This document shows positions 1-64,000 of a stretch of DNA of 64,000 nucleotides, piece by piece. Source of the DNA: Meiothermus cerbereus DSM 11376 (lineage in GTDB: Bacteria > Deinococcota > Deinococci > Deinococcales > Thermaceae); contig NZ_JHVI01000016.1 in NCBI RefSeq assembly GCF_000620065.1, forward strand, positions 1 to 64,000. Direction: 5' to 3'. How positions within the stretch are numbered: the first letter of the stretch is position 1; every line of letters begins with the position of its first letter. The translations under genes and the position numbers were made by a program. A model generated the notes under the pieces. The model made no database searches, was not told the DNA's origin, and worked only from the letters and a program-made list of their open reading frames with translations.

Positions 1-1
1 T

Positions 2-77
2 GCGGGAATAGCTCAGTTGGTAGAGCACAACCTTGCCAAGGTTGGGGTCGCGGGTTCGAGTCCCGTTTCCCGCTCCA
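2..77 (+). tRNA. tRNA-Gly (anticodon GCC)
   Basis: The cloverleaf is complete. The acceptor arms GCGGGAA (2-8) and TTCCCGC (67-73) pair, the anticodon loop TTGCCAA gives GCC at 35-37, and the T arm CGGG-TTCGAGT-CCCG is intact. Discriminator T74 is followed by an encoded CCA (75-77). Its promoter lies left of the window. Confidence 0.98.
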
Positions 78-102
78 GCTTGCGCCAACTCATGGCGCAC
101 CG

Positions 103-143
103 AACCCCCACTTCACCAGAGGTGGGGGTTTCTGCTTTTTTTT
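103..143 (+). terminator. Intrinsic terminator of tRNA-Gly
   Basis: A 9-bp perfect stem, AACCCCCAC (103-111) with GTGGGGGTT (122-130), is followed by a run of eight T at 136-143. It sits 25 nt after the tRNA, so it should end the tRNA transcript. Confidence 0.85.
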
Positions 144-201
144 CGATTTCAGGAGTTGGGCTTTGTTAAATGGGAAGTATCCATCTTTCTATCTGCCCTA
201 C

Positions 202-332
202 TTATACCGGATTCAAAAAGATAATCTTCAAACAAAAAGCGCTAAGAGGCTATCTTTTTGAATCCTAGAGCACTCCCTTCGGTCGGGTTAGTTCGTCACC
301 GTTCGGTGACGAACTAACCGAATCTGGTATTA
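202..332 (+). repeat. Family C palindromic element, copy 1 (131 bp)
   Basis: Ends TACCGGATTC and GAATCTGGTA are near-perfect terminal inverted repeats, flanked on both sides by TTA. Inside are two hairpins: ATTCAAAAAGATA pairing with TATCTTTTTGAAT across about 28 nt, and GGTTAGTTCGTCACCG pairing with CGGTGACGAACTAACC across 2 nt. A second full copy of the same length lies inverted at 21796-21926, and a damaged copy at 58120. No coding capacity is seen. It looks like a non-autonomous MITE-type element. Confidence 0.85.
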
Positions 333-365
333 CTCGAGCTCTGCCGGAGCTTACGTCGTGAACCA

Positions 366-457
366 ATGCCCGCTGAGCAAAAGTTGTGGACGGTACTGCG
401 GAGCCGTCAACGGGGAAGCTGACCGAGGGGGTGGTGCAGGCCATCCTGACCAGCTAA
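366..457 (+). pseudogene. Remnant of a DUF559-type endonuclease-like gene
   Basis: The frame from ATG 366 reads PAEQKLWTVLRSRQRG before a stop at 420. This resembles the conserved start of DUF559 (very-short-patch-repair-like) proteins. A second frame, 419-457, reads LTEGVVQAILTS and stop, which resembles the end of the same family. The roughly 80 residues that should lie between are missing, so this looks like a gene collapsed by an internal deletion. It lies directly beside the family C element. The assignment rests on short motifs and memory only. Confidence 0.4.
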
Positions 458-526
458 GCCACACTTCCGCAAGGAACAAGGTACGTCTTCAGAGCGGGTC
501 AGTGGGAGAATGGAGCAATTTTTGGG

Positions 527-1048
527 CTAGCGCTGCTGATCCACCTCGGGCAGATACGTGCGCCAGGCCTCGGGCAGGTGGGGCAAATCGGCTACCAGCA
601 GAAGGCTGTGGCGGGGAGCGATGGGGCGGCGGGCCAGGTGCATACCGGCTTCCTCGGGGGTGCGGTTTTTCTTCTTGAGGTTGCAGGGACGGCAGGCAGT
701 GACCAGGTTTTCCCAGATGCTGCGGCCCCCCCGGCTTTTGGGGAAGACGTGGTCTACCGTGAGGTCGCCCCCGCGTTTGCCGCAGTACTGACAGGTGTAA
801 GCATCGCGGCGCAGGATGTTGCGGCGGTTAAGCGCAAGCCGCCCTGGAGGGCGGCGAACAAGACGTTTGAGGCGGATGATGCTGGGGATGGGGTAGGGGG
901 TACTGGGAGTTCGCAGGTACTCGCCGCTTTCCTCGACCACCTCGGCGGTTCCATTCATAACCAGGATAATAGCACGCTTGACGCTTGCTAAACCTAGGGG
1001 CTCATAACCAGCATTGAGCACCAGAATGCGGGGGGAGTCGAGGTTCAC
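527..1048 (-). CDS. HNH endonuclease family protein
   Basis: The 173-residue protein has the zinc-stabilised HNH fold. C86-x2-C89 and C119-x2-C122 form the zinc knuckle, D99-H100 supplies the general base, and N114 is the middle residue of HNH. The N-terminal third (VLNAGYEPLGLASVKRAI) is typical of the short bacterial HNH proteins related to McrA-like nucleases. The substrate is unknown; defence or repair are both possible. The start is GTG at 1048. A TATCCT box lies 7 nt before it (1056-1061), so the gene is probably leaderless. It stands alone, facing away from hslO. Confidence 0.85.
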   Translation of the reverse strand: MNLDSPRILVLNAGYEPLGLASVKRAIILVMNGTAEVVEESGEYLRTPSTPYPIPSIIRLKRLVRRPPGRLALNRRNILRRDAYTCQYCGKRGGDLTVDHVFPKSRGGRSIWENLVTACRPCNLKKKNRTPEEAGMHLARRPIAPRHSLLLVADLPHLPEAWRTYLPEVDQQR

Positions 1049-1443
1049 GGTTCTTAGGATACTCGAAAATTGTCAGAGGATTCTAGAGCGACGCTTCACA
1101 ATAGCTGCTCTATTGCGCCAATGGGGCGATCCCCTTCGGGACAGACCGCTGAAGCGACTGTTCACCTGTTTTCGAGTGCCCCAGCGGCAAAAAATACGTC
1201 TGGAACAGCACGTGTTATGATCGGCGTTGTGCCATTTTCTCTGAAGACCGCTCTAAAGCCTGGCCTCGGAACCGCGCTGCTAAACTTTGATTGAAGGGTA
1301 AAAGCGCCAATTTGCACCTGTGGCCCCACAGACCCTGCGGATGGAGAGCTGTTTGATCCAGCACATTTTTAATCGAGCAGCAGTTGCCCGATTGCAGAAA
1401 GTGAAACCCTGAACCAGCACTCTTTTGCACGTGGCGTGGCTGT
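1049..1443. other. Intergenic stretch with no recognised feature
   Basis: About 395 bases lie between the divergent HNH gene and hslO. Apart from the -10 boxes at either end I see no gene, strong hairpin or copy of the A, B or C repeats. Several short open frames here have no family resemblance and poor codon use. Confidence 0.5.
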
Positions 1444-1449
1444 TACAAT
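1444..1449 (+). promoter_or_regulatory. hslO -10 box TACAAT
   Basis: TACAAT ends 9 nt before the hslO ATG at 1459, so transcription would start at or next to the start codon. No Shine-Dalgarno sequence is present. The -35 region is weak. Confidence 0.5.
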
Positions 1450-1458
1450 CGAAAAGTT

Positions 1459-2385
1459 ATGGGTCGTTTGATTCGTGGGCTGGCTGCCGAGGGAAACCTG
1501 CGGGTGCTGGCCGTAGAGACCACTGATATTACCGAAGAAGCCAGAGAACGTCACCAACTCTCGCCCACCGCTACCGCTGCGCTGGGCCGGGCCATGAGTG
1601 GGGTTTTGCTGCTGACCTTTCTGCTCTCCAAAACGCCTAAGGAGCGGGTAAGTCTCCAGTTTGTGGGCGATGGCCCCCTGGGGGGGCCGGTGGTAGAGGC
1701 TGCGCCGGATGGGTTTGTTCGGGGGTATGTCAAAAACCCTAAAGCCAACCCACCGTTACGGCCGGATGGCAAGCTTGATGTGGGGGCGGCTATTGGGCGA
1801 GGCGAGCTTAAGGTAGACCGGCTGCTGTCCAACGAGGAGCTTTACCAGTCCAGTGTGGAACTGGTGAGCGGTGAGGTGGCCGAAGACCTGGCCCGCTACC
1901 TGTGGCAGTCCGAGCAGATTCCCTCGGCGGTGTTGCTGGGGGTGCGGGTGCATGGGCAAGGCGAGGTACAGGTTGCGGGGGGTATAGCCATTCAGGTATT
2001 GCCGGGCTGCCCTGAGGAAGTGATTGAGCGGCTCGAGCAGAATCTTCAAGGCCGTTCGGGCATTACCGACCTGCTGCTGGAGAGGGGGCTCGAGGGAACC
2101 GTCGAGGCCTTGATGGAGGGCCTGGGTTACGACCCTACCGACCTGAGTGTGGTGGGGTTTCGTGAGGGGTATATCCCCCTTGTGTTCCGCTGCCGCTGTA
2201 GCCGCGAACGTGCCCTGAATGCCTTGATCTACTTCTCGCCAGAGGAGCGTGAAGAAATGATCGAGCAGGACGGGGGCGCCGAGGTGCTGTGCCACTGGTG
2301 TGCGGAGAAGTACCAGATTACCCCTGAGGAAATTCGCTCATTGCCTATGGGCGAGGGCTTTATGCCTGAGGTACCCAAAGCCTGA
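1459..2385 (+). CDS. hslO: Hsp33 redox-regulated chaperone
   Basis: Hsp33 is a cytoplasmic holdase that is activated by oxidative unfolding and prevents protein aggregation. The 308 residues match the family length. The N-terminal domain has the usual LSPTATAALGRAMSG stretch. The zinc switch is intact near the C terminus as C245-x-C247 and C278-x2-C281. ATG 1459 is chosen because a TACAAT -10 box lies 9 nt upstream and no ribosome-binding site is visible, which suggests a leaderless mRNA. It converges on galK with a 34-bp gap and no obvious terminator. Confidence 0.95.
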   Translation: MGRLIRGLAAEGNLRVLAVETTDITEEARERHQLSPTATAALGRAMSGVLLLTFLLSKTPKERVSLQFVGDGPLGGPVVEAAPDGFVRGYVKNPKANPPLRPDGKLDVGAAIGRGELKVDRLLSNEELYQSSVELVSGEVAEDLARYLWQSEQIPSAVLLGVRVHGQGEVQVAGGIAIQVLPGCPEEVIERLEQNLQGRSGITDLLLERGLEGTVEALMEGLGYDPTDLSVVGFREGYIPLVFRCRCSRERALNALIYFSPEEREEMIEQDGGAEVLCHWCAEKYQITPEEIRSLPMGEGFMPEVPKA

Positions 2386-2419
2386 GGGCCTCACGGGATT
2401 ATGCTTTCGGCTCTCGAGC

Positions 2420-3463
2420 TCAAAAAAATCGCGCCCTGGGGTAATCCTGCAAAACCCCCTGCTTGAAGGCCTCGTACCTGGAGGCTTCCACCAGGGCCAC
2501 CGTCGAGCCGCCAAAACCGGCCCCGGTAAGGCGTGCTCCCACCGCTCCGTGGCGCAGCTCGGCCTCTACCAGCTGGTCGAGCTCGGGAATCGAGACTTCG
2601 TAATCGTCGCAGAGCGAGCGGTGTGAGGCCACCATTAGCTCGCCAAAGCGCTTGATATTGCCTTGCTCGAGCGCCTGTACCCCCTCCAGTACGCGCTGGT
2701 TTTCGGTCACCACGTGGCGGGCGCGCCGGTTCAGGGGTTCGGGCAGGGTCTCGAGGCGGGGGAGGTCGGCAGGGGAAAGCTCACGCAGCGACTTCACCCC
2801 CAGCAGTCGGCAGGCTTGCTCGCACTCGCTGCGGCGGGTGTTGTAGCCCGACTCGGCCAGGCGGCGCGGCACCGCCGAATCCACCACGGCCACCCGGTAG
2901 CCCTGGGGCAGGGGGGCCAGCCGGGTCTGGAGGCTCTGGGTGTCCAGGAACAGCCCATACCCCAGCCGCCCCACCGATGAGGCCATCTGATCCATGATGC
3001 CGCAGCGCACACCCACATACTCCACCTCGGCCTGCTGGGCCAGCAGGGCGATCCGCACGTCGTCCAGGGGCAGCTGGTAGAGCGCGCGCAAGGCCCGCAG
3101 CGTGGCCACCTCCAGCGCCGCTGAGCTCGAGAGCCCCCCACTCATGGGCACTTCACTGCGGATGTATGCCCGCAGACCGGGCACGGCGTAGCCATGCCGA
3201 CGCAAGACCCAGACACAGCCCGCAATGTAGTCGAGCCAGTCGCCTTGCCGGGCTTCGTTCAACCCCCGGCTTTTGCGCTCCCGAAAGTTCTCGGCGTAGG
3301 CCTCGAGGCCCTCGGCAGCAGCAGCTTCGATGTGGGTCTGGTAGGGCAGGGGGGTGGGGAAGACAAACCCCCCGTTGTAGTCGGTGTGTTCGCCCAGAAG
3401 GTTTACGCGGCCAGGAGCCGAGGCGGATACGGTGGGTTCGATGCCAAAGACGTCTTTGAACAT
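2420..3463 (-). CDS. galK: Galactokinase
   Basis: It phosphorylates alpha-D-galactose at C1 with ATP, the first committed Leloir step. GHMP-kinase signatures are clear: APGRVNLLGEHTDYN near the N terminus (substrate binding), GGLSSSAALE (phosphate loop) and GARLTGAGFGGS near the C terminus. About 347 residues, close to the usual 350-390. ATG 3463 is preferred; an in-frame TTG at 3484 would add seven residues, and neither has a good ribosome-binding site. It is the last gene of the galactose operon, 45 bp after the M24-like gene, so it is probably co-transcribed. Confidence 0.95.
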   Translation of the reverse strand: MFKDVFGIEPTVSASAPGRVNLLGEHTDYNGGFVFPTPLPYQTHIEAAAAEGLEAYAENFRERKSRGLNEARQGDWLDYIAGCVWVLRRHGYAVPGLRAYIRSEVPMSGGLSSSAALEVATLRALRALYQLPLDDVRIALLAQQAEVEYVGVRCGIMDQMASSVGRLGYGLFLDTQSLQTRLAPLPQGYRVAVVDSAVPRRLAESGYNTRRSECEQACRLLGVKSLRELSPADLPRLETLPEPLNRRARHVVTENQRVLEGVQALEQGNIKRFGELMVASHRSLCDDYEVSIPELDQLVEAELRHGAVGARLTGAGFGGSTVALVEASRYEAFKQGVLQDYPRARFF

Positions 3464-3508
3464 AGTCTGATCAAGATGCAGCAAGAAACGGGGTCTTGGG
3501 TTTTTCTA

Positions 3509-4513
3509 TTAACCCTCGAGCACCATCGGGCGCGGGCGCCCGTCCACGGATGTCATGGGCCAGGCGGGGTCGAGGGTCAGGTTTTCCAGCCCTTGCTTGG
3601 TGAGCAGAAAGGTGTCCTCGACCTTGGCGCCGGGGAGGCTGGGGTTCCAGGCCAGGGCCATGCCGGGCTCGAGCTGGGTGGGGTTGCCGGGGCGGGCCAG
3701 CACCTCGCGGCTACGGTAGCCGGTCAGGCCGCCCTGGTGGTGGTTTTCGAACTCCTGGGGGTGGCCAGTGTCCTTGTAGGCGGCGCGGATCTTTTCCAGT
3801 ACCTCGCCCAGCGTAGCGCCGGGCCTCGAGGCCTCGAGGGCCGCCGCCTCCACCTGGCAGACCTGCTGGTTGAGCCGCTGGGCTTCGGGGTGACCAAAGC
3901 TGCGCAGGCGGCTCAGGTTGGCAATCAGGCCGTGCCGCCGCCCGCAGACCACGCCCATGAACAACCGCCCCAGCCGCTGCTGTTTGGGAATGGGGTGGCG
4001 GTAGCGGAAGAGCCGCTCCTCACCGGCGACCAGCAAGACCAGAGGTTGGATGCCCCTGGACAGAAGTTCTTCGGCAATAGCCCCGGCCAGCTCGTGTTCG
4101 CTCCAGTCAGGATCGGCGAAGCGGAGGCTCTCGCCCAGGGCCGTGGCGGCCTCCCGACCCAGGGTGCGGTAGCGGGCCTGCTCCTCTGGCGAGAGCACCA
4201 GGCGCAAGGGGGTGAGGTCGTGCTCGAGGTCGCTGGGCCCCTCGGGGGCGGGCGGGCTGTACCAGGGATAGCGCACGACCTCGAGGCCCATTACCTCTTC
4301 GTCCAGAAGGCGTCCGGCCTCGATCTGGGAAGCGTGGAGCCGCACGCTGCCCAGGGTGACCTCGAGCCAGGCCGCAGCCGGGCGAAAGGTGACCACCGTG
4401 TTGTCGCCGCCGCCCGAAAGCCAGGCGAAGTTCTCGGGCTGCTGTACAAAAAAGCGGGCAAAACCCTGGGCTTCCATCCAGGCCCGCAGGCGGGTGAGTG
4501 CCAAATCGTTCAT
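3509..4513 (-). CDS. M24 (creatinase/aminopeptidase P)-like protein, probably inactive
   Basis: The 334-residue protein has the two-domain layout of prolidase/creatinase: an N-terminal domain to about residue 105, then a pita-bread domain. Active M24 enzymes use two Asp, one His and two Glu as metal ligands. Here the Asp-bearing strands (about 185-205) have none, and the usual EPG motif has become NPSLPG (N290). Only HHQGG (His258/259) and E299 in KVEDTF remain. It is therefore unlikely to be a metallopeptidase. It sits between galT and galK, 23 bp of intergenic sequence from galK's upstream alternative start, so it may serve galactoside metabolism as a binding or non-metal enzyme. A specific function cannot be given. 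Confidence 0.8.
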   Translation of the reverse strand: MNDLALTRLRAWMEAQGFARFFVQQPENFAWLSGGGDNTVVTFRPAAAWLEVTLGSVRLHASQIEAGRLLDEEVMGLEVVRYPWYSPPAPEGPSDLEHDLTPLRLVLSPEEQARYRTLGREAATALGESLRFADPDWSEHELAGAIAEELLSRGIQPLVLLVAGEERLFRYRHPIPKQQRLGRLFMGVVCGRRHGLIANLSRLRSFGHPEAQRLNQQVCQVEAAALEASRPGATLGEVLEKIRAAYKDTGHPQEFENHHQGGLTGYRSREVLARPGNPTQLEPGMALAWNPSLPGAKVEDTFLLTKQGLENLTLDPAWPMTSVDGRPRPMVLEG

Positions 4514-4578
4514 ATCTCAGCCTATCGTTTTTTGTTACGCACGGTCATAAAAAATTCAAGGTAAGCCGAAGGTGGTGC

Positions 4579-5619
4579 TCAAATCGCAACCTCGCGCAGC
4601 ACCCGCGCGGTCTCCTCGGGCAGGGCATCCATGGCAAAAGTACCGGCGGCAATCTCGGTTCCGGCCAGGTACTTCAACTTGTCGGCGGTGCGCAGGGCCG
4701 GGTAGAACTCCACGTGGAAATGGAAGACCTCCTCGGCGCCCTTGGGGGCGGCGTGCAGGGCCATGATGTAGGGCATGGGCTTTTGGAACAGGTTATCCAG
4801 CTTTTGCACCACCTGGCCCAGGAAGCTGGCAAAGCTCTTGGTTTCCTCCTCGGTAAAGGCCCACAGGCCGGGGCGGAACTGCTTGGGGAAGAGCAGCACC
4901 TCGTAGGGGTAACGGGCGTAGGGGGGGACGCAGGCGATGGTGTGCGCGTCTTCCAGAACCGTGTAAGGCCCCAGGTGGGGCAGCAGATTGAGTAGCACCG
5001 GGCTTTTCTGAAAGGCCTCGAGCTCCTTTAGCAGAATGGGCGGGATCCAGGGGTAGGCGTAAATTTGCCCGTGGGGGTGGTGCAACGTGACCCCCATCTG
5101 TTCGCCCCGGTTCTCGAAGGGCATCACGTACTGGATGTTGGGGCGGGCATAGAGCTCCTGGTAACGGTCGGCCCAGACCCGCACCAATAGCTCGCGCCGC
5201 TCGGGGCTGAGGGTGGCCAGGCTGCCGCTGTGTTCGGGCGTAAACACCACCACTTCGCAGTCGCCCCTGGCATCGCGGGTGGGGATGACCAGACCCTGTG
5301 GGGGCTCCCCGGCGTAGGGGGAGAGGGAGGGCCAGCGGTTCTGGAAGACGGCAATCTCGAAGTCTTCGAAGGGGATTTCGGTGGGGAAGCCGCCGGGTTT
5401 GCTGGGGGCCAGGGGGTCGTATTCCTTGGGGGGCAGGAATGTTCGCCCCTGACGGCTGGCGGCAAACACCACCCACTCATGCCTCAGGGGATGCCAGCGG
5501 GCGTGGGACTGGGCCTGAGCGGTGTTTTCGCCCTCCTCGAGCGCGGGCAGGGTGTGGGGTTTCAGGCCGTACAAATAAAGCATTCGACCATCTTTTTTCT
5601 GGTGTACGCGCTTATGCAT
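4579..5619 (-). CDS. galT: Galactose-1-phosphate uridylyltransferase
   Basis: It swaps UMP between UDP-glucose and galactose-1-phosphate in the Leloir pathway. The HPHGQ active-site motif is at residues 181-185 (nucleophile H183), and the C-terminal HFHVEFYP carries further ligands. With 346 residues it has the family length. Start ATG 5619 has a GAGGTT-like site upstream; ATG 5583 is an alternative that would remove 12 residues. It lies about 94 bp downstream of the alpha-galactosidase gene in the same direction. No galE is present in the window, so the epimerase must be encoded elsewhere. Confidence 0.95.
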   Translation of the reverse strand: MHKRVHQKKDGRMLYLYGLKPHTLPALEEGENTAQAQSHARWHPLRHEWVVFAASRQGRTFLPPKEYDPLAPSKPGGFPTEIPFEDFEIAVFQNRWPSLSPYAGEPPQGLVIPTRDARGDCEVVVFTPEHSGSLATLSPERRELLVRVWADRYQELYARPNIQYVMPFENRGEQMGVTLHHPHGQIYAYPWIPPILLKELEAFQKSPVLLNLLPHLGPYTVLEDAHTIACVPPYARYPYEVLLFPKQFRPGLWAFTEEETKSFASFLGQVVQKLDNLFQKPMPYIMALHAAPKGAEEVFHFHVEFYPALRTADKLKYLAGTEIAAGTFAMDALPEETARVLREVAI

Positions 5620-5712
5620 GCTAACCTCAAATTGCTCGATGGCGTTCAGTCGGGATAAAGGGCCTGGCCTGGTAGCGGCTCCTCCTGCGGGCTGGTCTCT
5701 GCGCCAACTGCC

Positions 5713-7167
5713 CTAAAGCTCCAGCCAGCGGGCAAAATCCACCTCCCGCTCGCCAATCCTGAAGGTATAGGGGCCGGTTTGTGCGATGGACGGGGTGGCC
5801 TCGAGCCAGGCCTTAAGTTGTTCCCGTTCCTCGCCATCCAGCCACTCTGGGGGGTCGGAGGTGGCTTTGAAGCCCGATACCAGCCCCAGGTCCTGTAGTA
5901 CCGCCCGCTGGGCAGGGCTGAGCAGGTTGTAGCGGGTACGAAAATAGGCCACATCGGGGTCGGTGTGCACCAGGGGCTTCAGCCAGAGGCGGTGCAGGCT
6001 GGTACGCAGGGCGTTGTAGGCGCTGGGGCCGGTGGGGTCGTGCAAAAATACCCGCCGGTCTTCGTTGTCCCAGTAAGGCGCCACGTCAGGCCCAATGCGT
6101 AGCCCATCCACCAGACCCAGCGAGGCGATGATGGGAGCGCCGCAGGCCAGGATGTACACCTCGTCGCCGGCAGCCTCGCGGATGATGCGCAAGGCTTCGC
6201 GGTAGGCATCCTCTCGGGCCTCCCCGGCGTGCCGGTGACCGGGTAATGCGGCAGCATACAGAAAATCCAGCTTCAAGTAGCGATAACCCCAGCCCCGCAC
6301 CGTCTGGATAAGATTACGCAACCAGTTTTGTACACCGGGCAAGGTCACGTCGAGGGCGTAGAAGCCTCCCCAGTTGATGCCCGCCGGAACCAGATCGCCT
6401 TTTTCATCGCGCAAAAACCAGTCAGGGTGTTCTTTGAACAATTTGGAGCTGGGCCGGGCGATGAAAGGGGCCAGCCAGAGGCCGGGGGTCAGGCCCTGGC
6501 TCTGGGCCCGTAGCGCGATGGTGCTCATGCCCGAGGGAAACTTGTGGTTGGGCTCCCAGTCGCCCATATTTTGCTGCCAGCCGTCGTCTATCTGGAAGAC
6601 CTCGAACGGCAGCCCCTGCAGACCAGCAATACTCTGGAGCATCAGGCCTTCCGAGATGTCGCTGTAGTAGCTATACCAGCTACACCATACCCTGGGCGCG
6701 GGTTGCTGGGCCCGCACCCCCAGGGTGGTGGCCAGCAGTTCGGCGTAGCGGGCCAAAACCTCTCCAGTTTCGCCGTAGGCCAAAAACCACTCTATCTCGT
6801 GCTCACCAAAGCCTTTGAGGCTCAGGCGGTCTGCCTCGATGCGGGCGCCAGGGCGCAACGCACCCAGAAAAAGCATCCGCCCGTCGTAGCCCTCGATGCC
6901 CCCCAGGCCGCTGCCGCCGTGGACGGGCGAGAGGGCATAGGCGGGGTCGTCGCATTGGGGCCGCCGCTCGGGGGGCAGGATGGGCTTGGGGTTTTCCTTG
7001 AGGCTGACCCAGGTTGCCTCGCTCCAGCTTTGCCAGCCCTGCTTGAAAAACATGGTGCGTCCGAAGGGATGGCCAATTTGCACGGTTTTGCCGCTAAGCA
7101 GGTAGCCGCCCAGGGTTTCTTCGAGCCTGCTTGCGCTTATGTGGAAGTCGTAGCCCTGAATCTGCAT
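5713..7167 (-). CDS. Alpha-galactosidase, GH36, short Thermus type
   Basis: A retaining glycosidase that releases alpha-1,6-linked galactose from melibiose or raffinose-type sugars. The 484 residues match the compact Thermus enzymes rather than the 700-residue GH36 forms. The nucleophile is D301 in the KLDFLY motif, and the acid/base is probably D361 in RIGPDVAPYW. The N-terminal beta domain covers roughly residues 1-150. No signal peptide is present, so it is cytoplasmic and acts on imported galactosides. Start ATG 7167 has GAGGAG upstream. It follows the beta-galactosidase gene by only 3 bp, so the two are translated from one message. Confidence 0.93.
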   Translation of the reverse strand: MQIQGYDFHISASRLEETLGGYLLSGKTVQIGHPFGRTMFFKQGWQSWSEATWVSLKENPKPILPPERRPQCDDPAYALSPVHGGSGLGGIEGYDGRMLFLGALRPGARIEADRLSLKGFGEHEIEWFLAYGETGEVLARYAELLATTLGVRAQQPAPRVWCSWYSYYSDISEGLMLQSIAGLQGLPFEVFQIDDGWQQNMGDWEPNHKFPSGMSTIALRAQSQGLTPGLWLAPFIARPSSKLFKEHPDWFLRDEKGDLVPAGINWGGFYALDVTLPGVQNWLRNLIQTVRGWGYRYLKLDFLYAAALPGHRHAGEAREDAYREALRIIREAAGDEVYILACGAPIIASLGLVDGLRIGPDVAPYWDNEDRRVFLHDPTGPSAYNALRTSLHRLWLKPLVHTDPDVAYFRTRYNLLSPAQRAVLQDLGLVSGFKATSDPPEWLDGEEREQLKAWLEATPSIAQTGPYTFRIGEREVDFARWLEL

Positions 7168-7170
7168 GGC

Positions 7171-9111
7171 TTACTCCTCGACCCAGATAGCCAAATCATA
7201 AGGAGCCATGGTGGGGCCACCCAGAACAAAGTGGGCATTTGCAGGCGCTGGAACCGTTTGCGGATGGTTGGCGTAGTTGAGGGCAAAGACCCAGTTGCCC
7301 CGGCGCCGGAGGCGCAAGCCTTCGGGCAAGGTTTGCGTGGTCAAACCCGCGCGCTGGGCGGCTTCGGCCAGGTAGTGCTGGAGAAACTCGCGATTTGGCC
7401 AGAAGGCCAGGTAGTGCCGGTTCTGCTGCTGGTAGATGGCCCCCTTGCCGTCGCCGAAAGAGGCCACCGGGGTCAGGCCAGACTCAACCCACTCCTTCCA
7501 TACCCCCACCTGCCAGGATTGGCCCTGCCAGAGCACGGTGTCGGTCAGCCCTGGGCGCCAGCTTTCCACTCGAGTCACCTTGATGGGCAGCAGTTCCTGC
7601 AGCGTGCCTGGGGGTAACTGCGGTGGTATGCCCAGGGCCTCGGTTTTGGAGCCGGTACGGGGTCCAAAGATCAGGGTGCCAGGGGCGGTGCGGAAGGCCT
7701 CGAGGGCGGCTTCGCGCAGGATGGGCAGGCTGGGCACCACCACCAGCCGGTAGGGCTTCAGGCTGGCCCCAGGGGGCACCAGGTCCACGTCCAGCCCCAG
7801 GCGGCGCAGGGCCTGGTAAAAATGCCAGACCAGGTCGCGGTACACAAACCCCTGCCCCTGGGGCTGAATCCGGTAGACCCAGTCGGCCTCGTAGTCGAAG
7901 ACCAGGGCCACCGGGGCTTTGGTGCTTGGGGACAGGGAGAGCTGGTGTAGCTCCTGGGCCACCTGCTGGGCCTCGAAAAAGCCTAGGTCGGGCTCGAGGT
8001 CGGGGCGGTTGAGCCCGGCATGAAACTGCTCCTGGGCCTGGGGAAACTGCCGCCAGCGGAAGTAGCTCACCACCTCGGCGCCGTGGGCCAGGGCTTCCCA
8101 GGTCCAAAGACGTACCATGCCGGGGGCCGGCGAGGGGTTGTGGTGGGCCCAGTTGACCGGCCCGGGCTGCTGCTCCATCACCCACCAGCGGGGCTTTACC
8201 CCACGGTAAAGGTCGTGGTGGAAGGCGGCCATGTCGGGGTGGCCGGTATGGGCGTAGCGCAGCTTCTCCTCTGTTGTGCAGGGCAGCACATCCATATCGG
8301 TGAAGCCCAGGGGATAGCTGTCCCAGCCAGCGATGTCTAGGTCCTGGGCCAGCCTGAAGTGGTCGAAGTCCGGGGTGTAGCCCATGAAGTTGTGCAGGAT
8401 AAAGCGCCCAGGGGAATGCTGCCTGAGAATTTCCACCTGCATGTGGTTGAAGGCGGCTACCTGATCGGAGCTAAAGCGGTAAAAGTCGAGCCAGTGCGAG
8501 GGGTTGGCCTCGGTAACGGTCTGGTTGGGCAGGTCGATCTCGCCAAAGGAGCGGTAGGCCATGCTCCAGAACACGTTGCCCCAGGCCCGGTTGAGGGCCT
8601 CGATGCGGCCATAGCGGGCCTGTAACCACAGCCGGAAAGCCCGCAGATCCTCGGGGCCATAGCTGCGGGTGGTGTCGTGGCAGCCGTACTCGTTGTCGGT
8701 CTGCCAGCCCGCCACAAAGGGGTTCTGGCCGTAACGCTGGGCCAGCAGGGTTACGATGCGGCGGGCCTCCTCGCGGTAGACCCGGCTGCTAAAGCTGTAG
8801 TGGCGGCGCGAGCCGAATTTGCGCGGTTGTCCCTGCGCGTCATAGCCCAGAATGTCGGGGTGCTGGTCGATGAGCCACTTGGGCGGGGTAGCGGTAGGGG
8901 TGCCAAGCACCACCTTAAGCCCGGCCTGGCCCAGGGTTTCGATGGCCTCATCCAGCCACTCCCAGGTAAAGTGGCCGGGGTCGGGCTCGAGGCAGCTCCA
9001 GGCAAACTCGCCGATGCGGACGTAGGTCAGGCCCAGCGCTTTCATGCGCCGGGCATCCTCGGCCCAGCGTTCGCGGGGCCAGTGTTCGGGGTAGTAGCAG
9101 ACGCCTAGCAT
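7171..9111 (-). CDS. Beta-galactosidase, GH42, Thermus A4 type
   Basis: It hydrolyses terminal beta-galactosides such as lactose. The 646 residues match GH42. E141 in WQTDNEYG is the acid/base and E313 in VMEQQPGP the nucleophile; these align with E141 and E312 of the Thermus A4 enzyme as I recall it. The trimerisation domain (about 390-600) and C-terminal beta domain follow. There is no signal peptide, so it is cytoplasmic. It lies 131 bp after the second permease gene and immediately before the alpha-galactosidase, making an importer-plus-hydrolase unit for galactosides. Confidence 0.95.
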
Positions 9112-9242
9112 AAGGTTTGGTATGGGGTATAGAGGGGTTTTGTGCTGGTGAGGGAGCTACCCAGGTGATACGCACAAGGCAGCAGCCCTGAACTAAAGCC
9201 CAGGTTTTGTTTTTGTGGGGTGTGCTTTGGGCGCTGCCTCAT

Positions 9243-10253
9243 CTAGTCCTTCACCCCACCTGCGGTAATACCTGCGATAAAGTAGCGCTGCAGGAACAGG
9301 AACAGGACTAAAAAGGGCAGGGTGGTCATAACTGCCCCCACCATAATGCCCCCCCACGAGACCCGGGTGAGTCCAATCAGCGAGCCCAGCGCCACCGGTG
9401 CGGTCTGCATCTCGCGATCGGAAAGCACCAGCAAGGGCCACAGGTAGTCGTTCCAGGAGGCCAGGAAGAGAATGATGGCCAGGGCCGCCATGGCTGGGAG
9501 CACCAGCGGTACGGCCACCCGGAAGAAGATGCGAAACTCGCCGGCGCCGTCGATGCGGGCAGCTTCCAGCAGGCTCATGGGCACGCTCAGGAAGTTCTGC
9601 CGCATGTAGAATACGCCCAGGCTATTTGCCAGCGAGGGCAGAATCACCGCCCACCAGGTGTTGGTGAGCCGGAAATCGAAAGTCATGGCCTCGCGCAGGG
9701 CGGGCACCCCAAAGAAGAGGTAGGCCAGCGCTGCTACCGCGTAACCCAGCCACATTACCCGCCCCAGGGTAGGCGAGAAGCGGAGCCAGGCCAAGAGAAG
9801 CGCAATACCGCCAAACACCGCCATCCCGATCAGGATGGCCAGCAGGGTTTTGGCCTCGCGGGCCACCAGGATGAACTGCGGGATGACCACCGCAAAATAG
9901 GGGATGGTCAGGGTGGCGATTACCAGCGAGAACAAGAGCCCCTTGCCCCAGAACTGAAAACGGGCAAAAGCATACCCGGCCAGACTGGTTAAAAAGATGG
10001 AGAGCACCGTATAGATGCCAGCCACCATCACGCTATTGAAGAGGGTGCGCAAGAAGTTGGTGTCCGACTGCAGGCTTTGCAGGTTGGCGGCAAACTGGTT
10101 GCCCGGCAGGATGGGGGTAGGGGTGCTGAAGATGGCGATTTCGGGCTGGGTCGAGAAGACGAACATCAGCCAGAGTGGGGCCAGCCATAAGAGGGCCAGG
10201 GGGGTCAGGAACAGGTGCAACCAGAGGCTGCGCCACCACAATTGTCGTTTCAT
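9243..10253 (-). CDS. Sugar ABC transporter permease, MalG/LacG type, with an extra membrane insert
   Basis: Inner-membrane subunit of a carbohydrate uptake ABC transporter. The EAA loop that contacts the ATPase is clear (EAARIDGAGEFRIFFRVAVP, about residues 235-254). At 336 residues it is about 60 longer than usual. The excess lies between IPQFILVAREA and the NTWWAVILP strand, and contains two extra hydrophobic stretches, roughly residues 138-155 and 168-184. Start ATG 10253 has GGGAGGG upstream and overlaps the stop of the partner permease by 4 bp, implying coupled translation. The ATPase is not encoded in the window. Confidence 0.92.
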   Translation of the reverse strand: MKRQLWWRSLWLHLFLTPLALLWLAPLWLMFVFSTQPEIAIFSTPTPILPGNQFAANLQSLQSDTNFLRTLFNSVMVAGIYTVLSIFLTSLAGYAFARFQFWGKGLLFSLVIATLTIPYFAVVIPQFILVAREAKTLLAILIGMAVFGGIALLLAWLRFSPTLGRVMWLGYAVAALAYLFFGVPALREAMTFDFRLTNTWWAVILPSLANSLGVFYMRQNFLSVPMSLLEAARIDGAGEFRIFFRVAVPLVLPAMAALAIILFLASWNDYLWPLLVLSDREMQTAPVALGSLIGLTRVSWGGIMVGAVMTTLPFLVLFLFLQRYFIAGITAGGVKD

Positions 10254-11089
10254 TGGTCCCTCCCAAAAAGCCGAAGCTGGATGATGGAGAAGACCAGTGC
10301 CAGCAGGGTAATGGCGTAGGCGATGGTGGAGGCGTAGCCGAAGTTGATGTTCTGGAAGCCCTGGCGGTAGAGGTAGACCCCCAGGGTGGTGGTAGCGGTG
10401 CCGGGGCCGCCGTTGGTGATGAGCCAGGGCTCGGTGAAGAGTTGCAGGGTTCCTATAATGGAGAGCACCAGGCAGAACAAGAGCACCGGGCGCAGGCTGG
10501 GCAGGGTGATGCGCCAGAACTGCTGCCAGGGGCTGGCCCCGTCGATCTCGGCGGCCTCGTAGATGTCTTTGGGGATGCTTTGCAGTCCGGCCAGGATGAT
10601 GATGGCGTTATAGCCGGTCCAGCGCCAGGTGAGGGTGGTGATGATGACCACCATGGCGCCTACGGGGTCGAAAATCCAGTTGAGCTCGAGGCCTAAAGCG
10701 GCATTGACCGCACCGTTTTGATTAAAGAGCAGCCGGAAGACTGCCGAGTAGGCCACCGCCCCCACCACCACCGGGGCAAAAAAAGCGAAGCGAAAAAACC
10801 CCTTGGCCCGCAGCAATTGCGAGTTCAGCCCAATGGCTAGACCCGTTGCCAGAGCTAACATCAAGGGAACCTGGATGACCAGGATCAGAACCGTGTTGCG
10901 CAGGGCATCCCAGAAGGCGGCATCGCCCAGGATGCGGCCCCAGTTGATGCTAATGTCCCAGACCGGTGGGTAAACCCGGGTATTTTGAAACGAGAGCAGC
11001 AGCGATTCGATGATGGGCCAGGCCCAGAACAGGGCGAAAATCGCCAGGTAGGGAAGCAAAAAAAGGTAGGGGGTCGCGCTACGCTTCAC
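10250..11089 (-). CDS. Sugar ABC transporter permease, MalF/LacF type
   Basis: First membrane subunit of the galactoside importer. The 279 residues hold about six hydrophobic segments and a standard EAA loop (EAAEIDGASPWQQFWRITLP). The start is GTG 11089 behind GGGAGGA. It lies 110 bp after the binding-protein gene, with a strong hairpin in the gap, and overlaps the second permease by 4 bp. Substrate is inferred from the adjacent galactosidases and galKT genes. Confidence 0.93.
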   Translation of the reverse strand: MKRSATPYLFLLPYLAIFALFWAWPIIESLLLSFQNTRVYPPVWDISINWGRILGDAAFWDALRNTVLILVIQVPLMLALATGLAIGLNSQLLRAKGFFRFAFFAPVVVGAVAYSAVFRLLFNQNGAVNAALGLELNWIFDPVGAMVVIITTLTWRWTGYNAIIILAGLQSIPKDIYEAAEIDGASPWQQFWRITLPSLRPVLLFCLVLSIIGTLQLFTEPWLITNGGPGTATTTLGVYLYRQGFQNINFGYASTIAYAITLLALVFSIIQLRLFGRDQ

Positions 11090-11166
11090 GCGTCCTCCCG
11101 GAAAAAAAGCGCACAGATGTGTTGCATCTTATGGGATGTTCCAAAGTGATTCCGCTGTTGTAAAAG

Positions 11167-11193
11167 TTGGGGGTGGGACAACCCCACCCCCAA
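11167..11193 (-). terminator. Intercistronic hairpin after the binding-protein gene
   Basis: A perfect 11-bp stem, TTGGGGGTGGG (11167-11177) with CCCACCCCCAA (11183-11193), has a 5-nt loop and lies just after the binding-protein stop. On the minus strand it is followed by ACTTTTA rather than a long T run. It probably acts as a partial terminator or 3' stabiliser, giving more binding protein than permease. Confidence 0.7.
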
Positions 11194-11199
11194 AAACCT

Positions 11200-12492
11200 T
11201 TAGCGTGCGATGGGTAGACCGGTGGCTTGGGAAATCTGCTGGGCAGCGGCATCGAGGGCGGCCTTGGCGCTGGGGAAGCGCCCGGCCACATAATCGGCCT
11301 GGGTCTTGACCATGATGGCCCGGGCTTCCTGGAAGAACTGGGTGCCGCGGGCTGCGGGTACGTTGCCGAGGGTGCCCAGGACAACCTGCCAGATGCGCTG
11401 GTTGCCCCAGTAGGGTTGAGGCTGGCTCACGTAAGGGTCGCGGGTAGCGGCCAGCAGCGAAGGCACCAGGCCATATTCTTTGAGCATGGTTACCTGGCCC
11501 TCGGTGGTGCCCAGGGCATAGCGAACAAAGGCCCAGGCAGCTTCTTTGTTGCGCGAGGAAGCGGGAATGGCCAGGGCTGAACCACCCAGGTTGGCCGCTC
11601 GAACACCACCGGGACGGGAGGCGGGCATTGGGTAGACACCCCACTTACCGCTCTGTTCGGGCGCATTGGAGCGGATGGTGCCTTCGTACCAGGCCCCGAA
11701 CATGCTGGTGGCTACGGTACCGGCCTTGAAGGCCTGGATTTGCTCGTTCCAGCCGCCTTGCATCACAATACCAGCGTCGATAAGCTTTTTGACCGTCTCG
11801 AGGGCCGTCACACAGCCGGGCTGGTTAACCGTAACGGCACTGGCTTCGTTGTTGAAGTAGAAGCAGCTGTTCTGGTTGGCCAGCATGCGAAACCACTCGT
11901 CGTCCTGCCCGTTGGCGATGACCCCTACCTTAACCCGGTTGTTGGTGGCCGCGGCGATCTTCTTGCCCGCAGCAATAAAATCGTCCCAGGTGCGGATGGT
12001 GTTGGGGTTGACCCCGGCCTGGTTATAGATGTCGCGGCGGTAGAACATAACCACCGGGCCGGAGTCCCAGGGCATGGCAAAGACCTTGTTGCCCACGGTC
12101 AGTTCGGTCCACTTGAAGGCGGGGAACTGGTTGCGCAGGGTAGAGGCTGCCGGTTGCAGGGTGTTCATGTCGGTAAAGCAGTTGGGGAAGCGCGCCCAGA
12201 ACACCTCGGCCTCGTTGTTTTCGATGGAGTACACGTCGGGCAGGTCGCCGCCGCCCGCTGCACAGCCCGCCAGCCCGCGGTCGTAGGTGGCCTGGTTGCC
12301 GATATCCAGCACCTTGACCTTAACGTTGGGGAAGAGCTTGTTGAAGCCGGGGATGTTGGCCTCGAGGGCCTTGGCGGCAATATCCCAGCTCCACACGGTA
12401 ATCTCGCCGCGCAGGTTGGGGTTCCCCTGCATTTGTTGGGCCGAGGCCAGCGTGAGGGCCAGGGCCGCTCCTAAAACCAGTAGACGCTTCAT
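11200..12492 (-). CDS. Sugar ABC transporter substrate-binding protein (family 1)
   Basis: Periplasmic receptor of the galactoside importer. The 430 residues start with a signal peptide ending LTLASAQQ, then a family 1 solute-binding fold (EITVWSWDIAAKALEANIP, FAMPWDSGPVVMFYRRD). ATG 12492 has a strong AAGGAGGG site. It is the first gene of the operon, read from a TTGACA/TAGACT promoter about 100 bp upstream with a leader of some 95 nt. Substrate is inferred from the neighbours: a galactose-containing di- or oligosaccharide. Confidence 0.93.
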   Translation of the reverse strand: MKRLLVLGAALALTLASAQQMQGNPNLRGEITVWSWDIAAKALEANIPGFNKLFPNVKVKVLDIGNQATYDRGLAGCAAGGGDLPDVYSIENNEAEVFWARFPNCFTDMNTLQPAASTLRNQFPAFKWTELTVGNKVFAMPWDSGPVVMFYRRDIYNQAGVNPNTIRTWDDFIAAGKKIAAATNNRVKVGVIANGQDDEWFRMLANQNSCFYFNNEASAVTVNQPGCVTALETVKKLIDAGIVMQGGWNEQIQAFKAGTVATSMFGAWYEGTIRSNAPEQSGKWGVYPMPASRPGGVRAANLGGSALAIPASSRNKEAAWAFVRYALGTTEGQVTMLKEYGLVPSLLAATRDPYVSQPQPYWGNQRIWQVVLGTLGNVPAARGTQFFQEARAIMVKTQADYVAGRFPSAKAALDAAAQQISQATGLPIAR

Positions 12493-12594
12493 GTATCCCT
12501 CCTTAGATACCAGCCTTTTGGGGGCCGCACTTCACGGCAAAACCACTTTTGGATATGCGGGAAGGTCCTTTTTTCCCCTTCAAGGTTCAAGCGG

Positions 12595-12624
12595 AGTCTA
12601 AGGGCTGGGCCAGAGGCTTGTCAA
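12595..12624 (-). promoter_or_regulatory. Promoter of the galactoside operon
   Basis: On the minus strand TTGACA (12619-12624) and TAGACT (12595-12600) are separated by 18 bp. This is the best -35/-10 pair upstream of the binding-protein gene. Transcription would start near 12588. Confidence 0.75.
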
Positions 12625-12633
12625 TAGTTATGA

Positions 12634-12658
12634 ATGCTTGCGAAAAGTTTCGAAAATA
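12634..12658 (-). promoter_or_regulatory. Probable DeoR-family operator upstream of the galactoside promoter
   Basis: The minus strand reads TTTTCGAAACTTTTCGCAAGC just upstream of the -35 box. Repeated TTTTCG units spaced 10-11 bp are typical of DeoR-family operators. A similar repeat set precedes the neighbouring DeoR gene, which supports a shared regulator. The position upstream of -35 would also allow activation. Confidence 0.5.
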
Positions 12659-12812
12659 AACCCTGCGCCCTGGCGTTGCTGGCGCAGCAGCTGCCGCTGT
12701 TCCGGCCTGGGCGGGCTTCACGGGGATGCTGAGCCACAGCGCTGTGAAGCCTGGTGCGCTGGGCTACATGCAGCGGTTTTGACCTGCACCAAACAGAAAT
12801 CTTCAAGTTGGA

Positions 12813-13595
12813 TCAGGTGTGGCGGGCCACCGCCACCTCGAGCCCCCTGCTATAAAGCGCCTCGAGGTCTTCCTTTTTTGCTTTGCGGTCGGTGATGAGC
12901 AGGTCGACTGCCTCCAGCGGCCCGATGCGGGCTGCGGCCACCTGCATAATCTTGCTGTGGTCAGCCAGCACGATAATCTCGCGGGCGGCCTCCATCATGG
13001 CCCGCTTAATTTCTGCTTCTTGCAGGTTGGTGTTGGTGAAGCCTTTTTCGGGGTGTACCCCGTTGCAGCCCAGGAAAGCCTTGTCGGCGTTGATTTCGCG
13101 CAATAGCAGGGTGCCGTAGGGGTTGACCAGCGAATGCTGCAAAGGCCGCAGGGTGCCCCCGGTAACAATTACCGTAATGCCAGGGTGCGACTCCAGCAGC
13201 AAAGCGATGTTGAGGCCGCTGGTGATGACCACCACATTTTTGAGTGAGGGCGAAAGGGCTTTGGCCAGCTCGGTGGTGGTGCTGCCCACATCCAGAATGA
13301 TGGTCTCGCCGTCGCGCACCAGGCTGGCGGCGTAACTGCCGATGCGCTCTTTCTCCCTGGCGTGCACCTGGCGGGTTTCCTCCAGGGGAAGCTCGAAACG
13401 CTTGGTTTCTGCGGGCACTGCCCCCCCACGGGTGCGGCGCAACAGCCCCTGTTGCTCCAGATACTCCAGGTCGGTGCGGATGGTAACGGTGGAAACGCCA
13501 AAGTGTGCAGCCAGTCTGCTGACCTCGACCCGGCCATCCCGGTGCAGCATGGCCAGGATTTCCTGGTGGCGAAAGGTGGCCTCGAGGGAGGGCAT
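12813..13595 (-). CDS. DeoR-family transcriptional regulator of the galactose locus
   Basis: An N-terminal winged helix-turn-helix (RHQEILAMLHRDGR, then VSRLAAHFGVSTVTIRTDLE) is followed by a DeoRC sugar-phosphate sensor domain, as in GlpR, LacR and AgaR. Such regulators usually repress catabolic genes and let go when a phosphorylated sugar binds, here perhaps galactose-1-phosphate or tagatose-6-phosphate (inference). Start ATG 13595 gives 260 residues. A 28-residue upstream extension is unlikely because TATGCT lies 6 nt before this ATG. Its gene lies just upstream of the importer operon on the same strand, separated by about 320 bp. Confidence 0.9.
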   Translation of the reverse strand: MPSLEATFRHQEILAMLHRDGRVEVSRLAAHFGVSTVTIRTDLEYLEQQGLLRRTRGGAVPAETKRFELPLEETRQVHAREKERIGSYAASLVRDGETIILDVGSTTTELAKALSPSLKNVVVITSGLNIALLLESHPGITVIVTGGTLRPLQHSLVNPYGTLLLREINADKAFLGCNGVHPEKGFTNTNLQEAEIKRAMMEAAREIIVLADHSKIMQVAAARIGPLEAVDLLITDRKAKKEDLEALYSRGLEVAVARHT

Positions 13596-13596
13596 A

Positions 13597-13640
13597 GCGA
13601 AAGCATACGAAAGCAAACCAAAGAAAGCAAATCGAAAACG
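13597..13640 (-). promoter_or_regulatory. Leaderless promoter and repeated operator of the DeoR gene
   Basis: On the minus strand TTGCTT (13625-13630) and TATGCT (13602-13607) are 17 bp apart, and the start codon follows 6 nt later. The same stretch holds four spaced copies of TTTCG or TTTGCTTTC, the arrangement expected for a DeoR operator. Autoregulation is therefore likely. Confidence 0.6.
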
Positions 13641-13665
13641 CAGTAAGAAAGGATTTCCTCGAGGT

Positions 13666-15027
13666 TCAGTCCTCCTCAACCAGCAGGGGCAGAAATACCG
13701 TGAAGCGGGTTTCGCCGGGCCGGCTGGCTACCCGGATTTCCCCGCCGTGGGCCTCGGCAATCTGTTTGGCAATGGCCAGCCCCAGCCCGGTGCCACCCTC
13801 GGGGCCTCGAGCGAAGCGGGTAAACAGGCGGGGCAGTACCTCCGGCGCGATGCCCGGCCCCCGGTCCACAATGGCAAAGGCGGCCCAGGGTTGTTTGGGC
13901 GGGTTCATCTCGGGGGTGGATGTGGTGCGTAGCTCGTCGGCGGATTCGTAGGGGTCGGGGGGGTTGTCGGTGGGCTCCTTGACCATCCAGACCCGCACCT
14001 GCACTTTTTCGGGCGCACCGGCGGCCCGCACTGCGTTGGCAATCAGGTTGCGGGCCAGTTGCAACAAGCGGTCGGGGTCGCCCAGCACCTCGGGAAACTC
14101 GGGGGGCATTTTGAGCACCACACCGGGGTACTCGCCTACGGCCTGGCGCAGCAGATCGCCCAGGTTGACGATGTGGGCATTAACGCTGCGCTCGGCCTCG
14201 CCCCGGGCCAGGGCCAGCAGGTCCTGCACCATGCGAACGGTATGGGCGGCAATTTTTCGGGAGCGATCGAGCATCTCGGTGTCGCCAGGGTTACGGCTGA
14301 GGCGCTCGAGGTAGCCATTGAGTGAGGTCAAGGGGGTGCGAAGCTCGTGCGAGACCTCGGCCAGAAAGGCCCGCTCGCGTGCCTGGGCCTCGCGCAGCTC
14401 GCCCAGCAGGTCGTTGACCTTCTCCACCATCACCCCCAGGTCGTCCTTGGGGCCGGTGTAGTGGATGGGCTCGAGGTTGCGGGGGCCGCGCTTGTCTACC
14501 TCCGAGGCCGCGCGGTGCAGCGGGATGAGCGAAACCTGGGCGGCCAGCACAATCAGAAGGGCCCCTATGGGAAATAAAAAAGCCATACCCTGAATCAAGG
14601 TGGTACGGACAGTGGCCGAGATGCCCTCGATGTAGCGGGTGTCCTGGCTGACCACCACCACCGCTCCGGGTATGCTCTGGTAGGCCGCCATAAAGGTTGG
14701 AGCGTAGTAGGGCTTGGCGGTGTTGCTGGCGGCTCGGATATAGTTTTTGGGTACTTTGTGGTCGAAGTCGGGGGTGGGTGCTACCAGAAGCTGTCCGCCC
14801 GTGCTGTAGAAGCTCACGCTCACCGGGCCGCTTCGGGGCAGGCTAATTTCCCCGGCCCGACCCGAGGAGTACAGTTGCGCTACCTCGTTGACGTAGCGCA
14901 ATAGGGTACGCTCGACCTGCCCGTACAGGCCAAAGTTAATGCTGTAGACGGCAATGCTCAGGGTCAATACCAGTATCAGCACCCATAGGATGGTATAGGC
15001 CAGGATCAGACGGGTGCGGAAGGACAT
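13666..15027 (-). CDS. Two-component sensor histidine kinase
   Basis: An inner-membrane sensor. A first membrane segment (about residues 7-29), a roughly 120-residue extracytoplasmic domain, a second membrane segment, HAMP, HisKA with the phospho-acceptor His in EVSHELRTPLTSLNG, and HATPase_c with N box and GTGLGLAIAKQI follow in order. ATG 15027 gives 453 residues; a start 33 nt earlier is possible. It lies 79 bp downstream of its response-regulator gene. The signal is unknown. Confidence 0.93.
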   Translation of the reverse strand: MSFRTRLILAYTILWVLILVLTLSIAVYSINFGLYGQVERTLLRYVNEVAQLYSSGRAGEISLPRSGPVSVSFYSTGGQLLVAPTPDFDHKVPKNYIRAASNTAKPYYAPTFMAAYQSIPGAVVVVSQDTRYIEGISATVRTTLIQGMAFLFPIGALLIVLAAQVSLIPLHRAASEVDKRGPRNLEPIHYTGPKDDLGVMVEKVNDLLGELREAQARERAFLAEVSHELRTPLTSLNGYLERLSRNPGDTEMLDRSRKIAAHTVRMVQDLLALARGEAERSVNAHIVNLGDLLRQAVGEYPGVVLKMPPEFPEVLGDPDRLLQLARNLIANAVRAAGAPEKVQVRVWMVKEPTDNPPDPYESADELRTTSTPEMNPPKQPWAAFAIVDRGPGIAPEVLPRLFTRFARGPEGGTGLGLAIAKQIAEAHGGEIRVASRPGETRFTVFLPLLVEED

Positions 15028-15106
15028 AAATATGAGCCTGGGGGAAACCTCAAGCAACAACCATCACCAGGGTTGGGCGGCCTGGGCATCGCTTTGAGGC
15101 CCAGGC

Positions 15107-15781
15107 CTATTCCGCTTCGCGCTGCCGCAGCGCATACCCCACCCCACGCACGGTGCGCAGATAGCCATAAGCACCGGCTTCCCGCAGCTTGGAGCGCAGG
15201 TTGGCGATGTGCACATCTACTACGTTGGAATCGCGCTCGAGCTGCCTTCCCCACAGGTGCTCCTCGATTTCCTGGCGGCTGAACACCTTGCCCGCCCGGC
15301 TTACCAGAAGCGACAGCAGCTCGAACTCCTTGGGCGACAGACGCAGCTCCTGACCCTCAAACAGCACCTGGCGTTTGGCGAGGTGCACTTCCAAACCACC
15401 CACGCTTATCTGCTCGCCGCCTTCGCGGTGGCGGAGTTGCACCTGGATGCGGGCCAGCAGTTCGGCGGGGTGAAAGGGCTTGACGATGTAGTCATCGGCC
15501 CCATCGGAGAGCAGGCTCACTTTGCGCTCTACCGCATCGGCAGCGGTCAGGACGATAATGGGCACTTCGTAGCCCGCGCGGATGCGGCGGGCCACCTCAC
15601 CCCCATCCAGGTCGGGCAGGCCCAGGTCGAGAATGACCAGGTCGGGCAGCGCTTCGCGCAAACGCACCAGGCCGGCCATGCCGCCCGAGGCCCAGTCTAC
15701 GGTGTAGCCAGCCTCTCCCAGCTCGAGCTGCAAGAGGTGGGCGATTTCAGGGTCGTCTTCAATCAAAAGAATGCGTTTCAT
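15107..15781 (-). CDS. OmpR/PhoB-type response regulator
   Basis: The 224 residues hold a receiver domain (acidic pair IEDD near residue 9, phospho-acceptor Asp in VILDLGLPDLDG, Lys in IVKPFHPAELL) and a C-terminal winged helix (LSPKEFELLSLLVSR, SNVVDVHIANLRSKL, VRGVGYAL). It partners the kinase downstream. Its start overlaps the stop of the upstream secreted-protein gene by 4 bp (ATGA), so the three genes form one translationally coupled unit. Confidence 0.95.
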   Translation of the reverse strand: MKRILLIEDDPEIAHLLQLELGEAGYTVDWASGGMAGLVRLREALPDLVILDLGLPDLDGGEVARRIRAGYEVPIIVLTAADAVERKVSLLSDGADDYIVKPFHPAELLARIQVQLRHREGGEQISVGGLEVHLAKRQVLFEGQELRLSPKEFELLSLLVSRAGKVFSRQEIEEHLWGRQLERDSNVVDVHIANLRSKLREAGAYGYLRTVRGVGYALRQREAE

Positions 15782-16137
15782 CGAACCTCCGGCAAGACAC
15801 GCCCATTGGGCAGATTCAAGCGATACGTACGGGTCAGAAGCTCATTAAGGCTAACACGTTCTCCCTGGATATTCAGGGCAATATCCCCCTTGGGGGTAGT
15901 AATTCCATTGTATGGCGGGCGATAGCCTCCATCCACCCGGAACAGCACCCGAACCTCGCGGTTGGCGGGTGCGGGCAGCATGCTTTGCAGAACCATATTG
16001 CGTGCTTCTACCTGCCAGACCACATACACGGTGAGCAAATCCGGGGACACCACCCGAATTTCGCTTCCCGAAGGGATAGAGGGGAGATTGGGCAGCGGCG
16101 CGAGCGCCAACACGAAGGCTAGTAGAAGACTGCGCAT
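15778..16137 (-). CDS. Small secreted protein of unknown function, coupled to a two-component system
   Basis: From ATG 16137 the 119-residue product starts with a signal-like stretch (MRSLLLAFVLALAPLPNLPS) followed by a compact beta-rich domain. I recognise no family. The 4-bp overlap with the response-regulator gene suggests that it is exported and connected with the stimulus sensed by the kinase, for example as a periplasmic accessory protein. An in-frame extension to 16209 exists but would bury the signal peptide. Confidence 0.7.
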   Translation of the reverse strand: MRSLLLAFVLALAPLPNLPSIPSGSEIRVVSPDLLTVYVVWQVEARNMVLQSMLPAPANREVRVLFRVDGGYRPPYNGITTPKGDIALNIQGERVSLNELLTRTYRLNLPNGRVLPEVR

Positions 16138-16436
16138 CGTCCCACCACTATGCAAGGCTACCTGAACAGGAGCATGGGATTCCAGTAAAAGGCATTTTAA
16201 CCTGACCAAGCGGGCTGGCGGTGATTGGAATTGAAGGGCGCTTCATAAGCCTGCGAATTGCCCACAATACAGTAGCAATGCACACTGCCATGGTAGGGCA
16301 AATACAAACGCCATGAGTTTAGCATTTCTTTAGCTGGGGCAAAGCTCAAACTGGACAGCGGCAGAAAAACCCCCCCCGATGGCGGAGCTGGCCGGTGAAC
16401 CTCGAGCTGAGAACATTCCCCCCTACCTCCAGGGCG

Positions 16437-16442
16437 TATAAT
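16437..16442 (+). promoter_or_regulatory. -10 box TATAAT of the coiled-coil protein gene
   Basis: A consensus TATAAT ends 5 nt before ATG 16448. The transcript would start at the start codon, so the gene is probably leaderless. The -35 region is weak. Confidence 0.6.
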
Positions 16443-16447
16443 CAGCT

Positions 16448-16744
16448 ATGAGAAAAATCGAAGCCATGTTACTTCAGCTCGAGCAAGAACTGGAAAGACA
16501 AATGTTCGGCTCGCCTGCCCAGCCCAACCTGGCCGAGGCCCGCCAGCTGCTGGAGACCCTAACCAAACAACTTGATCAGGCCATCATCTTCGACAAAACC
16601 ATTCGGGCCGACCTCGAGCGCCAGCTCGAGTCGCTGCGCGAACTTCTGGAAAGCGCGCAGGTTCCTGCGGATCAGGCCAAACAGCGGCTGATGGATTTTC
16701 GCAACTTTTACCAGAAGAGCTTTGGCAGCGGCCAGATTGTGTAG
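16448..16744 (+). CDS. Small coiled-coil protein of unknown function
   Basis: A 98-residue, highly charged protein with heptad-like spacing over residues 3-18 and 35-75 (LEQELERQ, LERQLESLRELLES). It has no signal peptide or membrane segment. A consensus TATAAT 5 nt before the ATG supports its reality. It stands between two divergent or convergent single genes and gives no functional context. Confidence 0.75.
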   Translation: MRKIEAMLLQLEQELERQMFGSPAQPNLAEARQLLETLTKQLDQAIIFDKTIRADLERQLESLRELLESAQVPADQAKQRLMDFRNFYQKSFGSGQIV

Positions 16745-16819
16745 GTCGGCGCGAACCCACCTGAGCAATTTTGCCAGCCGCTAAAACTGTCCTTGACTGG
16801 TTTTTTGCGTAGGTTTCCA

Positions 16820-17452
16820 TCAGGCCAAAATTACGGCAAAAAACCCGCCCAGGGTGGTGGCCAGCAGGTTAGTCAGATCGTTGCCCCACCAGGCCAGGCG
16901 GTCTTCTAACAAACCCAGCACAGTATCGGCCAGAGCGCCAGCGGCGCCCCCCACCACCACCGCTACCACCGGTGCTTTGAGCCAGACTGCCCAGGGGGCA
17001 AAAAGCAGTGCCCCACCCAGCAGGGCCAGCGTGCCCAGCCCGCTAACCGCAGCGTTGGTTCCGCTTTCGACACGGCCTTTTAGCGGATGCCAGGCCCAGC
17101 GGCTTCGACTGCCCAGCTCGGTGGCCAGGGTATCGGCAGCTGCGGTTGCCAGCGCGGCCAGAAAAAAAGCGGGCGCCCCCAGGGCAATGCCTACTGCGGC
17201 TGGAAGCCCATTGGCCAGCACCTGGGAAGCCATGCGGCCCGAGCGGTCTCGGCTGGTGTGGTTAAGCCGGCTGGCCAGGCTACCCAGGGCCACAAAGAAG
17301 AGCACTGCCAGGGCTGCTGGAATTCCTCCCGCCCAGAGGGGAAGGCCCCCTACCAAAGCGGCGGCCCAGGAAGCCCCCGGCCTGAGCCAGCCCATTCGCT
17401 CGGCCAGCAGCCCGATTCCAAAAGCAATGGATAAAGCCAGGAAGGGATTCAT
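16820..17452 (-). CDS. DUF92 family membrane protein (phytol/farnesol phosphate kinase-like)
   Basis: The 210 residues hold about six hydrophobic segments and the DUF92 hallmarks: NHTSRDRSGRMASQVLANG near residues 68-86, AAADTLATELGSR near 107-119 and ADTVLGLLEDRL near 180. Plant VTE6 of this family phosphorylates phytyl phosphate; bacterial members may act in isoprenoid salvage (family knowledge, not shown here). It converges with the coiled-coil gene and has no operon partners. Confidence 0.85.
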   Translation of the reverse strand: MNPFLALSIAFGIGLLAERMGWLRPGASWAAALVGGLPLWAGGIPAALAVLFFVALGSLASRLNHTSRDRSGRMASQVLANGLPAAVGIALGAPAFFLAALATAAADTLATELGSRSRWAWHPLKGRVESGTNAAVSGLGTLALLGGALLFAPWAVWLKAPVVAVVVGGAAGALADTVLGLLEDRLAWWGNDLTNLLATTLGGFFAVILA

Positions 17453-17456
17453 CTAA

Positions 17457-17557
17457 GTGTCTCCATCAAGATGCGGTTCCGAAAGATCGCTTTAGGAATT
17501 GCGCCAGGCACGCATAGACTCATTCCGCGGGTTTTGCCAATTTACCCTGGCGCAACT
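17457..17557 (+). repeat. Family B palindromic repeat, copy 1
   Basis: An 89-bp core (17469-17557) is about 92% identical to 21654-21742. It holds a 10-bp perfect inverted repeat, TTGCGCCAGG (17499-17508) with CCTGGCGCAA (17546-17555), and a smaller imperfect hairpin before it. A further GTGTCTCCAT is shared upstream. The rest of the gap to 17712 shows nothing recognisable. Confidence 0.8.
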
Positions 17558-17712
17558 TAAACCCCACACGAGGCCTGGCGTTAGGCTGCGGCCAGGGCCA
17601 ACCAGCTGTGCGCGCGCCTGCAGGATCCCAAAGACCAAACGAACCGGGGAGAAGCCTGTGCTATTCACGCCGACCTACCCAGCGACCCCGTTCGCAGCGC
17701 GGTCTCGAAGCC

Positions 17713-19965
17713 CTACAGCACCTGCGACCAGCTGACCGAGCGCACGTTGGGCACGCTGCGCAAGCGCTCGTCCAGGGCTTTTTGCTCGCTTTCGCTCAGG
17801 TCTATGCGGGTGCTAATGCGAAACAGCGAGGAAAGCGGTGAAGTGGGGCTCGAGTTCACGCCCATGGCACTTTTGCCCATCCAGGCGATGGCATCCATAA
17901 TGTCGCGCAGCAATCCGGCCCGGTCGTCGGCCAGCACCTCGAGCTGCATCACCCGGCCCAGCCCTTCCCAGTAGGCCAGCACTACCCGTCCGGGGTCCTG
18001 CTCCATCAGGCGGCGCAGGTTGGGGCAGCTTGCTTTGTGGATGCTGACGCCCCGCCCCCGGGTGATGTAGCCCAGAATGGCGTCGCCCTTGGCGGGCTCA
18101 CAGCAGCTCGCCAGCTTGATGGGAACGTTCAGATTGGACTCCAGACGGATGCCCAGCTCACTTTTGACGGGCTTGGGCTTAGTGGCAGGGGTTTCGCTTT
18201 TGGGGGCCAGGATGCGGGCGACTTGTTGTGGTGCAACCCGTCCCCCTGCGATGGCTGCGTACAGGTCCTCTGGCGAAGAGCTTTTGATGAGCTTGCGCCC
18301 TACCTCCTCGAGCTGGCTCTCCAGAGGCCGGGGCGGGCCCCGTCGTTTGAAGTATTTTTCCAGCATCCGCGCGCCTTTTTCCAGGGTCTCGGCTCGCTCG
18401 AAAGCCCGGAAGTACATGCGGATTTTTTGCTTGGCCGAGCGGGTTTTGGCGTAGTCGATCCAGTCCTTGGAGGGGTGGGCCGTTTTGGCGGTGAGAATTT
18501 CCACAATCTCGCCGTTTTGCAGCTCGTAGCTGAGGGGCACGATGCGCCCATTGACCTTGGCCCCGACCATGCGGTGCCCCACCTCGGTGTGGATATGGTA
18601 GGCGAAGTCTACCGGGCTCGAGCCTTTGGGCAGGTTGATAATTTTCCCCTTGGGGGTGAAGACAAAAACCCGGCCCCCTAGTAGCTCCTTGGTAACGGCC
18701 TCGACAAAATCGCGCGAGCTGCTGTACTCCTGCTGCCAGTCCTGGATGCTTTTGAGCCAGCCCACCCGCCGCTTGAGGTCTTCGGGGTCGGTCACGCCCT
18801 CCTTGTAAAGCCAGTGCGCCGCAACGCCAAACTCGGCCACCCGGTGCATCTCCCTGGTGCGAATCTGCACTTCCAGCGGCAGCCCGTTTACGGCAATCAC
18901 GGTGGTGTGCAGCGACTGGTAGCCGTTGGGCTTGGGTACCGCGATATAGTCCTTGACCCGGCCCGGGATGGGCTGCCAGAGGGCGTGTACCAGGCCCAGC
19001 ACGTGGTAACAAACCTGCTTTTCGCGCAGCGCGTTTTCTTCCGGATCCTGGCTAGGGCGTGGCTCCAGGATGACCCGCAAGGCCAGCAGGTCGTAAATTT
19101 GCTCGATGGCCTTGCCGTCGCGCTCCATCTTCTTCCAGATGGAGAACAGGTGTTTGGTGCGACCTGTGATCTCGATTTTCTTGATGGACTGCTTGAGGAT
19201 GAAGTCCCGTGCCAGGGCCTGCTCGAGCTTTTCTTTGGCTGCCTGCACGGCGGCCTCACGCTCGGCACGGTGGCTTTTGAGGCGGGCCTCGAGGGCCTGG
19301 TAATTCTCGGGGTCGAGGTAGCGGAAAGAAAGGTCTTCGAGCTCGAGCTTGATTTGTCCAATACCCAGGCGGTGGGCCAACGGGGCGTAGATTTCCAGGG
19401 TTTCGCGGGCAATGCGCTGCTGCTTGTGGGGGGGCATGAACTCCAGGGTGCGCAGGTTGTGTAGCCGGTCGGCCAGCTTGACGATGATGATGCGCACATC
19501 CTCGGCCATGGCGATAAACATCTGGCGCAGGTCTTCGGCGTGCTTTTCCTCGGCGGGTTTGTCCTCCTGTGCGGCGTGGGCCAGTTTGTAGAGCTTGGAA
19601 ACCTTGGTCTCGCCCTCCACAATCCTTCGCACCGCTGCCCCAAAGCGCTCCTCAATCTCCTCAGGGCGCACCTGGGTATCCTCGACGGTGTCGTGCAAGA
19701 GCCCAGCCATGAGGGTCTCGGCATCCAGGCCCAGCTCGGCCAGGATTTGCGCTACCGCGACCGGGTGAACGATGTAGGGCTCTCCACTCTTGCGCTTTTG
19801 CCCTTCGTGGGCGACATAGGCAAACTCGAGCGCCCCCCGCACCTGGGCCCTGGCCGCATCAGGCAGGTAGTGAAGGTGAGGCTCGAGCTGTTGCCACAAG
19901 GCCTCAACTGCGGTATGCGCTGTGGGCGATAGAGGTGCCGCCGTTGGCTGGGTATGCTTGGTCAT
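17713..19965 (-). CDS. RelA/SpoT-type (p)ppGpp synthetase/hydrolase
   Basis: A bifunctional stringent-response enzyme. The HD hydrolase domain (YIVHPVAVA, GLLHDTVEDT) is intact, as is the synthetase domain (ITGRTKHLFSIWKKM, EVQIRTREMH). TGS (VFVFTPKGKIINLPKG), helical and C-terminal ACT domains follow. ATG 19965 gives 750 residues, the usual length. A 43-residue upstream extension is rejected because it would start too close to or before the promoter at 20016-20044. It is the only such gene here and is monocistronic. Confidence 0.95.
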   Translation of the reverse strand: MTKHTQPTAAPLSPTAHTAVEALWQQLEPHLHYLPDAARAQVRGALEFAYVAHEGQKRKSGEPYIVHPVAVAQILAELGLDAETLMAGLLHDTVEDTQVRPEEIEERFGAAVRRIVEGETKVSKLYKLAHAAQEDKPAEEKHAEDLRQMFIAMAEDVRIIIVKLADRLHNLRTLEFMPPHKQQRIARETLEIYAPLAHRLGIGQIKLELEDLSFRYLDPENYQALEARLKSHRAEREAAVQAAKEKLEQALARDFILKQSIKKIEITGRTKHLFSIWKKMERDGKAIEQIYDLLALRVILEPRPSQDPEENALREKQVCYHVLGLVHALWQPIPGRVKDYIAVPKPNGYQSLHTTVIAVNGLPLEVQIRTREMHRVAEFGVAAHWLYKEGVTDPEDLKRRVGWLKSIQDWQQEYSSSRDFVEAVTKELLGGRVFVFTPKGKIINLPKGSSPVDFAYHIHTEVGHRMVGAKVNGRIVPLSYELQNGEIVEILTAKTAHPSKDWIDYAKTRSAKQKIRMYFRAFERAETLEKGARMLEKYFKRRGPPRPLESQLEEVGRKLIKSSSPEDLYAAIAGGRVAPQQVARILAPKSETPATKPKPVKSELGIRLESNLNVPIKLASCCEPAKGDAILGYITRGRGVSIHKASCPNLRRLMEQDPGRVVLAYWEGLGRVMQLEVLADDRAGLLRDIMDAIAWMGKSAMGVNSSPTSPLSSLFRISTRIDLSESEQKALDERLRSVPNVRSVSWSQVL

Positions 19966-20015
19966 ATCAAGGTTCCGGGTCTGCACAAGGCCAGCCCTTA
20001 GAGGACGCTTTTCTA

Positions 20016-20044
20016 AGTCTAGCATTTTGCCGAAAACTAGCCAA
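20016..20044 (-). promoter_or_regulatory. Promoter of the RelA/SpoT gene
   Basis: On the minus strand TTGGCT (20039-20044) and TAGACT (20016-20021) are 17 bp apart. The predicted start near 20009 leaves a leader of about 45 nt to ATG 19965. Confidence 0.65.
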
Positions 20045-20177
20045 TTAGAGCGCCAATGTGAGGAGCGCGATAAGCCTGGTCGGACCGCCTTCACCCTTCG
20101 CTTGGGGGCCTGCTTTTTTCAGGCTGCTGCCGTAAAGCGACCGCCCGTTTTTTGCGACAAATGCAACACCTCCACGG

Positions 20178-20183
20178 TAAACT
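20178..20183 (+). promoter_or_regulatory. pgi -10 box TAAACT
   Basis: TAAACT ends 6 nt before ATG 20190, with no ribosome-binding site, in line with a leaderless mRNA. A TTGCGA stands 20 bp upstream, too far for a standard -35. Confidence 0.45.
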
Positions 20184-20189
20184 GGTCGC

Positions 20190-21524
20190 ATGTTGCGACT
20201 AAACCTGACAAATATCCTATCCGAACGCATCGGTGAGCAGGGCGTTGATTGGCCTGGGGCGCTGGCTGCCCACACTCAAAGCTTAGAGGCGGCCCGCGCT
20301 GCGCTGTGGCAGCGTAAGTCCGACCCTGCCGAGTTCCTGGGCTGGATTGACGTACCCGAAGATACCGAGACCCTGCGGCAGGTGTTGCGCTACCGCCAGG
20401 CCAATGCCTGGGTGCAAGACCTGGTGGTGCTGGGCATTGGTGGTTCGGCCCTGGGCGCTCAGGCGGTGAGTGCGGCTCTGGGTAAAGGCCCGGTGCGCCT
20501 GCATTTTGTAGATAACGTGGAGCCTGAGCCTATTCTGGCCTTGCTCCGTACCCTCGACCCTCACAAAACCCTGGTCAATGTGATTTCCAAGTCGGGCTCC
20601 ACCGCCGAGACCATGGCGGCCTTTCTGGTGTTCCGGCAGTGGCTCGAGCTGGGCCTAACCGACTGGAAGAAACACGTGGTGGTCACCACCGACCCCGCCA
20701 AGGGTATTCTGCGCCCTTATGCCCAGGCCGAGGGCCTGACCGCTTTCGAGGTGCCACCTTCGGTGGGGGGACGCTTCAGCGTGACCTGCCCGGTGGGAAC
20801 CTTGCCGCTGGCTTTTGCCGAGGTAGACCTCGAGGGCCTGCTGGCCGGGGCGCGCAAATCCAACGAGCAGGCCAGGGCTGCACTGGAACACAACCTGCCG
20901 GCCCAGACCGCGTTGATCCACCACCTGTTTAGTCGGAAGGGCAAAAACATCGTGGTTTTTATGCCCTACTCCACCCGCCTGCGCTACCTGCCGGACTGGT
21001 TCGTGCAACTCCACGACGAATCGCTGGGCAAGATGCGCGACCGAACGGGCCAGGAGGTTCGCACCGGCACCACCGCGGTGCGGGCCATCGGGACCACCGA
21101 CCAGCACGCCCAGGTGCAGCTTTTCCGTGAGGGGCCGCACGATAAGCTCATCAACATCGTGCGCCTGTTGAACCCCAGCGAAAACCTCGAGATCCCGGCG
21201 GTGAAGGGTCTCGAGGCCCTCGATTACCTCTTCGGCAAGAGCTTCTTCGAGCTCCTGGACGCCGAGGCCAAAGCCACCGCCCACGCCCTGGCCAAAGCCA
21301 AGCAGCCCAACTACACCCTTACCCTGGAAAAACTCGACGCCTACAACCTGGGCTGGCTATTGCAACACCTGATGTGGCAGACCGCCTTCCTGGGGGAATT
21401 GTGGAACATCAACGCCTTCGACCAGCCCGGGGTGGAGCTCGGCAAGGAGTACACCTACGCCCTGATGGGCCGCAAGGGCTATGAGCCGCTGGCCCAGGAA
21501 TTGCGCGCCGAAGGAGTGGAATAA
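20190..21524 (+). CDS. pgi: Glucose-6-phosphate isomerase
   Basis: Interconverts glucose-6-phosphate and fructose-6-phosphate in glycolysis and gluconeogenesis. The 444 residues are typical for the shorter bacterial form. Signatures: VLGIGGSALGAQAVS, VISKSGSTAETMAAF (sugar-phosphate binding SIS motif), GGRFSVTCPVGTLP, and the C-terminal QPGVELGKEYTYALM. The gene is alone, divergent from RelA/SpoT, and is followed by a nest of repeats. Confidence 0.96.
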   Translation: MLRLNLTNILSERIGEQGVDWPGALAAHTQSLEAARAALWQRKSDPAEFLGWIDVPEDTETLRQVLRYRQANAWVQDLVVLGIGGSALGAQAVSAALGKGPVRLHFVDNVEPEPILALLRTLDPHKTLVNVISKSGSTAETMAAFLVFRQWLELGLTDWKKHVVVTTDPAKGILRPYAQAEGLTAFEVPPSVGGRFSVTCPVGTLPLAFAEVDLEGLLAGARKSNEQARAALEHNLPAQTALIHHLFSRKGKNIVVFMPYSTRLRYLPDWFVQLHDESLGKMRDRTGQEVRTGTTAVRAIGTTDQHAQVQLFREGPHDKLINIVRLLNPSENLEIPAVKGLEALDYLFGKSFFELLDAEAKATAHALAKAKQPNYTLTLEKLDAYNLGWLLQHLMWQTAFLGELWNINAFDQPGVELGKEYTYALMGRKGYEPLAQELRAEGVE

Positions 21525-21566
21525 CCGCACTTCCGGGCTGCTTCCGGTGTAGAGGGGGGCTGGTAC

Positions 21567-21790
21567 GAACCCCGCCTGAACCGTTGCGCTACGGGAAGGC
21601 GAGCGCAAGACGATCTCTACGGTTCCTTGCAGTGTCTCCATAGTTAAAATGCAAGATGCTGTTCCGAAAGATCGCTTTAGGAATTGCGCCAGGTACGCAT
21701 AGACTCATCCAACTGGTTTTGCCAATCTACCCTGGCGCAACTGCTATCCACGCTTCAGGCGGGGGCCCCAGAAAAAAAGCAATCAAAAGG
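21567..21790 (-). repeat. Family A repeat (reverse), split by a family B copy
   Basis: The left part (GAACCCCGCCTGAACCG and on to 21601) and the right part (CACGCTTCAGGCGGGGGCCCC to 21790) match the two halves of the repeat at 51234-51356 in reverse orientation. About 145 bp of extra sequence, including family B copy 2, separates them. Family B therefore appears to have entered this copy of A. Confidence 0.7.
21632..21742 (+). repeat. Family B palindromic repeat, copy 2
   Basis: The core 21654-21742 matches 17469-17557 along 89 bp with few mismatches and keeps the TTGCGCCAGG / CCTGGCGCAA arms. It is nested in the family A copy around it. Confidence 0.8.
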
Positions 21791-21795
21791 ACTTC

Positions 21796-21926
21796 TTATA
21801 CCAGATTCGGTTAGTTCGTCACCGAACGGTGACGAACTAACCCGACCGAAGGGAGTGCTCTAGGATTCAAAAAGATAGCCCCTTGATGTTTTTTGTTTGA
21901 AGAGTATCTTTTTGAATCCGGTATTA
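21796..21926 (-). repeat. Family C palindromic element, copy 2 (131 bp, inverted)
   Basis: The reverse complement is about 90% identical to 202-332, with the same length, the same two hairpins, and TTA on both flanks. The second hairpin arm is identical. It lies 5 bp after the family A copy. Confidence 0.87.
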
Positions 21927-21982
21927 TGAGCCGGTCGAAGCCGAACAGGTATGGGTTGTTCCACAACGGGATGCAAACGGGT

Positions 21983-22393
21983 TCAGCGCTCCAACAGCGC
22001 ACGCATGGCCTGGGGTACCGGCTGGGGCTGGCGCGTTTGGGGGTGGGCGGCCACATAGATGACCTCCCCGCTAATCAGGTGCGCCTCACCCCGAAAGATG
22101 CCCAGCACAAACTGCATACTGCTGTTGCCGATGCGCCCTACCCGCACGCCAATCTCGAGCTCGTCGTCGTAGTGGGCCGGGGCGTGGTACTCCACGGTGG
22201 CCTTGACCACAAACAAATCCAGCCCAAAGCGCTCCACCGTGCTGGGGTAGGGGATGCCCAGAGCCCGCCAGAATTCGGTGATAGCTACGTCGAAATAGGT
22301 CAGGTAGTGCCCGTTAAACACGATGCCCTGAGGGTCGGTCTCGGCCCACCGCACCCGCAGGCGATGATAAAAGCCAAACTCGGACTTTAACAA
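21983..22393 (-). CDS. Acyl-CoA thioesterase, 4HBT/YbgC type
   Basis: A 136-residue hot-dog fold protein. The catalytic Asp lies in RVRWAETDPQGIVFNGHYLTYFD, the 4-hydroxybenzoyl-CoA thioesterase signature. These enzymes hydrolyse short or aromatic acyl-CoA esters; the substrate cannot be told from sequence. The start appears to be TTG 22393, as no in-frame ATG precedes the motif. It lies 29 bp after pckG on the same strand and may be co-transcribed with it. Confidence 0.88.
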   Translation of the reverse strand: MLKSEFGFYHRLRVRWAETDPQGIVFNGHYLTYFDVAITEFWRALGIPYPSTVERFGLDLFVVKATVEYHAPAHYDDELEIGVRVGRIGNSSMQFVLGIFRGEAHLISGEVIYVAAHPQTRQPQPVPQAMRALLER

Positions 22394-22422
22394 CTATGCC
22401 TCACCAGCGGCTTTAGGCTGCT

Positions 22423-24330
22423 TCAAGAATCGCTATCTTCCAGGCCCCCCACATCCCAGTGCTCGGGCGAGCGCCAGAGGTTGGAAATCAAGAGCTCGCG
22501 CATGGCCAGGAACTCCTTGGGCATCCGTTCGTATAGCTTGATGAAGAGTTCCTCGTGCGAGAGGATTTCCTTGAGCCACAGGTCGCGGTCGATGGCCATG
22601 AGCTCTTGGAATTGCTCTTTGCTGAAGTTCAGGCCGCGCCAGTCCAGGCTTTCGTAGTGGGGTACGTAGCCCAGAGGGCTTTCGGTAGCATAGCCCCGAC
22701 CGTTAACCCGCTCCACAATCCACTTCAGCACCCGCATATTTTCGCCAAAACCCGGCCAAAGGTAGTTGCCATCCTTCCCCTTGCGGAACCAGTTCACGCT
22801 GAAGATGCGGGGGGGATCTACCACCCGGCGGCCCATATCCAGCCAGTGGTTGAAGTAGCTGGCCATGTGGTAGCCGATAAAAGGCAGCATAGCGAAGGGG
22901 TCGCGGCGCACCTCGCCGATCTGGCCGAAGGCGGCAGCGGTCATCTCCGAGCCCATTGTGGCGCCCAGGTACACCCCAAACGACCAGTTGAAGCTCTGAT
23001 ACACCAGCGGTACCACCGTGGCCCGCCGTCCGCCGAAGATGAAGGCCTTGATGGGCACCCCTTTGGGGTTTTCCCACTCGGGGTCAATGACCGGGTTCTG
23101 GCTGGCCGGGGCGGTAAAGCGGGCGTTGGGATGGGCCGCTTTGCGCCCACAGTCGGGGGTCCACTCGTTGCCCTGCCAGTCAATGGCTTTGGCCGGGGGC
23201 GGGCCGTCCATACCCTCCCACCACACGTCGCCCTCGGGGGTGAGGGCCACGTTGGTGAAGATGGTATTGGCCTTGATGGTTTCCATGGCGTTGGGGTTGG
23301 TGGCGTAGGAGGTGCCGGGTGCTACCCCGAAGTACCCGGCTTCGGGATTGATGGCGTAAAGTCGTCCGTCGGGGCCCGGTTTGATCCAGGCGATGTCGTC
23401 GCCTACGGTGGTCACTTTCCAGCCTTCTTCCTGGAAGGGCTTGGGCGGGATCAGCATGGCAAAGTTGGTCTTACCGCAAGCGCTGGGGAAAGCGGCCGCT
23501 ACATAGGTTTTCTGGCCTTTGGGATCTTCGACCCCCAGGATCAGCATGTGCTCGGCCAGCCAGCCTTCGTCGCGCCCGATCACGCTGGCAATCCGCAGGG
23601 CCAGACATTTTTTACCCAGCAGGGCGTTGCCACCGTACCCCGAACCATAGCTCCAGATGCTGCGCTCCTCGGGAAAGTGCACGATGTATTTGACCTTGGG
23701 GTTGCAGGGCCAGGGGACATCTTTTTGTCCTGGCTCGAGGGGCATGCCCACCGTGTGCATGCAGGGCACAAAGTCGCCATCCTCGCCCAGCACATCGTAG
23801 ACGGCTTTGCCCATGCGGGTCATGATGCGCATGTTCACCACCACATAGGCCGAGTCGGTAATCTCGATGCCGATGTAGCTGATGGGAGAGCCCAGCGGCC
23901 CCATGCTGAAGGGCACTACGTACATGGTGCGGCCCCGCATGCAGCCATCGAAGAGGCCCTGTAAGGTGGCGTGCATTTCTTTGGGGTTGACCCAGTTGTT
24001 GGTGGGGCCGGCGTCTTCTTTGTTGATAGAGCAGATGAAGGTGCGATCCTCTACCCGTGCAACGTCGCTAGGGTCGGAACGGGCCAGAAAACTGTTTGGG
24101 CGTAGCTCGGGGTTGAGCCGTATAAACGTACCGGCTTCAACGAGCTGGTCGCACAGGGCGTTGTACTCCTCTTCGGAGCCGTCGCAAAAGTGCACGGCAT
24201 CGGGCTTACACAGGGCTACGGCCTCGGTGATCCAGTGCTTAACTCGCTCGCTCTTGATGTAGGAAGGGAACTCGAGGTTTTGCATATTGTCCTTTACTCT
24301 AACGGTTGTCCCAAGATATTTCACGGGCAT
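22423..24330 (-). CDS. pckG: Phosphoenolpyruvate carboxykinase (GTP)
   Basis: Converts oxaloacetate and GTP to PEP, CO2 and GDP, the entry to gluconeogenesis. The P-loop [13 protein letters not shown] (kinase-1a), [21 protein letters not shown] (kinase-2) and the [20 protein letters not shown] stretch all mark the GTP family, normally 595-625 residues. ATG 24330 (635 residues) has a strong GAGGAGG site 7 nt away. ATG 24285 (620 residues) with AAAGGA is the alternative. ppsA and pgi in the same window fit a gluconeogenic life style. Confidence 0.95.
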
Positions 24331-24456
24331 TGGGGTTCCTCCTCTGGCAGGCCGACGACTTTGATAAATCTATCACTAGCCTTCGGAATCAGTCTTCACT
24401 ACAAACTTGTAATTCAGTAGGGGCAATCGCCCCGCCTTGGGCGAAATGGCAGAGTC

Positions 24457-24462
24457 TAAACT
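24457..24462 (+). promoter_or_regulatory. -10 box TAAACT of the CDGSH gene
   Basis: TAAACT ends 6 nt before ATG 24469 and there is no Shine-Dalgarno sequence, which again suggests a leaderless mRNA. Confidence 0.5.
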
Positions 24463-24468
24463 GGGTTT

Positions 24469-24681
24469 ATGAAAATCCGCTTGCGCGAAAACGGCTCGCT
24501 GGTGATCGACCTGCCCGAGGGCAGCAAGTTTGTGCTTAATGGAGAAGAGCGGGTTTTAGAGCGAGCCAAGCTGGCTTTGTGCCGCTGTGGCCACTCGGAA
24601 TGCAAACCGTTTTGCGATGGAAGCCATAAGCGGGTGGGTTTTGTGGCGGAGGGGGGAGAGTTGGAAATAGAACTGCAATAG
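24469..24681 (+). CDS. CDGSH iron-sulfur domain protein
   Basis: A 70-residue single-domain protein with the complete [2Fe-2S] ligand set of the mitoNEET family: C38, C40, C49 and H53 in CRCGHSECKPFCDGSH. The single His ligand makes the cluster redox- and pH-sensitive. Its partner is unknown. It lies 35 bp upstream of the P1 peptidase gene, which has its own -10 box, so co-transcription is optional. Confidence 0.92.
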   Translation: MKIRLRENGSLVIDLPEGSKFVLNGEERVLERAKLALCRCGHSECKPFCDGSHKRVGFVAEGGELEIELQ

Positions 24682-24716
24682 GCTGAGCAGGGTTTTTTGT
24701 TATGCTGGTGGCGCAC

Positions 24717-25700
24717 ATGAAACCTGGCCCTCTAAACGCCATTACCGATGTTCCCGGTATTCAGGTAGGCCACTTTACCGACCTGGACAACCTTACGGGT
24801 GTTACTGTCATCTTTCCCCAGAACGGGGCAGTGGCGGGGGTGGATGTGCGCGGCAGCGCGCCCGGTACCCGCGAAACCGACCTGTTGAACCCGGTTAACC
24901 TTGTTGAGCAGGTACAGGCCGTGGTGCTCTCGGGGGGGAGCGCCTATGGCCTCGAGGCGGCCGCAGGGGTGATGCGCTGGCTCGAGGAGCAGGGCAAGGG
25001 CTATCCGGTGGGTAACGCCGTCGTGCCCATTGTGCCAGCCGCGGTGATTTTCGACCTGCTGGTAGGCAGCCCTACCGTGCGCCCCAGCGCCCTGTACGGC
25101 TACCAGGCGGCCCAGAACCTGAAGGGGGGGCCGGTCGAGCAGGGCGTGGTGGGGGTGGGCACGGGGGCGCGGAACGGTGGTCTGAAGGGCGGCACCGGCA
25201 CGGCCAGCCTCGAGCTGCCCGGCGGGGTGGTGGTGGGGGCTATCGTGGCGGCCAATGCCTACGGACAGGCCCACGACCCCATAACGGGCGAGCTTTATGC
25301 GCGTTTCTTAGAGCAAAACGGCGAGTTCAAGCTCAAACACCCCCCCCGGCCCCTATCGGCCCCAGACTACAGCGATCTTTTCACGACCTCTTTAGTGCCC
25401 AGCAATACCGTAATTGGATGCGTAGCCACCAACGCCCGCCTGAGCAAAGCCCAGGCCCAAAAGGTAGCCCAGATGGCCCATGACGGCATTGCCAGGGCCG
25501 TTTTCCCAGCCCATACCATGTTCGATGGCGATGTGATTTTTTGTCTGGCTACGGGGGAGGTGGAAATTGCAGGCCCTGCCGAACTCAGCCGCCTGGGTGC
25601 GGTGGCCGCCGATGTGTTTGCCAGGGCGCTGGTGCACGGGGTGCTGCAGGCCTATTCGGTGGGCGGGCTGGTTTCCTACCGCGACCTGTACGAAAAATAG
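24717..25700 (+). CDS. P1 family self-processing peptidase/amidase (DmpA/NylC-like)
   Basis: Members are Ntn-type hydrolases that cut themselves to expose an N-terminal nucleophile, then act on aminopeptides or omega-amino amides. The 327 residues contain LSGGSAYGLEAAAGV, GVGTGARNGGLKGG and the probable cleavage site N230-T231 in VPSNTVIGCVATNA. ATG 24717 is preferred over an ATG 15 nt earlier, because TATGCT (24701-24706) overlaps the earlier codon and fits a -10 box. The M20 deacylase follows 43 bp downstream, suggesting a small amide/peptide degrading pair. Confidence 0.9.
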   Translation: MKPGPLNAITDVPGIQVGHFTDLDNLTGVTVIFPQNGAVAGVDVRGSAPGTRETDLLNPVNLVEQVQAVVLSGGSAYGLEAAAGVMRWLEEQGKGYPVGNAVVPIVPAAVIFDLLVGSPTVRPSALYGYQAAQNLKGGPVEQGVVGVGTGARNGGLKGGTGTASLELPGGVVVGAIVAANAYGQAHDPITGELYARFLEQNGEFKLKHPPRPLSAPDYSDLFTTSLVPSNTVIGCVATNARLSKAQAQKVAQMAHDGIARAVFPAHTMFDGDVIFCLATGEVEIAGPAELSRLGAVAADVFARALVHGVLQAYSVGGLVSYRDLYEK

Positions 25701-25743
25701 GCGCAAAGAGGGATTTCTTGCGACCGCTTTGCCGGGAAGAACA

Positions 25744-26940
25744 ATGGATCAAAACAACCTTGCCCTTCAAGCTGCCCAGGCCGTAGACACCGCCGAACTG
25801 GTGCGCCTGACCCAGGCGCTCGTTCGCATCGCCAGCTACTACCCAGGGCCGGGCGAGCAGCCGGTGGTGGATTTTTTGGAGTCCTACCTGCGCCAGCGCG
25901 GCTTCCAGACCACTGTGCAGGAGGTGGTTCCAGGCCGCCCCAACCTGATTGCCGACCTGGGGCAAGGTTCCGGCGGGCTGATTCTGGAGGGCCATAGCGA
26001 TGTGGTCACGCATGGCAATCCCGAGCAGTGGACGGTTCCCCCCTACGAAGCCCGGATCCTGGACGGCAAGATTTACGGGCGCGGAGCCTGCGATATGAAA
26101 GGCGGGCTGGCAGCGGCCATCTGTGCGGCAGTAGCGGTACAAAAGGTGCTGGGCCAGCCCCGCAAAACCCTGCGGCTGTGCATCCCCTGTGATGAAGAAG
26201 GCCTGATGATCGGGATCAAGGCTTTTATCCGGGCGGGCTATGCCGAAGGCTTCGCCGGGGCGATTATCTGCGAGCCGGAAGAAAACCAGGTCTGCTTGTG
26301 GCAAAAGGGCGCCATGCGGGTCTGGGTGCATTTTCGGGGAAAGATGGCCCACGGGGCCATGCCCTATGCCGGAGCCAATCCCATCCCCTCGGCGGCCCGC
26401 TTTGTGGCGGCGCTGGGCGGGCTGCAAGCCGCTTTGCAAAGCGAAAGCCAGCACGAATACCTGGGCCTGCCCTGGCTGACCCCGACGGTCTTCGAGGCAG
26501 GGGCAGGGGAGGGGCAGCTCAACGTGATCCCCGATCGGGTGCGGGTAGGGCTGGACATCCGCACCAACCCCGGCCAGGATCACCGGGCCCTCGAGGCCCG
26601 GCTTCGGCAAGTGCTGGAAGAGAGCCTGGGGGCCGGTGTAAGCGCAACCCTCGAGGTCTTTGAAGTCCGCCCCGCCAGCGAAACCCCGCGCGACGCTGCG
26701 CTGGTGCAAGCGGTAGAACAAGGCTTGCAGCTGCTGCAGATGCCTGTTCGTTACGGTGGGGTGCCAGGGGCTACCGATGGCACTTTTTTGTGGGCCTGGG
26801 CCGGCTTGCCTGTTGTAACCATTGGGCCAGGGAGTCGTACCGTTCCACACCAGGTTGATGAGCACATCGAGATTGAAGAGCTGATTGCAGCCGCCAGGCT
26901 TTATGCTGCTGTCGCTGTGCTGATGCTGCGGGATGCGTAG
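25744..26940 (+). CDS. M20 family metallo-deacylase/peptidase (ArgE/DapE type)
   Basis: A dinuclear zinc hydrolase of N-acyl amino acids or dipeptides. The 398 residues hold the ligand motifs LEGHSDVV (His), GRGACDMKGG (bridging Asp), CDEEG (Glu base and ligand), an EPE motif and the C-terminal His in VPHQVDEH. The dimerisation domain covers roughly residues 190-300. Its exact substrate cannot be assigned. ATG 25744 with GGGAAGA upstream is chosen over far-upstream in-frame starts that overlap the P1 gene. Confidence 0.9.
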   Translation: MDQNNLALQAAQAVDTAELVRLTQALVRIASYYPGPGEQPVVDFLESYLRQRGFQTTVQEVVPGRPNLIADLGQGSGGLILEGHSDVVTHGNPEQWTVPPYEARILDGKIYGRGACDMKGGLAAAICAAVAVQKVLGQPRKTLRLCIPCDEEGLMIGIKAFIRAGYAEGFAGAIICEPEENQVCLWQKGAMRVWVHFRGKMAHGAMPYAGANPIPSAARFVAALGGLQAALQSESQHEYLGLPWLTPTVFEAGAGEGQLNVIPDRVRVGLDIRTNPGQDHRALEARLRQVLEESLGAGVSATLEVFEVRPASETPRDAALVQAVEQGLQLLQMPVRYGGVPGATDGTFLWAWAGLPVVTIGPGSRTVPHQVDEHIEIEELIAAARLYAAVAVLMLRDA

Positions 26941-27054
26941 AGCAGCCTTCGGCAAGGTGCAATCCCCATCATGAAAAGGGCTCTACGGGCTTATTTTTGC
27001 TGCGAGCAGCGGGAAGACCGCGATAATTGCTGCACTGCGGGGCGATAATCCCGT

Positions 27055-27084
27055 TTGCCAACCCCCTGGTTTTCGTGTTATTGT
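27055..27084 (+). promoter_or_regulatory. Promoter of the peptide ABC operon
   Basis: TTGCCA (27055-27060) and TATTGT (27079-27084) are 18 bp apart. Transcription would begin near 27091, leaving a leader of about 160 nt before the binding-protein gene. Confidence 0.65.
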
Positions 27085-27090
27085 CTACTT

Positions 27091-27250
27091 GCGAGCGGTG
27101 CCGAAAAAAGCGTATCGGTAAGGCTTTTTTCGGATCGGGAGGGTGGAGAAGACCCAACTGATGTTCTGGTGGGACTCGTGATACCGAGCCCACCCGCGCG
27201 ACGCGGCCATAAATCGCGACATTCCCATATAAAAAATAGGAGGAATCGTG
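27091..27250 (+). promoter_or_regulatory. Structured leader of the peptide ABC operon
   Basis: Two strong hairpins occur: CCGAAAAAAGC (27101-27111) with GCTTTTTTCGG (27123-27133), an 11-bp perfect stem, and GGTGGGaCTCG (27168-27178) with CGAGCCCACC (27185-27194), ten pairs with one bulged A. The second is followed by an AT-rich tract and AGGAGG. No T run follows either, so a simple terminator is not indicated. I do not recognise any known riboswitch class. Confidence 0.5.
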
Positions 27251-28750
27251 ATGAAACGTTGGTTGCTTATAGGCGTGTTGGCCTTGGCTGGCCTGGCTTG
27301 GGCGCAGCAGCGCGGTGGTTCCATTACCATCGCTATCCAAACTGAACCCGCAGCCTGGGATCCGACCCAGGTAGCGGGTGCGGATATCTCCCGCGTGGTC
27401 TACGACAATGTGCTACAAGGGCTGGTCAAGCGCAACCCCAAAGGCGAGATCGTGCCCTCGCTGGCTACGCGCTGGACGGTGTCCAACTCCGGCCTGACCT
27501 ATACCTTTACCCTGCGCCAGGGGGTGAAGTTCCACGACGGTTCCGACTTCACCGCCCAGGATGTGCTGGCTAAGTTTAACCGGGCCCGCAACCCCGATAC
27601 CCGGGCCTCGGGCCACCTGCGCCCCGACCTTTACCGCGATATCGTCAACATCACCAGCCCCAACCCCAACACGGTGGTGTTTAGCCTGCGCCAGCCCAAC
27701 AACGACTTTCTTTTCATCCTCTCGCGCCCCGAGTCGCTGATTGGCCCCCGGCAGCGGCCTCTGGCCGAGCAGCGGGTGCAGCCCATTGGCACCGGCCCCT
27801 TCCGTTTTGCAGCCTGGGAGCGGGGCGTGGCGGTGCGGCTCGAGCGCAACCCCAACTACTACCTGCAGGGCCTGCCCTACCTGGATCGGGTCAACTTCCG
27901 CTTCCTGGGCGATGGGGATGCCCAGCTGGCCGGTCTGCGGGCTGGCGACCTGGACGTAATTGCCTATAGCTTGTTGCCCGAAAACGCGGTGGTGCTCTCG
28001 CGCGACCCCAACTTCAAAGTCTTTTCTGGTTCGGCTACCGCCGAGGCGGTGGCTGGTTTCAACAACAGCCGCCCGCCCTTCAACGATGTGCGGGTGCGGC
28101 GGGCCATCACCCTGGCCACCAACAAGGACGAACTAATCCAAGGGGCCATGCTGGGCTACGGCACCAAAATCGGCTCCATGCGCTCGCCCGGCGAAGCCTG
28201 CTATGTGGATCTGAGCAACTTCAACGCCTACAACCCCGATGAGGCCCGCCGCCTGCTGGCCGAGGCCGGTTTTACCAACCAGAACCCCCTGCGCTTTACC
28301 TTCAACCTGGCCGCCGAGTTCCCTTACGAGCGCCGCATTGGCGAGGCCATGGTGGCCCAGCTCAACAAACTGGGGCCGCTGCAGGTCACCATCCAGGTCA
28401 CCGACTTCAACACCTGGCTGCAGCGGGTCTTCCGTCAGGCCGACTATGCCATGACCATTATCGGCCACGTGGAAGCCAACGATATTGGCAACTACGCCAA
28501 CCCCAACTACTACTGGCGCTACAACAGCCCCCGTTTCCAGCAGCTTTTCACCCAGTACCTGCGGGCCCCCAACCAGACCAAAGCCTGCGAGGCCCTGGCC
28601 GCCGCCCAGCGCCTACTGGCTGAGGATGCCGCTGGGGTTTGGGTCATGAGCCTGCCCGCGCTGGGCGCTTATCGAGCCCGCATTCAGAACTGGCCCGACG
28701 GTTTCCTGACCCCCGCCATCAGCGTGGCCGAGGTGTGGGTACGGCAGTAG
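27251..28750 (+). CDS. Peptide/nickel-type ABC transporter substrate-binding protein (family 5)
   Basis: Periplasmic receptor, about 499 residues. A signal peptide (MKRWLLIGVLALAGLAWAQQ) precedes the SBP_bac_5 fold, with YTFTLRQGVKFHDGSDFTAQ and FGFNN-like VAGFNNSRPPFNDVRVRRA motifs. ATG 27251 is 7 nt after AGGAGG; the GTG one codon upstream is less well placed. It heads an operon with two permeases and an SDR enzyme but no ATPases. Confidence 0.93.
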   Translation: MKRWLLIGVLALAGLAWAQQRGGSITIAIQTEPAAWDPTQVAGADISRVVYDNVLQGLVKRNPKGEIVPSLATRWTVSNSGLTYTFTLRQGVKFHDGSDFTAQDVLAKFNRARNPDTRASGHLRPDLYRDIVNITSPNPNTVVFSLRQPNNDFLFILSRPESLIGPRQRPLAEQRVQPIGTGPFRFAAWERGVAVRLERNPNYYLQGLPYLDRVNFRFLGDGDAQLAGLRAGDLDVIAYSLLPENAVVLSRDPNFKVFSGSATAEAVAGFNNSRPPFNDVRVRRAITLATNKDELIQGAMLGYGTKIGSMRSPGEACYVDLSNFNAYNPDEARRLLAEAGFTNQNPLRFTFNLAAEFPYERRIGEAMVAQLNKLGPLQVTIQVTDFNTWLQRVFRQADYAMTIIGHVEANDIGNYANPNYYWRYNSPRFQQLFTQYLRAPNQTKACEALAAAQRLLAEDAAGVWVMSLPALGAYRARIQNWPDGFLTPAISVAEVWVRQ

Positions 28751-28825
28751 CCTGTAAGCCTTAGCTTTGAGGGTCGAGTGTCAAGGGCGTTTCGGCTCTA
28801 GAACCTCGGCCCTCGAGCCTTGACT

Positions 28826-29773
28826 ATGTTTGCCTACACGGTTCGCCGCCTGGGTTTTGCCCTCGTCACCTTGTGGTTGGCGACGCTGCTGGTCTTTGCT
28901 GCACTGCTGCTGATTCCTGGCAACCCAGCCCAGGCCATTCTGGGCATTGATGCAACCCCGGCTGACCTGGAAGCCCTCGAGGCCCGTTTAGGGCTGGATA
29001 AACCCCCCCTCGAGCGCTACCTGAGCTGGCTGGGCGGGGTGCTGCGGGGCGACCTGGGACAGTCGATTCGTTATGAGCGGCCCATCTCCGAACTTATCGT
29101 GGCCCGGCTGGGGATTACCTTGCCCATTGTGGTGGCTTCGCTGCTGTTGGCCACGCTTATTGCAGTACCGCTGGGCATCCTGGCGGCCCGCAGGGCCGGA
29201 AGCCCAATAGACCTGGGTATTTCGGTGGTCTCGCTGGTGGGGATTGTGCTGCCCTCGTTTTGGGTGGGGCTGATGTTTATCTACATCTTTATCGTCTGGC
29301 TCAAGCTGCCGTTGCCTACCAGTTTTCCTATTGGGGGCTGGGAGAACCCCCAGCGGGCCTTGCTGGCCCTGGTGCTGCCGGTGCTGACCGTGGCCCTGGC
29401 CAGTGCTTCGTTTCTGGTGCGGCTGGTGCGGGGGAGTGTGCTCGAGGTGCTCTCGCAGGACTTTATCCGTACCGCCCGGGCCAAGGGGCTAACAGAGCGG
29501 GTGGTGCTGTACAAGCATGCCCTGCGCAACGCGGCCTTGCCGGTGGTCACGGTGCTGGGCCTCGAGTTCGCCAGCTTGCTTATCGCCACGGTGGTGGTGG
29601 AGACGGTCTTCGGGATTCCGGGCCTGGGCTCGCTCTCGCTTACCGCCATCAGCGCGCGCGACTACCCCCTGGTGCAGGCGGTGGTGCTGGTGATAGCGGC
29701 TTTTATTGTGCTGATGAACCTGCTGGTGGACTTGCTGTATGGTTTGCTGGATCCGAGGGTGAGCTATGCGTGA
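28826..29773 (+). CDS. Peptide ABC transporter permease, DppB type
   Basis: About 315 residues, with the N-terminal YTVRRLGFALVTLWLATLLVF helix and GNPAQAILG loop of DppB/OppB, a binding-protein-dependent transport domain, and an EAA-like loop (DFIRTARAKGLTERVV). ATG 28826 gives the canonical start; a TTG two codons earlier is weaker. It partners the DppC-type permease 85 bp downstream. Confidence 0.93.
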   Translation: MFAYTVRRLGFALVTLWLATLLVFAALLLIPGNPAQAILGIDATPADLEALEARLGLDKPPLERYLSWLGGVLRGDLGQSIRYERPISELIVARLGITLPIVVASLLLATLIAVPLGILAARRAGSPIDLGISVVSLVGIVLPSFWVGLMFIYIFIVWLKLPLPTSFPIGGWENPQRALLALVLPVLTVALASASFLVRLVRGSVLEVLSQDFIRTARAKGLTERVVLYKHALRNAALPVVTVLGLEFASLLIATVVVETVFGIPGLGSLSLTAISARDYPLVQAVVLVIAAFIVLMNLLVDLLYGLLDPRVSYA

Positions 29774-29795
29774 AGGGCGGCCCCCCATCCCCCGG

Positions 29796-29822
29796 CCCCT
29801 TCCTCCCAAGGGGAGGAAGGGG
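29796..29822 (+). repeat. Hairpin between the two peptide permease genes
   Basis: CCCCTTCCTCCC (29796-29807) and GGGAGGAAGGGG (29811-29822) form a 12-bp perfect stem with a 3-nt loop. No T run follows. It may stabilise the upstream message or lower downstream expression, or be a mobile REP-like sequence. Confidence 0.7.
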
Positions 29823-29858
29823 TGGCTGAAGATGTCTGCTGGAGGCCGAGAGTGAGTT

Positions 29859-30716
29859 ATGCGTAGCCAGGCTGTCCCATCGAAAACCTCCAGGAGATCA
29901 TCTGGTTGGGCCAAGCTGCCCATTGCGCTAAAGGTGGGTTCTTTCCTGATTCTGCTGGTTTTGTTGATGGTGCTGGCCAGCTCACTCAACCCCACCGACC
30001 CCAACGCCACCACCCCCAGCCGTCTGGCCCCCCTTTTTTCCCCCGGACACCCCCTGGGCACCGACATCCTGGGGCGCGATACCCTGGCTAGGGTGCTGGC
30101 GGGGGCCCAGAATGCCCTTTATGTGGGCCTGATTGCGGTGGGTATCGGGCTTTCGGTGGGGCTTTTGCTGGGTGTGCTGGCAGGGTATTTGGGCGGCTGG
30201 CTCGACCAGATTCTGTCGGTGTTGCTGGAAACGCTGTATGCCCTCCCGGCCCTGCTCATCGCCCTGCTGCTGGCTGCTATTTTCAACCCCGGCGTGACCA
30301 CCTCGATGGTGGCCATCGGTCTGGCCGCAGTGCCAGCTTTTGCCCGGGTGGCCCGGGCCGGCGTGTTGTCGGTCAAGGCCCTGCCCTATATCGAGGCTGC
30401 AAGAGCTCTGGGCATGGGCAGTGGGCGCATTATGCTGCGGCACGTGCTCCCTAACATCATCGGGCCCCTGGTGGTGCAGGCCAGCCTGGCTTTTGCGGTA
30501 GCAATTCTGGCCGAGGCCGCGCTCTCGTACCTGGGTTTGGGCACCCAGCCCCCCAACCCCAGCTGGGGCCGGATGCTGCGCGAGGCCCAGAGCTACCAGG
30601 AACTCACGCCTTATCCGGTAATTTTCCCTGGTTTGGCGATTGGTCTGGCGGTGCTGGGCTTCAACCTGCTGGGTGATGGGCTGCGGGATTACCTGGATCC
30701 GAGAAAAAGAAGCTGA
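29859..30716 (+). CDS. Peptide ABC transporter permease, DppC type
   Basis: 285 residues with the DppC hallmark HPLGTDILGRDTLARVLAGA after the first membrane segment and an EAA loop (PYIEAARALGMGSGRIMLRH). It forms the membrane channel with the DppB-type subunit. The DppD/DppF ATPases are missing from the window, so they must be supplied elsewhere. Confidence 0.93.
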   Translation: MRSQAVPSKTSRRSSGWAKLPIALKVGSFLILLVLLMVLASSLNPTDPNATTPSRLAPLFSPGHPLGTDILGRDTLARVLAGAQNALYVGLIAVGIGLSVGLLLGVLAGYLGGWLDQILSVLLETLYALPALLIALLLAAIFNPGVTTSMVAIGLAAVPAFARVARAGVLSVKALPYIEAARALGMGSGRIMLRHVLPNIIGPLVVQASLAFAVAILAEAALSYLGLGTQPPNPSWGRMLREAQSYQELTPYPVIFPGLAIGLAVLGFNLLGDGLRDYLDPRKRS

Positions 30717-30727
30717 AAGAGGTTGCT

Positions 30728-31519
30728 ATGAACTACGCAGACATGTTTCGGCTCGACGGCAAAGTGGCACTGGTGGTGGGGGGAGGTTCGGGGATTGGGC
30801 AGGCCTCTTGCGAGGCCCTGGCGGCCCAGGGGGCTACCGTGGTGGTGGCAGACCTGAAGGCCGAACTGGCCGCCGAGACCGCCGGCCGGATTGAGGCCAA
30901 CGGGGGCCGGGCCGAAGCCGATGTGGTCAACATTACCAATGCGGAAGGGGTAAAGGGGCTAATCCAGGGCATTCTGGAGCGGCATGGGCGGCTCGATGTG
31001 GCCGTAACCACCCCCAGCATCAATGTCCGCAAGCCCATCCTGCACTACTCGAGCGAGGAGTTTGACCGGGTGGTAAGCGTCAACCTCAAGGGCACTTTTA
31101 ATGTGCTCACCGAGGCAGGCCGGGCCATGGCCGAACAGGGCTCGGGCTCGCTGATTGCTTTTTCCTCTATTCGTTCGCAGGTGGTGGAGCCGGGGCAGTC
31201 GGTTTACGCCATGACCAAAGCGGGTACCGTCCAGCTCGTCCGGGGTTTGGCGGTGGAGTTGGGCCCTAAAGGGGTGCGGGCCAACGCCATTGGGCCAGGC
31301 GTGATTGACACCCCGCTTACCGCCCCCATCAAGAGCAAGCCCGACTGGTACCGCGCCTATGCCGAGCGCAACATCCTGCGGCGCTGGGGCCGCCCTGAGG
31401 AGGTGGCGGCAGCGGTGGCTTTTCTGGCTTCGCCGGCGGCTTCCTACATCACGGGCGCCATCTTGTTTGTGGACGGGGGCTGGACAGCCATTGATGGGCG
31501 CTTTGACCCACCGCTGTAG
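30728..31519 (+). CDS. Short-chain dehydrogenase/reductase
   Basis: A 263-residue classical SDR: nucleotide-binding GGGSGIGQA, catalytic Ser in FSSIRS, catalytic YAMTK and the C-terminal FLASPAASYITGAILFVDGG. The N-terminal ADLKA loop suggests NAD preference (inference). The usual NNAG motif is replaced by TPSIN. It lies 11 bp after the permease gene in the transporter operon, so it may oxidise an imported compound rather than a peptide. Confidence 0.9.
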   Translation: MNYADMFRLDGKVALVVGGGSGIGQASCEALAAQGATVVVADLKAELAAETAGRIEANGGRAEADVVNITNAEGVKGLIQGILERHGRLDVAVTTPSINVRKPILHYSSEEFDRVVSVNLKGTFNVLTEAGRAMAEQGSGSLIAFSSIRSQVVEPGQSVYAMTKAGTVQLVRGLAVELGPKGVRANAIGPGVIDTPLTAPIKSKPDWYRAYAERNILRRWGRPEEVAAAVAFLASPAASYITGAILFVDGGWTAIDGRFDPPL

Positions 31520-31569
31520 CGTTGTCCGCTTGGCGGGTGCGCCTTCAGGGTGTGTTCAGAAAGTGGCAC

Positions 31570-31575
31570 TAAACT
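31570..31575 (+). promoter_or_regulatory. -10 box TAAACT of the orphan binding-protein gene
   Basis: TAAACT ends 6 nt before the GTG start at 31582, so the mRNA is probably leaderless and read separately from the operon upstream. Confidence 0.5.
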
Positions 31576-31581
31576 AAGCTG

Positions 31582-32790
31582 GTGAACGCTGTGCTTCTAC
31601 GTCTGCTGCTGGTGGGTCTACTGAGCGGGGTGGCTGTTGCCCAAAGGCCTGTTGATATCGCATTCTGGCACACCCTCGAGTCCCCCGGGCGGGAGGCGCT
31701 GGAAAAAATTGTGGCGGATTTCAACGCTCGACAACGCGACTATCGCGTGGTAGCGCAGCATGTGGGCGACCTGCGCGAAGGGGGGTTCAAACTAACCGCG
31801 GCCCTTCGGGCAGGCAATGCGCCCCAGCTTTACTATGGCGAGGTTTCGTTTGTGAGCCGGGCAGTACAGGAAAACCTGGCCCTGCCTCTGGACGAATACC
31901 TGGGGGCTTTGCCCAACGACTTCTATCCCGGCTTGCTCGAGACCGGACGCTTTAGGGGCCGAACCTACGCCCTGCCGGTGGAGCTACACCTGCCGGTGCT
32001 GTTCTTCAATGCCGACCAACTGGCCGCCCGCCGCCTGAACCCACCCCAAAGCTGGGAGACCCTGGCCAGTACCGCCCAGCAGCTTACCACCCGTTCGGCC
32101 AAAGGGCTGATGGTGGTGAGCGATGTCTACAGTTTTAATGCACTCGTGATGAGCCAGGGTGGGCAACTCGTGCGCGAGGGCCGGCCCAACTTTACCGATG
32201 CCAGGGTGGTGCAGAGCCTCGAGTACCTGCAAAACCTGGTGCGCTCGGGGTATGCGGTGAGCCGCAACATCGCCGAGGCCCAGTTTGCCATGGTGGATTT
32301 TGTGCGCACCAAGGTGTTTATGGGGGTTGCGCCCATTACCGTCTGGCCCACCCTGGAAAAACGTACCCCCATTCCATTCCGGCTGGGGGTGGCCCCCCTA
32401 CCCCGCACGCCCGACGGCAAGCTACCGCTGGCCGGGGGCAACCTGATGGTGCTGCGCGGCGCCAGCGAGGCCCAGGCCAGAGGGGCGGTGGCCTTGTGGC
32501 GCTACTGGATGGAGCCTGCCACCCAAGCCGAATGGGTCAAAGCGACCTACTGCCTCCCCTTGCGCCGTTCGACCCAGCCCTTGCTGGAGGATTTCTACCG
32601 CGAAGACCCCCGCCGCCGGGTGGTGCTGGGGGGCCTCGAGCAGGCCGCCACCTGGGTGCAAGACCCCGAGGTGACCCTCTGGTATGGGTTTTTGGAGGAG
32701 GCCCTCGAGCGCGTCTTGAAGGGCAACGCCAACCCCCGCCAGGCCCTGGAAGAGGCCCAGCGCAAGGCTCTGACGGTGGAGCGCCGCTAG
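31582..32790 (+). CDS. Orphan ABC substrate-binding protein (family 1, UgpB-like)
   Basis: 402 residues: signal peptide (LLLVGLLSGVAVAQ), then a family 1 fold with FWHTLESPGREALEKIV, a start like that of glycerol-3-phosphate and sugar receptors. GTG 31582 is chosen from the -10 box 6 nt before it. No permease or ATPase gene adjoins it, so it must feed a transporter encoded elsewhere. Substrate unknown. Confidence 0.88.
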   Translation: MNAVLLRLLLVGLLSGVAVAQRPVDIAFWHTLESPGREALEKIVADFNARQRDYRVVAQHVGDLREGGFKLTAALRAGNAPQLYYGEVSFVSRAVQENLALPLDEYLGALPNDFYPGLLETGRFRGRTYALPVELHLPVLFFNADQLAARRLNPPQSWETLASTAQQLTTRSAKGLMVVSDVYSFNALVMSQGGQLVREGRPNFTDARVVQSLEYLQNLVRSGYAVSRNIAEAQFAMVDFVRTKVFMGVAPITVWPTLEKRTPIPFRLGVAPLPRTPDGKLPLAGGNLMVLRGASEAQARGAVALWRYWMEPATQAEWVKATYCLPLRRSTQPLLEDFYREDPRRRVVLGGLEQAATWVQDPEVTLWYGFLEEALERVLKGNANPRQALEEAQRKALTVERR

Positions 32791-32875
32791 CGCGTTTCAG
32801 TGAACGGTTTTTGTTGTGGTGGAGCATCCCTCATGCTCTTTGGGCTTTTGTGGAGGGTGCGACAATAAATCTGCT

Positions 32876-32985
32876 TGATTTTACTTATTTTGGAGCCCCC
32901 ACCCGAAGCGCCGCAACTCGCAGCAGTCGTAACGGACGAGCTTTTGACAGCGCTTAGCGGAACGCTTTGAGCGGGGTTCATATCA
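32876..32985 (+). repeat. Family A repeat, diverged copy
   Basis: It reads GATTTTACTTATTTTGGAG, then CCCCCACCCGAAGCG, and ends AGCGGAACGCTTTGAGCGGGG. This follows the order of the clearer copy at 51234-51356 with many substitutions. It fills most of the gap between the binding-protein and P-ATPase genes and reaches the stop codon of the latter. Confidence 0.55.
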
Positions 32986-35472
32986 GTCGATAGCGACAAG
33001 GGGGCGGGTGGGGTGGTTGTTGCGCCAGAAGAGACGGCTGGTCAGCTCGGCCAAGCCCCAGGCCAGTAGGGCCGTACCCAGCAGCACCCCCCACAGCAGC
33101 AGCGGCAAGGGAACCAGATCCAGCGCAACGATGCTGGCCGGCAGCATACCCGCCGCGAATTGCATGGCCATACCCAGCAGCACCGCGGCGTGCAGCCACA
33201 GGTTGGGCAGGGGGAACAGGTGGGTGTGGCGGGCCGGGTAAGCGAAGAAAAGCTGGCCGATGGCCATGAAGTGGAAGGCCGTGCTGCGGGTGGCCTCGAG
33301 GCTATACCCGAAGCGTGGTAGCAAGCCCAGCAGCCCCAGCGCACACATCGCCTTGATGCTGCCGCTCACCAGCACAAAGCGCAAAGAAACCCGATCCAGC
33401 AGAGGGGCATGTGGCGGGCGAGGCGGATGTTGCATCACACCGGGGTTTTTGTCCAGGGTGAGGGCCAGGGCTGGCAGGCCGTCGGTAATCAGGTTGATCC
33501 ACAGAATCTGCACGGCTGTAAGCGGCAGAAGCAAGGCCCCGGTGGCGTCGCGTAGGTTCAGCAGGGCCGCGGCAAGAGCCCCGATGGCCACCACCAGCAC
33601 CTCGGACAGGTTGGTGGAGAAGAGGAAGCGGATGAATTTCTGGATGTTCTCGTAGATATTGCGCCCTTCCTCGATGGCCGCTACGATGGTGGCAAAGTTG
33701 TCATCCAGCAGCACCAGGTCGGCCACCTCGCGGCTCACGTCCGAGCCGCGCTGCCCCATGGCCACGCCCACGTCGGCGCGTTTGAGGGCGGGGGCGTCGT
33801 TCACGCCGTCGCCGGTCATGGCCACCACCTCGCCGCTGGACTGGAGCAGCTCCACCAGCTTTAGCTTGTGCTCGGGGGAGACCCGGGCGAATACATTCAC
33901 CTCGCGTACTGCCTGAGCCAGGGCCTGGGGGGTGTATTCTTCTAGGTCGCTGCCGGTGATGACCCGCTCGCCCGGAATCCCGATCTGATGGGCGATGGCC
34001 AGCGCGGTGGCCGGATGGTCGCCCGTGACCATCAAAACCCGGATACCGGCTTCCTGGGCCTTGCGGATGGCCTCGGGCACCTCGGGCCGGGGCGGATCCC
34101 AGAACAGCACCAGGCCCAAAAATTGCAGGTTTTCTTCAGTTTCGCCGGCAGCCCAGGCCACCCCCAGCACCCGGTAGCCCTCGGCAGCATAGGCCAGGGC
34201 TTTCTCGAGCCAGGACTGCTGTTCGTCTGGGGGCAGGCTCGAGCGCCCCAGCAACACTTCGGGGGCGCCCTTGAGATAGCTTTGCAGGCCCTTTGGACTC
34301 TGCACTGTGACCCGCTGGAACTTGTGGCTGCTCTCGAAGGCCCGTTCGGAGTGGCGGGGGTGGTACTGCCGCAGGGCTTCTACATCCACTCCCTTCTGCT
34401 CCACAAAGTTCAGCAGGGCCAGATCCATGGGGTCGCCGATGCCGTGGTCGGCGTCGTTGGCCAAGGCCAGGGCGGTGTGGGCCAGAGCGGGGTCGGGGCT
34501 ATCCAGGGCCCGTACCTCCATGCGGTTTTCGGTGAGGGTGCCGGTTTTGTCGGTGGCGATGACCGTAACCGAGCCCAGGGCCTCCACGGCCGAGAGTTTG
34601 CGTACTACTGCTTTGCGCCCGGCCATGCGCTCCACCCCCAGCGAGAGCGTGAGGGTTAGCACCGCCGGCAACCCCTCGGGCACCGCAGCCACCGCCAAGG
34701 CCACCGCAAACAGAAAGACCTGTGGGAGCCGGCCCACCCCCTCGGTAAACAGGCCCAAGAGCACCAGCAGCCCGGCCAGCAGCAACACCCAGCGGGCCAC
34801 CTGGTTGCCGAAGCGGTGGAGGTCGTGCTCGAGCGGTGTGGGCTCGGCCTTAATCTCACCCAGAAGGGTAGCGAGCTTGCCCAGCGCGCTCTCGGGGCCG
34901 GTGCGCTGCACCTCGGCAAAGGCCTTGCCCCGCACCAGTAGGGTCCCGCTAAACAGTTCCTGACCCGCTTCTTTTTCCACCGGGAGGCTCTCGCCGGTCA
35001 AGACCGACTCGTCTAAAAGCGGGTTGCCTTCCAGCACGGTTACATCGGCAGGAACGCGGTCGCCGGCCTCGAGCCGCACCAGGTCGCCCGGCACCAGCTC
35101 GCGGCTGGGGCGCTGCACCCACACCCCATCGCGCTCGACCCAGACCAGGGGGCTGGATAGCCGCTTGAGCTTATGCAGGGCCGCTTCCGACTTGCGTTCC
35201 TGCCAGGTGCCCAGCCCGGCGTTGAGCAGCAGAATCAGGCCAATCACCACGGACTCCAGCGGCCAGCCATGCCGACCCTCGAGCCACCACACCGCAAAAT
35301 CCACCGCCAGGGCAAACAGCAGGATGTAGATCAGCGGACTTTTGAACTGCTGCAAAAACCGGCGCCACAGCGGCTCGGGAGGTTTCTCGGGTAGGGCGTT
35401 GGGGCCGTGGCTGTGCAGACGTCTTCGGGCTTCGGATTCGCTCAGGCCGGAAAAGGATGGCTCAACATACAT
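32983..35472 (-). CDS. Calcium-type P-type ATPase (P2A)
   Basis: 829 residues in the order actuator TGES, phosphorylation motif DKTGTLT, nucleotide domain, [10 protein letters not shown] hinge, and ten membrane helices. SERCA calcium ligands are kept: PEGLP in helix 4, STNLSEV (Asn and Glu) in helix 5 and NLITDGLPA (Asn and Asp) in helix 6. This supports Ca2+ (possibly Mn2+) export rather than Na+/K+. ATG 35472 lies 6 nt after GGAGGG; a start ten codons earlier has none. It adjoins the hydrogenase cluster but is probably independent. Confidence 0.93.
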
Positions 35473-35491
35473 GGTGGCCCTCCAAACAGAC

Positions 35492-35965
35492 TCAAGTATC
35501 ACGCTGAGGGGTGCTTGTTACCGGAGCATTACCTGGGCCTGCCAGAATGCTGCGGATGAACGCCTCGGCGGCTTGCCTGACCTCTGGACTTAGCCCTTCG
35601 CCGCTGCCAAACCGCCGACCCTCGAGGCCGTAAACCACCGTGCGGCGAGGCAGCACACCCAGGGCGCGGGCGAGCTCGAGGGCCTCGCTCAGGCTTAAGA
35701 CGTGGCTCGAGAGGCGATTAAGTGCCGCGGGCAAGGGGTCAGAACCCACCTCGAGCACATGCAGGGTTCCGGGCGGTTGGCCCGAGCACACCGCCTCCAC
35801 CACCCAGGCCTCGTCGGCCCCGGCCAGGCCCTCCACCAGGCGGGTCAGGTCGTCGCCCACTTCCAGCACTTCCAGGCCCGCTGTGCGAAGTTGTTTGGCA
35901 ATCCAGGGCCCCACCCCGTCGTCCTGACGGAAGGGATTGCCCAGGGCCAGCACTCTAGGTCTCAT
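35492..35965 (-). CDS. Hydrogenase maturation protease
   Basis: A HycI/HybD-like endopeptidase, about 157 residues, that trims the C-terminal tail of the NiFe large subunit after nickel insertion. The metal-sensing motif [15 protein letters not shown] is near the N terminus. The expected EAVCSG (in place of DA-x-x-xG) and a His within [14 protein letters not shown] follow. ATG 35965 overlaps the end of the large-subunit gene by 11 bp, confirming the pairing; longer in-frame starts lie wholly inside that gene. Confidence 0.9.
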
Positions 35966-37265
35966 GCTCCATTTCCAGCCGCAAAAAGTGGGTCGCGCAG
36001 GAGATGCAGGGATCGTAGTTGCGGATGGTCTGCTCGCAGCGCAGGGTGAGCTCGGGTTTGGGCAGCTCGAGGTGGGCCGCCACAAACTGCCGCAGGTCTT
36101 CCTCAATCATCTTCTGGTTTTGCGAGGTGGGGGGCACGATTTTGGCCTCGGTAATCAGGCCCTGTTGGTCCATCTGGTAGCGGTGGTAGAGAATGCCGCG
36201 GGGGGCCTCGCTACAGCCCGCACCAGTGGCGGCTTTGGGCACCACCGGAAGGCTGGGGGCATCGGGCTCCTCGTATTCGCCCATCAGACGCAGGGCTTCC
36301 TCGCAGGCGTAGAGGGTTTCGAGGGCCCGCACCACAATGCTCTGGAAGGGGTTGCGGCAGACCGGCCCCAGGCCAACCTCCTTTGCCAGCGATTGCAGCG
36401 GGGCGGGGAGCAGGTCGTAGTTGAGGTTGTAGCGGGCCAGTGGCCCCACCAGATAGGGCTGCCCAGAAAGGGTAGCGTGCAGGGCGTTGGAGTGGGGGAC
36501 GTGTTCTTCCTGGAAGTGCTGCTCGAAGGCCGAAACCGGGATGTCCAGCCCCCGGTTGGAGACGATGCGCCCCTGCAGGATGGGGTAGGCGCCCTCTTCG
36601 CGCAGCGAGACAAAGGTGTAGTCGGGCTTTAGGTCGGGAAAGTTCAGCCCTGCCACAAAGCGCACCGTCTCCAGGGCAATCTCGCGGGCTTGCTCGAGCT
36701 TATCCCGCACTGCCAGCAGCTCGGCCTTGCGCGGCACCCGGTAGAACCCGCCCACCTTTACATTTATGGGGTGAATCTCGCGCCCGCCCAAGAGCGTCAT
36801 CAGTTCGTTGCCGGTCTTCTTGAGCTGGAGGGCCCGCTTGATCCGCTCGGGCTGGTCCTGCGCCAGCCGTACCGCGTCGGGGTAGCCCAGAAAATCGGGG
36901 AGATGCAAAAAGTAGATGTGCAGGGTGTGGCTCTCGATCCACTCCCCGCAGTAGAGCAGCCGCCGCAGGGCTTTGAGCTGACCCCCCACTTCCAGGCCCA
37001 AAGCGGCCTCCAGGGCCTGGCAGGAACTCATCTGATAGGCCACCGGGCAGATGCCGCAGATGCGGGCGGTGATGTCGGGCACTTCGGCAAAATTGCGCCC
37101 GCGCAAAAAAGCCTCAAAGAAACGTGGGGGCTCGAAGATGTCGAGCCGCACCTCTTCGACCTGGTTCCCCTTGACCCGCACATACAAGGCCCCTTCCCCT
37201 TCCACGCGGGCCAGGTTGCCTACCCGGATGGTTCGGGTATGGCGGGGTTTCGCGCTGTCATCCAT
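35955..37265 (-). CDS. NiFe hydrogenase large (alpha) subunit, group 3b-like
   Basis: 436 residues carrying the NiFe centre. Ligands are C70 and C73 in RICGIC, and C420 and C423 in DPCISC. Cleavage after H426 would release a ten-residue tail. Overall it resembles the NADP-linked sulfhydrogenases of Pyrococcus (HydA). These soluble enzymes couple H2 to NAD(P) and can reduce sulfur. The start GTG/ATG region overlaps the delta subunit gene by 8 bp. Gene order beta-gamma-delta-alpha is that of Pyrococcus, apart from one insertion. Confidence 0.94.
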
Positions 37266-38034
37266 GGCGCGCTGCCTCCTTGCTAAAGGCCTGGGCCCCG
37301 GCGTTGTAGGTGCGGAAGGCCCGCTGTTGGGCTGTTTCGTCTACCCCGAGGTGCGTCCACCAGGCGCTCAGGGCCACGGTATTGGGATTCTCCTGAGGGC
37401 CAAAGCAGCCGTAGCAGCCCCGCTGGTAGGCCGGGCAGATGGCCCCACATCCGGCCTGGGTGACCGGCCCCAGGCAGGGGATGCCCTGGGCCACCATCAC
37501 ACAGACCGTGCCCCGGGCCTTGCACTCCAGGCAGACGCTGTGCGGGGGGATGTTGGGCTTGCGCTTGTGCAAAAATGCCGAGATCACCTCGAGCAACTGC
37601 GCTTTATTCACCGGACAACCCCGCAGCTCGAAGTCCACCTTCACGTGCTCGGAGATGGCGCTGGAGTGCTGCAGGGTCTGGATGTACTCGGGCCGAGCAT
37701 ACACCACGCGGGTAAAGGCCTCCACATCGGCAAAGTTGCGCAAAGCCTGGATGCCCCCCGCCGTGGCACAGGCCCCAATGGCCACTAGAAACCGGGAGTT
37801 CTTGCGGATAGCCTGGATGCGCTCGGCGTCGTGGGGGGTGGTGATGGAACCTTCTACCAGCGACAGGTCGTAGGGGCCGGGCAGAACAGCACTGGAGGCC
37901 TCGAGGAAGTGGGCAATTGTCACCGCTCCGGCCACGGCCAGCAGTTCATCCTCACAGTCCAAAAGCGAAAGTTGACACCCATCGCAGGAGGCAAACTTCC
38001 AGACCGCCAGGGTGGGTTTGTGCTTACCGGGCAT
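37258..38034 (-). CDS. NiFe hydrogenase small (delta) subunit
   Basis: 258 residues that carry the FeS relay to the NiFe centre. The proximal-cluster motif FASCDGCQ (C17, C20) is followed by GACATAGG and [11 protein letters not shown] Cys-rich C terminus ([31 protein letters not shown]) provides the other clusters. It sits head-to-tail with gamma (no gap) and alpha (8-bp overlap). Confidence 0.94.
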
Positions 38035-38901
38035 CTAGACCTCCTTTCGCACGATCCAATCCCGCACCTGGGGGAAGGCGAATACTGGCCCGTCCTTACA
38101 AACGAAGTGCGGCCCCAGCTGGCAATGTCCACAAAAGCCCACTGCACACTTCATGTTGCGCTCCATCGAAAGGTAGAGGTTTTCCTCCGGCACCCCGCGC
38201 TTACGCAGCTCGGCAATGGTAAAACGCATCATTACTTCCGGCCCCACCATCAGGGCGGTGGTGTGGGCGGGGTCTAGCTGCAGGTGGGGAATTAGCTCGG
38301 TAACCAACCCCACAGCCCCATCCCAACGGCCCTCGGCCCGGTCTACCGTCACCCGCACCGGCGAGGCACCGGGGGCATGGGAGAGGGTGTGCTGCCAGCG
38401 CTGGAGTTCTTTGGGGAACAGCAGGTCGGCGGGGGTGCGGGCCCCATAAAGCAGGTAAACCCGCCCGTAGTTCCGGCGGTGGCGCAGCAGGTGGTAGATG
38501 GCGGGGCGCAAAGGGGGCAGCCCAATGCCCCCAGCTACCACCACCAGATCACCTCCCCTGGCCTGTTCCATCGGCCAAGCGCTGCCAAAAGGCCCGCGTA
38601 CCCCCAGCACATCCCCCTTGCGGAGCTGGCACAGGGCCTCGGTGACCGGGCCCACCCGGCGGATGGTGTGCACCAGGCGCTCGGGCTTGTGGGGGTCGCC
38701 GCTGATGGAGATGGGTACCTCGCCCACCCCAAAGACATACAGCATGGTGAACTGGCCCGGCAAAAAGGCGAGCGGCGGGCTGGACTGGGCCTCGAGCTCG
38801 AGCGTCACCACATCGGCGGTCTCGCGGATGGCCCGTGCCACCCGAAAGGGACGGGGCAGCATGGGGTCGGGCCGTGGGGTAGAACTAATGAGGCTGACCA
38901 T
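38035..38901 (-). CDS. Hydrogenase gamma subunit, FAD/NAD(P)-binding
   Basis: About 288 residues with a ferredoxin-reductase fold: FAD-binding FLPGQFTMLYV, PISISGDP in place of the RxYS motif, and a pyridine-nucleotide domain (VVVAGGIGLPPLRPAIYHLL). A C-terminal Cys cluster, CAVGFCGHCQLGPHFVC, binds [2Fe-2S] as in dihydroorotate dehydrogenase PyrK. It moves electrons to NAD(P). Start ATG 38901 overlaps the upstream gene by 17 bp; ATG 38862 is possible. Confidence 0.92.
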   Translation of the reverse strand: MVSLISSTPRPDPMLPRPFRVARAIRETADVVTLELEAQSSPPLAFLPGQFTMLYVFGVGEVPISISGDPHKPERLVHTIRRVGPVTEALCQLRKGDVLGVRGPFGSAWPMEQARGGDLVVVAGGIGLPPLRPAIYHLLRHRRNYGRVYLLYGARTPADLLFPKELQRWQHTLSHAPGASPVRVTVDRAEGRWDGAVGLVTELIPHLQLDPAHTTALMVGPEVMMRFTIAELRKRGVPEENLYLSMERNMKCAVGFCGHCQLGPHFVCKDGPVFAFPQVRDWIVRKEV

Positions 38902-39352
38902 ATAAGTCCAGTAGGCGAAGCCGGGTGGCCTGCAAGCGTCCGCCGATAACCCTCGAGAAGCGCTTGCACAGCTCGTAACCGAAGTGGTGGTCTTCTTCCG
39001 AGCGCTGGCGTACCGCCGCTGCATCGAAGGCCAGCAAGCGGGCAGCCTGGAAGATGTGGGCATCGAAGGTCTTGCGGGTCTCGGGCAGCATCACCGACCA
39101 GCCCAGCACCTCCCCCGGCCCCAGGGTCTGAATCACCAGCGCACCTCGCCCAGGGGTGTGGATTTCCAGGCGCACCAGCCCCTCTTGAACCAGGTAAAAG
39201 TCTTTGGATTGGTCGCCCTCCCGGTACAGGTAGTCGCCTACTTCCAGCGCCAGGGGCTCGGCCAGCTCGGCCAGCCAGGCCAGGTCTTTGGGTCGCAGGC
39301 CGCGGAAGAAGGGATGTTCGCTCAGATACTGCTGAAGGCTGGTTTTAGACAT
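38885..39352 (-). CDS. Stand-alone cyclic-nucleotide-binding-domain protein in the hydrogenase operon
   Basis: 155 residues made of one CNB (Crp-like) beta-roll ([52 protein letters not shown]) plus the following C helix. There is no room for the helix-turn-helix of Crp/Fnr proteins. Its gene overlaps beta by 8 bp and gamma by 17 bp, so it is made in step with the enzyme. It may be a regulatory subunit or assembly factor rather than a DNA-binding protein (inference). Whether it binds cAMP cannot be read with certainty. Confidence 0.85.
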
Positions 39353-40502
39353 GTGCACCCCCCGCTGGCGGTACGGACCAGGGCTGCCCCGAAGGCGAGG
39401 CCCTCATGGCAGCCACTTCTTCGGTCAGGTCAATCCCCACCGGACACCAGGTGATGCAGCGGCCACAGCCCACACACCCCAGGCTGCCAAACTGGTCCTG
39501 CCAGGTAGCCAGCTTGTGGGTTAGCCACTGGCGGTAGCGGGCCCTGGTCGAGACCCGCACGCTGCCCCCGTGAAGGTAGGAGAAGTCGGCGGTGAAGCAG
39601 GAATCCCAGCGGCGGGTGCGTTCGGCCATCTGGCCCGCGAGGTCGGTATGGTCTTCCACGCTGGTACAGAAGCAGGTGGGGCAGACCTGTGTACAGTTGC
39701 CGCAGCTCAGGCAGCGGGCCGCCACCTCCTCCCAACGGGGGTGCTCGAGGTTCTGGTAGAGCATCTCCTTGAGCCCTTCGGTATCCAGTTGGCGTCCCAT
39801 CTGACGGGCCGCCTGGGCCACCAGGGCCTCGGCTTGGCTCCACTCCGACCCCTCCGCCGGACGATGGGCTACCCGATCCAAAAGCCGGGCTCCGGCCTCG
39901 CTGCCCACCTCCCCCACAAAATAGTGCCGGTCGCCCTCCAGTACCTCGGTCAGGGCCAGGTCAAAGCCGGTCTGGGCTTTGGGGCCGCTGTTCACCGAGG
40001 TGCAAAAACAGGTGTTGCCCGCTTGTGTACAGTTGATGGCCACAATAAACACTTGCTCGCGCCGGGCTTGGTAATGGGGGTCCTGGTAGGGGCCGCCCAG
40101 AAAAACCCGATCCTGTATCTGAATGGCTGCCAGTTCGCAGGCCCGCACCCCAAAGAAGGCATATTTGGGGATGGGCTCGTCTTCGCTTTCGAACTCGAGC
40201 TTCCCGTTTTCCCTATGGGATCGGAACAAACGCAGAAGGGGCGGGTGCAAAAACCGCTTCCAGCTATGAGGCCCCACGTTGTAGCCAAACAGGGCCTCGT
40301 CGCTTCGCCGCCGCAGACGGTAGGTGCCCCCCTCCTGGTGGTCGGTGTAGCCGATGGGAAGGTCTTCAAGCCGCTGGAGTTCGTCGTAGACGATGGCCCC
40401 TTCCCGCATTGTGGGCCCCAGCGTCTGGTAGCCCTCGGCCTTGAGGGCCTGCAATAGCTGCTCGAGCCCAGAGCGTTCCAGTACAAACTGGCCCTTGCTC
40501 AT
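39345..40502 (-). CDS. Hydrogenase beta subunit, 4Fe-4S dicluster
   Basis: 385 residues, like HydB of sulfhydrogenases and the anaerobic sulfite reductase A subunit. Two ferredoxin motifs are seen in the C-terminal half: [12 protein letters not shown] and [12 protein letters not shown]. Further Cys in [10 protein letters not shown] and CPTCFC could bind more clusters. It links the flavin subunit to the core. ATG 40502 has GGAGGAAGG upstream and heads the hydrogenase genes. Confidence 0.92.
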
Positions 40503-40557
40503 GCCTTCCTCCGTTGCTTTTAGCTTAACCGATTGCGCCTGGGCCAAATGACCTCCG

Positions 40558-40583
40558 GCCTCGAGCCTTGCTAAGCTCGAGGC
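40558..40583 (-). repeat. Perfect hairpin upstream of the hydrogenase genes
   Basis: GCCTCGAGC (40558-40566) and GCTCGAGGC (40575-40583) form a 9-bp stem with an 8-nt loop, in the 113-bp gap between the small unknown gene and the beta gene. No T run follows. It could reduce read-through from ppsA or stabilise the upstream message. Confidence 0.55.
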
Positions 40584-40615
40584 TAGGTCAGAGCTAAAGC
40601 CCACAAGTTCAGTGG

Positions 40616-40882
40616 CTAAGGGCTTAAACCCTCAAATCCGCTTACGCTCATCCCGCCGACCCCCAGCGCAATAATTTCTGCGCGGTTGATCAGCAGGTAT
40701 TCCAGTTTTTCTTGCATCACCCCTTCGCCCACCACTGCGTTCCGCAAGATCAACACATTTTCCGGCCCACCCCACTGGGCCGCGCAGCGCCGGAAGGTTT
40801 CTGGGTCGTGAAACTCGTCCGGCCCAATCTCGTCGCCCTGTATGATGCGCTCTCCCAGAAAAACAATGCGAGTGTGCCTCAT
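40616..40882 (-). CDS. Small protein of unknown function downstream of ppsA
   Basis: From ATG 40882 (GGGAGG site 6 nt away) 88 residues are encoded. The N-terminal strand reads [17 protein letters not shown] and a central part [32 protein letters not shown], an alternating alpha/beta pattern with no membrane segment. I recognise no family. It begins 11 bp after ppsA, so it is most likely co-transcribed, and it precedes the hydrogenase genes. Confidence 0.75.
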
Positions 40883-40893
40883 AAAAGCCTCCC

Positions 40894-43398
40894 TCAAGCC
40901 CTGGCTTTGCGTCCTTTACGGTTTTGCTCGGTCTCCACGATGCGCCGCTTGGTGCGCACCACCGAGTCGGGGTTAAGGCTGATGGAGTCGATGCCTGCAT
41001 CCACCAGGAAAGCGGCAAACTCGGGGTAGTCGGAGGGAGCCTGCCCGCAGATTCCCACCTTGCGCCCGTGCTTGTGGGCTTTTTGAATCAGTTCGGCGCA
41101 GGCCCACCTGACCGCCGGGCTGCGCTCGTCGAAGAGGGCCGCTACCTGGGTGGAGTCGCGGTCTACCCCCAGCACCAACTGGGTCAGGTCGTTGGAGCCA
41201 ATCGAGAAGCCGTCAAAAACCTGGCTAAATTCTTCGGCCAGGATCACGTTGGAAGGAATCTCGGCCATCACGTAGACCTCGAGGCCGTTCTTACCACGCT
41301 CCAGGCCTCCTTCTTTCATGACATCGAGCACCTTTTTGCCTTCCTCTACCGTGCGGCAGAAGGGAATCATCACCACCAGGTTGGCGAGGCCCATCTCGTC
41401 GCGTACCCGCCGCACCGCCTCGACCTCGAGCAAAAAGCCCTCTTTGTAGTCGGGGTGGTAGTAGCGGCTGGCCCCACGCCAGCCCAGCATGGGGTTTTCC
41501 TCGCTCGGCTCAAAGGCCTCGCCCCCCAGCAGCTTGGCGTACTCGTTGGTCTTGAAGTCGCTCATGCGCAAGATAACCGGCTTGGGATAGAAGGCCCCGG
41601 CCAGCACCGCGATGCTCTGGCTTAGGCGGTCAATGAAGTATTCGCGCCCGCTCTTGTAGCCATTGGTTTTAACCTCGATTTCGCGCCGCACCTTGGGGCT
41701 TAGTTTTTCGGGGTGCAGCAGTGCCAGGGGATGAATGCCCACCCAGTCGGCAAAGATAAACTCCATCCGGGCCAAGCCCACCCCATCGTTGGGCAGCAGG
41801 GCCAGCCGGAAGGCCTGCTCGGGGTTGCCCACGTTCATCATGACCTGGGTGCGGGTGGCGCCGATTTGGAAGGGGTCGAATTCCTCCACGCTGAATTTCA
41901 AAACCCCCTCATAAACCCGCCCCACCTCGCCCTGGGCGCACGAGACCGTGACCGGGCCACCCTTAGCCAGGGCTTTGGTCGCCCCAGCAGCCCCCACCAC
42001 CGCCGGAATGCCCAGCTCGCGGGCCACAATGGCCGCGTGCGAGGTGCGCCCGCCCCGCTCGGTCACGATGGCGCTGGCAATCTTCATGATGGGTTCCCAG
42101 TCGGGGTTGGTGGTGACGGTCACCAAAACATCGCCGGGCTTGATCTGGTTCATGGCCTTGGGGTCGCGGATGACTTTGGCGGGCCCCGTAGCAATCTTTT
42201 CCCCCACCGCCAGCCCTTCCACCAGCACCTTGCCTTCTTGTAGCAGGGTATAGGTCTTGATGGTGGGGTTTTTACGGCTGTGGACGGTTTCGGGCCGGGC
42301 CTGCACAATAAACAGCTCACCGGTAATCCCGTCCTTGGCCCACTCGATGTCCATAGGGGTGGGTGAGCCCCGTTTTTTGCTGTAGTGCTGCTCGATCGCA
42401 ACCGCCCACCGGGCCAGGGTCAGCACTTCTTCGTTGGAGAGCACCCACTGGACTTCTTCGTTGGAGAGCACCCACTGGTTGCGTTCGGCGGGCGCTACCG
42501 GGTTGTTGCGTAGCTTGTGATGCTCGGCGTCGTAGACCAAACGCAGTTCCTTGGCCCCCAGTTTTTTCCAGAGCAAGGGCTTGTAGCCTTTGGCCAGGGT
42601 TTCCTTATGGACATAGAAACGGTCGGGGGTGGACTTGCCCTGCACGATGTTCTCGCCCAGGCCCCACACCCCTTCCAGCATCACCACCCCGTCAAAGCCG
42701 GTCTCGGTATCGAGGGTAAAGATCACGCCCGAGGAAGCCAGATCCGAGCGCACCAGTTGCTGCACTCCCACCGAGAGCAAGACCTTTTCGTGGGGGAAGC
42801 CCATATCTACCCGGTAGCGGGTGGCCCGGGCGGTGTAGAGGCTGGCAAAGCATTTCTTCACGGCCTCCAGCAACTCGGCCTCGCCCTGGATGCCCAGATA
42901 GCTCTCGTGCTGCCCGGCAAAACTGGCAGTGGGCAGGTCTTCGGCGGTGGCGCTGGAGCGTACCGCCACCATCAGGTCTTCTATGCCGGCCCGGCGCGAG
43001 AGTTCGCGGTAGGCCAGCAGAATTTCACCCTCGAGGTCTTCCGGCAGCGAGGCCCGCAGAATCAGGTTGCGGATGAGCCGGGTGCGCCGGGCCAGGTCGT
43101 CGGGGTCGTGGGGGTTCAGCTCGCGCAACTGCTCGCGGATGGGGGCCCCCAGGCCGTTGGCCTGTAGGAAGTGATGGTAAGCCTCAGCAGTAACAGCAAA
43201 GCCATCGGGCACCCGTACCCCCAGCTTGCCCAGTTCGCGTACCATCTCGCCCAACGAGGCGTTCTTGCCCCCGACCAGTGGTACTTGTTCGATACCCACC
43301 TCCTTAAACCACCGCACAAAGCGCAGCGTGGGTTGGACGGAACGGCCCTTGGGGCGGCTCGAGCCCGAACGGGGCTTCGCGGATTCAACAGTAGCCAT
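40894..43398 (-). CDS. ppsA: Phosphoenolpyruvate synthase
   Basis: Makes PEP from pyruvate and ATP (giving AMP and phosphate) for gluconeogenesis. The 834 residues hold the ATP-grasp domain (VGGKNASLGEM, SATAEDLPTASFAGQHES), the swivelling His domain (GGRTSHAAIVAREL) and the PEP/pyruvate TIM barrel (FSIGSNDLTQLVLGVDRD). A Pro/Arg-rich N-terminal tail of about 25 residues precedes the conserved part. An exact 27-bp tandem duplication at 42425-42478 repeats WVLSNEEVQ in the ATP-grasp region without breaking the frame. Confidence 0.95.
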   Translation of the reverse strand: MATVESAKPRSGSSRPKGRSVQPTLRFVRWFKEVGIEQVPLVGGKNASLGEMVRELGKLGVRVPDGFAVTAEAYHHFLQANGLGAPIREQLRELNPHDPDDLARRTRLIRNLILRASLPEDLEGEILLAYRELSRRAGIEDLMVAVRSSATAEDLPTASFAGQHESYLGIQGEAELLEAVKKCFASLYTARATRYRVDMGFPHEKVLLSVGVQQLVRSDLASSGVIFTLDTETGFDGVVMLEGVWGLGENIVQGKSTPDRFYVHKETLAKGYKPLLWKKLGAKELRLVYDAEHHKLRNNPVAPAERNQWVLSNEEVQWVLSNEEVLTLARWAVAIEQHYSKKRGSPTPMDIEWAKDGITGELFIVQARPETVHSRKNPTIKTYTLLQEGKVLVEGLAVGEKIATGPAKVIRDPKAMNQIKPGDVLVTVTTNPDWEPIMKIASAIVTERGGRTSHAAIVARELGIPAVVGAAGATKALAKGGPVTVSCAQGEVGRVYEGVLKFSVEEFDPFQIGATRTQVMMNVGNPEQAFRLALLPNDGVGLARMEFIFADWVGIHPLALLHPEKLSPKVRREIEVKTNGYKSGREYFIDRLSQSIAVLAGAFYPKPVILRMSDFKTNEYAKLLGGEAFEPSEENPMLGWRGASRYYHPDYKEGFLLEVEAVRRVRDEMGLANLVVMIPFCRTVEEGKKVLDVMKEGGLERGKNGLEVYVMAEIPSNVILAEEFSQVFDGFSIGSNDLTQLVLGVDRDSTQVAALFDERSPAVRWACAELIQKAHKHGRKVGICGQAPSDYPEFAAFLVDAGIDSISLNPDSVVRTKRRIVETEQNRKGRKARA
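42425..42478 (-). repeat. Exact 27-bp tandem duplication inside ppsA
   Basis: Units 42425-42451 and 42452-42478 are identical. In ppsA frame each encodes nine residues, so the protein reads QWVLSNEEVQWVLSNEEV. One unit is what the family normally has. Confidence 0.95.
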
Positions 43399-43505
43399 AA
43401 ATGCCTCCTGCCTAAACCCTAAAAAGCCCTTATTACCAAGCCATTACTTGCATAGAGGGGCCAGACCTGGGAGCGGTTCGGTGCCCCGATGCAAGAGAAG
43501 ATTTT

Positions 43506-44336
43506 CTACAGGTGCCGATCGAGCCAGTCGGCAATGTCTTGCAAAACCTGTTCCTTTTGCAGGTCGTTGAGGGGCTCGTGATATCCCCCCGGATAGATGC
43601 GCAGCTCTTTGTCGATCGAGGATACCTCTCGGAAAAGCCAGTGTGCCCCCTCGACGCGGTTGATGGCGTCGGCCTCACCATGCAGGATGAGCAGCGGATC
43701 CACAACCCTTTTGACCTGGGTTTTGAGCGAGCCCATGGCGTTCAGCACTTCGGTGCCCCAGCGGACACTGGCCCTACTGTGCACGAGGGGATCGTTACGA
43801 TAAGCTTCGATCACGGCTGGGTCGCGGGAGAGGGCTTTGATATTTAGCCCCAGTTTGAACGACAAAGCGGGCCAGTTTGCAGATAGCAGCCGCGCCGCGG
43901 CCACCAGCAGGGGATTAGCGGTGCTACCCGGCTCGAGCAAGGCCCCACTCACGATGGCTCCCCTTATGTCCAGGGGCTGCATTGTCAGGTAGCTCAGCAC
44001 CACCAGGCCGCCCATGCTGTGGCCAAACAAGAACGATGGCAGCGAGGGTTCGCAGGCTTGTGCAAAGTTGCGAAAAATGGCCAGGGCGTGCCAGTAATCG
44101 GTCCAGCTGTCGATGTGCCCGCGCTGCCCACTCGAGCGACCATGACCCACCAGGTCGTGGGCATACACCGCGTAGCCACGGGAAACCAGGTACTCTGCAA
44201 AATGGGCATAGCGCCCGCTGTGCTCGCCAAAACCATGGGTCACAACCAAAAAGGCTTTGGGCCTGCTGGGGCGCCAGCGCCGGTAGAACTGTCCGTAGCC
44301 ATTTCCGCTTGGGGCAATACCTTCATGGATATGCAT
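43506..44336 (-). CDS. Alpha/beta hydrolase, monoacylglycerol lipase-like
   Basis: 276 residues with THGFGEHSGRYAHFAEYL (oxyanion region), nucleophile elbow GHSMGG, Asp in LILHGEADAINRVEG and catalytic His in YPGGYHEPLND. This is the Hydrolase_4/lysophospholipase layout. There is no signal peptide, so it is cytoplasmic. It stands alone between ppsA and wecB. The actual ester substrate is unknown. Confidence 0.9.
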   Translation of the reverse strand: MHIHEGIAPSGNGYGQFYRRWRPSRPKAFLVVTHGFGEHSGRYAHFAEYLVSRGYAVYAHDLVGHGRSSGQRGHIDSWTDYWHALAIFRNFAQACEPSLPSFLFGHSMGGLVVLSYLTMQPLDIRGAIVSGALLEPGSTANPLLVAAARLLSANWPALSFKLGLNIKALSRDPAVIEAYRNDPLVHSRASVRWGTEVLNAMGSLKTQVKRVVDPLLILHGEADAINRVEGAHWLFREVSSIDKELRIYPGGYHEPLNDLQKEQVLQDIADWLDRHL

Positions 44337-44551
44337 AGTCCTGTCAACCTAATGTGAGCGCATTATAAGCAATCCAACTGGCGGTAGCCACTGGCCCTGT
44401 ACTATTGGGATACTGCCCCCCAGGCTGGCAGGTGAGTTTGCCGAACCACCGCAAGGGGTGCATTGTGCGAAAAAGCCCGAAGACAACCTCGTCCATCTGG
44501 GCCTGGCCTACCACCTCTGGGTTGCGCGGGTTTATCTGCGGGGGTGCTCCT

Positions 44552-45685
44552 TTAGCGCAGCACGCTGTAGCCCGCCCAGTCGACGGGACGCTCCGCCAGG
44601 CCCAGGCGCCAGGCCACCCCCTGGGCACAGCGCTCACCTGCCCGGCCATCGCCATAGGGGTTGGGCCGGAGGCGCATGGCCTGCAGGGCGGCTTCATCCG
44701 AGAGCAGGGTGTGGATGGTCGCAAAAACCTGCTCTGGGTCGGTTCCGGCTAGCTTCAAGGCCCCCACCTCGAGCCCTTCGGGTCGTTCGGTTACGTTGCG
44801 CAGCACCACCACCGGTATGCCCAGGGTGGCCCCGCTTTCCTGAACCCCGCCGGAGTCGGTTACGAGCAGAGTTGAGCGCCTCATCAACCCAGCCATAGCG
44901 CCAAACTCCAGCGGCTCGAGCAGCTCGAAGTTGGGCACTTTTTCCAGCACTGGATACACGGCCTCCCGCACCGCCGGGTTCAGGTGCACCGGGTATACAA
45001 AATGACACTCGGGATGGGCCCGGGCTACTCGAGCCAGGGCCGCAGCCAGCTCGTGCATAAAGGGCAGGTTTTCACGGCGGTGCATGGTTACGGTCACGAT
45101 GCGCTTGCCTGCGGGCAGGGGGGGAGGGGTGCCGCGTTCGCTGGCATACAGCACCGCGTCTACTTCGGTCTGGCCTGTTACGATTATGTTTTGCGCGGCT
45201 TTGCCCTCCTGCAAGAGGTTTTTCTTAGAAGTATGGGTAGGGGCCAGATCCAGGTCGGTGAGCACATCGGTCAGGCGGCGATTGGCTTCCTCGGGGAAGG
45301 GCTCGAGCAGATTAAAGCTACGCAGCCCCGCCTCTACGTGTGCAACTGGAATATGCTCGAAGAAAGCCGCCAGGGTTACGGCAAAGGTGGTCAGGGTATC
45401 GCCGTGCACCATCACATAGTCGGCGCGAAGCTCCTTAAGTTTTGCTGCCGCAGCTGGCACAATGCGTCCCATCAGGTCTGGGAGGGTCTGGCGCTCGGTC
45501 ATCACCTGTAAGTCGGCGTCGGGCTCGATGCCAAATACCCTTAGAGCGTCCTCGAGCTGTGTGCGGTGTTGCCCGGTTGAAAGCACAATGGTTTCGATAC
45601 CCGCCAGCTTGCGCATAGCAAAGATAACCGGAGCCATCTTGATGGCTTCGGGCCGGGTTCCAAAGGCCAGCACCACCCGCTTCAT
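44552..45685 (-). CDS. wecB: UDP-N-acetylglucosamine 2-epimerase (non-hydrolysing)
   Basis: Interconverts UDP-GlcNAc and UDP-ManNAc for cell-surface polysaccharides. The 377 residues match the family: [56 protein letters not shown] and [21 protein letters not shown] 45685 has AGGAGG upstream. The gene is alone here; the 200-bp gap after it holds nothing I can identify. Confidence 0.95.
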
Positions 45686-46041
45686 GGCGCCTCCTGCCGA
45701 TTTGCTGGTAAATACAAGGTCTTCATCCTGTCGAACTATAGTACAGCTCTTTTGCTGCTGCGTTCAGATAAACATAGGACTTACGCAGTTGAACGTTGAC
45801 AAAACCATAGGTTGGCTCCTCACTTCAGCCCGTCGGAATTGTGTTTTATTGACGTTGTGGGCTTCTTGTTTCTGGAATCGTTATACCTTGTAAACGCAGG
45901 TACGTTAGGATTCGGGTAAATACCGTTCTGTACGCGATTTTATCGATCTTGTTCCCCCCAAATCCTCACTCAAGTGCGCAACTCCTAAAACAATTAAACA
46001 ATCATCTCTGGCTGTTCCGGCAGGTGTTGTACGCTGGGGGG
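45686..46041. other. Intergenic stretch, possibly with an old IS end
   Basis: The A+T-rich gap between divergent wecB and the DUF3108 gene has no gene. ACTATAGT (45737-45744) could serve as a -10 for either side. GGACTTACGCAGTTGAACG at 45778 resembles an insertion-sequence end, but there is no partner end or transposase fragment. Confidence 0.4.
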
Positions 46042-46725
46042 GTGGGATCCGCAGGGTGGATAAAGCGCTTTGCTTTGCTTGTAGCAATGGCTGTGGGCAT
46101 GCTGGCCCTGGCCCAGAGCGTCCCCTGGCCTCCCGGTGAGCGGCTGACCTATAACCTTACCTGGCAGGGTATAGGGGTGGGCAGGCTTTACCTCAGCGCC
46201 GATCCAGTGGAGGGCGGCTGGCGTTTTCGCCTCAAGCTCGAGCCCACCGGGCTGGCCAAGGCCGCGGGCTATGGCCTGGAGTCTGAAAGCCAGGTAGGCC
46301 TCGACTTCTTTACCGACCGCTTCTGGCAAAACCTGACCGAGCCGCTCAAGGGCACCACCCGGCTGGTCTATGAACGCCAGGAAAACAGCGGTTCATGGGC
46401 GAAGGTGATGCACCCAGACGGTAGACAGACCGGTTGGAACAGCCCGAGCGACCAGATACTGGATCAGCTTGCGCTCATCTACTACCTGCGTCTGCGCCCC
46501 GAGACCCGCCAGATTTACGCGGTGGACTACCCCAAACCCGTCCAGGGACGCCTGGAGGTGCTGCCGCCCAACAATGGCCTGGTGGGGTATCGTTTTGCTC
46601 GAGAAGACGTTCTGATAGAAGTCTGGTACCGCCAGGATGCCCGGCGCACCCCGGTTCGCTTCGTCTTCGGGCGGGATTTTGGCCGACTGGAAGCCAGCCT
46701 GGTCGAGAACAGCAATGGGCGCTGA
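46042..46725 (+). CDS. DUF3108 family exported protein
   Basis: From GTG 46042 the 227-residue product has a signal peptide (KRFALLVAMAVGMLALAQS) and then the DUF3108 beta-rich domain, beginning PPGERLTYNLTWQGIGVGRL. Members are periplasmic proteins of unknown role. TACGCT (46030-46035) ends 6 nt before the GTG, supporting this start over upstream in-frame codons. The last codons and stop lie at the edge of a family A repeat. Confidence 0.82.
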   Translation: MGSAGWIKRFALLVAMAVGMLALAQSVPWPPGERLTYNLTWQGIGVGRLYLSADPVEGGWRFRLKLEPTGLAKAAGYGLESESQVGLDFFTDRFWQNLTEPLKGTTRLVYERQENSGSWAKVMHPDGRQTGWNSPSDQILDQLALIYYLRLRPETRQIYAVDYPKPVQGRLEVLPPNNGLVGYRFAREDVLIEVWYRQDARRTPVRFVFGRDFGRLEASLVENSNGR

Positions 46726-46850
46726 TCCACGCGATGGGGCTGAACCCCACCGGCAGCTTTCTGTTTGGCGCAGGTCAACACCGACTGGATGTTAGAGCAG
46801 TTCCTGGCCCTGCTTTTGATGGGGGGCAGTAAAAAGAACAAATCAAAGGC
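46720..46850 (-). repeat. Family A repeat, diverged copy (reverse)
   Basis: It starts CGCTGATCCACGCG, identical to the reverse complement of the sequence at 59255-59269 beside another copy, and ends AAAAAGAACAAATCAAAGGC, matching the AT-rich end of the repeat. The centre is strongly diverged. It follows the DUF3108 gene directly. Confidence 0.55.
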
Positions 46851-46957
46851 ATTTCTTTACCATAAATTGGGGAAGCCCGTCTGATGCACGGTGGTATATA
46901 CGCCCCACAAAAGGCCAGAGCCGACCCGGCGGCCACTGGTGCAGGTGCTTTACAAAC

Positions 46958-46986
46958 TTGGAAACTGGGTTTGGGTGAGTTATAGT
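46958..46986 (+). promoter_or_regulatory. Promoter of the Asp23-fakA operon
   Basis: TTGGAA (46958-46963) and TATAGT (46981-46986) are exactly 17 bp apart. A leader of about 85 nt reaches the TTG start at 47081. Confidence 0.7.
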
Positions 46987-47080
46987 TGCCCCATAGGGAA
47001 CCTAATCAACCTCAACGGGGCCTTTGTGGCTCTAGAGAAGGTTGGGGTTGAAAGCAAGAGAGCAGATCTGGAGGCATGGT

Positions 47081-47422
47081 TTGAAAGGAAACATCACCGT
47101 AACGGAAGGCGCGCTGGCCGCTATTTTGGGCCTGGCTGCGCATGAAGTGCCGGGTGTGCTGGGCATGAGCCCTGCAGGCATCCGCGAGTCAATTAGTCGC
47201 GTCCTGGGCCGCAGCGAGGCCAGTGAAGGGGTGGTGGTCAAGCCTGACCCAGCCGCAAGCGGGAAGTATCAGGCCGACCTGTACGTGGTGATCGCCTTTG
47301 GGGCCCGCATACCCACAGTGGTGGATAGCATAGGGGAGCGGGTGCGCTGGGCAGCCAAAAGCCTGGCCGGGGCTGAGCTTTCTAGCGTGCGTGTCCACGT
47401 GGTAGGGGTGAGCCGTGGCTAG
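47081..47422 (+). CDS. Asp23/Gls24 (DUF322, YloU-like) protein
   Basis: About 113 residues. ITVTEGALAAILGLAAHEVPGV and the C-terminal VHVVGVSR mark the Asp23/YloU family of small envelope-stress or membrane-lipid-linked proteins. No in-frame ATG fits; TTG 47081 has GGAGG 6 nt upstream and starts at the family's usual place. It precedes the FakA-type gene, the conserved yloU-yloV order. Confidence 0.85.
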   Translation: MKGNITVTEGALAAILGLAAHEVPGVLGMSPAGIRESISRVLGRSEASEGVVVKPDPAASGKYQADLYVVIAFGARIPTVVDSIGERVRWAAKSLAGAELSSVRVHVVGVSRG

Positions 47423-47463
47423 GCGGGCCAGGGAACAACAAGCAGTAGGGCAGGGGGTGCGTC

Positions 47464-49062
47464 ATGGCCAGTAACCTTTCACCTGGCGAGCTGGCCCAGG
47501 CCTTTCGTTATGCGACCGATTGGTTTGCGGTCTATGTAGAAGAAGTGAACGCGCTCAACGTTTATCCGGTACCCGATGGCGATACCGGTACTAACATGCA
47601 CCTCACCCTACAGTCGGTGCGACGGGAGCTCGACCTGGCCGACACCAGCAAAATGAGTGAGGTGGCTCGAGCCATCAGCTATGGTTCGCTGCTGGGTGCC
47701 AGGGGCAACTCGGGGGTCATCACTTCCCAGATTCTCAAGGGCTTTGCCGAGACCATTAAAGATGCGGCCATGCTTTCGCCTGCCTTGCTGGCCCAGGCTT
47801 TCGAGGAAGGCTCCCGTATGGGCTACAAGGCGGTGATGAAGCCTGTAGAAGGCACCATCCTGACCGTTTCGCGTGGGGTGGCTGAAGGCGCGCGGGAGGC
47901 TTTGGAGAAAGGAGCCGGCAGCCTCGAGGAGGTTCTGCAGGGGGCTTTGTTGAGAGGCCGTGAAGCCTCCGACCGTACCCCCGAGCTGCTGCCGGTGCTC
48001 AAGCAAGCTGGGGTGGTAGACGCCGGAGGGGTGGGCCTGCTGCGTTTTATCGAGGGGCTCGAGGGTTACCTCAAGGGCTTGCCCCTGCCCGAACCGCCCA
48101 AAATTGAGCGCTATGCCCAGACCGCCTTTGAGGAAGAAGAGTTTGGCTACTGCACTGAGTTTTTGATGGAGGGTGTGGCCGAATCCATCGAGAAAATCCG
48201 TGAAGCGGTTTCGTCCTTTGGCGACTCACTGCTGGTGGTGGGGGCCGAGGGCTACGTCAAGGGCCACATCCACACCAACGACCCCGACGGGCTGCTGGCC
48301 AGCGTGGCCCGCTACGGCAAGATGATCCGCACCAAGGTCGAGGACATGTCCCAGCAGCACACCGAGATCCTCTCCATGGCTGGGGCAGTCGACGAGGCGC
48401 CACCCCCCACCGGTCTGGTGGTGGTGGCCAACGGCTGGGGGCTGGTCAAAGCCTTCCGGGGTTTTGGGGCGCGGGTTGTGGCCGGGGGTCAGACCGCCAA
48501 CCCCAGCGTGCAGGACATCCTGGACGCCATTCGAAGCCTGCCCAACCCCGAAGTAATCGTGCTGCCCAACAACAGCAACGTGATTATGTCGGCCCAGCAA
48601 GCAGCCAGCCTGGCTGAGGGAAAGACCGTACACGTCATACCCACCCGCACCATGGGCCAGGGGCTGGCGGCCAGCGTGCTGTACCAGCCTGAGCTGCCCT
48701 CGAGCGAGCTCCTGCCCGAGATGGAAGAGGCCTCTAGACGAGCCGCCACCCTGGAAGTCACCCGGGCCAGCCGGAGCGTGGAGATAAGTGGGGTCAGCGT
48801 GACCGAGGGGCAGCCCATCGGCTTGCGTGATGACAAGCTGGTACTGGCAGCCGATACCCCCGAGGATGCCTTATTTAATCTGGTCAGCCTGGCGGTTCAG
48901 GAAAATGAGCGCGAGATACTCACCATTTTCCACGGCCCCACCCTTACCAAAGAAACCCTGGATGCCCTGACGGCTCGAGTTTCTCAGGCTTTCCCCGAGC
49001 TTAGCCTCGAGGTTCATCCGGGTGGGCCTGACCTCTACGACTACCTTGCCGTGCTGGAGTAG
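47464..49062 (+). CDS. DAK2/FakA-type fatty acid kinase
   Basis: 532 residues: N-terminal Dak2 ATP-binding domain (NVYPVPDGDTGTNMHLT, GARGNSGVITSQILKGF), middle domain (FGYCTEFLMEG) and C-terminal DegV-like part (IHTNDPDGL, NNSNVIMSAQQAA). FakA phosphorylates fatty acids bound to FakB so that they can enter phospholipids. ATG 47464 is 41 bp after the Asp23 gene. A FakB gene is not in the window. Confidence 0.92.
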   Translation: MASNLSPGELAQAFRYATDWFAVYVEEVNALNVYPVPDGDTGTNMHLTLQSVRRELDLADTSKMSEVARAISYGSLLGARGNSGVITSQILKGFAETIKDAAMLSPALLAQAFEEGSRMGYKAVMKPVEGTILTVSRGVAEGAREALEKGAGSLEEVLQGALLRGREASDRTPELLPVLKQAGVVDAGGVGLLRFIEGLEGYLKGLPLPEPPKIERYAQTAFEEEEFGYCTEFLMEGVAESIEKIREAVSSFGDSLLVVGAEGYVKGHIHTNDPDGLLASVARYGKMIRTKVEDMSQQHTEILSMAGAVDEAPPPTGLVVVANGWGLVKAFRGFGARVVAGGQTANPSVQDILDAIRSLPNPEVIVLPNNSNVIMSAQQAASLAEGKTVHVIPTRTMGQGLAASVLYQPELPSSELLPEMEEASRRAATLEVTRASRSVEISGVSVTEGQPIGLRDDKLVLAADTPEDALFNLVSLAVQENEREILTIFHGPTLTKETLDALTARVSQAFPELSLEVHPGGPDLYDYLAVLE

Positions 49063-49084
49063 GCCCAAACCCCAGGTATAGGTG

Positions 49085-49113
49085 CTGTCCGGTGTGCAAA
49101 CCGGACAGTTTTT
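49085..49113 (+). terminator. Terminator after the fakA-type gene
   Basis: CTGTCCGGT (49085-49093) and ACCGGACAG (49100-49108) form a perfect 9-bp stem with a 6-nt loop, followed by TTTTT. Confidence 0.9.
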
Positions 49114-49426
49114 GCATCCCGGCGTTACGGACTATGCCCCACACGTAATGTAGCCCCACTGATTTGTGATTGGAAAAACACGTGCAGTACGGCATAAATG
49201 CTACATTTTGAGCCGCAAATCCTGTCAGGCAGATGTCATGTTTAAAGATGAGAAATGTAAAGGAGTGCTTTAGGTTGGACTCATAAAACAGTGAGCCAAA
49301 TAGGCCTTGTTAAGCAAGTAAATAAAAGACTCCCCGAATAAACCACATCTAGACGGCCCGGCTAAATGAGAGACGTAACGCCTCTTTCTAAGAGAACCTG
49401 AGAACTACCCCCTAACCTCGAGGTGT
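49114..49426. other. A+T-rich intergenic stretch
   Basis: About 310 bases with no convincing gene. ATGTAGC (49148) and GCTACAT (49199) are inverted repeats some 45 nt apart, and AAGGAGTGCTTTAGG precedes no good frame. The composition is clearly richer in A+T than the genes around it. Confidence 0.4.
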
Positions 49427-49864
49427 ATGAGATGGTTACTGTATTTGCGAATTCCAATCCTGATCCTGCTGATTGCAGTGTTTGGATTAAGCTGGGCCCA
49501 GGCCCCCCGGGTGATGACCCTCAAGGCTACGGCCTACACCTCTTCGGTGCGAGAGACCGACAGCACGCCCTTCATCACTGCCACGGGTGCGCGCACCCGT
49601 ATCGGCATCATCGCGGTTAGCCGGGATATGCTGCGCGAACTGCCCTATGGTTCTAAAGTGATGCTCGAGGATCTGGGCACCACCGGGGGCAAGGGCAAGG
49701 GCCGCTTCAACTACCTGTTCAAGGATCGGGTTTTTGTTGTGGAAGACACCATGCATCCCCGCAAGCGGGAGCAGCTCGACGTCTGGCTCCCCGACCGGAA
49801 TACCGCCATTCGCTTTGGGGTACGCAACGTTCGGGTCACGGTGATTCAGCGGGGCCGGGGGTAA
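49427..49864 (+). CDS. 3D-domain protein (double-psi beta-barrel, cell-wall type)
   Basis: 145 residues: a hydrophobic signal (LLYLRIPILILLIAVFGLSWAQ), then LKATAYTSS and the three-Asp region VVEDTMHPRKREQLDVWLPD, the pattern of 3D domains found in lytic transglycosylase-like proteins (YabE, YuiC, MltA). Likely exported and acting on, or binding, peptidoglycan. No other enzymatic domain is attached. ATG 49427 follows GAGGTG. Confidence 0.87.
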   Translation: MRWLLYLRIPILILLIAVFGLSWAQAPRVMTLKATAYTSSVRETDSTPFITATGARTRIGIIAVSRDMLRELPYGSKVMLEDLGTTGGKGKGRFNYLFKDRVFVVEDTMHPRKREQLDVWLPDRNTAIRFGVRNVRVTVIQRGRG

Positions 49865-50072
49865 GGCCAACCCTACCCGGAGCACGCCGCTAAGGGTGAG
49901 CGCGGATGTGGGCGCCCCTCAGGCAGGGCGAGGTAAGATGGTCGGGCCTGGGGGCGTAGCGCTGGGATTGTTGCACCGCTAAAGCACATCTGCTGCTGAA
50001 GTAGCTGGGGATGCTTTGAAGCTGCAAGCATCCATGGCAAAAACAGCAGGGTGCCCGACCCTCACCAACCCT

Positions 50073-51200
50073 ATGCGGTTCATCTGGTTTCTTGCATCAC
50101 GCTACCTGCGTCACCGCCGCACCCAGAGCCTCATCAGCCTGCTGGGGGTGGCGGTGGGCATTATGGTGCTTACCACTGCCCTTTCACTTACCAATGGCTT
50201 TATTAAGGGGCTGGTTGAAGCCACCCTTAAGGCCGTGCCGCACATCTACCTGCAAAGCCTGAACCCTGAGGAAAGCCCCCCACCTCCCCCCCACCCCCAG
50301 GTAGTGGGCCAGGCCCCGGTGCTCCTGACCAAGGCCCTCCTGACCCGCCGGGCTGGGGCGGGCCGCAGCGCAGGGGCCGACTTTGCCACCCTGATTGGGC
50401 TGGGGGACGGCGGAGAGGCAGTCTACCCCGAGCTCGACCTATCGCAGCTAAAGCCCGGTGGCATCGTGCTGGGCAGTGCCCTGGCCCGCAGCCTGGGGGC
50501 CTACCCGGGCGACAGGCTTTTTCTGGTTTCCATCAACCAGAAGCGCATCGAGCTAAGGGTGGTGGGCTCGTTTCAGACCGGCAACTACCTTCTCGATGCG
50601 GGCTTCGCCTTTACCACCCTGCAGGATGCCCGCGAACTGATGGAAGCCCCCACGGCCCTCTCGGGCTATCAACTCCGCCTGCGTGACCCTGAGCAGGCCC
50701 CGCAGGTGGGGCTGGCCCTGGCTGGGCGGCATTACTTCCCCCAGACCTGGCAGTCCAGCAACCGCACCCTGATCGAACAGCTGGCCCTGCAAAAACGGGT
50801 GATTGGTATCGTGGTCTTTTTGATTGTGGTGGTGGCGGCCTTGGGTATGGCCAGCGTACTGGTGCTTACGGTCATCGAGAAAACCCCCGACATTGCGCTG
50901 CTGCGGGTAATGGGGGCCAGGGCCAATCAGGTGGCGGGGGTGTTTGCGCTTCAGGGCTTGGTGCTGGGCACGCTGGGTATCGCTTTGGGCAACCTGCTGG
51001 GCTTTGGCCTCTCCAGCTACTTTGCCTGGCGACCTGTAGAGATTCCGGGTGAGCTTTATTTCCTCACCCGCCTGCCGGTGGAGATCAAGGCTTCAGACTT
51101 TGTCTGGGTTTCGCTGCTGAGCTTGCTGGTGGTGCTGCTGGCTTCGCTTTTGCCGCTTTGGCGGGCTTTACGCATCAAACCAGGTGAAGTGTTGCGTTAA
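50073..51200 (+). CDS. LolC/LolE-FtsX type ABC permease
   Basis: About 375 residues: one N-terminal membrane helix (ISLLGVAVGIMVLTTALS), a large extracytoplasmic MacB-PCD-like domain (about 45-235), then three helices with the FtsX domain (LRVMGARANQVAGVFALQGL). Such permeases extract lipoproteins or move lipids and do not import solutes. A run of prolines interrupts the outer domain near residue 70. No ATPase gene is adjacent. ATG 50073 gives the family's start; an ATG 57 nt earlier is less likely. Confidence 0.88.
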   Translation: MRFIWFLASRYLRHRRTQSLISLLGVAVGIMVLTTALSLTNGFIKGLVEATLKAVPHIYLQSLNPEESPPPPPHPQVVGQAPVLLTKALLTRRAGAGRSAGADFATLIGLGDGGEAVYPELDLSQLKPGGIVLGSALARSLGAYPGDRLFLVSINQKRIELRVVGSFQTGNYLLDAGFAFTTLQDARELMEAPTALSGYQLRLRDPEQAPQVGLALAGRHYFPQTWQSSNRTLIEQLALQKRVIGIVVFLIVVVAALGMASVLVLTVIEKTPDIALLRVMGARANQVAGVFALQGLVLGTLGIALGNLLGFGLSSYFAWRPVEIPGELYFLTRLPVEIKASDFVWVSLLSLLVVLLASLLPLWRALRIKPGEVLR

Positions 51201-51233
51201 GGTTATGTCAACCCCGCCTGAGGCTTTCAAATG

Positions 51234-51356
51234 TTTTTGATTTGTTCTTTCTTTGGGGCCCCGCCTGAAGCGTGGGTGGCAACGGCTCGAAAAGCTAGGG
51301 TGCTCTGGCAATCCCTAACGGAACGATTCAGGCGGGTATTCACACCGGCTGGATAC
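51234..51356 (+). repeat. Family A repeat, clearest copy
   Basis: The element reads TTTTTGATTTGTTCTTTC, then GGGGCCCCGCCTGAAGCG, and later GGAACGATTCAGGCGGGTAT, so CCCGCCTGAA and TTCAGGCGGG form an inverted pair about 65 nt apart. Related copies occur at 21567, 32876, 46720 and 58187/59229. No coding capacity. Confidence 0.75.
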
Positions 51357-51431
51357 ATGGGCCAGCGCCGGTGCTTTGGCCTAGGGCCCCAGAGCACAAA
51401 GCCAAGCAGGCTCGAGGCCCGCATGGGCGCT

Positions 51432-51437
51432 TAGACT
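51432..51437 (+). promoter_or_regulatory. -10 box TAGACT of the small gene at 51444
   Basis: TAGACT ends 6 nt before ATG 51444 with no ribosome-binding site, the leaderless arrangement seen elsewhere here. Confidence 0.5.
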
Positions 51438-51443
51438 AAGGGT

Positions 51444-51731
51444 ATGTTTGGCTTTTTTCGCAAACCTGATGAGCACCTCCAGCGCGAGGGCGATACGGCC
51501 TTCCGGGTACGGGTTCGCACAGCGCGCAATGGCGATATTGTGGAACTGCGGCTTACCAAGGGCAACGAGATTTCTGCCTCGGACGAAGGAGGGTACTATG
51601 TGCGTAAGATTATCGTGTCGCCACAGCATCTGGATCGGGCTGTGCTGGAAATTTGGTTCGACCACGCCTACCGCCCTAAACGCAAGCTGGTGGAGGGTGG
51701 CGAGCTGATTCCCATCCGCGATTGGACATAA
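51444..51731 (+). CDS. Small protein of unknown function
   Basis: 95 residues, mixed charge, predicted beta-rich (FRVRVRTARNGDIVELRLT, then GGYYVRKIIVSP). No signal peptide, membrane segment or known family. Good codon use and a -10 box 6 nt before the ATG support it. It converges on the NYN gene and shares the terminator between them. Confidence 0.75.
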   Translation: MFGFFRKPDEHLQREGDTAFRVRVRTARNGDIVELRLTKGNEISASDEGGYYVRKIIVSPQHLDRAVLEIWFDHAYRPKRKLVEGGELIPIRDWT

Positions 51732-51756
51732 AAAACCCCTACCCTGGAGGTAGGGG
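51730..51756 (-). terminator. Terminator of the NYN-domain gene
   Basis: On the minus strand CCCCTACC and GGTAGGGG (8-bp stem, 5-nt loop, 51736-51756) are followed by six T (51730-51735). It could also act weakly on the plus strand. Confidence 0.85.
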
Positions 51757-51776
51757 CGCATTCGCTGGGAGAAGGA

Positions 51777-52349
51777 TTACTGTAGCTCGTCCTCGAGGTT
51801 GTCCATCAGCCGTTGGGCAAGGCTGCTTTGCTCCTCGCTGGTGAAGCCTTCATCGCTGCTGCTGGGATAACTGCGCCGCCCTCCTCCGGTGCGCTCGAGC
51901 TGGGGTTGCAGCTCGCGCAGGTCTAAGTAGCGGTCGCTCTGGTTGCGCAGCTCGAGGTCGGTGAGTTCGGGTACGCCCAGCAGGTGAATCTCCTTGCCCT
52001 GGGCCCGCAAGGCCGAAAGGGTGTGGGACAGGTCGCCCGAACCGCTGGCTACTACAGCCCGCTCCCAGCGGGGTGCGGTAATGAGCAGGTCGGTAGCAAT
52101 CATGGCCTCGAAGCGGGGGTCGCCATGGGTTTCGCGGCTGCGAACGGTGTAGCCCATAAACACCAGCGCATCGAGGAATTTTTGCTGACGTTCATCGTTG
52201 CTATCGGTGACGGGCGCATAGTAGAAGGCGTTGTAGAGGTCTTCGGGTTTGGAAAAAACCCCAATCGCCTTCCGGTGGTCAATGTTCCACCCCAAACGCT
52301 TGGCCGCATCGTACATGTAGGAGCCGTCAATAAACAAAGCCGTCTTCAT
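51777..52349 (-). CDS. NYN-domain (LabA/DUF88, PIN-like) protein
   Basis: 190 residues. The PIN-like acidic site is seen as ALFIDGSYMYDAAK, a middle Asp in MIATDLLI, and VVASGSGDLSHTL with a conserved Asp near residue 106. Such proteins are putative RNases or RNA-processing factors. A charged, Ser-rich tail of about 35 residues follows the domain. Divergent from the small gene at 52404. Confidence 0.9.
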   Translation of the reverse strand: MKTALFIDGSYMYDAAKRLGWNIDHRKAIGVFSKPEDLYNAFYYAPVTDSNDERQQKFLDALVFMGYTVRSRETHGDPRFEAMIATDLLITAPRWERAVVASGSGDLSHTLSALRAQGKEIHLLGVPELTDLELRNQSDRYLDLRELQPQLERTGGGRRSYPSSSDEGFTSEEQSSLAQRLMDNLEDELQ

Positions 52350-52391
52350 CGTCTTTTGTCTCGCTTCCTGGTTTGCGGAGGGGCCATCCGC

Positions 52392-52397
52392 TACGCT
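52392..52397 (+). promoter_or_regulatory. -10 box TACGCT of the small gene at 52404
   Basis: TACGCT ends 6 nt before ATG 52404. No Shine-Dalgarno sequence is seen, so the gene is probably leaderless. Confidence 0.45.
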
Positions 52398-52403
52398 AGA
52401 TGC

Positions 52404-52733
52404 ATGCTACATCTAGACGGCCCAATCTACTATATCGGTGCGCTCGAGCGACCGTTGGTGATTCAGACAGGGCCACCCCTAGCTCTGCTCTTTACATCAT
52501 GCGATATTGCCTGTCAATTTCCAAGCATCGTAACGGATTTGGCAGGTCTCGAGGTGCAGGCCGCCTGCGACTGGCGCGCAAAAGAGGAGCTTTTCAAGGC
52601 CTTGCTGTGGCAGGGTGTTGAAGTCTATCTGCTAAACCCCGATCCCCGCAAACCCCTGCAAGCAACACGCCATTCGGTGCGGGCCGCGCTGATTTACATA
52701 CACAGCCACAAAAACCAGACCGCCTGCCTGTGA
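52404..52733 (+). CDS. Small protein of unknown function, divergent from the NYN gene
   Basis: From ATG 52404, 109 residues beginning MLHLDGPIYYIG. It has several Cys and Trp and an alpha/beta pattern ending in HSVRAALIYIHSHK, but no recognisable family, signal or membrane helix. Longer in-frame sequence upstream overlaps the NYN gene and is antisense noise. The -10 box 6 nt before the ATG decides the start. Confidence 0.65.
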   Translation: MLHLDGPIYYIGALERPLVIQTGPPLALLFTSCDIACQFPSIVTDLAGLEVQAACDWRAKEELFKALLWQGVEVYLLNPDPRKPLQATRHSVRAALIYIHSHKNQTACL

Positions 52734-52834
52734 GTTTGCAATACGCACCTCAAGCGTTTGGCTCGGCCCAGCGTTACACAAACTGGGTACAAGACTGTGA
52801 AAAAAACTTGACCTTAGCCCTGAACCGTGCTCCT

Positions 52835-53863
52835 CTAAACCTCCAAAACCACCTTGCCAAATACGCTGCGTGCTTCCAGTAGGCGGTGTCCCTCGGCGGC
52901 CTGGCTGAGGGGCAGGGTTGCCCCCACCACAGGCAATAATCGCCCCTCCTCAACAAACTTCAGGATAGGGAAGAGGCGGCTTTTGGAGGCCATAGTGGAG
53001 CCAAAAATAGAGAGCTGACGGTAAAAGATGTGCGAAAGCGGGGTGGTGGCCTCGTAGCCTGAAGAGGCGCCTACCAGGCTAATCCGCCCACCCCAGGCGG
53101 TGGCCTTAATGACCCCCTCCCAGTACTGGGCTCCGGTATGGTCTACCACCGCGTCGGCGCCTTTGCCTCCGGTAAGCCTGCGAACTTCTTTGTGCCAGTC
53201 GGGCTGGCTGTAGTTGACCCCTTCATCTGCGCCCAGGGCTTTGGCTTTGGCCAGCTTTTCTTCGTTGCTGGCAGTGGCGATAACCCGTGCGCCGTGCAGC
53301 TTGGCGATCTGAATGGCCGCTACCGAGACCCCCGAACCCGCAGCCATGACCAGCACATCCTCGCCAGGCCGAACCTGTAGCTTGTCCACTACCATCTGCC
53401 AGGCGGTCAGGAAGGTGAGGGGCAACGAAGCGGCCTCGAGCCAGCCCAACCCAGCTGGCTTGGGCAAGATGTTGGCCGAAGGAACCGTGACCAACTCGGC
53501 ATACCCGCCCCAGCGGTGTTCACCCAGAATCTGGTACTCAGGACAGAGGTTATCCTGCCCGCCCAGACAGCGCTCGCACCGACCACACGAGACCCCTGGG
53601 TTCACCACCACAGCATCCCCAGGTTTTATACCGCCAACACCAGCACCTACCGACTCCACCTCGCCAGCAATGTCGCACCCCAGAATGTGGGGTAGGGGAA
53701 GCCTGGGGCTGGCTACGCCCTTGCGCACCCAGATATCGAGGTGGTTGAGCGCCACCGCTTTCACGGCAACCCGCACCTGCCCGGCTTCCAGTGCTGGGGG
53801 GGCAATTTCGCCATAGCGCAAGACCTCCGGGCCTCCCCTGGACTCCATCCATACTGCTCGCAT
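52835..53863 (-). CDS. Zinc-type MDR alcohol dehydrogenase/quinone reductase
   Basis: 342 residues with the GroES-like and Rossmann domains of medium-chain dehydrogenases. ILGCDIAGEV holds the first active-site region. The structural zinc lobe is complete as CGRCERCLGGQDNLC. The nucleotide fold reads VMAAGSGVSVAAIQIAK and ends FGKVVLEV. ATG 53863 is fixed by a TTGACG-17-CACAAT promoter ending 6 nt before it. Substrate unknown. Confidence 0.92.
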   Translation of the reverse strand: MRAVWMESRGGPEVLRYGEIAPPALEAGQVRVAVKAVALNHLDIWVRKGVASPRLPLPHILGCDIAGEVESVGAGVGGIKPGDAVVVNPGVSCGRCERCLGGQDNLCPEYQILGEHRWGGYAELVTVPSANILPKPAGLGWLEAASLPLTFLTAWQMVVDKLQVRPGEDVLVMAAGSGVSVAAIQIAKLHGARVIATASNEEKLAKAKALGADEGVNYSQPDWHKEVRRLTGGKGADAVVDHTGAQYWEGVIKATAWGGRISLVGASSGYEATTPLSHIFYRQLSIFGSTMASKSRLFPILKFVEEGRLLPVVGATLPLSQAAEGHRLLEARSVFGKVVLEV

Positions 53864-53869
53864 GGGGCG

Positions 53870-53898
53870 ATTGTGCCATCTAATGCTGTGGCCGTCAA
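53870..53898 (-). promoter_or_regulatory. Leaderless promoter of the MDR dehydrogenase gene
   Basis: On the minus strand TTGACG (53893-53898) and CACAAT (53870-53875) are 17 bp apart, and the ATG follows 6 nt later. The -35 overlaps the end of argB. Confidence 0.7.
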
Positions 53899-54644
53899 AC
53901 CACAATCCGCGTGCCTGCTGTGCCCTCCAGAACCCCTTGCAGGATGCCCCGGGCACCCCTGGCGACGGTGGCCCAGGGGGCGCCCTTACGCAGCGCGTTC
54001 AGGGCGGCTTCGACTTTTGGAATCATGCCACCGGAGATCGTGCCTTCTTGAATTAAAGCCTGTACCTGTGACTGGCTAAGCTGTGGAAAGCGGCTCGAGG
54101 GGTCTTTGGGGTCGCGCAGCACCCCCACCACATCGGTCAGGAAGATGGCCGGCAGGTGTAGCGCTCCGGCGATGGCTCCAGCGGCGGTGTCGGCGTTGAT
54201 GTTGAGGGGGCCCTGGGGGTCGAGGCCGATGGGGGCCACCAGGGGGGTGAGTCCAGCTTGCAACAACTTTTGTAAGGCATCGGTGTTGACCCTGACCACC
54301 TCGCCCACCCGGCCCAGCATGGGGTCTAACAAACGGGCCTGAAGCAGCTCTGCATCCCTTCCGGTCAAGGCCAGGCTGAGCCGCCCACGGCGAGAAAGCC
54401 CATCGGCAAGGTGCTTGCCCAGGGTGGTGAGAACCATCTCCACCACTTCCATCTGTTCGGGCGGGGTAATGCGCAACCCCTGATGAAAATGGGTTTCGAA
54501 GCCCATCCGGTTCAACCACTCGGCAATTCGGGGGCCACCCCCGTGTACCAGCACTAGGGGCCCGGGATAGGTGCTTATCTCATCGAGCAGCTCCCCTGCT
54601 TCCTTGAGACTACCCCCGATTTTTACCAGCAAAGCCTGTTCCAT
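53895..54644 (-). CDS. argB: Acetylglutamate kinase
   Basis: Second step of arginine synthesis: phosphorylation of N-acetylglutamate. From ATG 54644 the 249 residues include LVKIGGSLKE, LVLVHGGGPRI, NINADTAAGAIAGALH and GTISGGMIPKVEAALNAL. The last is typical of ArgB and argues against the LysZ homologue of lysine synthesis, though that cannot be fully excluded. The in-frame ATG 12 nt earlier overlaps the TATGAT -10 box and is rejected. Confidence 0.88.
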   Translation of the reverse strand: MEQALLVKIGGSLKEAGELLDEISTYPGPLVLVHGGGPRIAEWLNRMGFETHFHQGLRITPPEQMEVVEMVLTTLGKHLADGLSRRGRLSLALTGRDAELLQARLLDPMLGRVGEVVRVNTDALQKLLQAGLTPLVAPIGLDPQGPLNINADTAAGAIAGALHLPAIFLTDVVGVLRDPKDPSSRFPQLSQSQVQALIQEGTISGGMIPKVEAALNALRKGAPWATVARGARGILQGVLEGTAGTRIVV

Positions 54645-54651
54645 ATTGACA

Positions 54652-54657
54652 ATCATA
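54652..54657 (-). promoter_or_regulatory. argB -10 box TATGAT
   Basis: On the minus strand TATGAT ends 7 nt before ATG 54644. The gap has no ribosome-binding site, so argB is probably leaderless. Confidence 0.5.
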
Positions 54658-54681
54658 CCCAGCGCGGGGCCTTTGCTCGGC

Positions 54682-54710
54682 TTGACATGCCCCTAAGCGG
54701 ATGTTACCCT
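54682..54710 (+). promoter_or_regulatory. Promoter of tRNA-Val
   Basis: TTGACA (54682-54687), a 17-bp spacer and TACCCT (54705-54710). It points at the tRNA gene 33 bp downstream. Confidence 0.8.
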
Positions 54711-54743
54711 TTTGAGTGCGCTTGCGTGAGCAAGTAGACAATT

Positions 54744-54818
54744 GGGCGATTAGCTCAGCGGGAGAGCACACGCTTCACACGCGTGGGGTCGTAGGTTCAA
54801 ATCCTACATCGCCCACCA
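54744..54818 (+). tRNA. tRNA-Val (anticodon CAC)
   Basis: Acceptor GGGCGAT pairs with ATCGCCC, the anticodon loop TTCACAC gives CAC at 54776-54778, the T arm GTAGG-TTCAAAT-CCTAC is intact, and CCA is encoded at 54816-54818. Confidence 0.98.
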
Positions 54819-54831
54819 GCACCAGGACGAG

Positions 54832-54862
54832 AAAAACCGGAGTCGCTAAGGCTCCGGTTTTT
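54832..54862 (+). terminator. Terminator of tRNA-Val
   Basis: AAAAACCGGAG (54832-54842) and CTCCGGTTTTT (54852-54862) form an 11-bp stem with a 9-nt loop. With A and T runs on both sides it can work in both directions. Confidence 0.92.
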
Positions 54863-54991
54863 GCTTTATACCCCCAAAATCTTTCCATCGGGCCAACCCC
54901 CAAAGGGGTAGGGGCTGCGTGATGCTGTGCACATGGGCTCGAGGTTGGGGCGGAGATTTTACTGTTATGGACAGAAAATAAAAGCCCCACT

Positions 54992-55019
54992 TTGTGCTTC
55001 TCTCGCAAACCTGTACAAT
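54992..55019 (+). promoter_or_regulatory. mreB promoter
   Basis: TTGTGC (54992-54997), a 16-bp spacer and TACAAT (55014-55019), ending 8 nt before the mreB ATG. The mRNA is probably leaderless. Confidence 0.65.
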
Positions 55020-55027
55020 AAAGCGCT

Positions 55028-56074
55028 ATGGCTGGGTTATTTTCGTTTCGCGGGGAAGACGTGGGTATTGATTTGGGCACCGCCTCGGTGCTCATTTATG
55101 TGCGTGGCAAGGGTATTGTGCTGCGGGAGCCCTCGGTTATCGCTATGGTGAGCGACACCAAAGAGGTCAAGGCAGTAGGGGCCGAGGCTTACCGGATGCT
55201 GGGGCGTACCCCTGGCAACATTGTGGCGGCGCGTCCCCTAAAAGATGGCGTAATCGCCGACTATACCCTGACCGAGCGAATGCTCACCCTGTTTATCAAG
55301 AAAGTCTTGCCGCCCTTGCGCTTTTTCCGGCCACAGGTGATGGTGGGTGTGCCTTCTGGCGTGACCGAGGTCGAGCGCCGGGCGGTGGTGCAAGCCATCG
55401 TGGAGGCAGGCGCCAAGCGGGCCTATCTGATTGACGAGCCCCTGGCCGCGGCCATTGGCGCGGGTATCAAAATTGCCGAGCCGACCGGCAGCATGGTGGT
55501 GGATATTGGGGGAGGTTCCAGCGACATTGCGGTTATTTCGCTCGGTGGAATTGTGCGTTCGACCAGCCTGCGTATAGCCGGTAACGAGTTTGACGATTCC
55601 ATCATCCGGTATATTCGCAACAAGTACAACCTGCTGATTGGAGAACGCACCGCCGAGGATCTCAAGATAAAAATTGGCGCCGCCAAACATGTGCCGGGTG
55701 AGCAGGGTATGGTGGCCGAGGTGCGGGGCCGCGACCTGATTTCGGGTTTGCCCAAGAGCATTGAGGTGACCACTGATGATGTGGTAGAGGCCCTCAAAGA
55801 ACCCCTCGAGAAAATCGTTCAGGGGGTAAAGAGTGTGCTCGAGATCACCCCACCCGAACTGGTGGCCGACATTATCGACCGGGGCATTTTGCTTACCGGT
55901 GGGGGCGCCTTGCTGCGCAACCTGGACCTGCTGTTGCAAGAGGCGACAGGGGTTCCGGTGGTAGTGGCCGAAAACGCGGTTGAGGCGGTGGCCCTGGGGA
56001 CGGGCAAGGCCCTCGACATGCTCCACGTACTGCGAGACGCCCTGGTTACTTCCGATAACGTATTGAAGCGGTAG
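55028..56074 (+). CDS. mreB: Rod-shape-determining actin homologue MreB
   Basis: Forms membrane-bound filaments that guide side-wall peptidoglycan synthesis in rod cells. The 348 residues have the actin-fold motifs GIDLGTASVLIYV (phosphate 1), VDIGGGSSDIAVIS (phosphate 2) and LLTGGGALLRNLD (adenosine). The usual mreC/mreD partners do not follow; lpxD and lpxC lie downstream instead after 244 bp. That gap holds a fragment resembling the end of repeat A (ACCGGCTGGATAC near 56218) and nothing else clear. Confidence 0.95.
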   Translation: MAGLFSFRGEDVGIDLGTASVLIYVRGKGIVLREPSVIAMVSDTKEVKAVGAEAYRMLGRTPGNIVAARPLKDGVIADYTLTERMLTLFIKKVLPPLRFFRPQVMVGVPSGVTEVERRAVVQAIVEAGAKRAYLIDEPLAAAIGAGIKIAEPTGSMVVDIGGGSSDIAVISLGGIVRSTSLRIAGNEFDDSIIRYIRNKYNLLIGERTAEDLKIKIGAAKHVPGEQGMVAEVRGRDLISGLPKSIEVTTDDVVEALKEPLEKIVQGVKSVLEITPPELVADIIDRGILLTGGGALLRNLDLLLQEATGVPVVVAENAVEAVALGTGKALDMLHVLRDALVTSDNVLKR

Positions 56075-56318
56075 TTGAGAGCGCACAGAGCCAAGCCATA
56101 GGTTCAGGCTGCGCCATAATGGGCTTGCTAAACCCTGGAGGCTTCAGCGCTCAACCCGTAACAAAGACGCGGTATCCATGAACCCCACCCGAAGCGTTCG
56201 ATTTAGGTCAATGCGAAACCGGCTGGATACAAGCGCCTTTTGGGCGAACCGGGACGACTTCTTATCGGACTGGCTGAGGGGAAACCATTGGGGGCTTGTT
56301 TTGGACGCTTAGCCGGGT

Positions 56319-57311
56319 ATGCTGCTCTCTGAAATTGCCCAACACCTAGGGGGTCGCCTCGAGGGCCCCGACACCGAAGTTTCCTGTCTGGCTGCCCCCG
56401 ACCAGGCCCGGCCCGGCCAGCTGGTGGTGGTGCGGGAGGCACGGTTTTTGCAGGCAGCGCTGGACAGTGGGGCGGCCTTGTTGCTGGATGAGGCCAGCGC
56501 GTGTCCCCCGGCGGTCAGCCGAGTTCGCGTGCCCTCGGTGCAAAAGGTCTGGCCGCTGGTGCTGGCCCTTTTTGACGTGCCCGAGACCTGGGCCAGCCCT
56601 GGCGTTCACCCTACCGCCACCATCGAGGCTGGGGCCGTGGTAGACCCTACCGCCTCGATTGGGGCCTACGTGCTGGTGTGCCGGGGTGCTCGAGTTGGAG
56701 CCGGGGCGGTGGTTGCGCCTTACTGCTACATTGGCGAGGAAGCAGAAATTGGTCCCCGGACGGTGCTCGAGCCCCGGGTTACACTCTACCCCCGCACCTG
56801 CCTGGGCGCGGATTGCCACCTTGGGGCCGGCACGGTGCTGGGGGTGGTGGGATTTGGATTTCAGGATAACCGACGCTTGCCCCACACCGGCCGGGTGGTG
56901 CTGGAGGATGAAGTCGAGCTGGGAGCCAATTGCGTGGTGCAGCGCAGCGTGGTGGGGGAGACCCGTATCGGGGCCCGCAGCAAAATTGGCGACCTTACCG
57001 ACATTGGACACAACGTCCAGATAGGCAAGGATGTGGTAATGGTGGGCAGCAGCGCCATTGGCGGCAGTGCCGTGGTGGAGGACGGGGTGTTGATGGGGGG
57101 GTGGGTGGTGATTGCCGACCATGTGCGGGTGGGCCAGGCTGCCCGGCTTACCGGCGGTAGCAGCATCTCAAAAGACGTTCCCGCGGGGGAAACCTGGGCC
57201 AGCGGGATTCCGGCCCAGCCTGCTTTAAAGCATTGGCGGCGGCTGGCGCTGCTGGACTGGCTGGCCAGCGTAGAGCGTACCCTGCGGCAGCTGCTTAACC
57301 AGGGGCGTTAA
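56319..57311 (+). CDS. lpxD: LpxD-like UDP-3-O-acylglucosamine N-acyltransferase
   Basis: 330 residues, the family length. An N-terminal uridine-binding domain (SEIAQHLGGRLEG, to about 95) is followed by a left-handed beta helix of hexapeptide repeats and a C-terminal helix. The catalytic His is kept in IGDLTDIGHNVQIG, and GFGFQDNR with GRVVLEDEVELGAN matches LpxD. In lipid A synthesis it adds a second acyl chain. The neighbouring lpxC supports the call, though the organism may use it for another acylated amino sugar. Confidence 0.88.
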   Translation: MLLSEIAQHLGGRLEGPDTEVSCLAAPDQARPGQLVVVREARFLQAALDSGAALLLDEASACPPAVSRVRVPSVQKVWPLVLALFDVPETWASPGVHPTATIEAGAVVDPTASIGAYVLVCRGARVGAGAVVAPYCYIGEEAEIGPRTVLEPRVTLYPRTCLGADCHLGAGTVLGVVGFGFQDNRRLPHTGRVVLEDEVELGANCVVQRSVVGETRIGARSKIGDLTDIGHNVQIGKDVVMVGSSAIGGSAVVEDGVLMGGWVVIADHVRVGQAARLTGGSSISKDVPAGETWASGIPAQPALKHWRRLALLDWLASVERTLRQLLNQGR

Positions 57312-57327
57312 GGATTTTTGAAGCCCT

Positions 57328-58080
57328 ATGACGATACGTGGAATTGGTCTTCACAGCGGTGAATTCAGCACGGTACGGTTTCATCTGGCCGAGGGGCCGG
57401 TGCGCTTCAGGGTGGGGGGGCTCGAGCTGCGCCCCCTGGCCTCGGCGGTGGTTGACACCACCCGTTGCACGGTTTTGGGCCAGCAAAACCTGCGCCTGAT
57501 GACGGTTGAACACCTGCTGGCGGCGCTATTTATTCGGGGAATTTGGGAAGGTCTGGTGCTCGAGGTAACCGGTCCGGAGATACCCATTCTGGATGGCAGC
57601 GCCAGGGAGTGGCTGGCGGCCTTAGCGGATTTTCCGGCGCTAGGCCCCCAGCCTGTGCCGCTGAACGGAGCCATCCGGGTGGTGGAAGGGCGCAGCAGCG
57701 TGCTGGCCCAGCCGGGCGAGCAGTTTTCCCTTACCGCAACTGTGCTTTTCCCCCATCCCAAGATTGGCTACCAGCAGGTGCAGTGCCCCCCCACGTCGCT
57801 GGAAGAACTGGCTGCGGCCCGAACCTTTGGCTTTTTGCACGAGGTAAAACGGCTGCAGGCTAGCGGGCTAATCAAAGGGGCTTCGCTGGAGAACGCCCTG
57901 GTGTTCAGCGAGCACGGCTTTGTTAATACCCCCCGAAAGCTGCACGAGCCTGTGTGGCACAAGGCCCTGGATTTTCTGGGCGATTTGTACCTGGCTGGCC
58001 GGCCCTACCGGGGTCAGTTTGTAGCCCACCGGGCCTCGCACCGGCTGCATGTGGAACTGGCAAAGCTGCTTCAAGGCTAA
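57328..58080 (+). CDS. lpxC: LpxC-like UDP-3-O-acyl-GlcNAc deacetylase
   Basis: 250 residues, shorter than the 280-305 of Gram-negative LpxC. Zinc and catalytic residues appear intact: GIGLHSGE, TVEHLLAAL (first His), AARTFGF, HKALDFLGDLYLAG (second His and Asp) and a His in HRASHRLHVELAK. An in-frame stop at 57319 fixes the start at ATG 57328, so the usual first strand is shortened. It follows lpxD by 16 bp and is surely co-transcribed. Confidence 0.88.
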   Translation: MTIRGIGLHSGEFSTVRFHLAEGPVRFRVGGLELRPLASAVVDTTRCTVLGQQNLRLMTVEHLLAALFIRGIWEGLVLEVTGPEIPILDGSAREWLAALADFPALGPQPVPLNGAIRVVEGRSSVLAQPGEQFSLTATVLFPHPKIGYQQVQCPPTSLEELAAARTFGFLHEVKRLQASGLIKGASLENALVFSEHGFVNTPRKLHEPVWHKALDFLGDLYLAGRPYRGQFVAHRASHRLHVELAKLLQG

Positions 58081-58119
58081 TACCGACCTCAGCCGATGCA
58101 GGAGGCAGCAATAAAGGGG

Positions 58120-58173
58120 TGTGCTTTAGGATTCAAACCCCTTGATGTTTTTTGGTTGAAGACTGTCTTCCCG
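58120..58173 (-). repeat. Family C element fragment
   Basis: GTGCTTTAGGATTCAAA, then CCCCTTGATGTTTTTTGGTTGAAGA, matches the right half of the copy at 21796-21926. The outer arms and second hairpin are missing, so this is a decayed copy. It lies next to a family A copy, as at 21790. Confidence 0.65.
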
Positions 58174-58186
58174 GAAACAATGTCCT

Positions 58187-58276
58187 CGATTTGTTCTTTT
58201 TTTGGGGCCTCCACCTGTAGTGCGGGTAGCAACAGCCTGAAAAAGGATGGTGCTCCAACAGTCCCTAAGGGAACAA
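58187..58276 (+). repeat. Family A repeat, left part, interrupted by an IS
   Basis: GATTTGTTCTTTTTTTGGGG onward aligns base for base with 51240 onward at about 78% identity. The match breaks at 58276 and resumes at 59229 after the insertion. The last seven bases, GGAACAA, are repeated on the far side. Confidence 0.85.
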
Positions 58277-59228
58277 CTGAAGTTACGCAGAGAAGGGTAA
58301 GGCGATAAAATAGGGCTCCCCGCTTACACAGGAGGCCTGAGATGAGTCTAGCACCGGTCGTGAAGGATCTTCAAGCCTTGTTGGTTTCGGTCTCGAACAA
58401 TACCTGCGTAGGTCTTGCTGATGCAGTCGAGGGCATCTCCCACGATACCCTCAATCGCCTGCTGCAGGGGTCAACCCCGTTGCTGGCGATGCTCCAACGC
58501 TTGGTCATCAAGCTGGTTCAGAAAGGTGGATACCTTATTCTGGACGATACCACCCTATAGAAGTTCACCACAGGACTGGGCTGCATCTTCAAGGTCAAGG
58601 ATCACAAAACCGGAGGCTTCATGCTGGGGATACAGGTGGTGCTGCTGTTGTGGACCAATGGCACCCTCAGCGTGCCGGTAGGTTTTCACCTCTATCGCGG
58701 CCAGGAGAAGCACAGCAAACATGGCCTGGCCCTGCAACTGTGGGGCTGGGCCTCCAACCGGAGTACGTACTGTTCGACTCCTGGTATGCCAGTGCCCGCT
58801 TGTTGCAATACATCCGAGAGCATGGCAAGCAGCTCCGCTATTTCCGCAGAGGCCCTTACTGGTCAGCGCTGGGGTATCTCAGGGGTGGCATTCCAGTGGT
58901 GGTCTACCGGCGGGGGAGCAAGTTCTATGCCAGCAGCGACCTGGAGTTGGACTGGCCCACCCTGCGAAGCCTGCACAAAATCCGCTCCACCATTGAGCAG
59001 ACCTTCAGAGTCTTGAAGCAAGAATGCGGTTGGGAGGGGGTACAGCAGCAATCCATCCCCGCTTACCGCCGCCATCTCACCCTTGGGCTGCTGGCCTTCA
59101 TCTATCTGGACCAGCTCAAATCACGCCGCAAAACCACTCCCTACAAGTTGCGACGACAGCTCATCTCCGGCAAGCTCAAGGTCAGCGAGCTTGAGCTACA
59201 GCGATTCCTCGAAGCTGCGTAACTTCAG
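58277..59228 (+). mobile_element. Insertion sequence, 952 bp, DDE transposase type
   Basis: Perfect 14-bp terminal inverted repeats CTGAAGTTACGCAG and CTGCGTAACTTCAG bound the element. The 7-bp target duplication GGAACAA is at 58270-58276 and 59229-59235. The only gene inside is a broken transposase, so this copy is not autonomous. Family assignment (IS4/IS701-like) is tentative. Confidence 0.92.
58342..59222 (+). pseudogene. Broken DDE transposase of the 952-bp IS
   Basis: The first part from ATG 58342 (AGGAGG upstream) ends at a TAG at 58558, just after ILDDTTL, where intact relatives would have Glu. Reading continues in frame through KFTTGLGCIFKVKDHK to about 58740, where a frameshift moves to the frame encoding YVLFDSWYASARLLQ and IRSTIEQTFRVLKQE. 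The three catalytic acids would be the Asp in LDDTT, the Asp in FDSWYAS and the Glu in TIEQTF. One nonsense and one frameshift mutation inactivate it. Confidence 0.9.
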
Positions 59229-59270
59229 GGAACAATTCAGGCGGGGTTCATATGACGCGTGGATCAGCGA
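59229..59270 (+). repeat. Family A repeat, right part
   Basis: GGAACAATTCAGGCGGGGTTCAT continues the interrupted copy and matches GGAACGATTCAGGCGGGTAT at 51320. The flank GACGCGTGGATCAGCG is shared with the copy at 46720. Confidence 0.8.
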
Positions 59271-59359
59271 GGGGATCTTCACCCCCGGCCCACTGCGGAT
59301 GTGGGGGGTTTGTATCTTCTGCCGCGGGGCTTGTTAGAACATTGGAGGATAACCTGGCG

Positions 59360-59557
59360 ATGGCCGATGGTATTCGGATGCGCGCCATCCGCAAGAGGAT
59401 TGCCCAGCAGGGGCGGAGAATCGTCAAGTCGGTGGGTTCTACCCTGACGGAGCTATTCCCCTATCGCATTCATGCCACCACCCTGCAGGGCTTTGTGCTC
59501 AAGGTGTGGGGGTTTATCTTTGCCCACAACTTCAGGCGGCTGGCCAGTATTTTGTAG
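59360..59557 (+). pseudogene. C-terminal remnant of an IS982-like transposase
   Basis: The 65 residues IRKRIAQQGRRIVKSVG, then ELFPYRIHATTLQGFVLK and VWGFIFAHNFRRLASIL, resemble the end of IS982-type transposases, in which a Glu in the RKRIE helix is catalytic. Here that position is Ala. No upstream part or terminal repeat remains. It lies directly beside the family A/IS cluster. Confidence 0.6.
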
Positions 59558-59586
59558 GTGGCAACTTCATGGCGAGCCCTACCGTT

Positions 59587-60657
59587 CTAGCCAGGCAGCA
59601 GGAAGGTGCCCTGGGGTGCGAACTGCACTTTGACCTTCTCGCCCCGACCGGGCAGCTCGGGGGCATCCCCTGCGACCACCCCCTCGAGCCTCCCCACCGC
59701 GGTATCCACGCTAAACTCGGTGGAAGAGCCCAAAAAAGCCACGCCATGCATGGTGCCCTCGAGGCCCTCCCCTTCCCTAAAGACCCGCAGCGCCTCGGGG
59801 CGTACCATCACCGTTACCTTGCCCGAGATGCCGCTTTGCTGGTGGGGCTGGCTGTAACCTGCCACCTGGATTAGACCGCCGCTGTAATGCCCTTCGATGA
59901 AGTTGGCCCGCCCGATGAAGTCGGCGGCGAAGCGACTGACGGGCCGGGTGTAGAGGGTGCGGGGGTCGCCTTGCTGCTCGATGACCCCTTTGTTCATCAG
60001 CACCACCAGGTCGGAGATGGCCATGGCCTCTTCCTGGTCGTGGGTTACGTAAAGCGAGGTGATGCCAAGCTCCTGCTGGATGTCGCGGATTTCCTCGCGC
60101 ACCCGCTTGCGCAGTTTGGCATCGAGGTTGGAAAGCGGTTCGTCGAAGAGTAGAATCCGCGGCTGCATGACCAGCGAGCGGGCCAGGGCCACCCGCTGCT
60201 GCTGCCCTCCCGATAAAGCCGCTACCGGGCGCTCCTCGAGGCCCGTCAGGCCCACCAGGCGCACCACCTCGGCCACCCGCTCGCGGATTTCTTCTTTGGG
60301 CCGGCGGGTGACCTGTAAGCCATAGGCGATGTTCTGGTAGACGTTCATGTGGGGGAAGAGGGCGTAGCTCTGGAACATCATGGTGATGTCGCGCAGGTAG
60401 GCCGGCAGGCGGGTCACATCCTCTCCGCCGAACAGAATGCGGCCTTCGGTAGGGCGCTCCAGTCCGGCCACCATGCGCAGGATGGTGGTTTTGCCACAAC
60501 CCGAAGGGCCCAGCAAGGTGACGAGCTTTCCTGCGGGCAGCTCCAAATCCACCTTTTCTACCGCGGTGACTTTGCCAAATTTCTTGACGATGCCCTCGAG
60601 CCTCACCGAGACTGCGTTTTGCGTACCCCTCTGATTGGCTGTTACTGTTTGCTGCAT
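59587..60657 (-). CDS. ABC transporter ATPase, Fe3+/polyamine (FbpC/PotA) type
   Basis: 356 residues: Walker A LLGPSGCGKTT, Q loop MFQSYALFPH, signature LSGGQQQRVALAR, Walker B ILLFDEPLSNLDAK, switch His in YVTHDQEEA, then a C-terminal TOBE domain from about residue 240 (IGRANFIEG, VRPEALRV). It powers the permease and binding protein encoded just upstream on the same strand, whose families indicate ferric iron import. Confidence 0.93.
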   Translation of the reverse strand: MQQTVTANQRGTQNAVSVRLEGIVKKFGKVTAVEKVDLELPAGKLVTLLGPSGCGKTTILRMVAGLERPTEGRILFGGEDVTRLPAYLRDITMMFQSYALFPHMNVYQNIAYGLQVTRRPKEEIRERVAEVVRLVGLTGLEERPVAALSGGQQQRVALARSLVMQPRILLFDEPLSNLDAKLRKRVREEIRDIQQELGITSLYVTHDQEEAMAISDLVVLMNKGVIEQQGDPRTLYTRPVSRFAADFIGRANFIEGHYSGGLIQVAGYSQPHQQSGISGKVTVMVRPEALRVFREGEGLEGTMHGVAFLGSSTEFSVDTAVGRLEGVVAGDAPELPGRGEKVKVQFAPQGTFLLPG

Positions 60658-60664
60658 GTTGACC

Positions 60665-62887
60665 TCACACCGCGGACTCTAGCGAGGTGCCGCGTCCCAA
60701 CCGCCTCGAGACGGCAAACAAAATCAGGATGACCGTGAGCAGCCCGAAAATCATCACCGTGGCCATGGCTGCGCCCCGGCCCAGGTCGCCTTGCTCGATC
60801 CAGCGCAGCATCAGCACGGTGGCCAGAGTGTTTCCAGGGCTAATCAGGAAAATAATCTGGCTGATGGCGGTCATGCCGCGCACAAACGCAAAAACCAGCC
60901 CGGCCAAAAGCTGCGGGATGAGCAAGGGCAACAACACCCGGCGCAGGGTGGTGCTGGAGGGAGCCCGCAGCAGGGTAGAGGCCTCCTCGAGGCTCTTGTC
61001 AATCTGTGAAAGGCCCGAGATAACCCCCCGCACTGCTGCCGGCATGTTACGAAAGACCAGCGCCAGCACGATGATGATGCCGGTGCCGGTGAGCAGCCAG
61101 GGGCCGGTGTTGAAGGCCAGAATGTAAGCCACGCCCATCACGGTACCGGGAGTGGCGAAAGAAAGCATCGAGCCCACTTCCAAGAGCCCTCGCCCCCAAA
61201 ACTGCTGCCTCGAGACCAGGTAGGCGATCAAAAAGCCGACCAGGGTAGCGATAATGGCACTGAGGAAAGCCAGTTGAGCGGTTTTGAACAGCACCGGCAG
61301 GCCCAGGTTGGTCAGGTCTAGGTAGTGCTTTAAAGTAAAGCTGTTGTTGATGCCCCATATCTGCACAAAGGAGCCGTAGAAAATAGAGAGGTACAGCAGC
61401 ACCACCGCCAGGCCCCACAGGGCCAGGATGGTTTGCAGGGTGCGCTCGAGCCAGACCGGAAGGGGCGAGAAGTTGCCGGCCCCCGGCTTGCCCGTAACTG
61501 TGACAAACGAAGTGTTTCCCAGCCAAAGCCGTTGAAGGCCAAATATGGTCAGTACCAGACACAACAGCACCGCGCCATAGACCGCGGCCTCGTTGGGGTC
61601 GTAGCGTCCTGTGAGGGCCAGAAAAACCTCGGTGGCCAGGAAGTTGCGATCACCCCCCAGCAGCATGGGGTTGCCGAAATCGGCCAGCGACTCGATGATG
61701 GTGAGCAAAAAAGCAGCGGCCAGCCCAGGGCGCAACAGCGGCCAGGTAATGTCGCGGAAGGTCTGCCAGGGGTGGGCCCGTAGGGTGGTCGAGGCCTCCT
61801 CGAGGGCGGGGTTCAGGCCCTGTACCGAGCCGCGCAAAATAAGGAAAGCCACCGGGGTGAAGGCGAAAATTTGTGCGATCGCCACCCCGTTGATACCAAA
61901 CAGAAAGCTGGTCTTGAGGCCCAGCAGGTCGCTGGTAATGATGCCGCTGCGACCCAGCCAGTAAATGAGGGCAAAGGCGAACACAAAAGGCGGGGTGATT
62001 AGGGGCAGCAAACTCACCACCCCCAGGCTGCGGCGCACCCAGGCGGTTCTGGAGCGCTGCTCCAGCAGGGCAAAAACCAGTCCCAGCGCTGTGGTGATGG
62101 GGGCCACGATGAGGGCGAGGTATAAGCTGGTGGGGAAAGCCCCGCCGCCGAAAATGCCCGCACCCACGATCCAGCCCAGCACCAGACCCACCCCCAAGCC
62201 AGTGAAGACTCGAGGCCAGCGCAAGCCCCCGCGTGCTGCAAGCCCTGCCCCAAGTATTCCTGCGACCAGGGTGATCAGGTAAACCAACTGTTGCTCTGAA
62301 CGGTCGGTGTAGGGGTTTTCGATGGTGATGAAGAGGGGGGAGGTCAGAACGCTTTGAATCTTGTTCAGGGTGAAAGCGCCTTTTACCATCACCGACTCGC
62401 GCAACACCGTAAAGAGCGGGTAAACAATAAACAGCAGCACGAACAGGGAACACACCAGGATGCTACTGGTTACAAAGGGATCGTTCTGGATTATCCCCGA
62501 CTCGCTCAAGCCGATGCCCACCACTACCAGCAGCGCTGCTAGAGCGATGAAAGCCCCTATTCCAAAAGGCACCGAAGTAGTGATCAGCCAGCCCACGCCA
62601 GCCAAGAACCCTGCGCCGCCCAGCCCCACCAAGGCATAGCCCCGCTGTACCAGGGGTAGATGCAGCAAGCTTGAAAGTGCCAGAACCACCACAATCGCCA
62701 GTAGTACCCCGCCCAGCAGGGGTGCTTGGTTCAAAACCAGCAGCTTGCTATCGAACTCGAGCAGACTGCGGTCGGTACGGCTCCACGGCAACAGCAACAG
62801 GCTCATCAGTGCAGTAAGTCCGGCGATCCAGGCCGGAGATCGCCCACTGGCAATGCCGCTGGGGCTTGGTTTTCTTATTACCGCCAT
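60665..62887 (-). CDS. Iron-type ABC transporter permease, FbpB-like, with N-terminal extension
   Basis: A two-domain permease with two EAA loops (ALEEASTTLRAHPWQTFRDI and SLEEASTLLRAPSSTTLRRV), so a single chain forms the whole channel. Usual FbpB length is 500-560; this has about 740. The extra part is N-terminal, with about five to six added hydrophobic segments before the first transport domain (residues 1 to about 235). ATG 62887 has AAGGAG 7 nt upstream. It precedes the ATPase gene by 7 bp. Confidence 0.9.
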   Translation of the reverse strand: MAVIRKPSPSGIASGRSPAWIAGLTALMSLLLLPWSRTDRSLLEFDSKLLVLNQAPLLGGVLLAIVVVLALSSLLHLPLVQRGYALVGLGGAGFLAGVGWLITTSVPFGIGAFIALAALLVVVGIGLSESGIIQNDPFVTSSILVCSLFVLLFIVYPLFTVLRESVMVKGAFTLNKIQSVLTSPLFITIENPYTDRSEQQLVYLITLVAGILGAGLAARGGLRWPRVFTGLGVGLVLGWIVGAGIFGGGAFPTSLYLALIVAPITTALGLVFALLEQRSRTAWVRRSLGVVSLLPLITPPFVFAFALIYWLGRSGIITSDLLGLKTSFLFGINGVAIAQIFAFTPVAFLILRGSVQGLNPALEEASTTLRAHPWQTFRDITWPLLRPGLAAAFLLTIIESLADFGNPMLLGGDRNFLATEVFLALTGRYDPNEAAVYGAVLLCLVLTIFGLQRLWLGNTSFVTVTGKPGAGNFSPLPVWLERTLQTILALWGLAVVLLYLSIFYGSFVQIWGINNSFTLKHYLDLTNLGLPVLFKTAQLAFLSAIIATLVGFLIAYLVSRQQFWGRGLLEVGSMLSFATPGTVMGVAYILAFNTGPWLLTGTGIIIVLALVFRNMPAAVRGVISGLSQIDKSLEEASTLLRAPSSTTLRRVLLPLLIPQLLAGLVFAFVRGMTAISQIIFLISPGNTLATVLMLRWIEQGDLGRGAAMATVMIFGLLTVILILFAVSRRLGRGTSLESAV

Positions 62888-62907
62888 GCTGGCTCCTTGC
62901 ATTAAGG

Positions 62908-62940
62908 AACTCGAGCCTTTGCTTGGATTCGGCTCGAGTT
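62908..62940 (-). repeat. Hairpin between the iron-binding protein and permease genes
   Basis: AACTCGAGCC (62908-62917) and GGCTCGAGTT (62931-62940) form a perfect 10-bp stem with a 13-nt loop. It lies in the 153-bp gap after the binding-protein gene and has no T run. A role in differential expression of the binding protein is plausible. Confidence 0.6.
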
Positions 62941-63040
62941 CGTCACCCTTTACCTGTGAATCGCCATGCTTGACTGCGCGCTAAGCCCGAGCACCCGGAA
63001 AAAATGCCCCAGCAAAACCCTCAGCCCTGGACGTGCGGCC

Positions 63041-64000
63041 TTAGCGGCGGGGCAGTGGGAAGACTTCTCGAGTCCAGCGGGTAATCAGTCGGGTGCGTAG
63101 GTCGGGATCCCCGAACTTCTTGGCATCGTAGTTGATCAGCTTGAAGTCTTTAGGATTGGGAATGCCTTCTACCAGGGGGGTTTTGGTATTGGAGGGCAAC
63201 GAGAATATTCCCACCCGGAAGGCTACTGCTTGCCCCTCTGGCGAGACAGCCCAGTCCATGAAGGCCTGCGCGTTGGCCTTGTTTTTGGCCCCACGTACTA
63301 GGCTTAGGCCCCCAATTTCGTAACCGGTGCCCTCACAAGGGGCCACAATTTCGATGGGGAAACCCTGCTTCTTGAACTCCACCAGGTCGTGCATGAACTG
63401 AATCCCAATCCCAATCTCGCCGCGCCCCAGGGCAATGCGCGGGGCGACGCCCGAGCGGGTGTACTCGGCCACGTTCCGGTGGTAGCTTTTCATTAGGTTA
63501 AATGCTTCCTCTTCGCCAAAAAGCTGAACCAGGGTAGCAATCTGCGTGTAGGCGGTTCCCGAGGTGTTGGGGTTTGAGACCTGGATCAGGCCCCTATAGG
63601 CCGGGTTGGCCAGATCCTTCCAGCAACGCGGAATGGGCGCGCCCCGGTCTTGTAGTACTTTGGGGTTGACACCAAAGCCCAGGATGCCCTGGTAGAGCGG
63701 GGTGTAGGTGGTGCCGATGGCCGCTTTCATGGTGGGCGAGAGGTCGTTGTAAGCCTTTACGCGATACCATTCTGTGATGGCATCCTTGAAGGCCTCGTAG
63801 TGGGGGTCGCCGGTACCGCCGAACCAGACATCGAAAGTGGGGTTGGCCTGTTCGGCCCGCAGGCGGGCCAGGGCTTCGTTGGTCGAGACGCTGACGATGC
63901 GCACGTCAATGCCGGTAGCCTGCTTGAAGGCCGGCCCAAGGGCCTCGCACCAGTTTTGGGTCACACTGCATATCACATTGACCACCCGTTGTTGGGCAAA
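63041..64000 (-). CDS. Fe3+-type ABC substrate-binding protein (partial, cut by window edge)
   Basis: The frame runs off the right edge; the start lies beyond 64000. The visible 320 residues begin FAQQR, which looks like the end of a signal peptide and the mature start. VNVICSVTQNWCEALGPAFK, then FDVWFGGTGDPH and NTSGTAYTQIATLVQLFGEE, place it in the FbpA/AfuA/FutA group. An internal GTG at 63985 is not the start. It is the first gene of the transporter operon. Confidence 0.9.
   Translation of the reverse strand, partial: FAQQRVVNVICSVTQNWCEALGPAFKQATGIDVRIVSVSTNEALARLRAEQANPTFDVWFGGTGDPHYEAFKDAITEWYRVKAYNDLSPTMKAAIGTTYTPLYQGILGFGVNPKVLQDRGAPIPRCWKDLANPAYRGLIQVSNPNTSGTAYTQIATLVQLFGEEEAFNLMKSYHRNVAEYTRSGVAPRIALGRGEIGIGIQFMHDLVEFKKQGFPIEIVAPCEGTGYEIGGLSLVRGAKNKANAQAFMDWAVSPEGQAVAFRVGIFSLPSNTKTPLVEGIPNPKDFKLINYDAKKFGDPDLRTRLITRWTREVFPLPRR

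Follow-up and report, generated by a model that had tools for sequence, protein, structure and literature searches.

The 64,000-nt window analysed here (Meiothermus cerbereus DSM 11376, contig NZ_JHVI01000016.1, positions 1-64,000) carries, between an M20 peptidase gene that ends at position 26940 and the gene of a family-5 binding protein, behind which come two permease genes, what is probably a cis-acting structured leader RNA of about 130 nt, descended from coding DNA and now standing free as a leader. Computation supports its conserved fold, its tie to the binding-protein gene and an ancestry in common with the 3'-terminal coding part of M20 in a related genus, designated g2. The leader would form a four-way junction of helices P1 to P4, probably clamped by a contact between the P2 and P4 loops, and then a hairpin, P5, ahead of the ribosome-binding site. 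In g2, the same segment encodes the C-terminus of the peptidase and would also be able to form the RNA. The genera g2, g4 and g5 are presumably Calidithermus, Allomeiothermus and Thermus.

Genomic context and promoter

The peptidase gene (25708..26940, + strand, with a start of our choosing) belongs to the ArgE/DapE family and matches TIGR01910 above the cut-off. On the same strand, the substrate-binding protein of a family-5 ABC transporter (27248..28750, starting at GTG 27248 or ATG 27251) precedes two Opp/Nik-type permeases (28826..29773 and 29859..30716). The preliminary description had named this a peptide transporter operon, which holds only at the level of the family: all NCBIfam matches listed for the binding protein and both permeases fall under the curated cut-offs, and no ABC ATPase was found in a scan of eight neighbouring proteins. 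Between the M20 gene and the leader promoter, just 3' of the former, is a terminator-like site (26978-26992), a hairpin and a run of T, whose position is consistent with separate transcription; chance alone would give 3.0 sites of this kind over the 3 kb examined. Elsewhere in the window, minus-strand ORFs at 35492-37265 look, by their motifs, like the large subunit of a [NiFe]-hydrogenase together with the protease that matures it.

The promoter, originally placed at 27055-27084, was retained in part. Its extended -10 (TGnTATnGT, here TGTTATTGT, 27076..27084, + strand) is kept across relatives, with counterparts in 12 of 12 same-genus leaders, in the two g4 leaders and in both g2 copies, the pattern having been widened to take in L023, which carries TGTTATGTT. 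The -35-like hexamer TTGCCA (27055..27060, + strand), on the other hand, does not recur, being absent from the 30 bases 5' of the -10 in the other 11 same-genus leaders and the two g4 leaders, where only this hexamer was scored. By chance, 0.6 promoter-like sites are expected in the 3 kb scanned. The distance from the extended -10 to P1, by our reading of the printed strings, is 7 to 9 bases, and we infer a transcription start near the 5' end of P1, at about 27091.

Fold of the leader

The segment 27091-27250 has a folding energy of -61.1 kcal/mol against -47.45 +/- 3.94 in 200 shuffled sequences (z -3.46), none of which folds as well. The two hairpins noticed at the outset are both real, one with 11 perfect base pairs (27101-27111/27123-27133) and one with ten pairs and a single bulged A (27168-27194), but the picture of two hairpins missed P1, P3, P5, the loop contact and the link to the peptidase gene. 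Indeed, the architecture is that of a four-way junction, P1 to P4, followed by P5, all features lying on the + strand. P1 pairs the 5' strand CG-a-GCG (27092..27097) with the 3' strand CGC-g-CG (27195..27200), and one of its pairs changes from C-G to U-A in L021. P2 (27101..27133) has 11 bp, 6 of which are changed on both sides in alignment A3, and carries GUAUC in its loop (27112-27116), while P4 (27168..27194), with 7 of 8 pairs changed on both sides, carries in its own loop GAUAC (27180-27184), complementary to the P2 loop. P3 (27135..27161; 3 of 8 pairs changed on both sides) is interrupted by a 2x2 internal loop and closed by a conserved GGAGAA loop (27145-27150) that reads GGAGAA in g2, UGAGAA in g4 and GGAGGA in L045, the copy of genome G005. 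Finally, P5 (27202..27218, CGCG-GCCAUAAAU-CGCG) keeps its CGCG pairs, all four being formed in the 14 full matches to our model R1 (one with a G-U) and in both g4 leaders; it has no two-sided change, and an additional inner pair, the fifth, is not formed in 3 of 13 distinct rows. The AGGAGG Shine-Dalgarno sequence reported earlier is indeed present at 27238..27243.

Covariation and a probable loop-loop contact

Orthologous genes were collected by protein search and the DNA upstream of each was compared. Alignment A1, made of nine leaders with MAFFT and without structure, provided 8 distinct rows for the covariation test and supports P1 to P5: two-sided change occurs in 8 of 43 pairs against 2.9 after shuffling, with none of 500 shuffles as high, where the 43 pairs include six of the loop contact, five of them invariant, and the structure was drawn by us from the same sequences. 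A larger alignment, A3, adds, through the model, three same-genus leaders (L017, L020 and L023, that is, places L049, L050 and L048) and two g2 places, which brings it to 13 distinct rows; it was fitted to the model, hence leans towards the structure, and shows two-sided change in 17 of 37 pairs against 9.1 after shuffling (none of 500 shuffles reached 17); slid versions of the model gave 2 to 5 such pairs. In neither alignment does the number of standard pair types exceed that of the shuffles (19 versus 19.6 for A1; 33 versus 30.6 for the larger one, 92 of 500 shuffles being as high). Compensatory changes above chance, the mark of a structured RNA element, are therefore found by the two-sided count, and the stems, whose loss in relatives the preliminary description had named as grounds for refutation, are conserved there.

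Sequence complementarity makes a contact between the P2 and P4 loops likely. Counting G-U as half, the complementarity of a leader's own two loops is 5 to 7 in the seven motif-bearing same-genus leaders scored, 8.5 in g4, where the motifs would be able to pair across nine positions, and 7.5 in g2, with letters that differ from genus to genus. Both motifs are missing together in three leaders (L017, L020 and L023). The pairing is weak (5 bp) in several same-genus leaders, 600 and 665 of 4000 shuffles being equally good for L010 and L021, and loops of different leaders can pair as well as, or better than, own partners within a genus (the L009 loop scores 7 with that of L015 versus 6 with its own); such cross-pairing reaches 7 between g2 and g4 but drops to 4-5.5 between the same genus and g2.

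These data bear on the view that the leader is a passive 5' structure that shields the mRNA from decay at its 5' end and so raises the level of the binding protein, its exact sequence mattering little. We hold this to be unlikely. The very stable fold, the start of P1 at approximately the inferred +1 and the three leaders devoid of P2 and P4 loop motifs speak for it, but the conserved loops, the internal loop and a four-way architecture common to several genera are more than a protective hairpin needs.

Distribution and association with the binding-protein gene

Among 50 genomes of the family, R1 matches 14, namely 12 of 18 of the same genus and 2 of 2 of g2, with none in the two g4, the 27 g5 and the single g3 genomes. 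Each matching genome has one full match, and all 14 matches adjoin the orthologous binding-protein gene; no second copy of the leader was found in the same genome by DNA similarity or by the model, and three of the 14 genomes also give an antisense match to the P2 hairpin (E 0.25-0.28). Model R2, which includes g2, places the g4 leader where expected, with E 0.0077 in one of the two g4 genomes and, once filters are off, with 32.5 and 32.9 bits, leaving within P4 48 bases that we read as an extra hairpin. In the 29 genomes that had no strong leader match so far or belong to g2 or g4, R2 matches were restricted to g2 and one g4 genome. Across 111 genomes of the phylum, R1 gave 14 matches at E <= 0.1, two of them weak, under strict filters by which both g2 copies were lost, so that absence elsewhere is weak evidence. 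These two weak matches are extra ones in order-level relatives, L136 (G092:C47:22260-22363) and L137 (G093:C28:28266-28315), with E of 0.01 and 0.09.

The association with the binding-protein gene persists where the peptidase gene does not accompany it. G007 and G011 have their best M20 match on a contig other than that of the leader, which precedes the binding-protein gene at 8 and 12 kb from the contig end; in G014, the only M20 match is weak and the leader still precedes the binding-protein gene; in G009, the leader also precedes that gene, but leader and M20 match are near the ends of two contigs and may still be neighbours. Since the leader stays in place even when M20 has a different location or was not found, it most likely serves, and as an RNA would act on, the binding-protein gene. 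No match to the RNA model was found in L016, L018 and L019, of the same genus and despite a binding protein 95-96% identical, nor in L026 and L027. As a separate observation, L016, L018 and L019 (G002, G003 and G015) carry another leader of about 100-130 nt, a single long hairpin of -39 to -43 kcal/mol, behind a different promoter-like stretch.

Possible mode of action

Among the mechanisms envisaged for this leader, a transcription attenuator is disfavoured. No intrinsic terminator was found in the leader, the only terminator-like site in 26000-29000 being the one that precedes the promoter, and the idea of a leader peptide was abandoned as ATG/GTG frames vary in length in the 11 of 14 leaders scanned, with no conserved ORF. 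Sequestration of the Shine-Dalgarno sequence was also considered and is not claimed: local pairing with AUUCC (27221-27225) is possible and, on visual inspection, the idea is appealing for each of the three genera, but the pairing stays within the background of 64 genes, among which the 16 RNA-bearing loci rank at 0.14-0.56. With no terminator, no conserved ORF in the leaders scanned and ordinary Shine-Dalgarno pairing, the 5' fold would be left to act on translation or on the lifetime of the mRNA, whether or not a ligand or protein takes part. We tentatively propose, at somewhat less than an even chance, that the leader, by passing from a clamped to an open fold or back in response to a ligand or a protein, would determine how well the binding-protein mRNA is translated or how long it lasts.

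A more specific proposal would make the leader a new class of ligand-binding riboswitch that controls translation, with the junction as its aptamer. A conserved covarying fold such as an aptamer would have is present, with conserved unpaired residues (the GGAGAA loop, the P5 loop and the loop motifs), and the leader is located 5' of a transporter gene. However, the pairing of the ribosome-binding site is not beyond background and the distribution is narrow (14 of 111 phylum genomes at E <= 0.1 under strict filters), with one operon per genome, and this proposal seems doubtful to us. Lysine, purine and cobalamin riboswitches have loop-loop contacts in multi-way junctions. The leader resembles them in its multi-helix junction, its probable loop-loop pairing and its place before a transporter gene, and differs in having no Rfam match. 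At the gathering cut-offs, Rfam finds two tRNAs in the whole window, with nothing on the leader and no T-box, and a search up to E 10 in 7 loci gave five chance-level matches, none on the leader, in agreement with the initial impression that it belongs to no recognised class. It would therefore add a family absent from Rfam. As for attenuators and T-box leaders, the leader shares with them its length, its folding and its position ahead of a transport operon, but not a terminator-like site after the promoter, a conserved ORF (11 leaders) or a T-box match.

Coding counterpart in g2 and proposed origin of the leader

In the two g2 genomes (G022 and G018), the R1 matches (56.8 and 50.5 bits) fall within the 60 codons at the 3' end of the M20 gene, 111 bases separating their end from the matched start of the orthologous binding protein. 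Local alignments between leaders and M20 3' ends (11 of 14 RNA-bearing leaders, 11 of 19 M20 ends, 60 shuffles each) yield z of 3.3 to 10.2 when the M20 end is one of the two from g2 and of -2.3 to 3.1 with the other nine, the lowest g2 values (3.3-3.9, for L009, L011 and L022) being near the highest non-g2 value (3.1). Two leaders without the RNA give -0.5 to 1.9 against the g2 ends. Furthermore, for the two leaders L024 and L017, scores against the g2 ends are 276 and 277 (background maximum 227) and 294 and 266 (maximum 192), the background consisting of 800 pieces of G016, a genome of the other genus that we assume to be M. ruber. An origin from each species' own M20 gene was rejected, as five pairings of a leader with the M20 end of its own species had z of -0.3 to 2.3.

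The similarity between leader and g2 starts around the extended -10; in g2, this element is part of the stretch of M20 that encodes PVCYGG. By our reading of the alignment, the Cys codon TGT of g2 corresponds to TGA in g4, so the g4 copy is non-coding in that frame. This homology to M20 coding DNA is what would be expected if the leader were a functionless, decaying relic of the end of an M20 gene, a reading that we regard as highly improbable in view of the compensatory changes among the non-coding leaders and because the leader persists beside the binding-protein gene even when M20 lies at a distance or was not found.

A rather unlikely alternative is that the g2 M20 end resembles the leader by descent only and has no RNA of its own, the structure having arisen after the segment became non-coding. 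This would agree with a suppression of synonymous changes in g2 that is no more than a non-significant trend (4 of 47 versus 58 of 300 codons, p 0.10, two genomes), with the ordinary minimum energy of the g2 segment (93 and 241 of 500 recodings as low) and with minimum-energy folds that, in g2 as in g4, differ from the model. With the protein fixed, however, 33 of 36 model pairs are formed in g2, a number reached by none of 4000 synonymous recodings (mean 23.9), and all six loop pairs are formed, as in 2 and 6 of 4000 recodings; the recoding test favours the real sequence, as the alignment was fitted to the model and the loop register was picked after inspection. Against descent only also stand residues found in g2 alone at positions of the RNA. 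In a comparison of M20 ends (30 loci out of 41 genomes), g2 has Y in place of the F of DGTF that all 28 other ends share, the C of PVCYGG and an RR pair occur in 0 of 28 others and the T of ARLYT once elsewhere; Y, C and RR coincide with the loop motif, the -10 and P3. Moreover, with filters off, no comparable RNA match exists in ten other M20 ends (L009, L016, L018, L019, L024-L027, L030 and L031), the best non-leader matches in these loci being the antisense P2 hairpin (18.4 bits) and scattered ones below 15 bits. Taken on these sequence comparisons, the g2 segment is quite probably a real RNA.

We find it somewhat more probable than not that the ancestral DNA was bifunctional, serving as peptidase C-terminus and as leader RNA with the g2 protein bent to fit the RNA, and that these roles were split in the sister genera. 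A copy of the coding segment, with its promoter-like -10, would have been placed behind an intact M20 gene and ahead of the binding-protein gene, then lost its reading frame and been kept as a regulatory leader. Overlap with the coding end of the preceding gene is known for some mRNA leaders and for small RNAs derived from 3' ends. The g2 arrangement is of this sort, with a promoter-like -10 and an RNA inside the upstream gene, and differs in that related genera carry the RNA as non-coding DNA, in many cases beside an intact copy of the gene. Structured leaders are a known kind of element, and what would be unusual is that this one comes from coding DNA whose coding form survives in a sister genus. 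To our knowledge, the origin of elaborate leader RNAs is largely unknown. If the proposed history is true, the birth of a bacterial cis-regulatory RNA out of coding sequence would be traceable here: coding form (g2), intermediate (g4) and derived leader can be compared in living genera, which makes the origin of a regulatory RNA directly testable. The element was not found, among the matches listed, in the literature on Meiothermus RNAs, RNAs in coding sequences, leaders from duplicated coding DNA and Thermus start sites, nor did a search of PMC2864571 by keyword find it.

In the binding-protein tree, g4 is grouped with the main same-genus clade and G001/G017 fall outside, while the M20 tree groups G001/G017 with the same genus, with weak support (81/82). 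A leader origin by horizontal transfer would fit this pattern, which depends on two trees and on how they are rooted. Lastly, the M20 matches L160 (G008) and L161 (G012) each contain one in-frame TGA.
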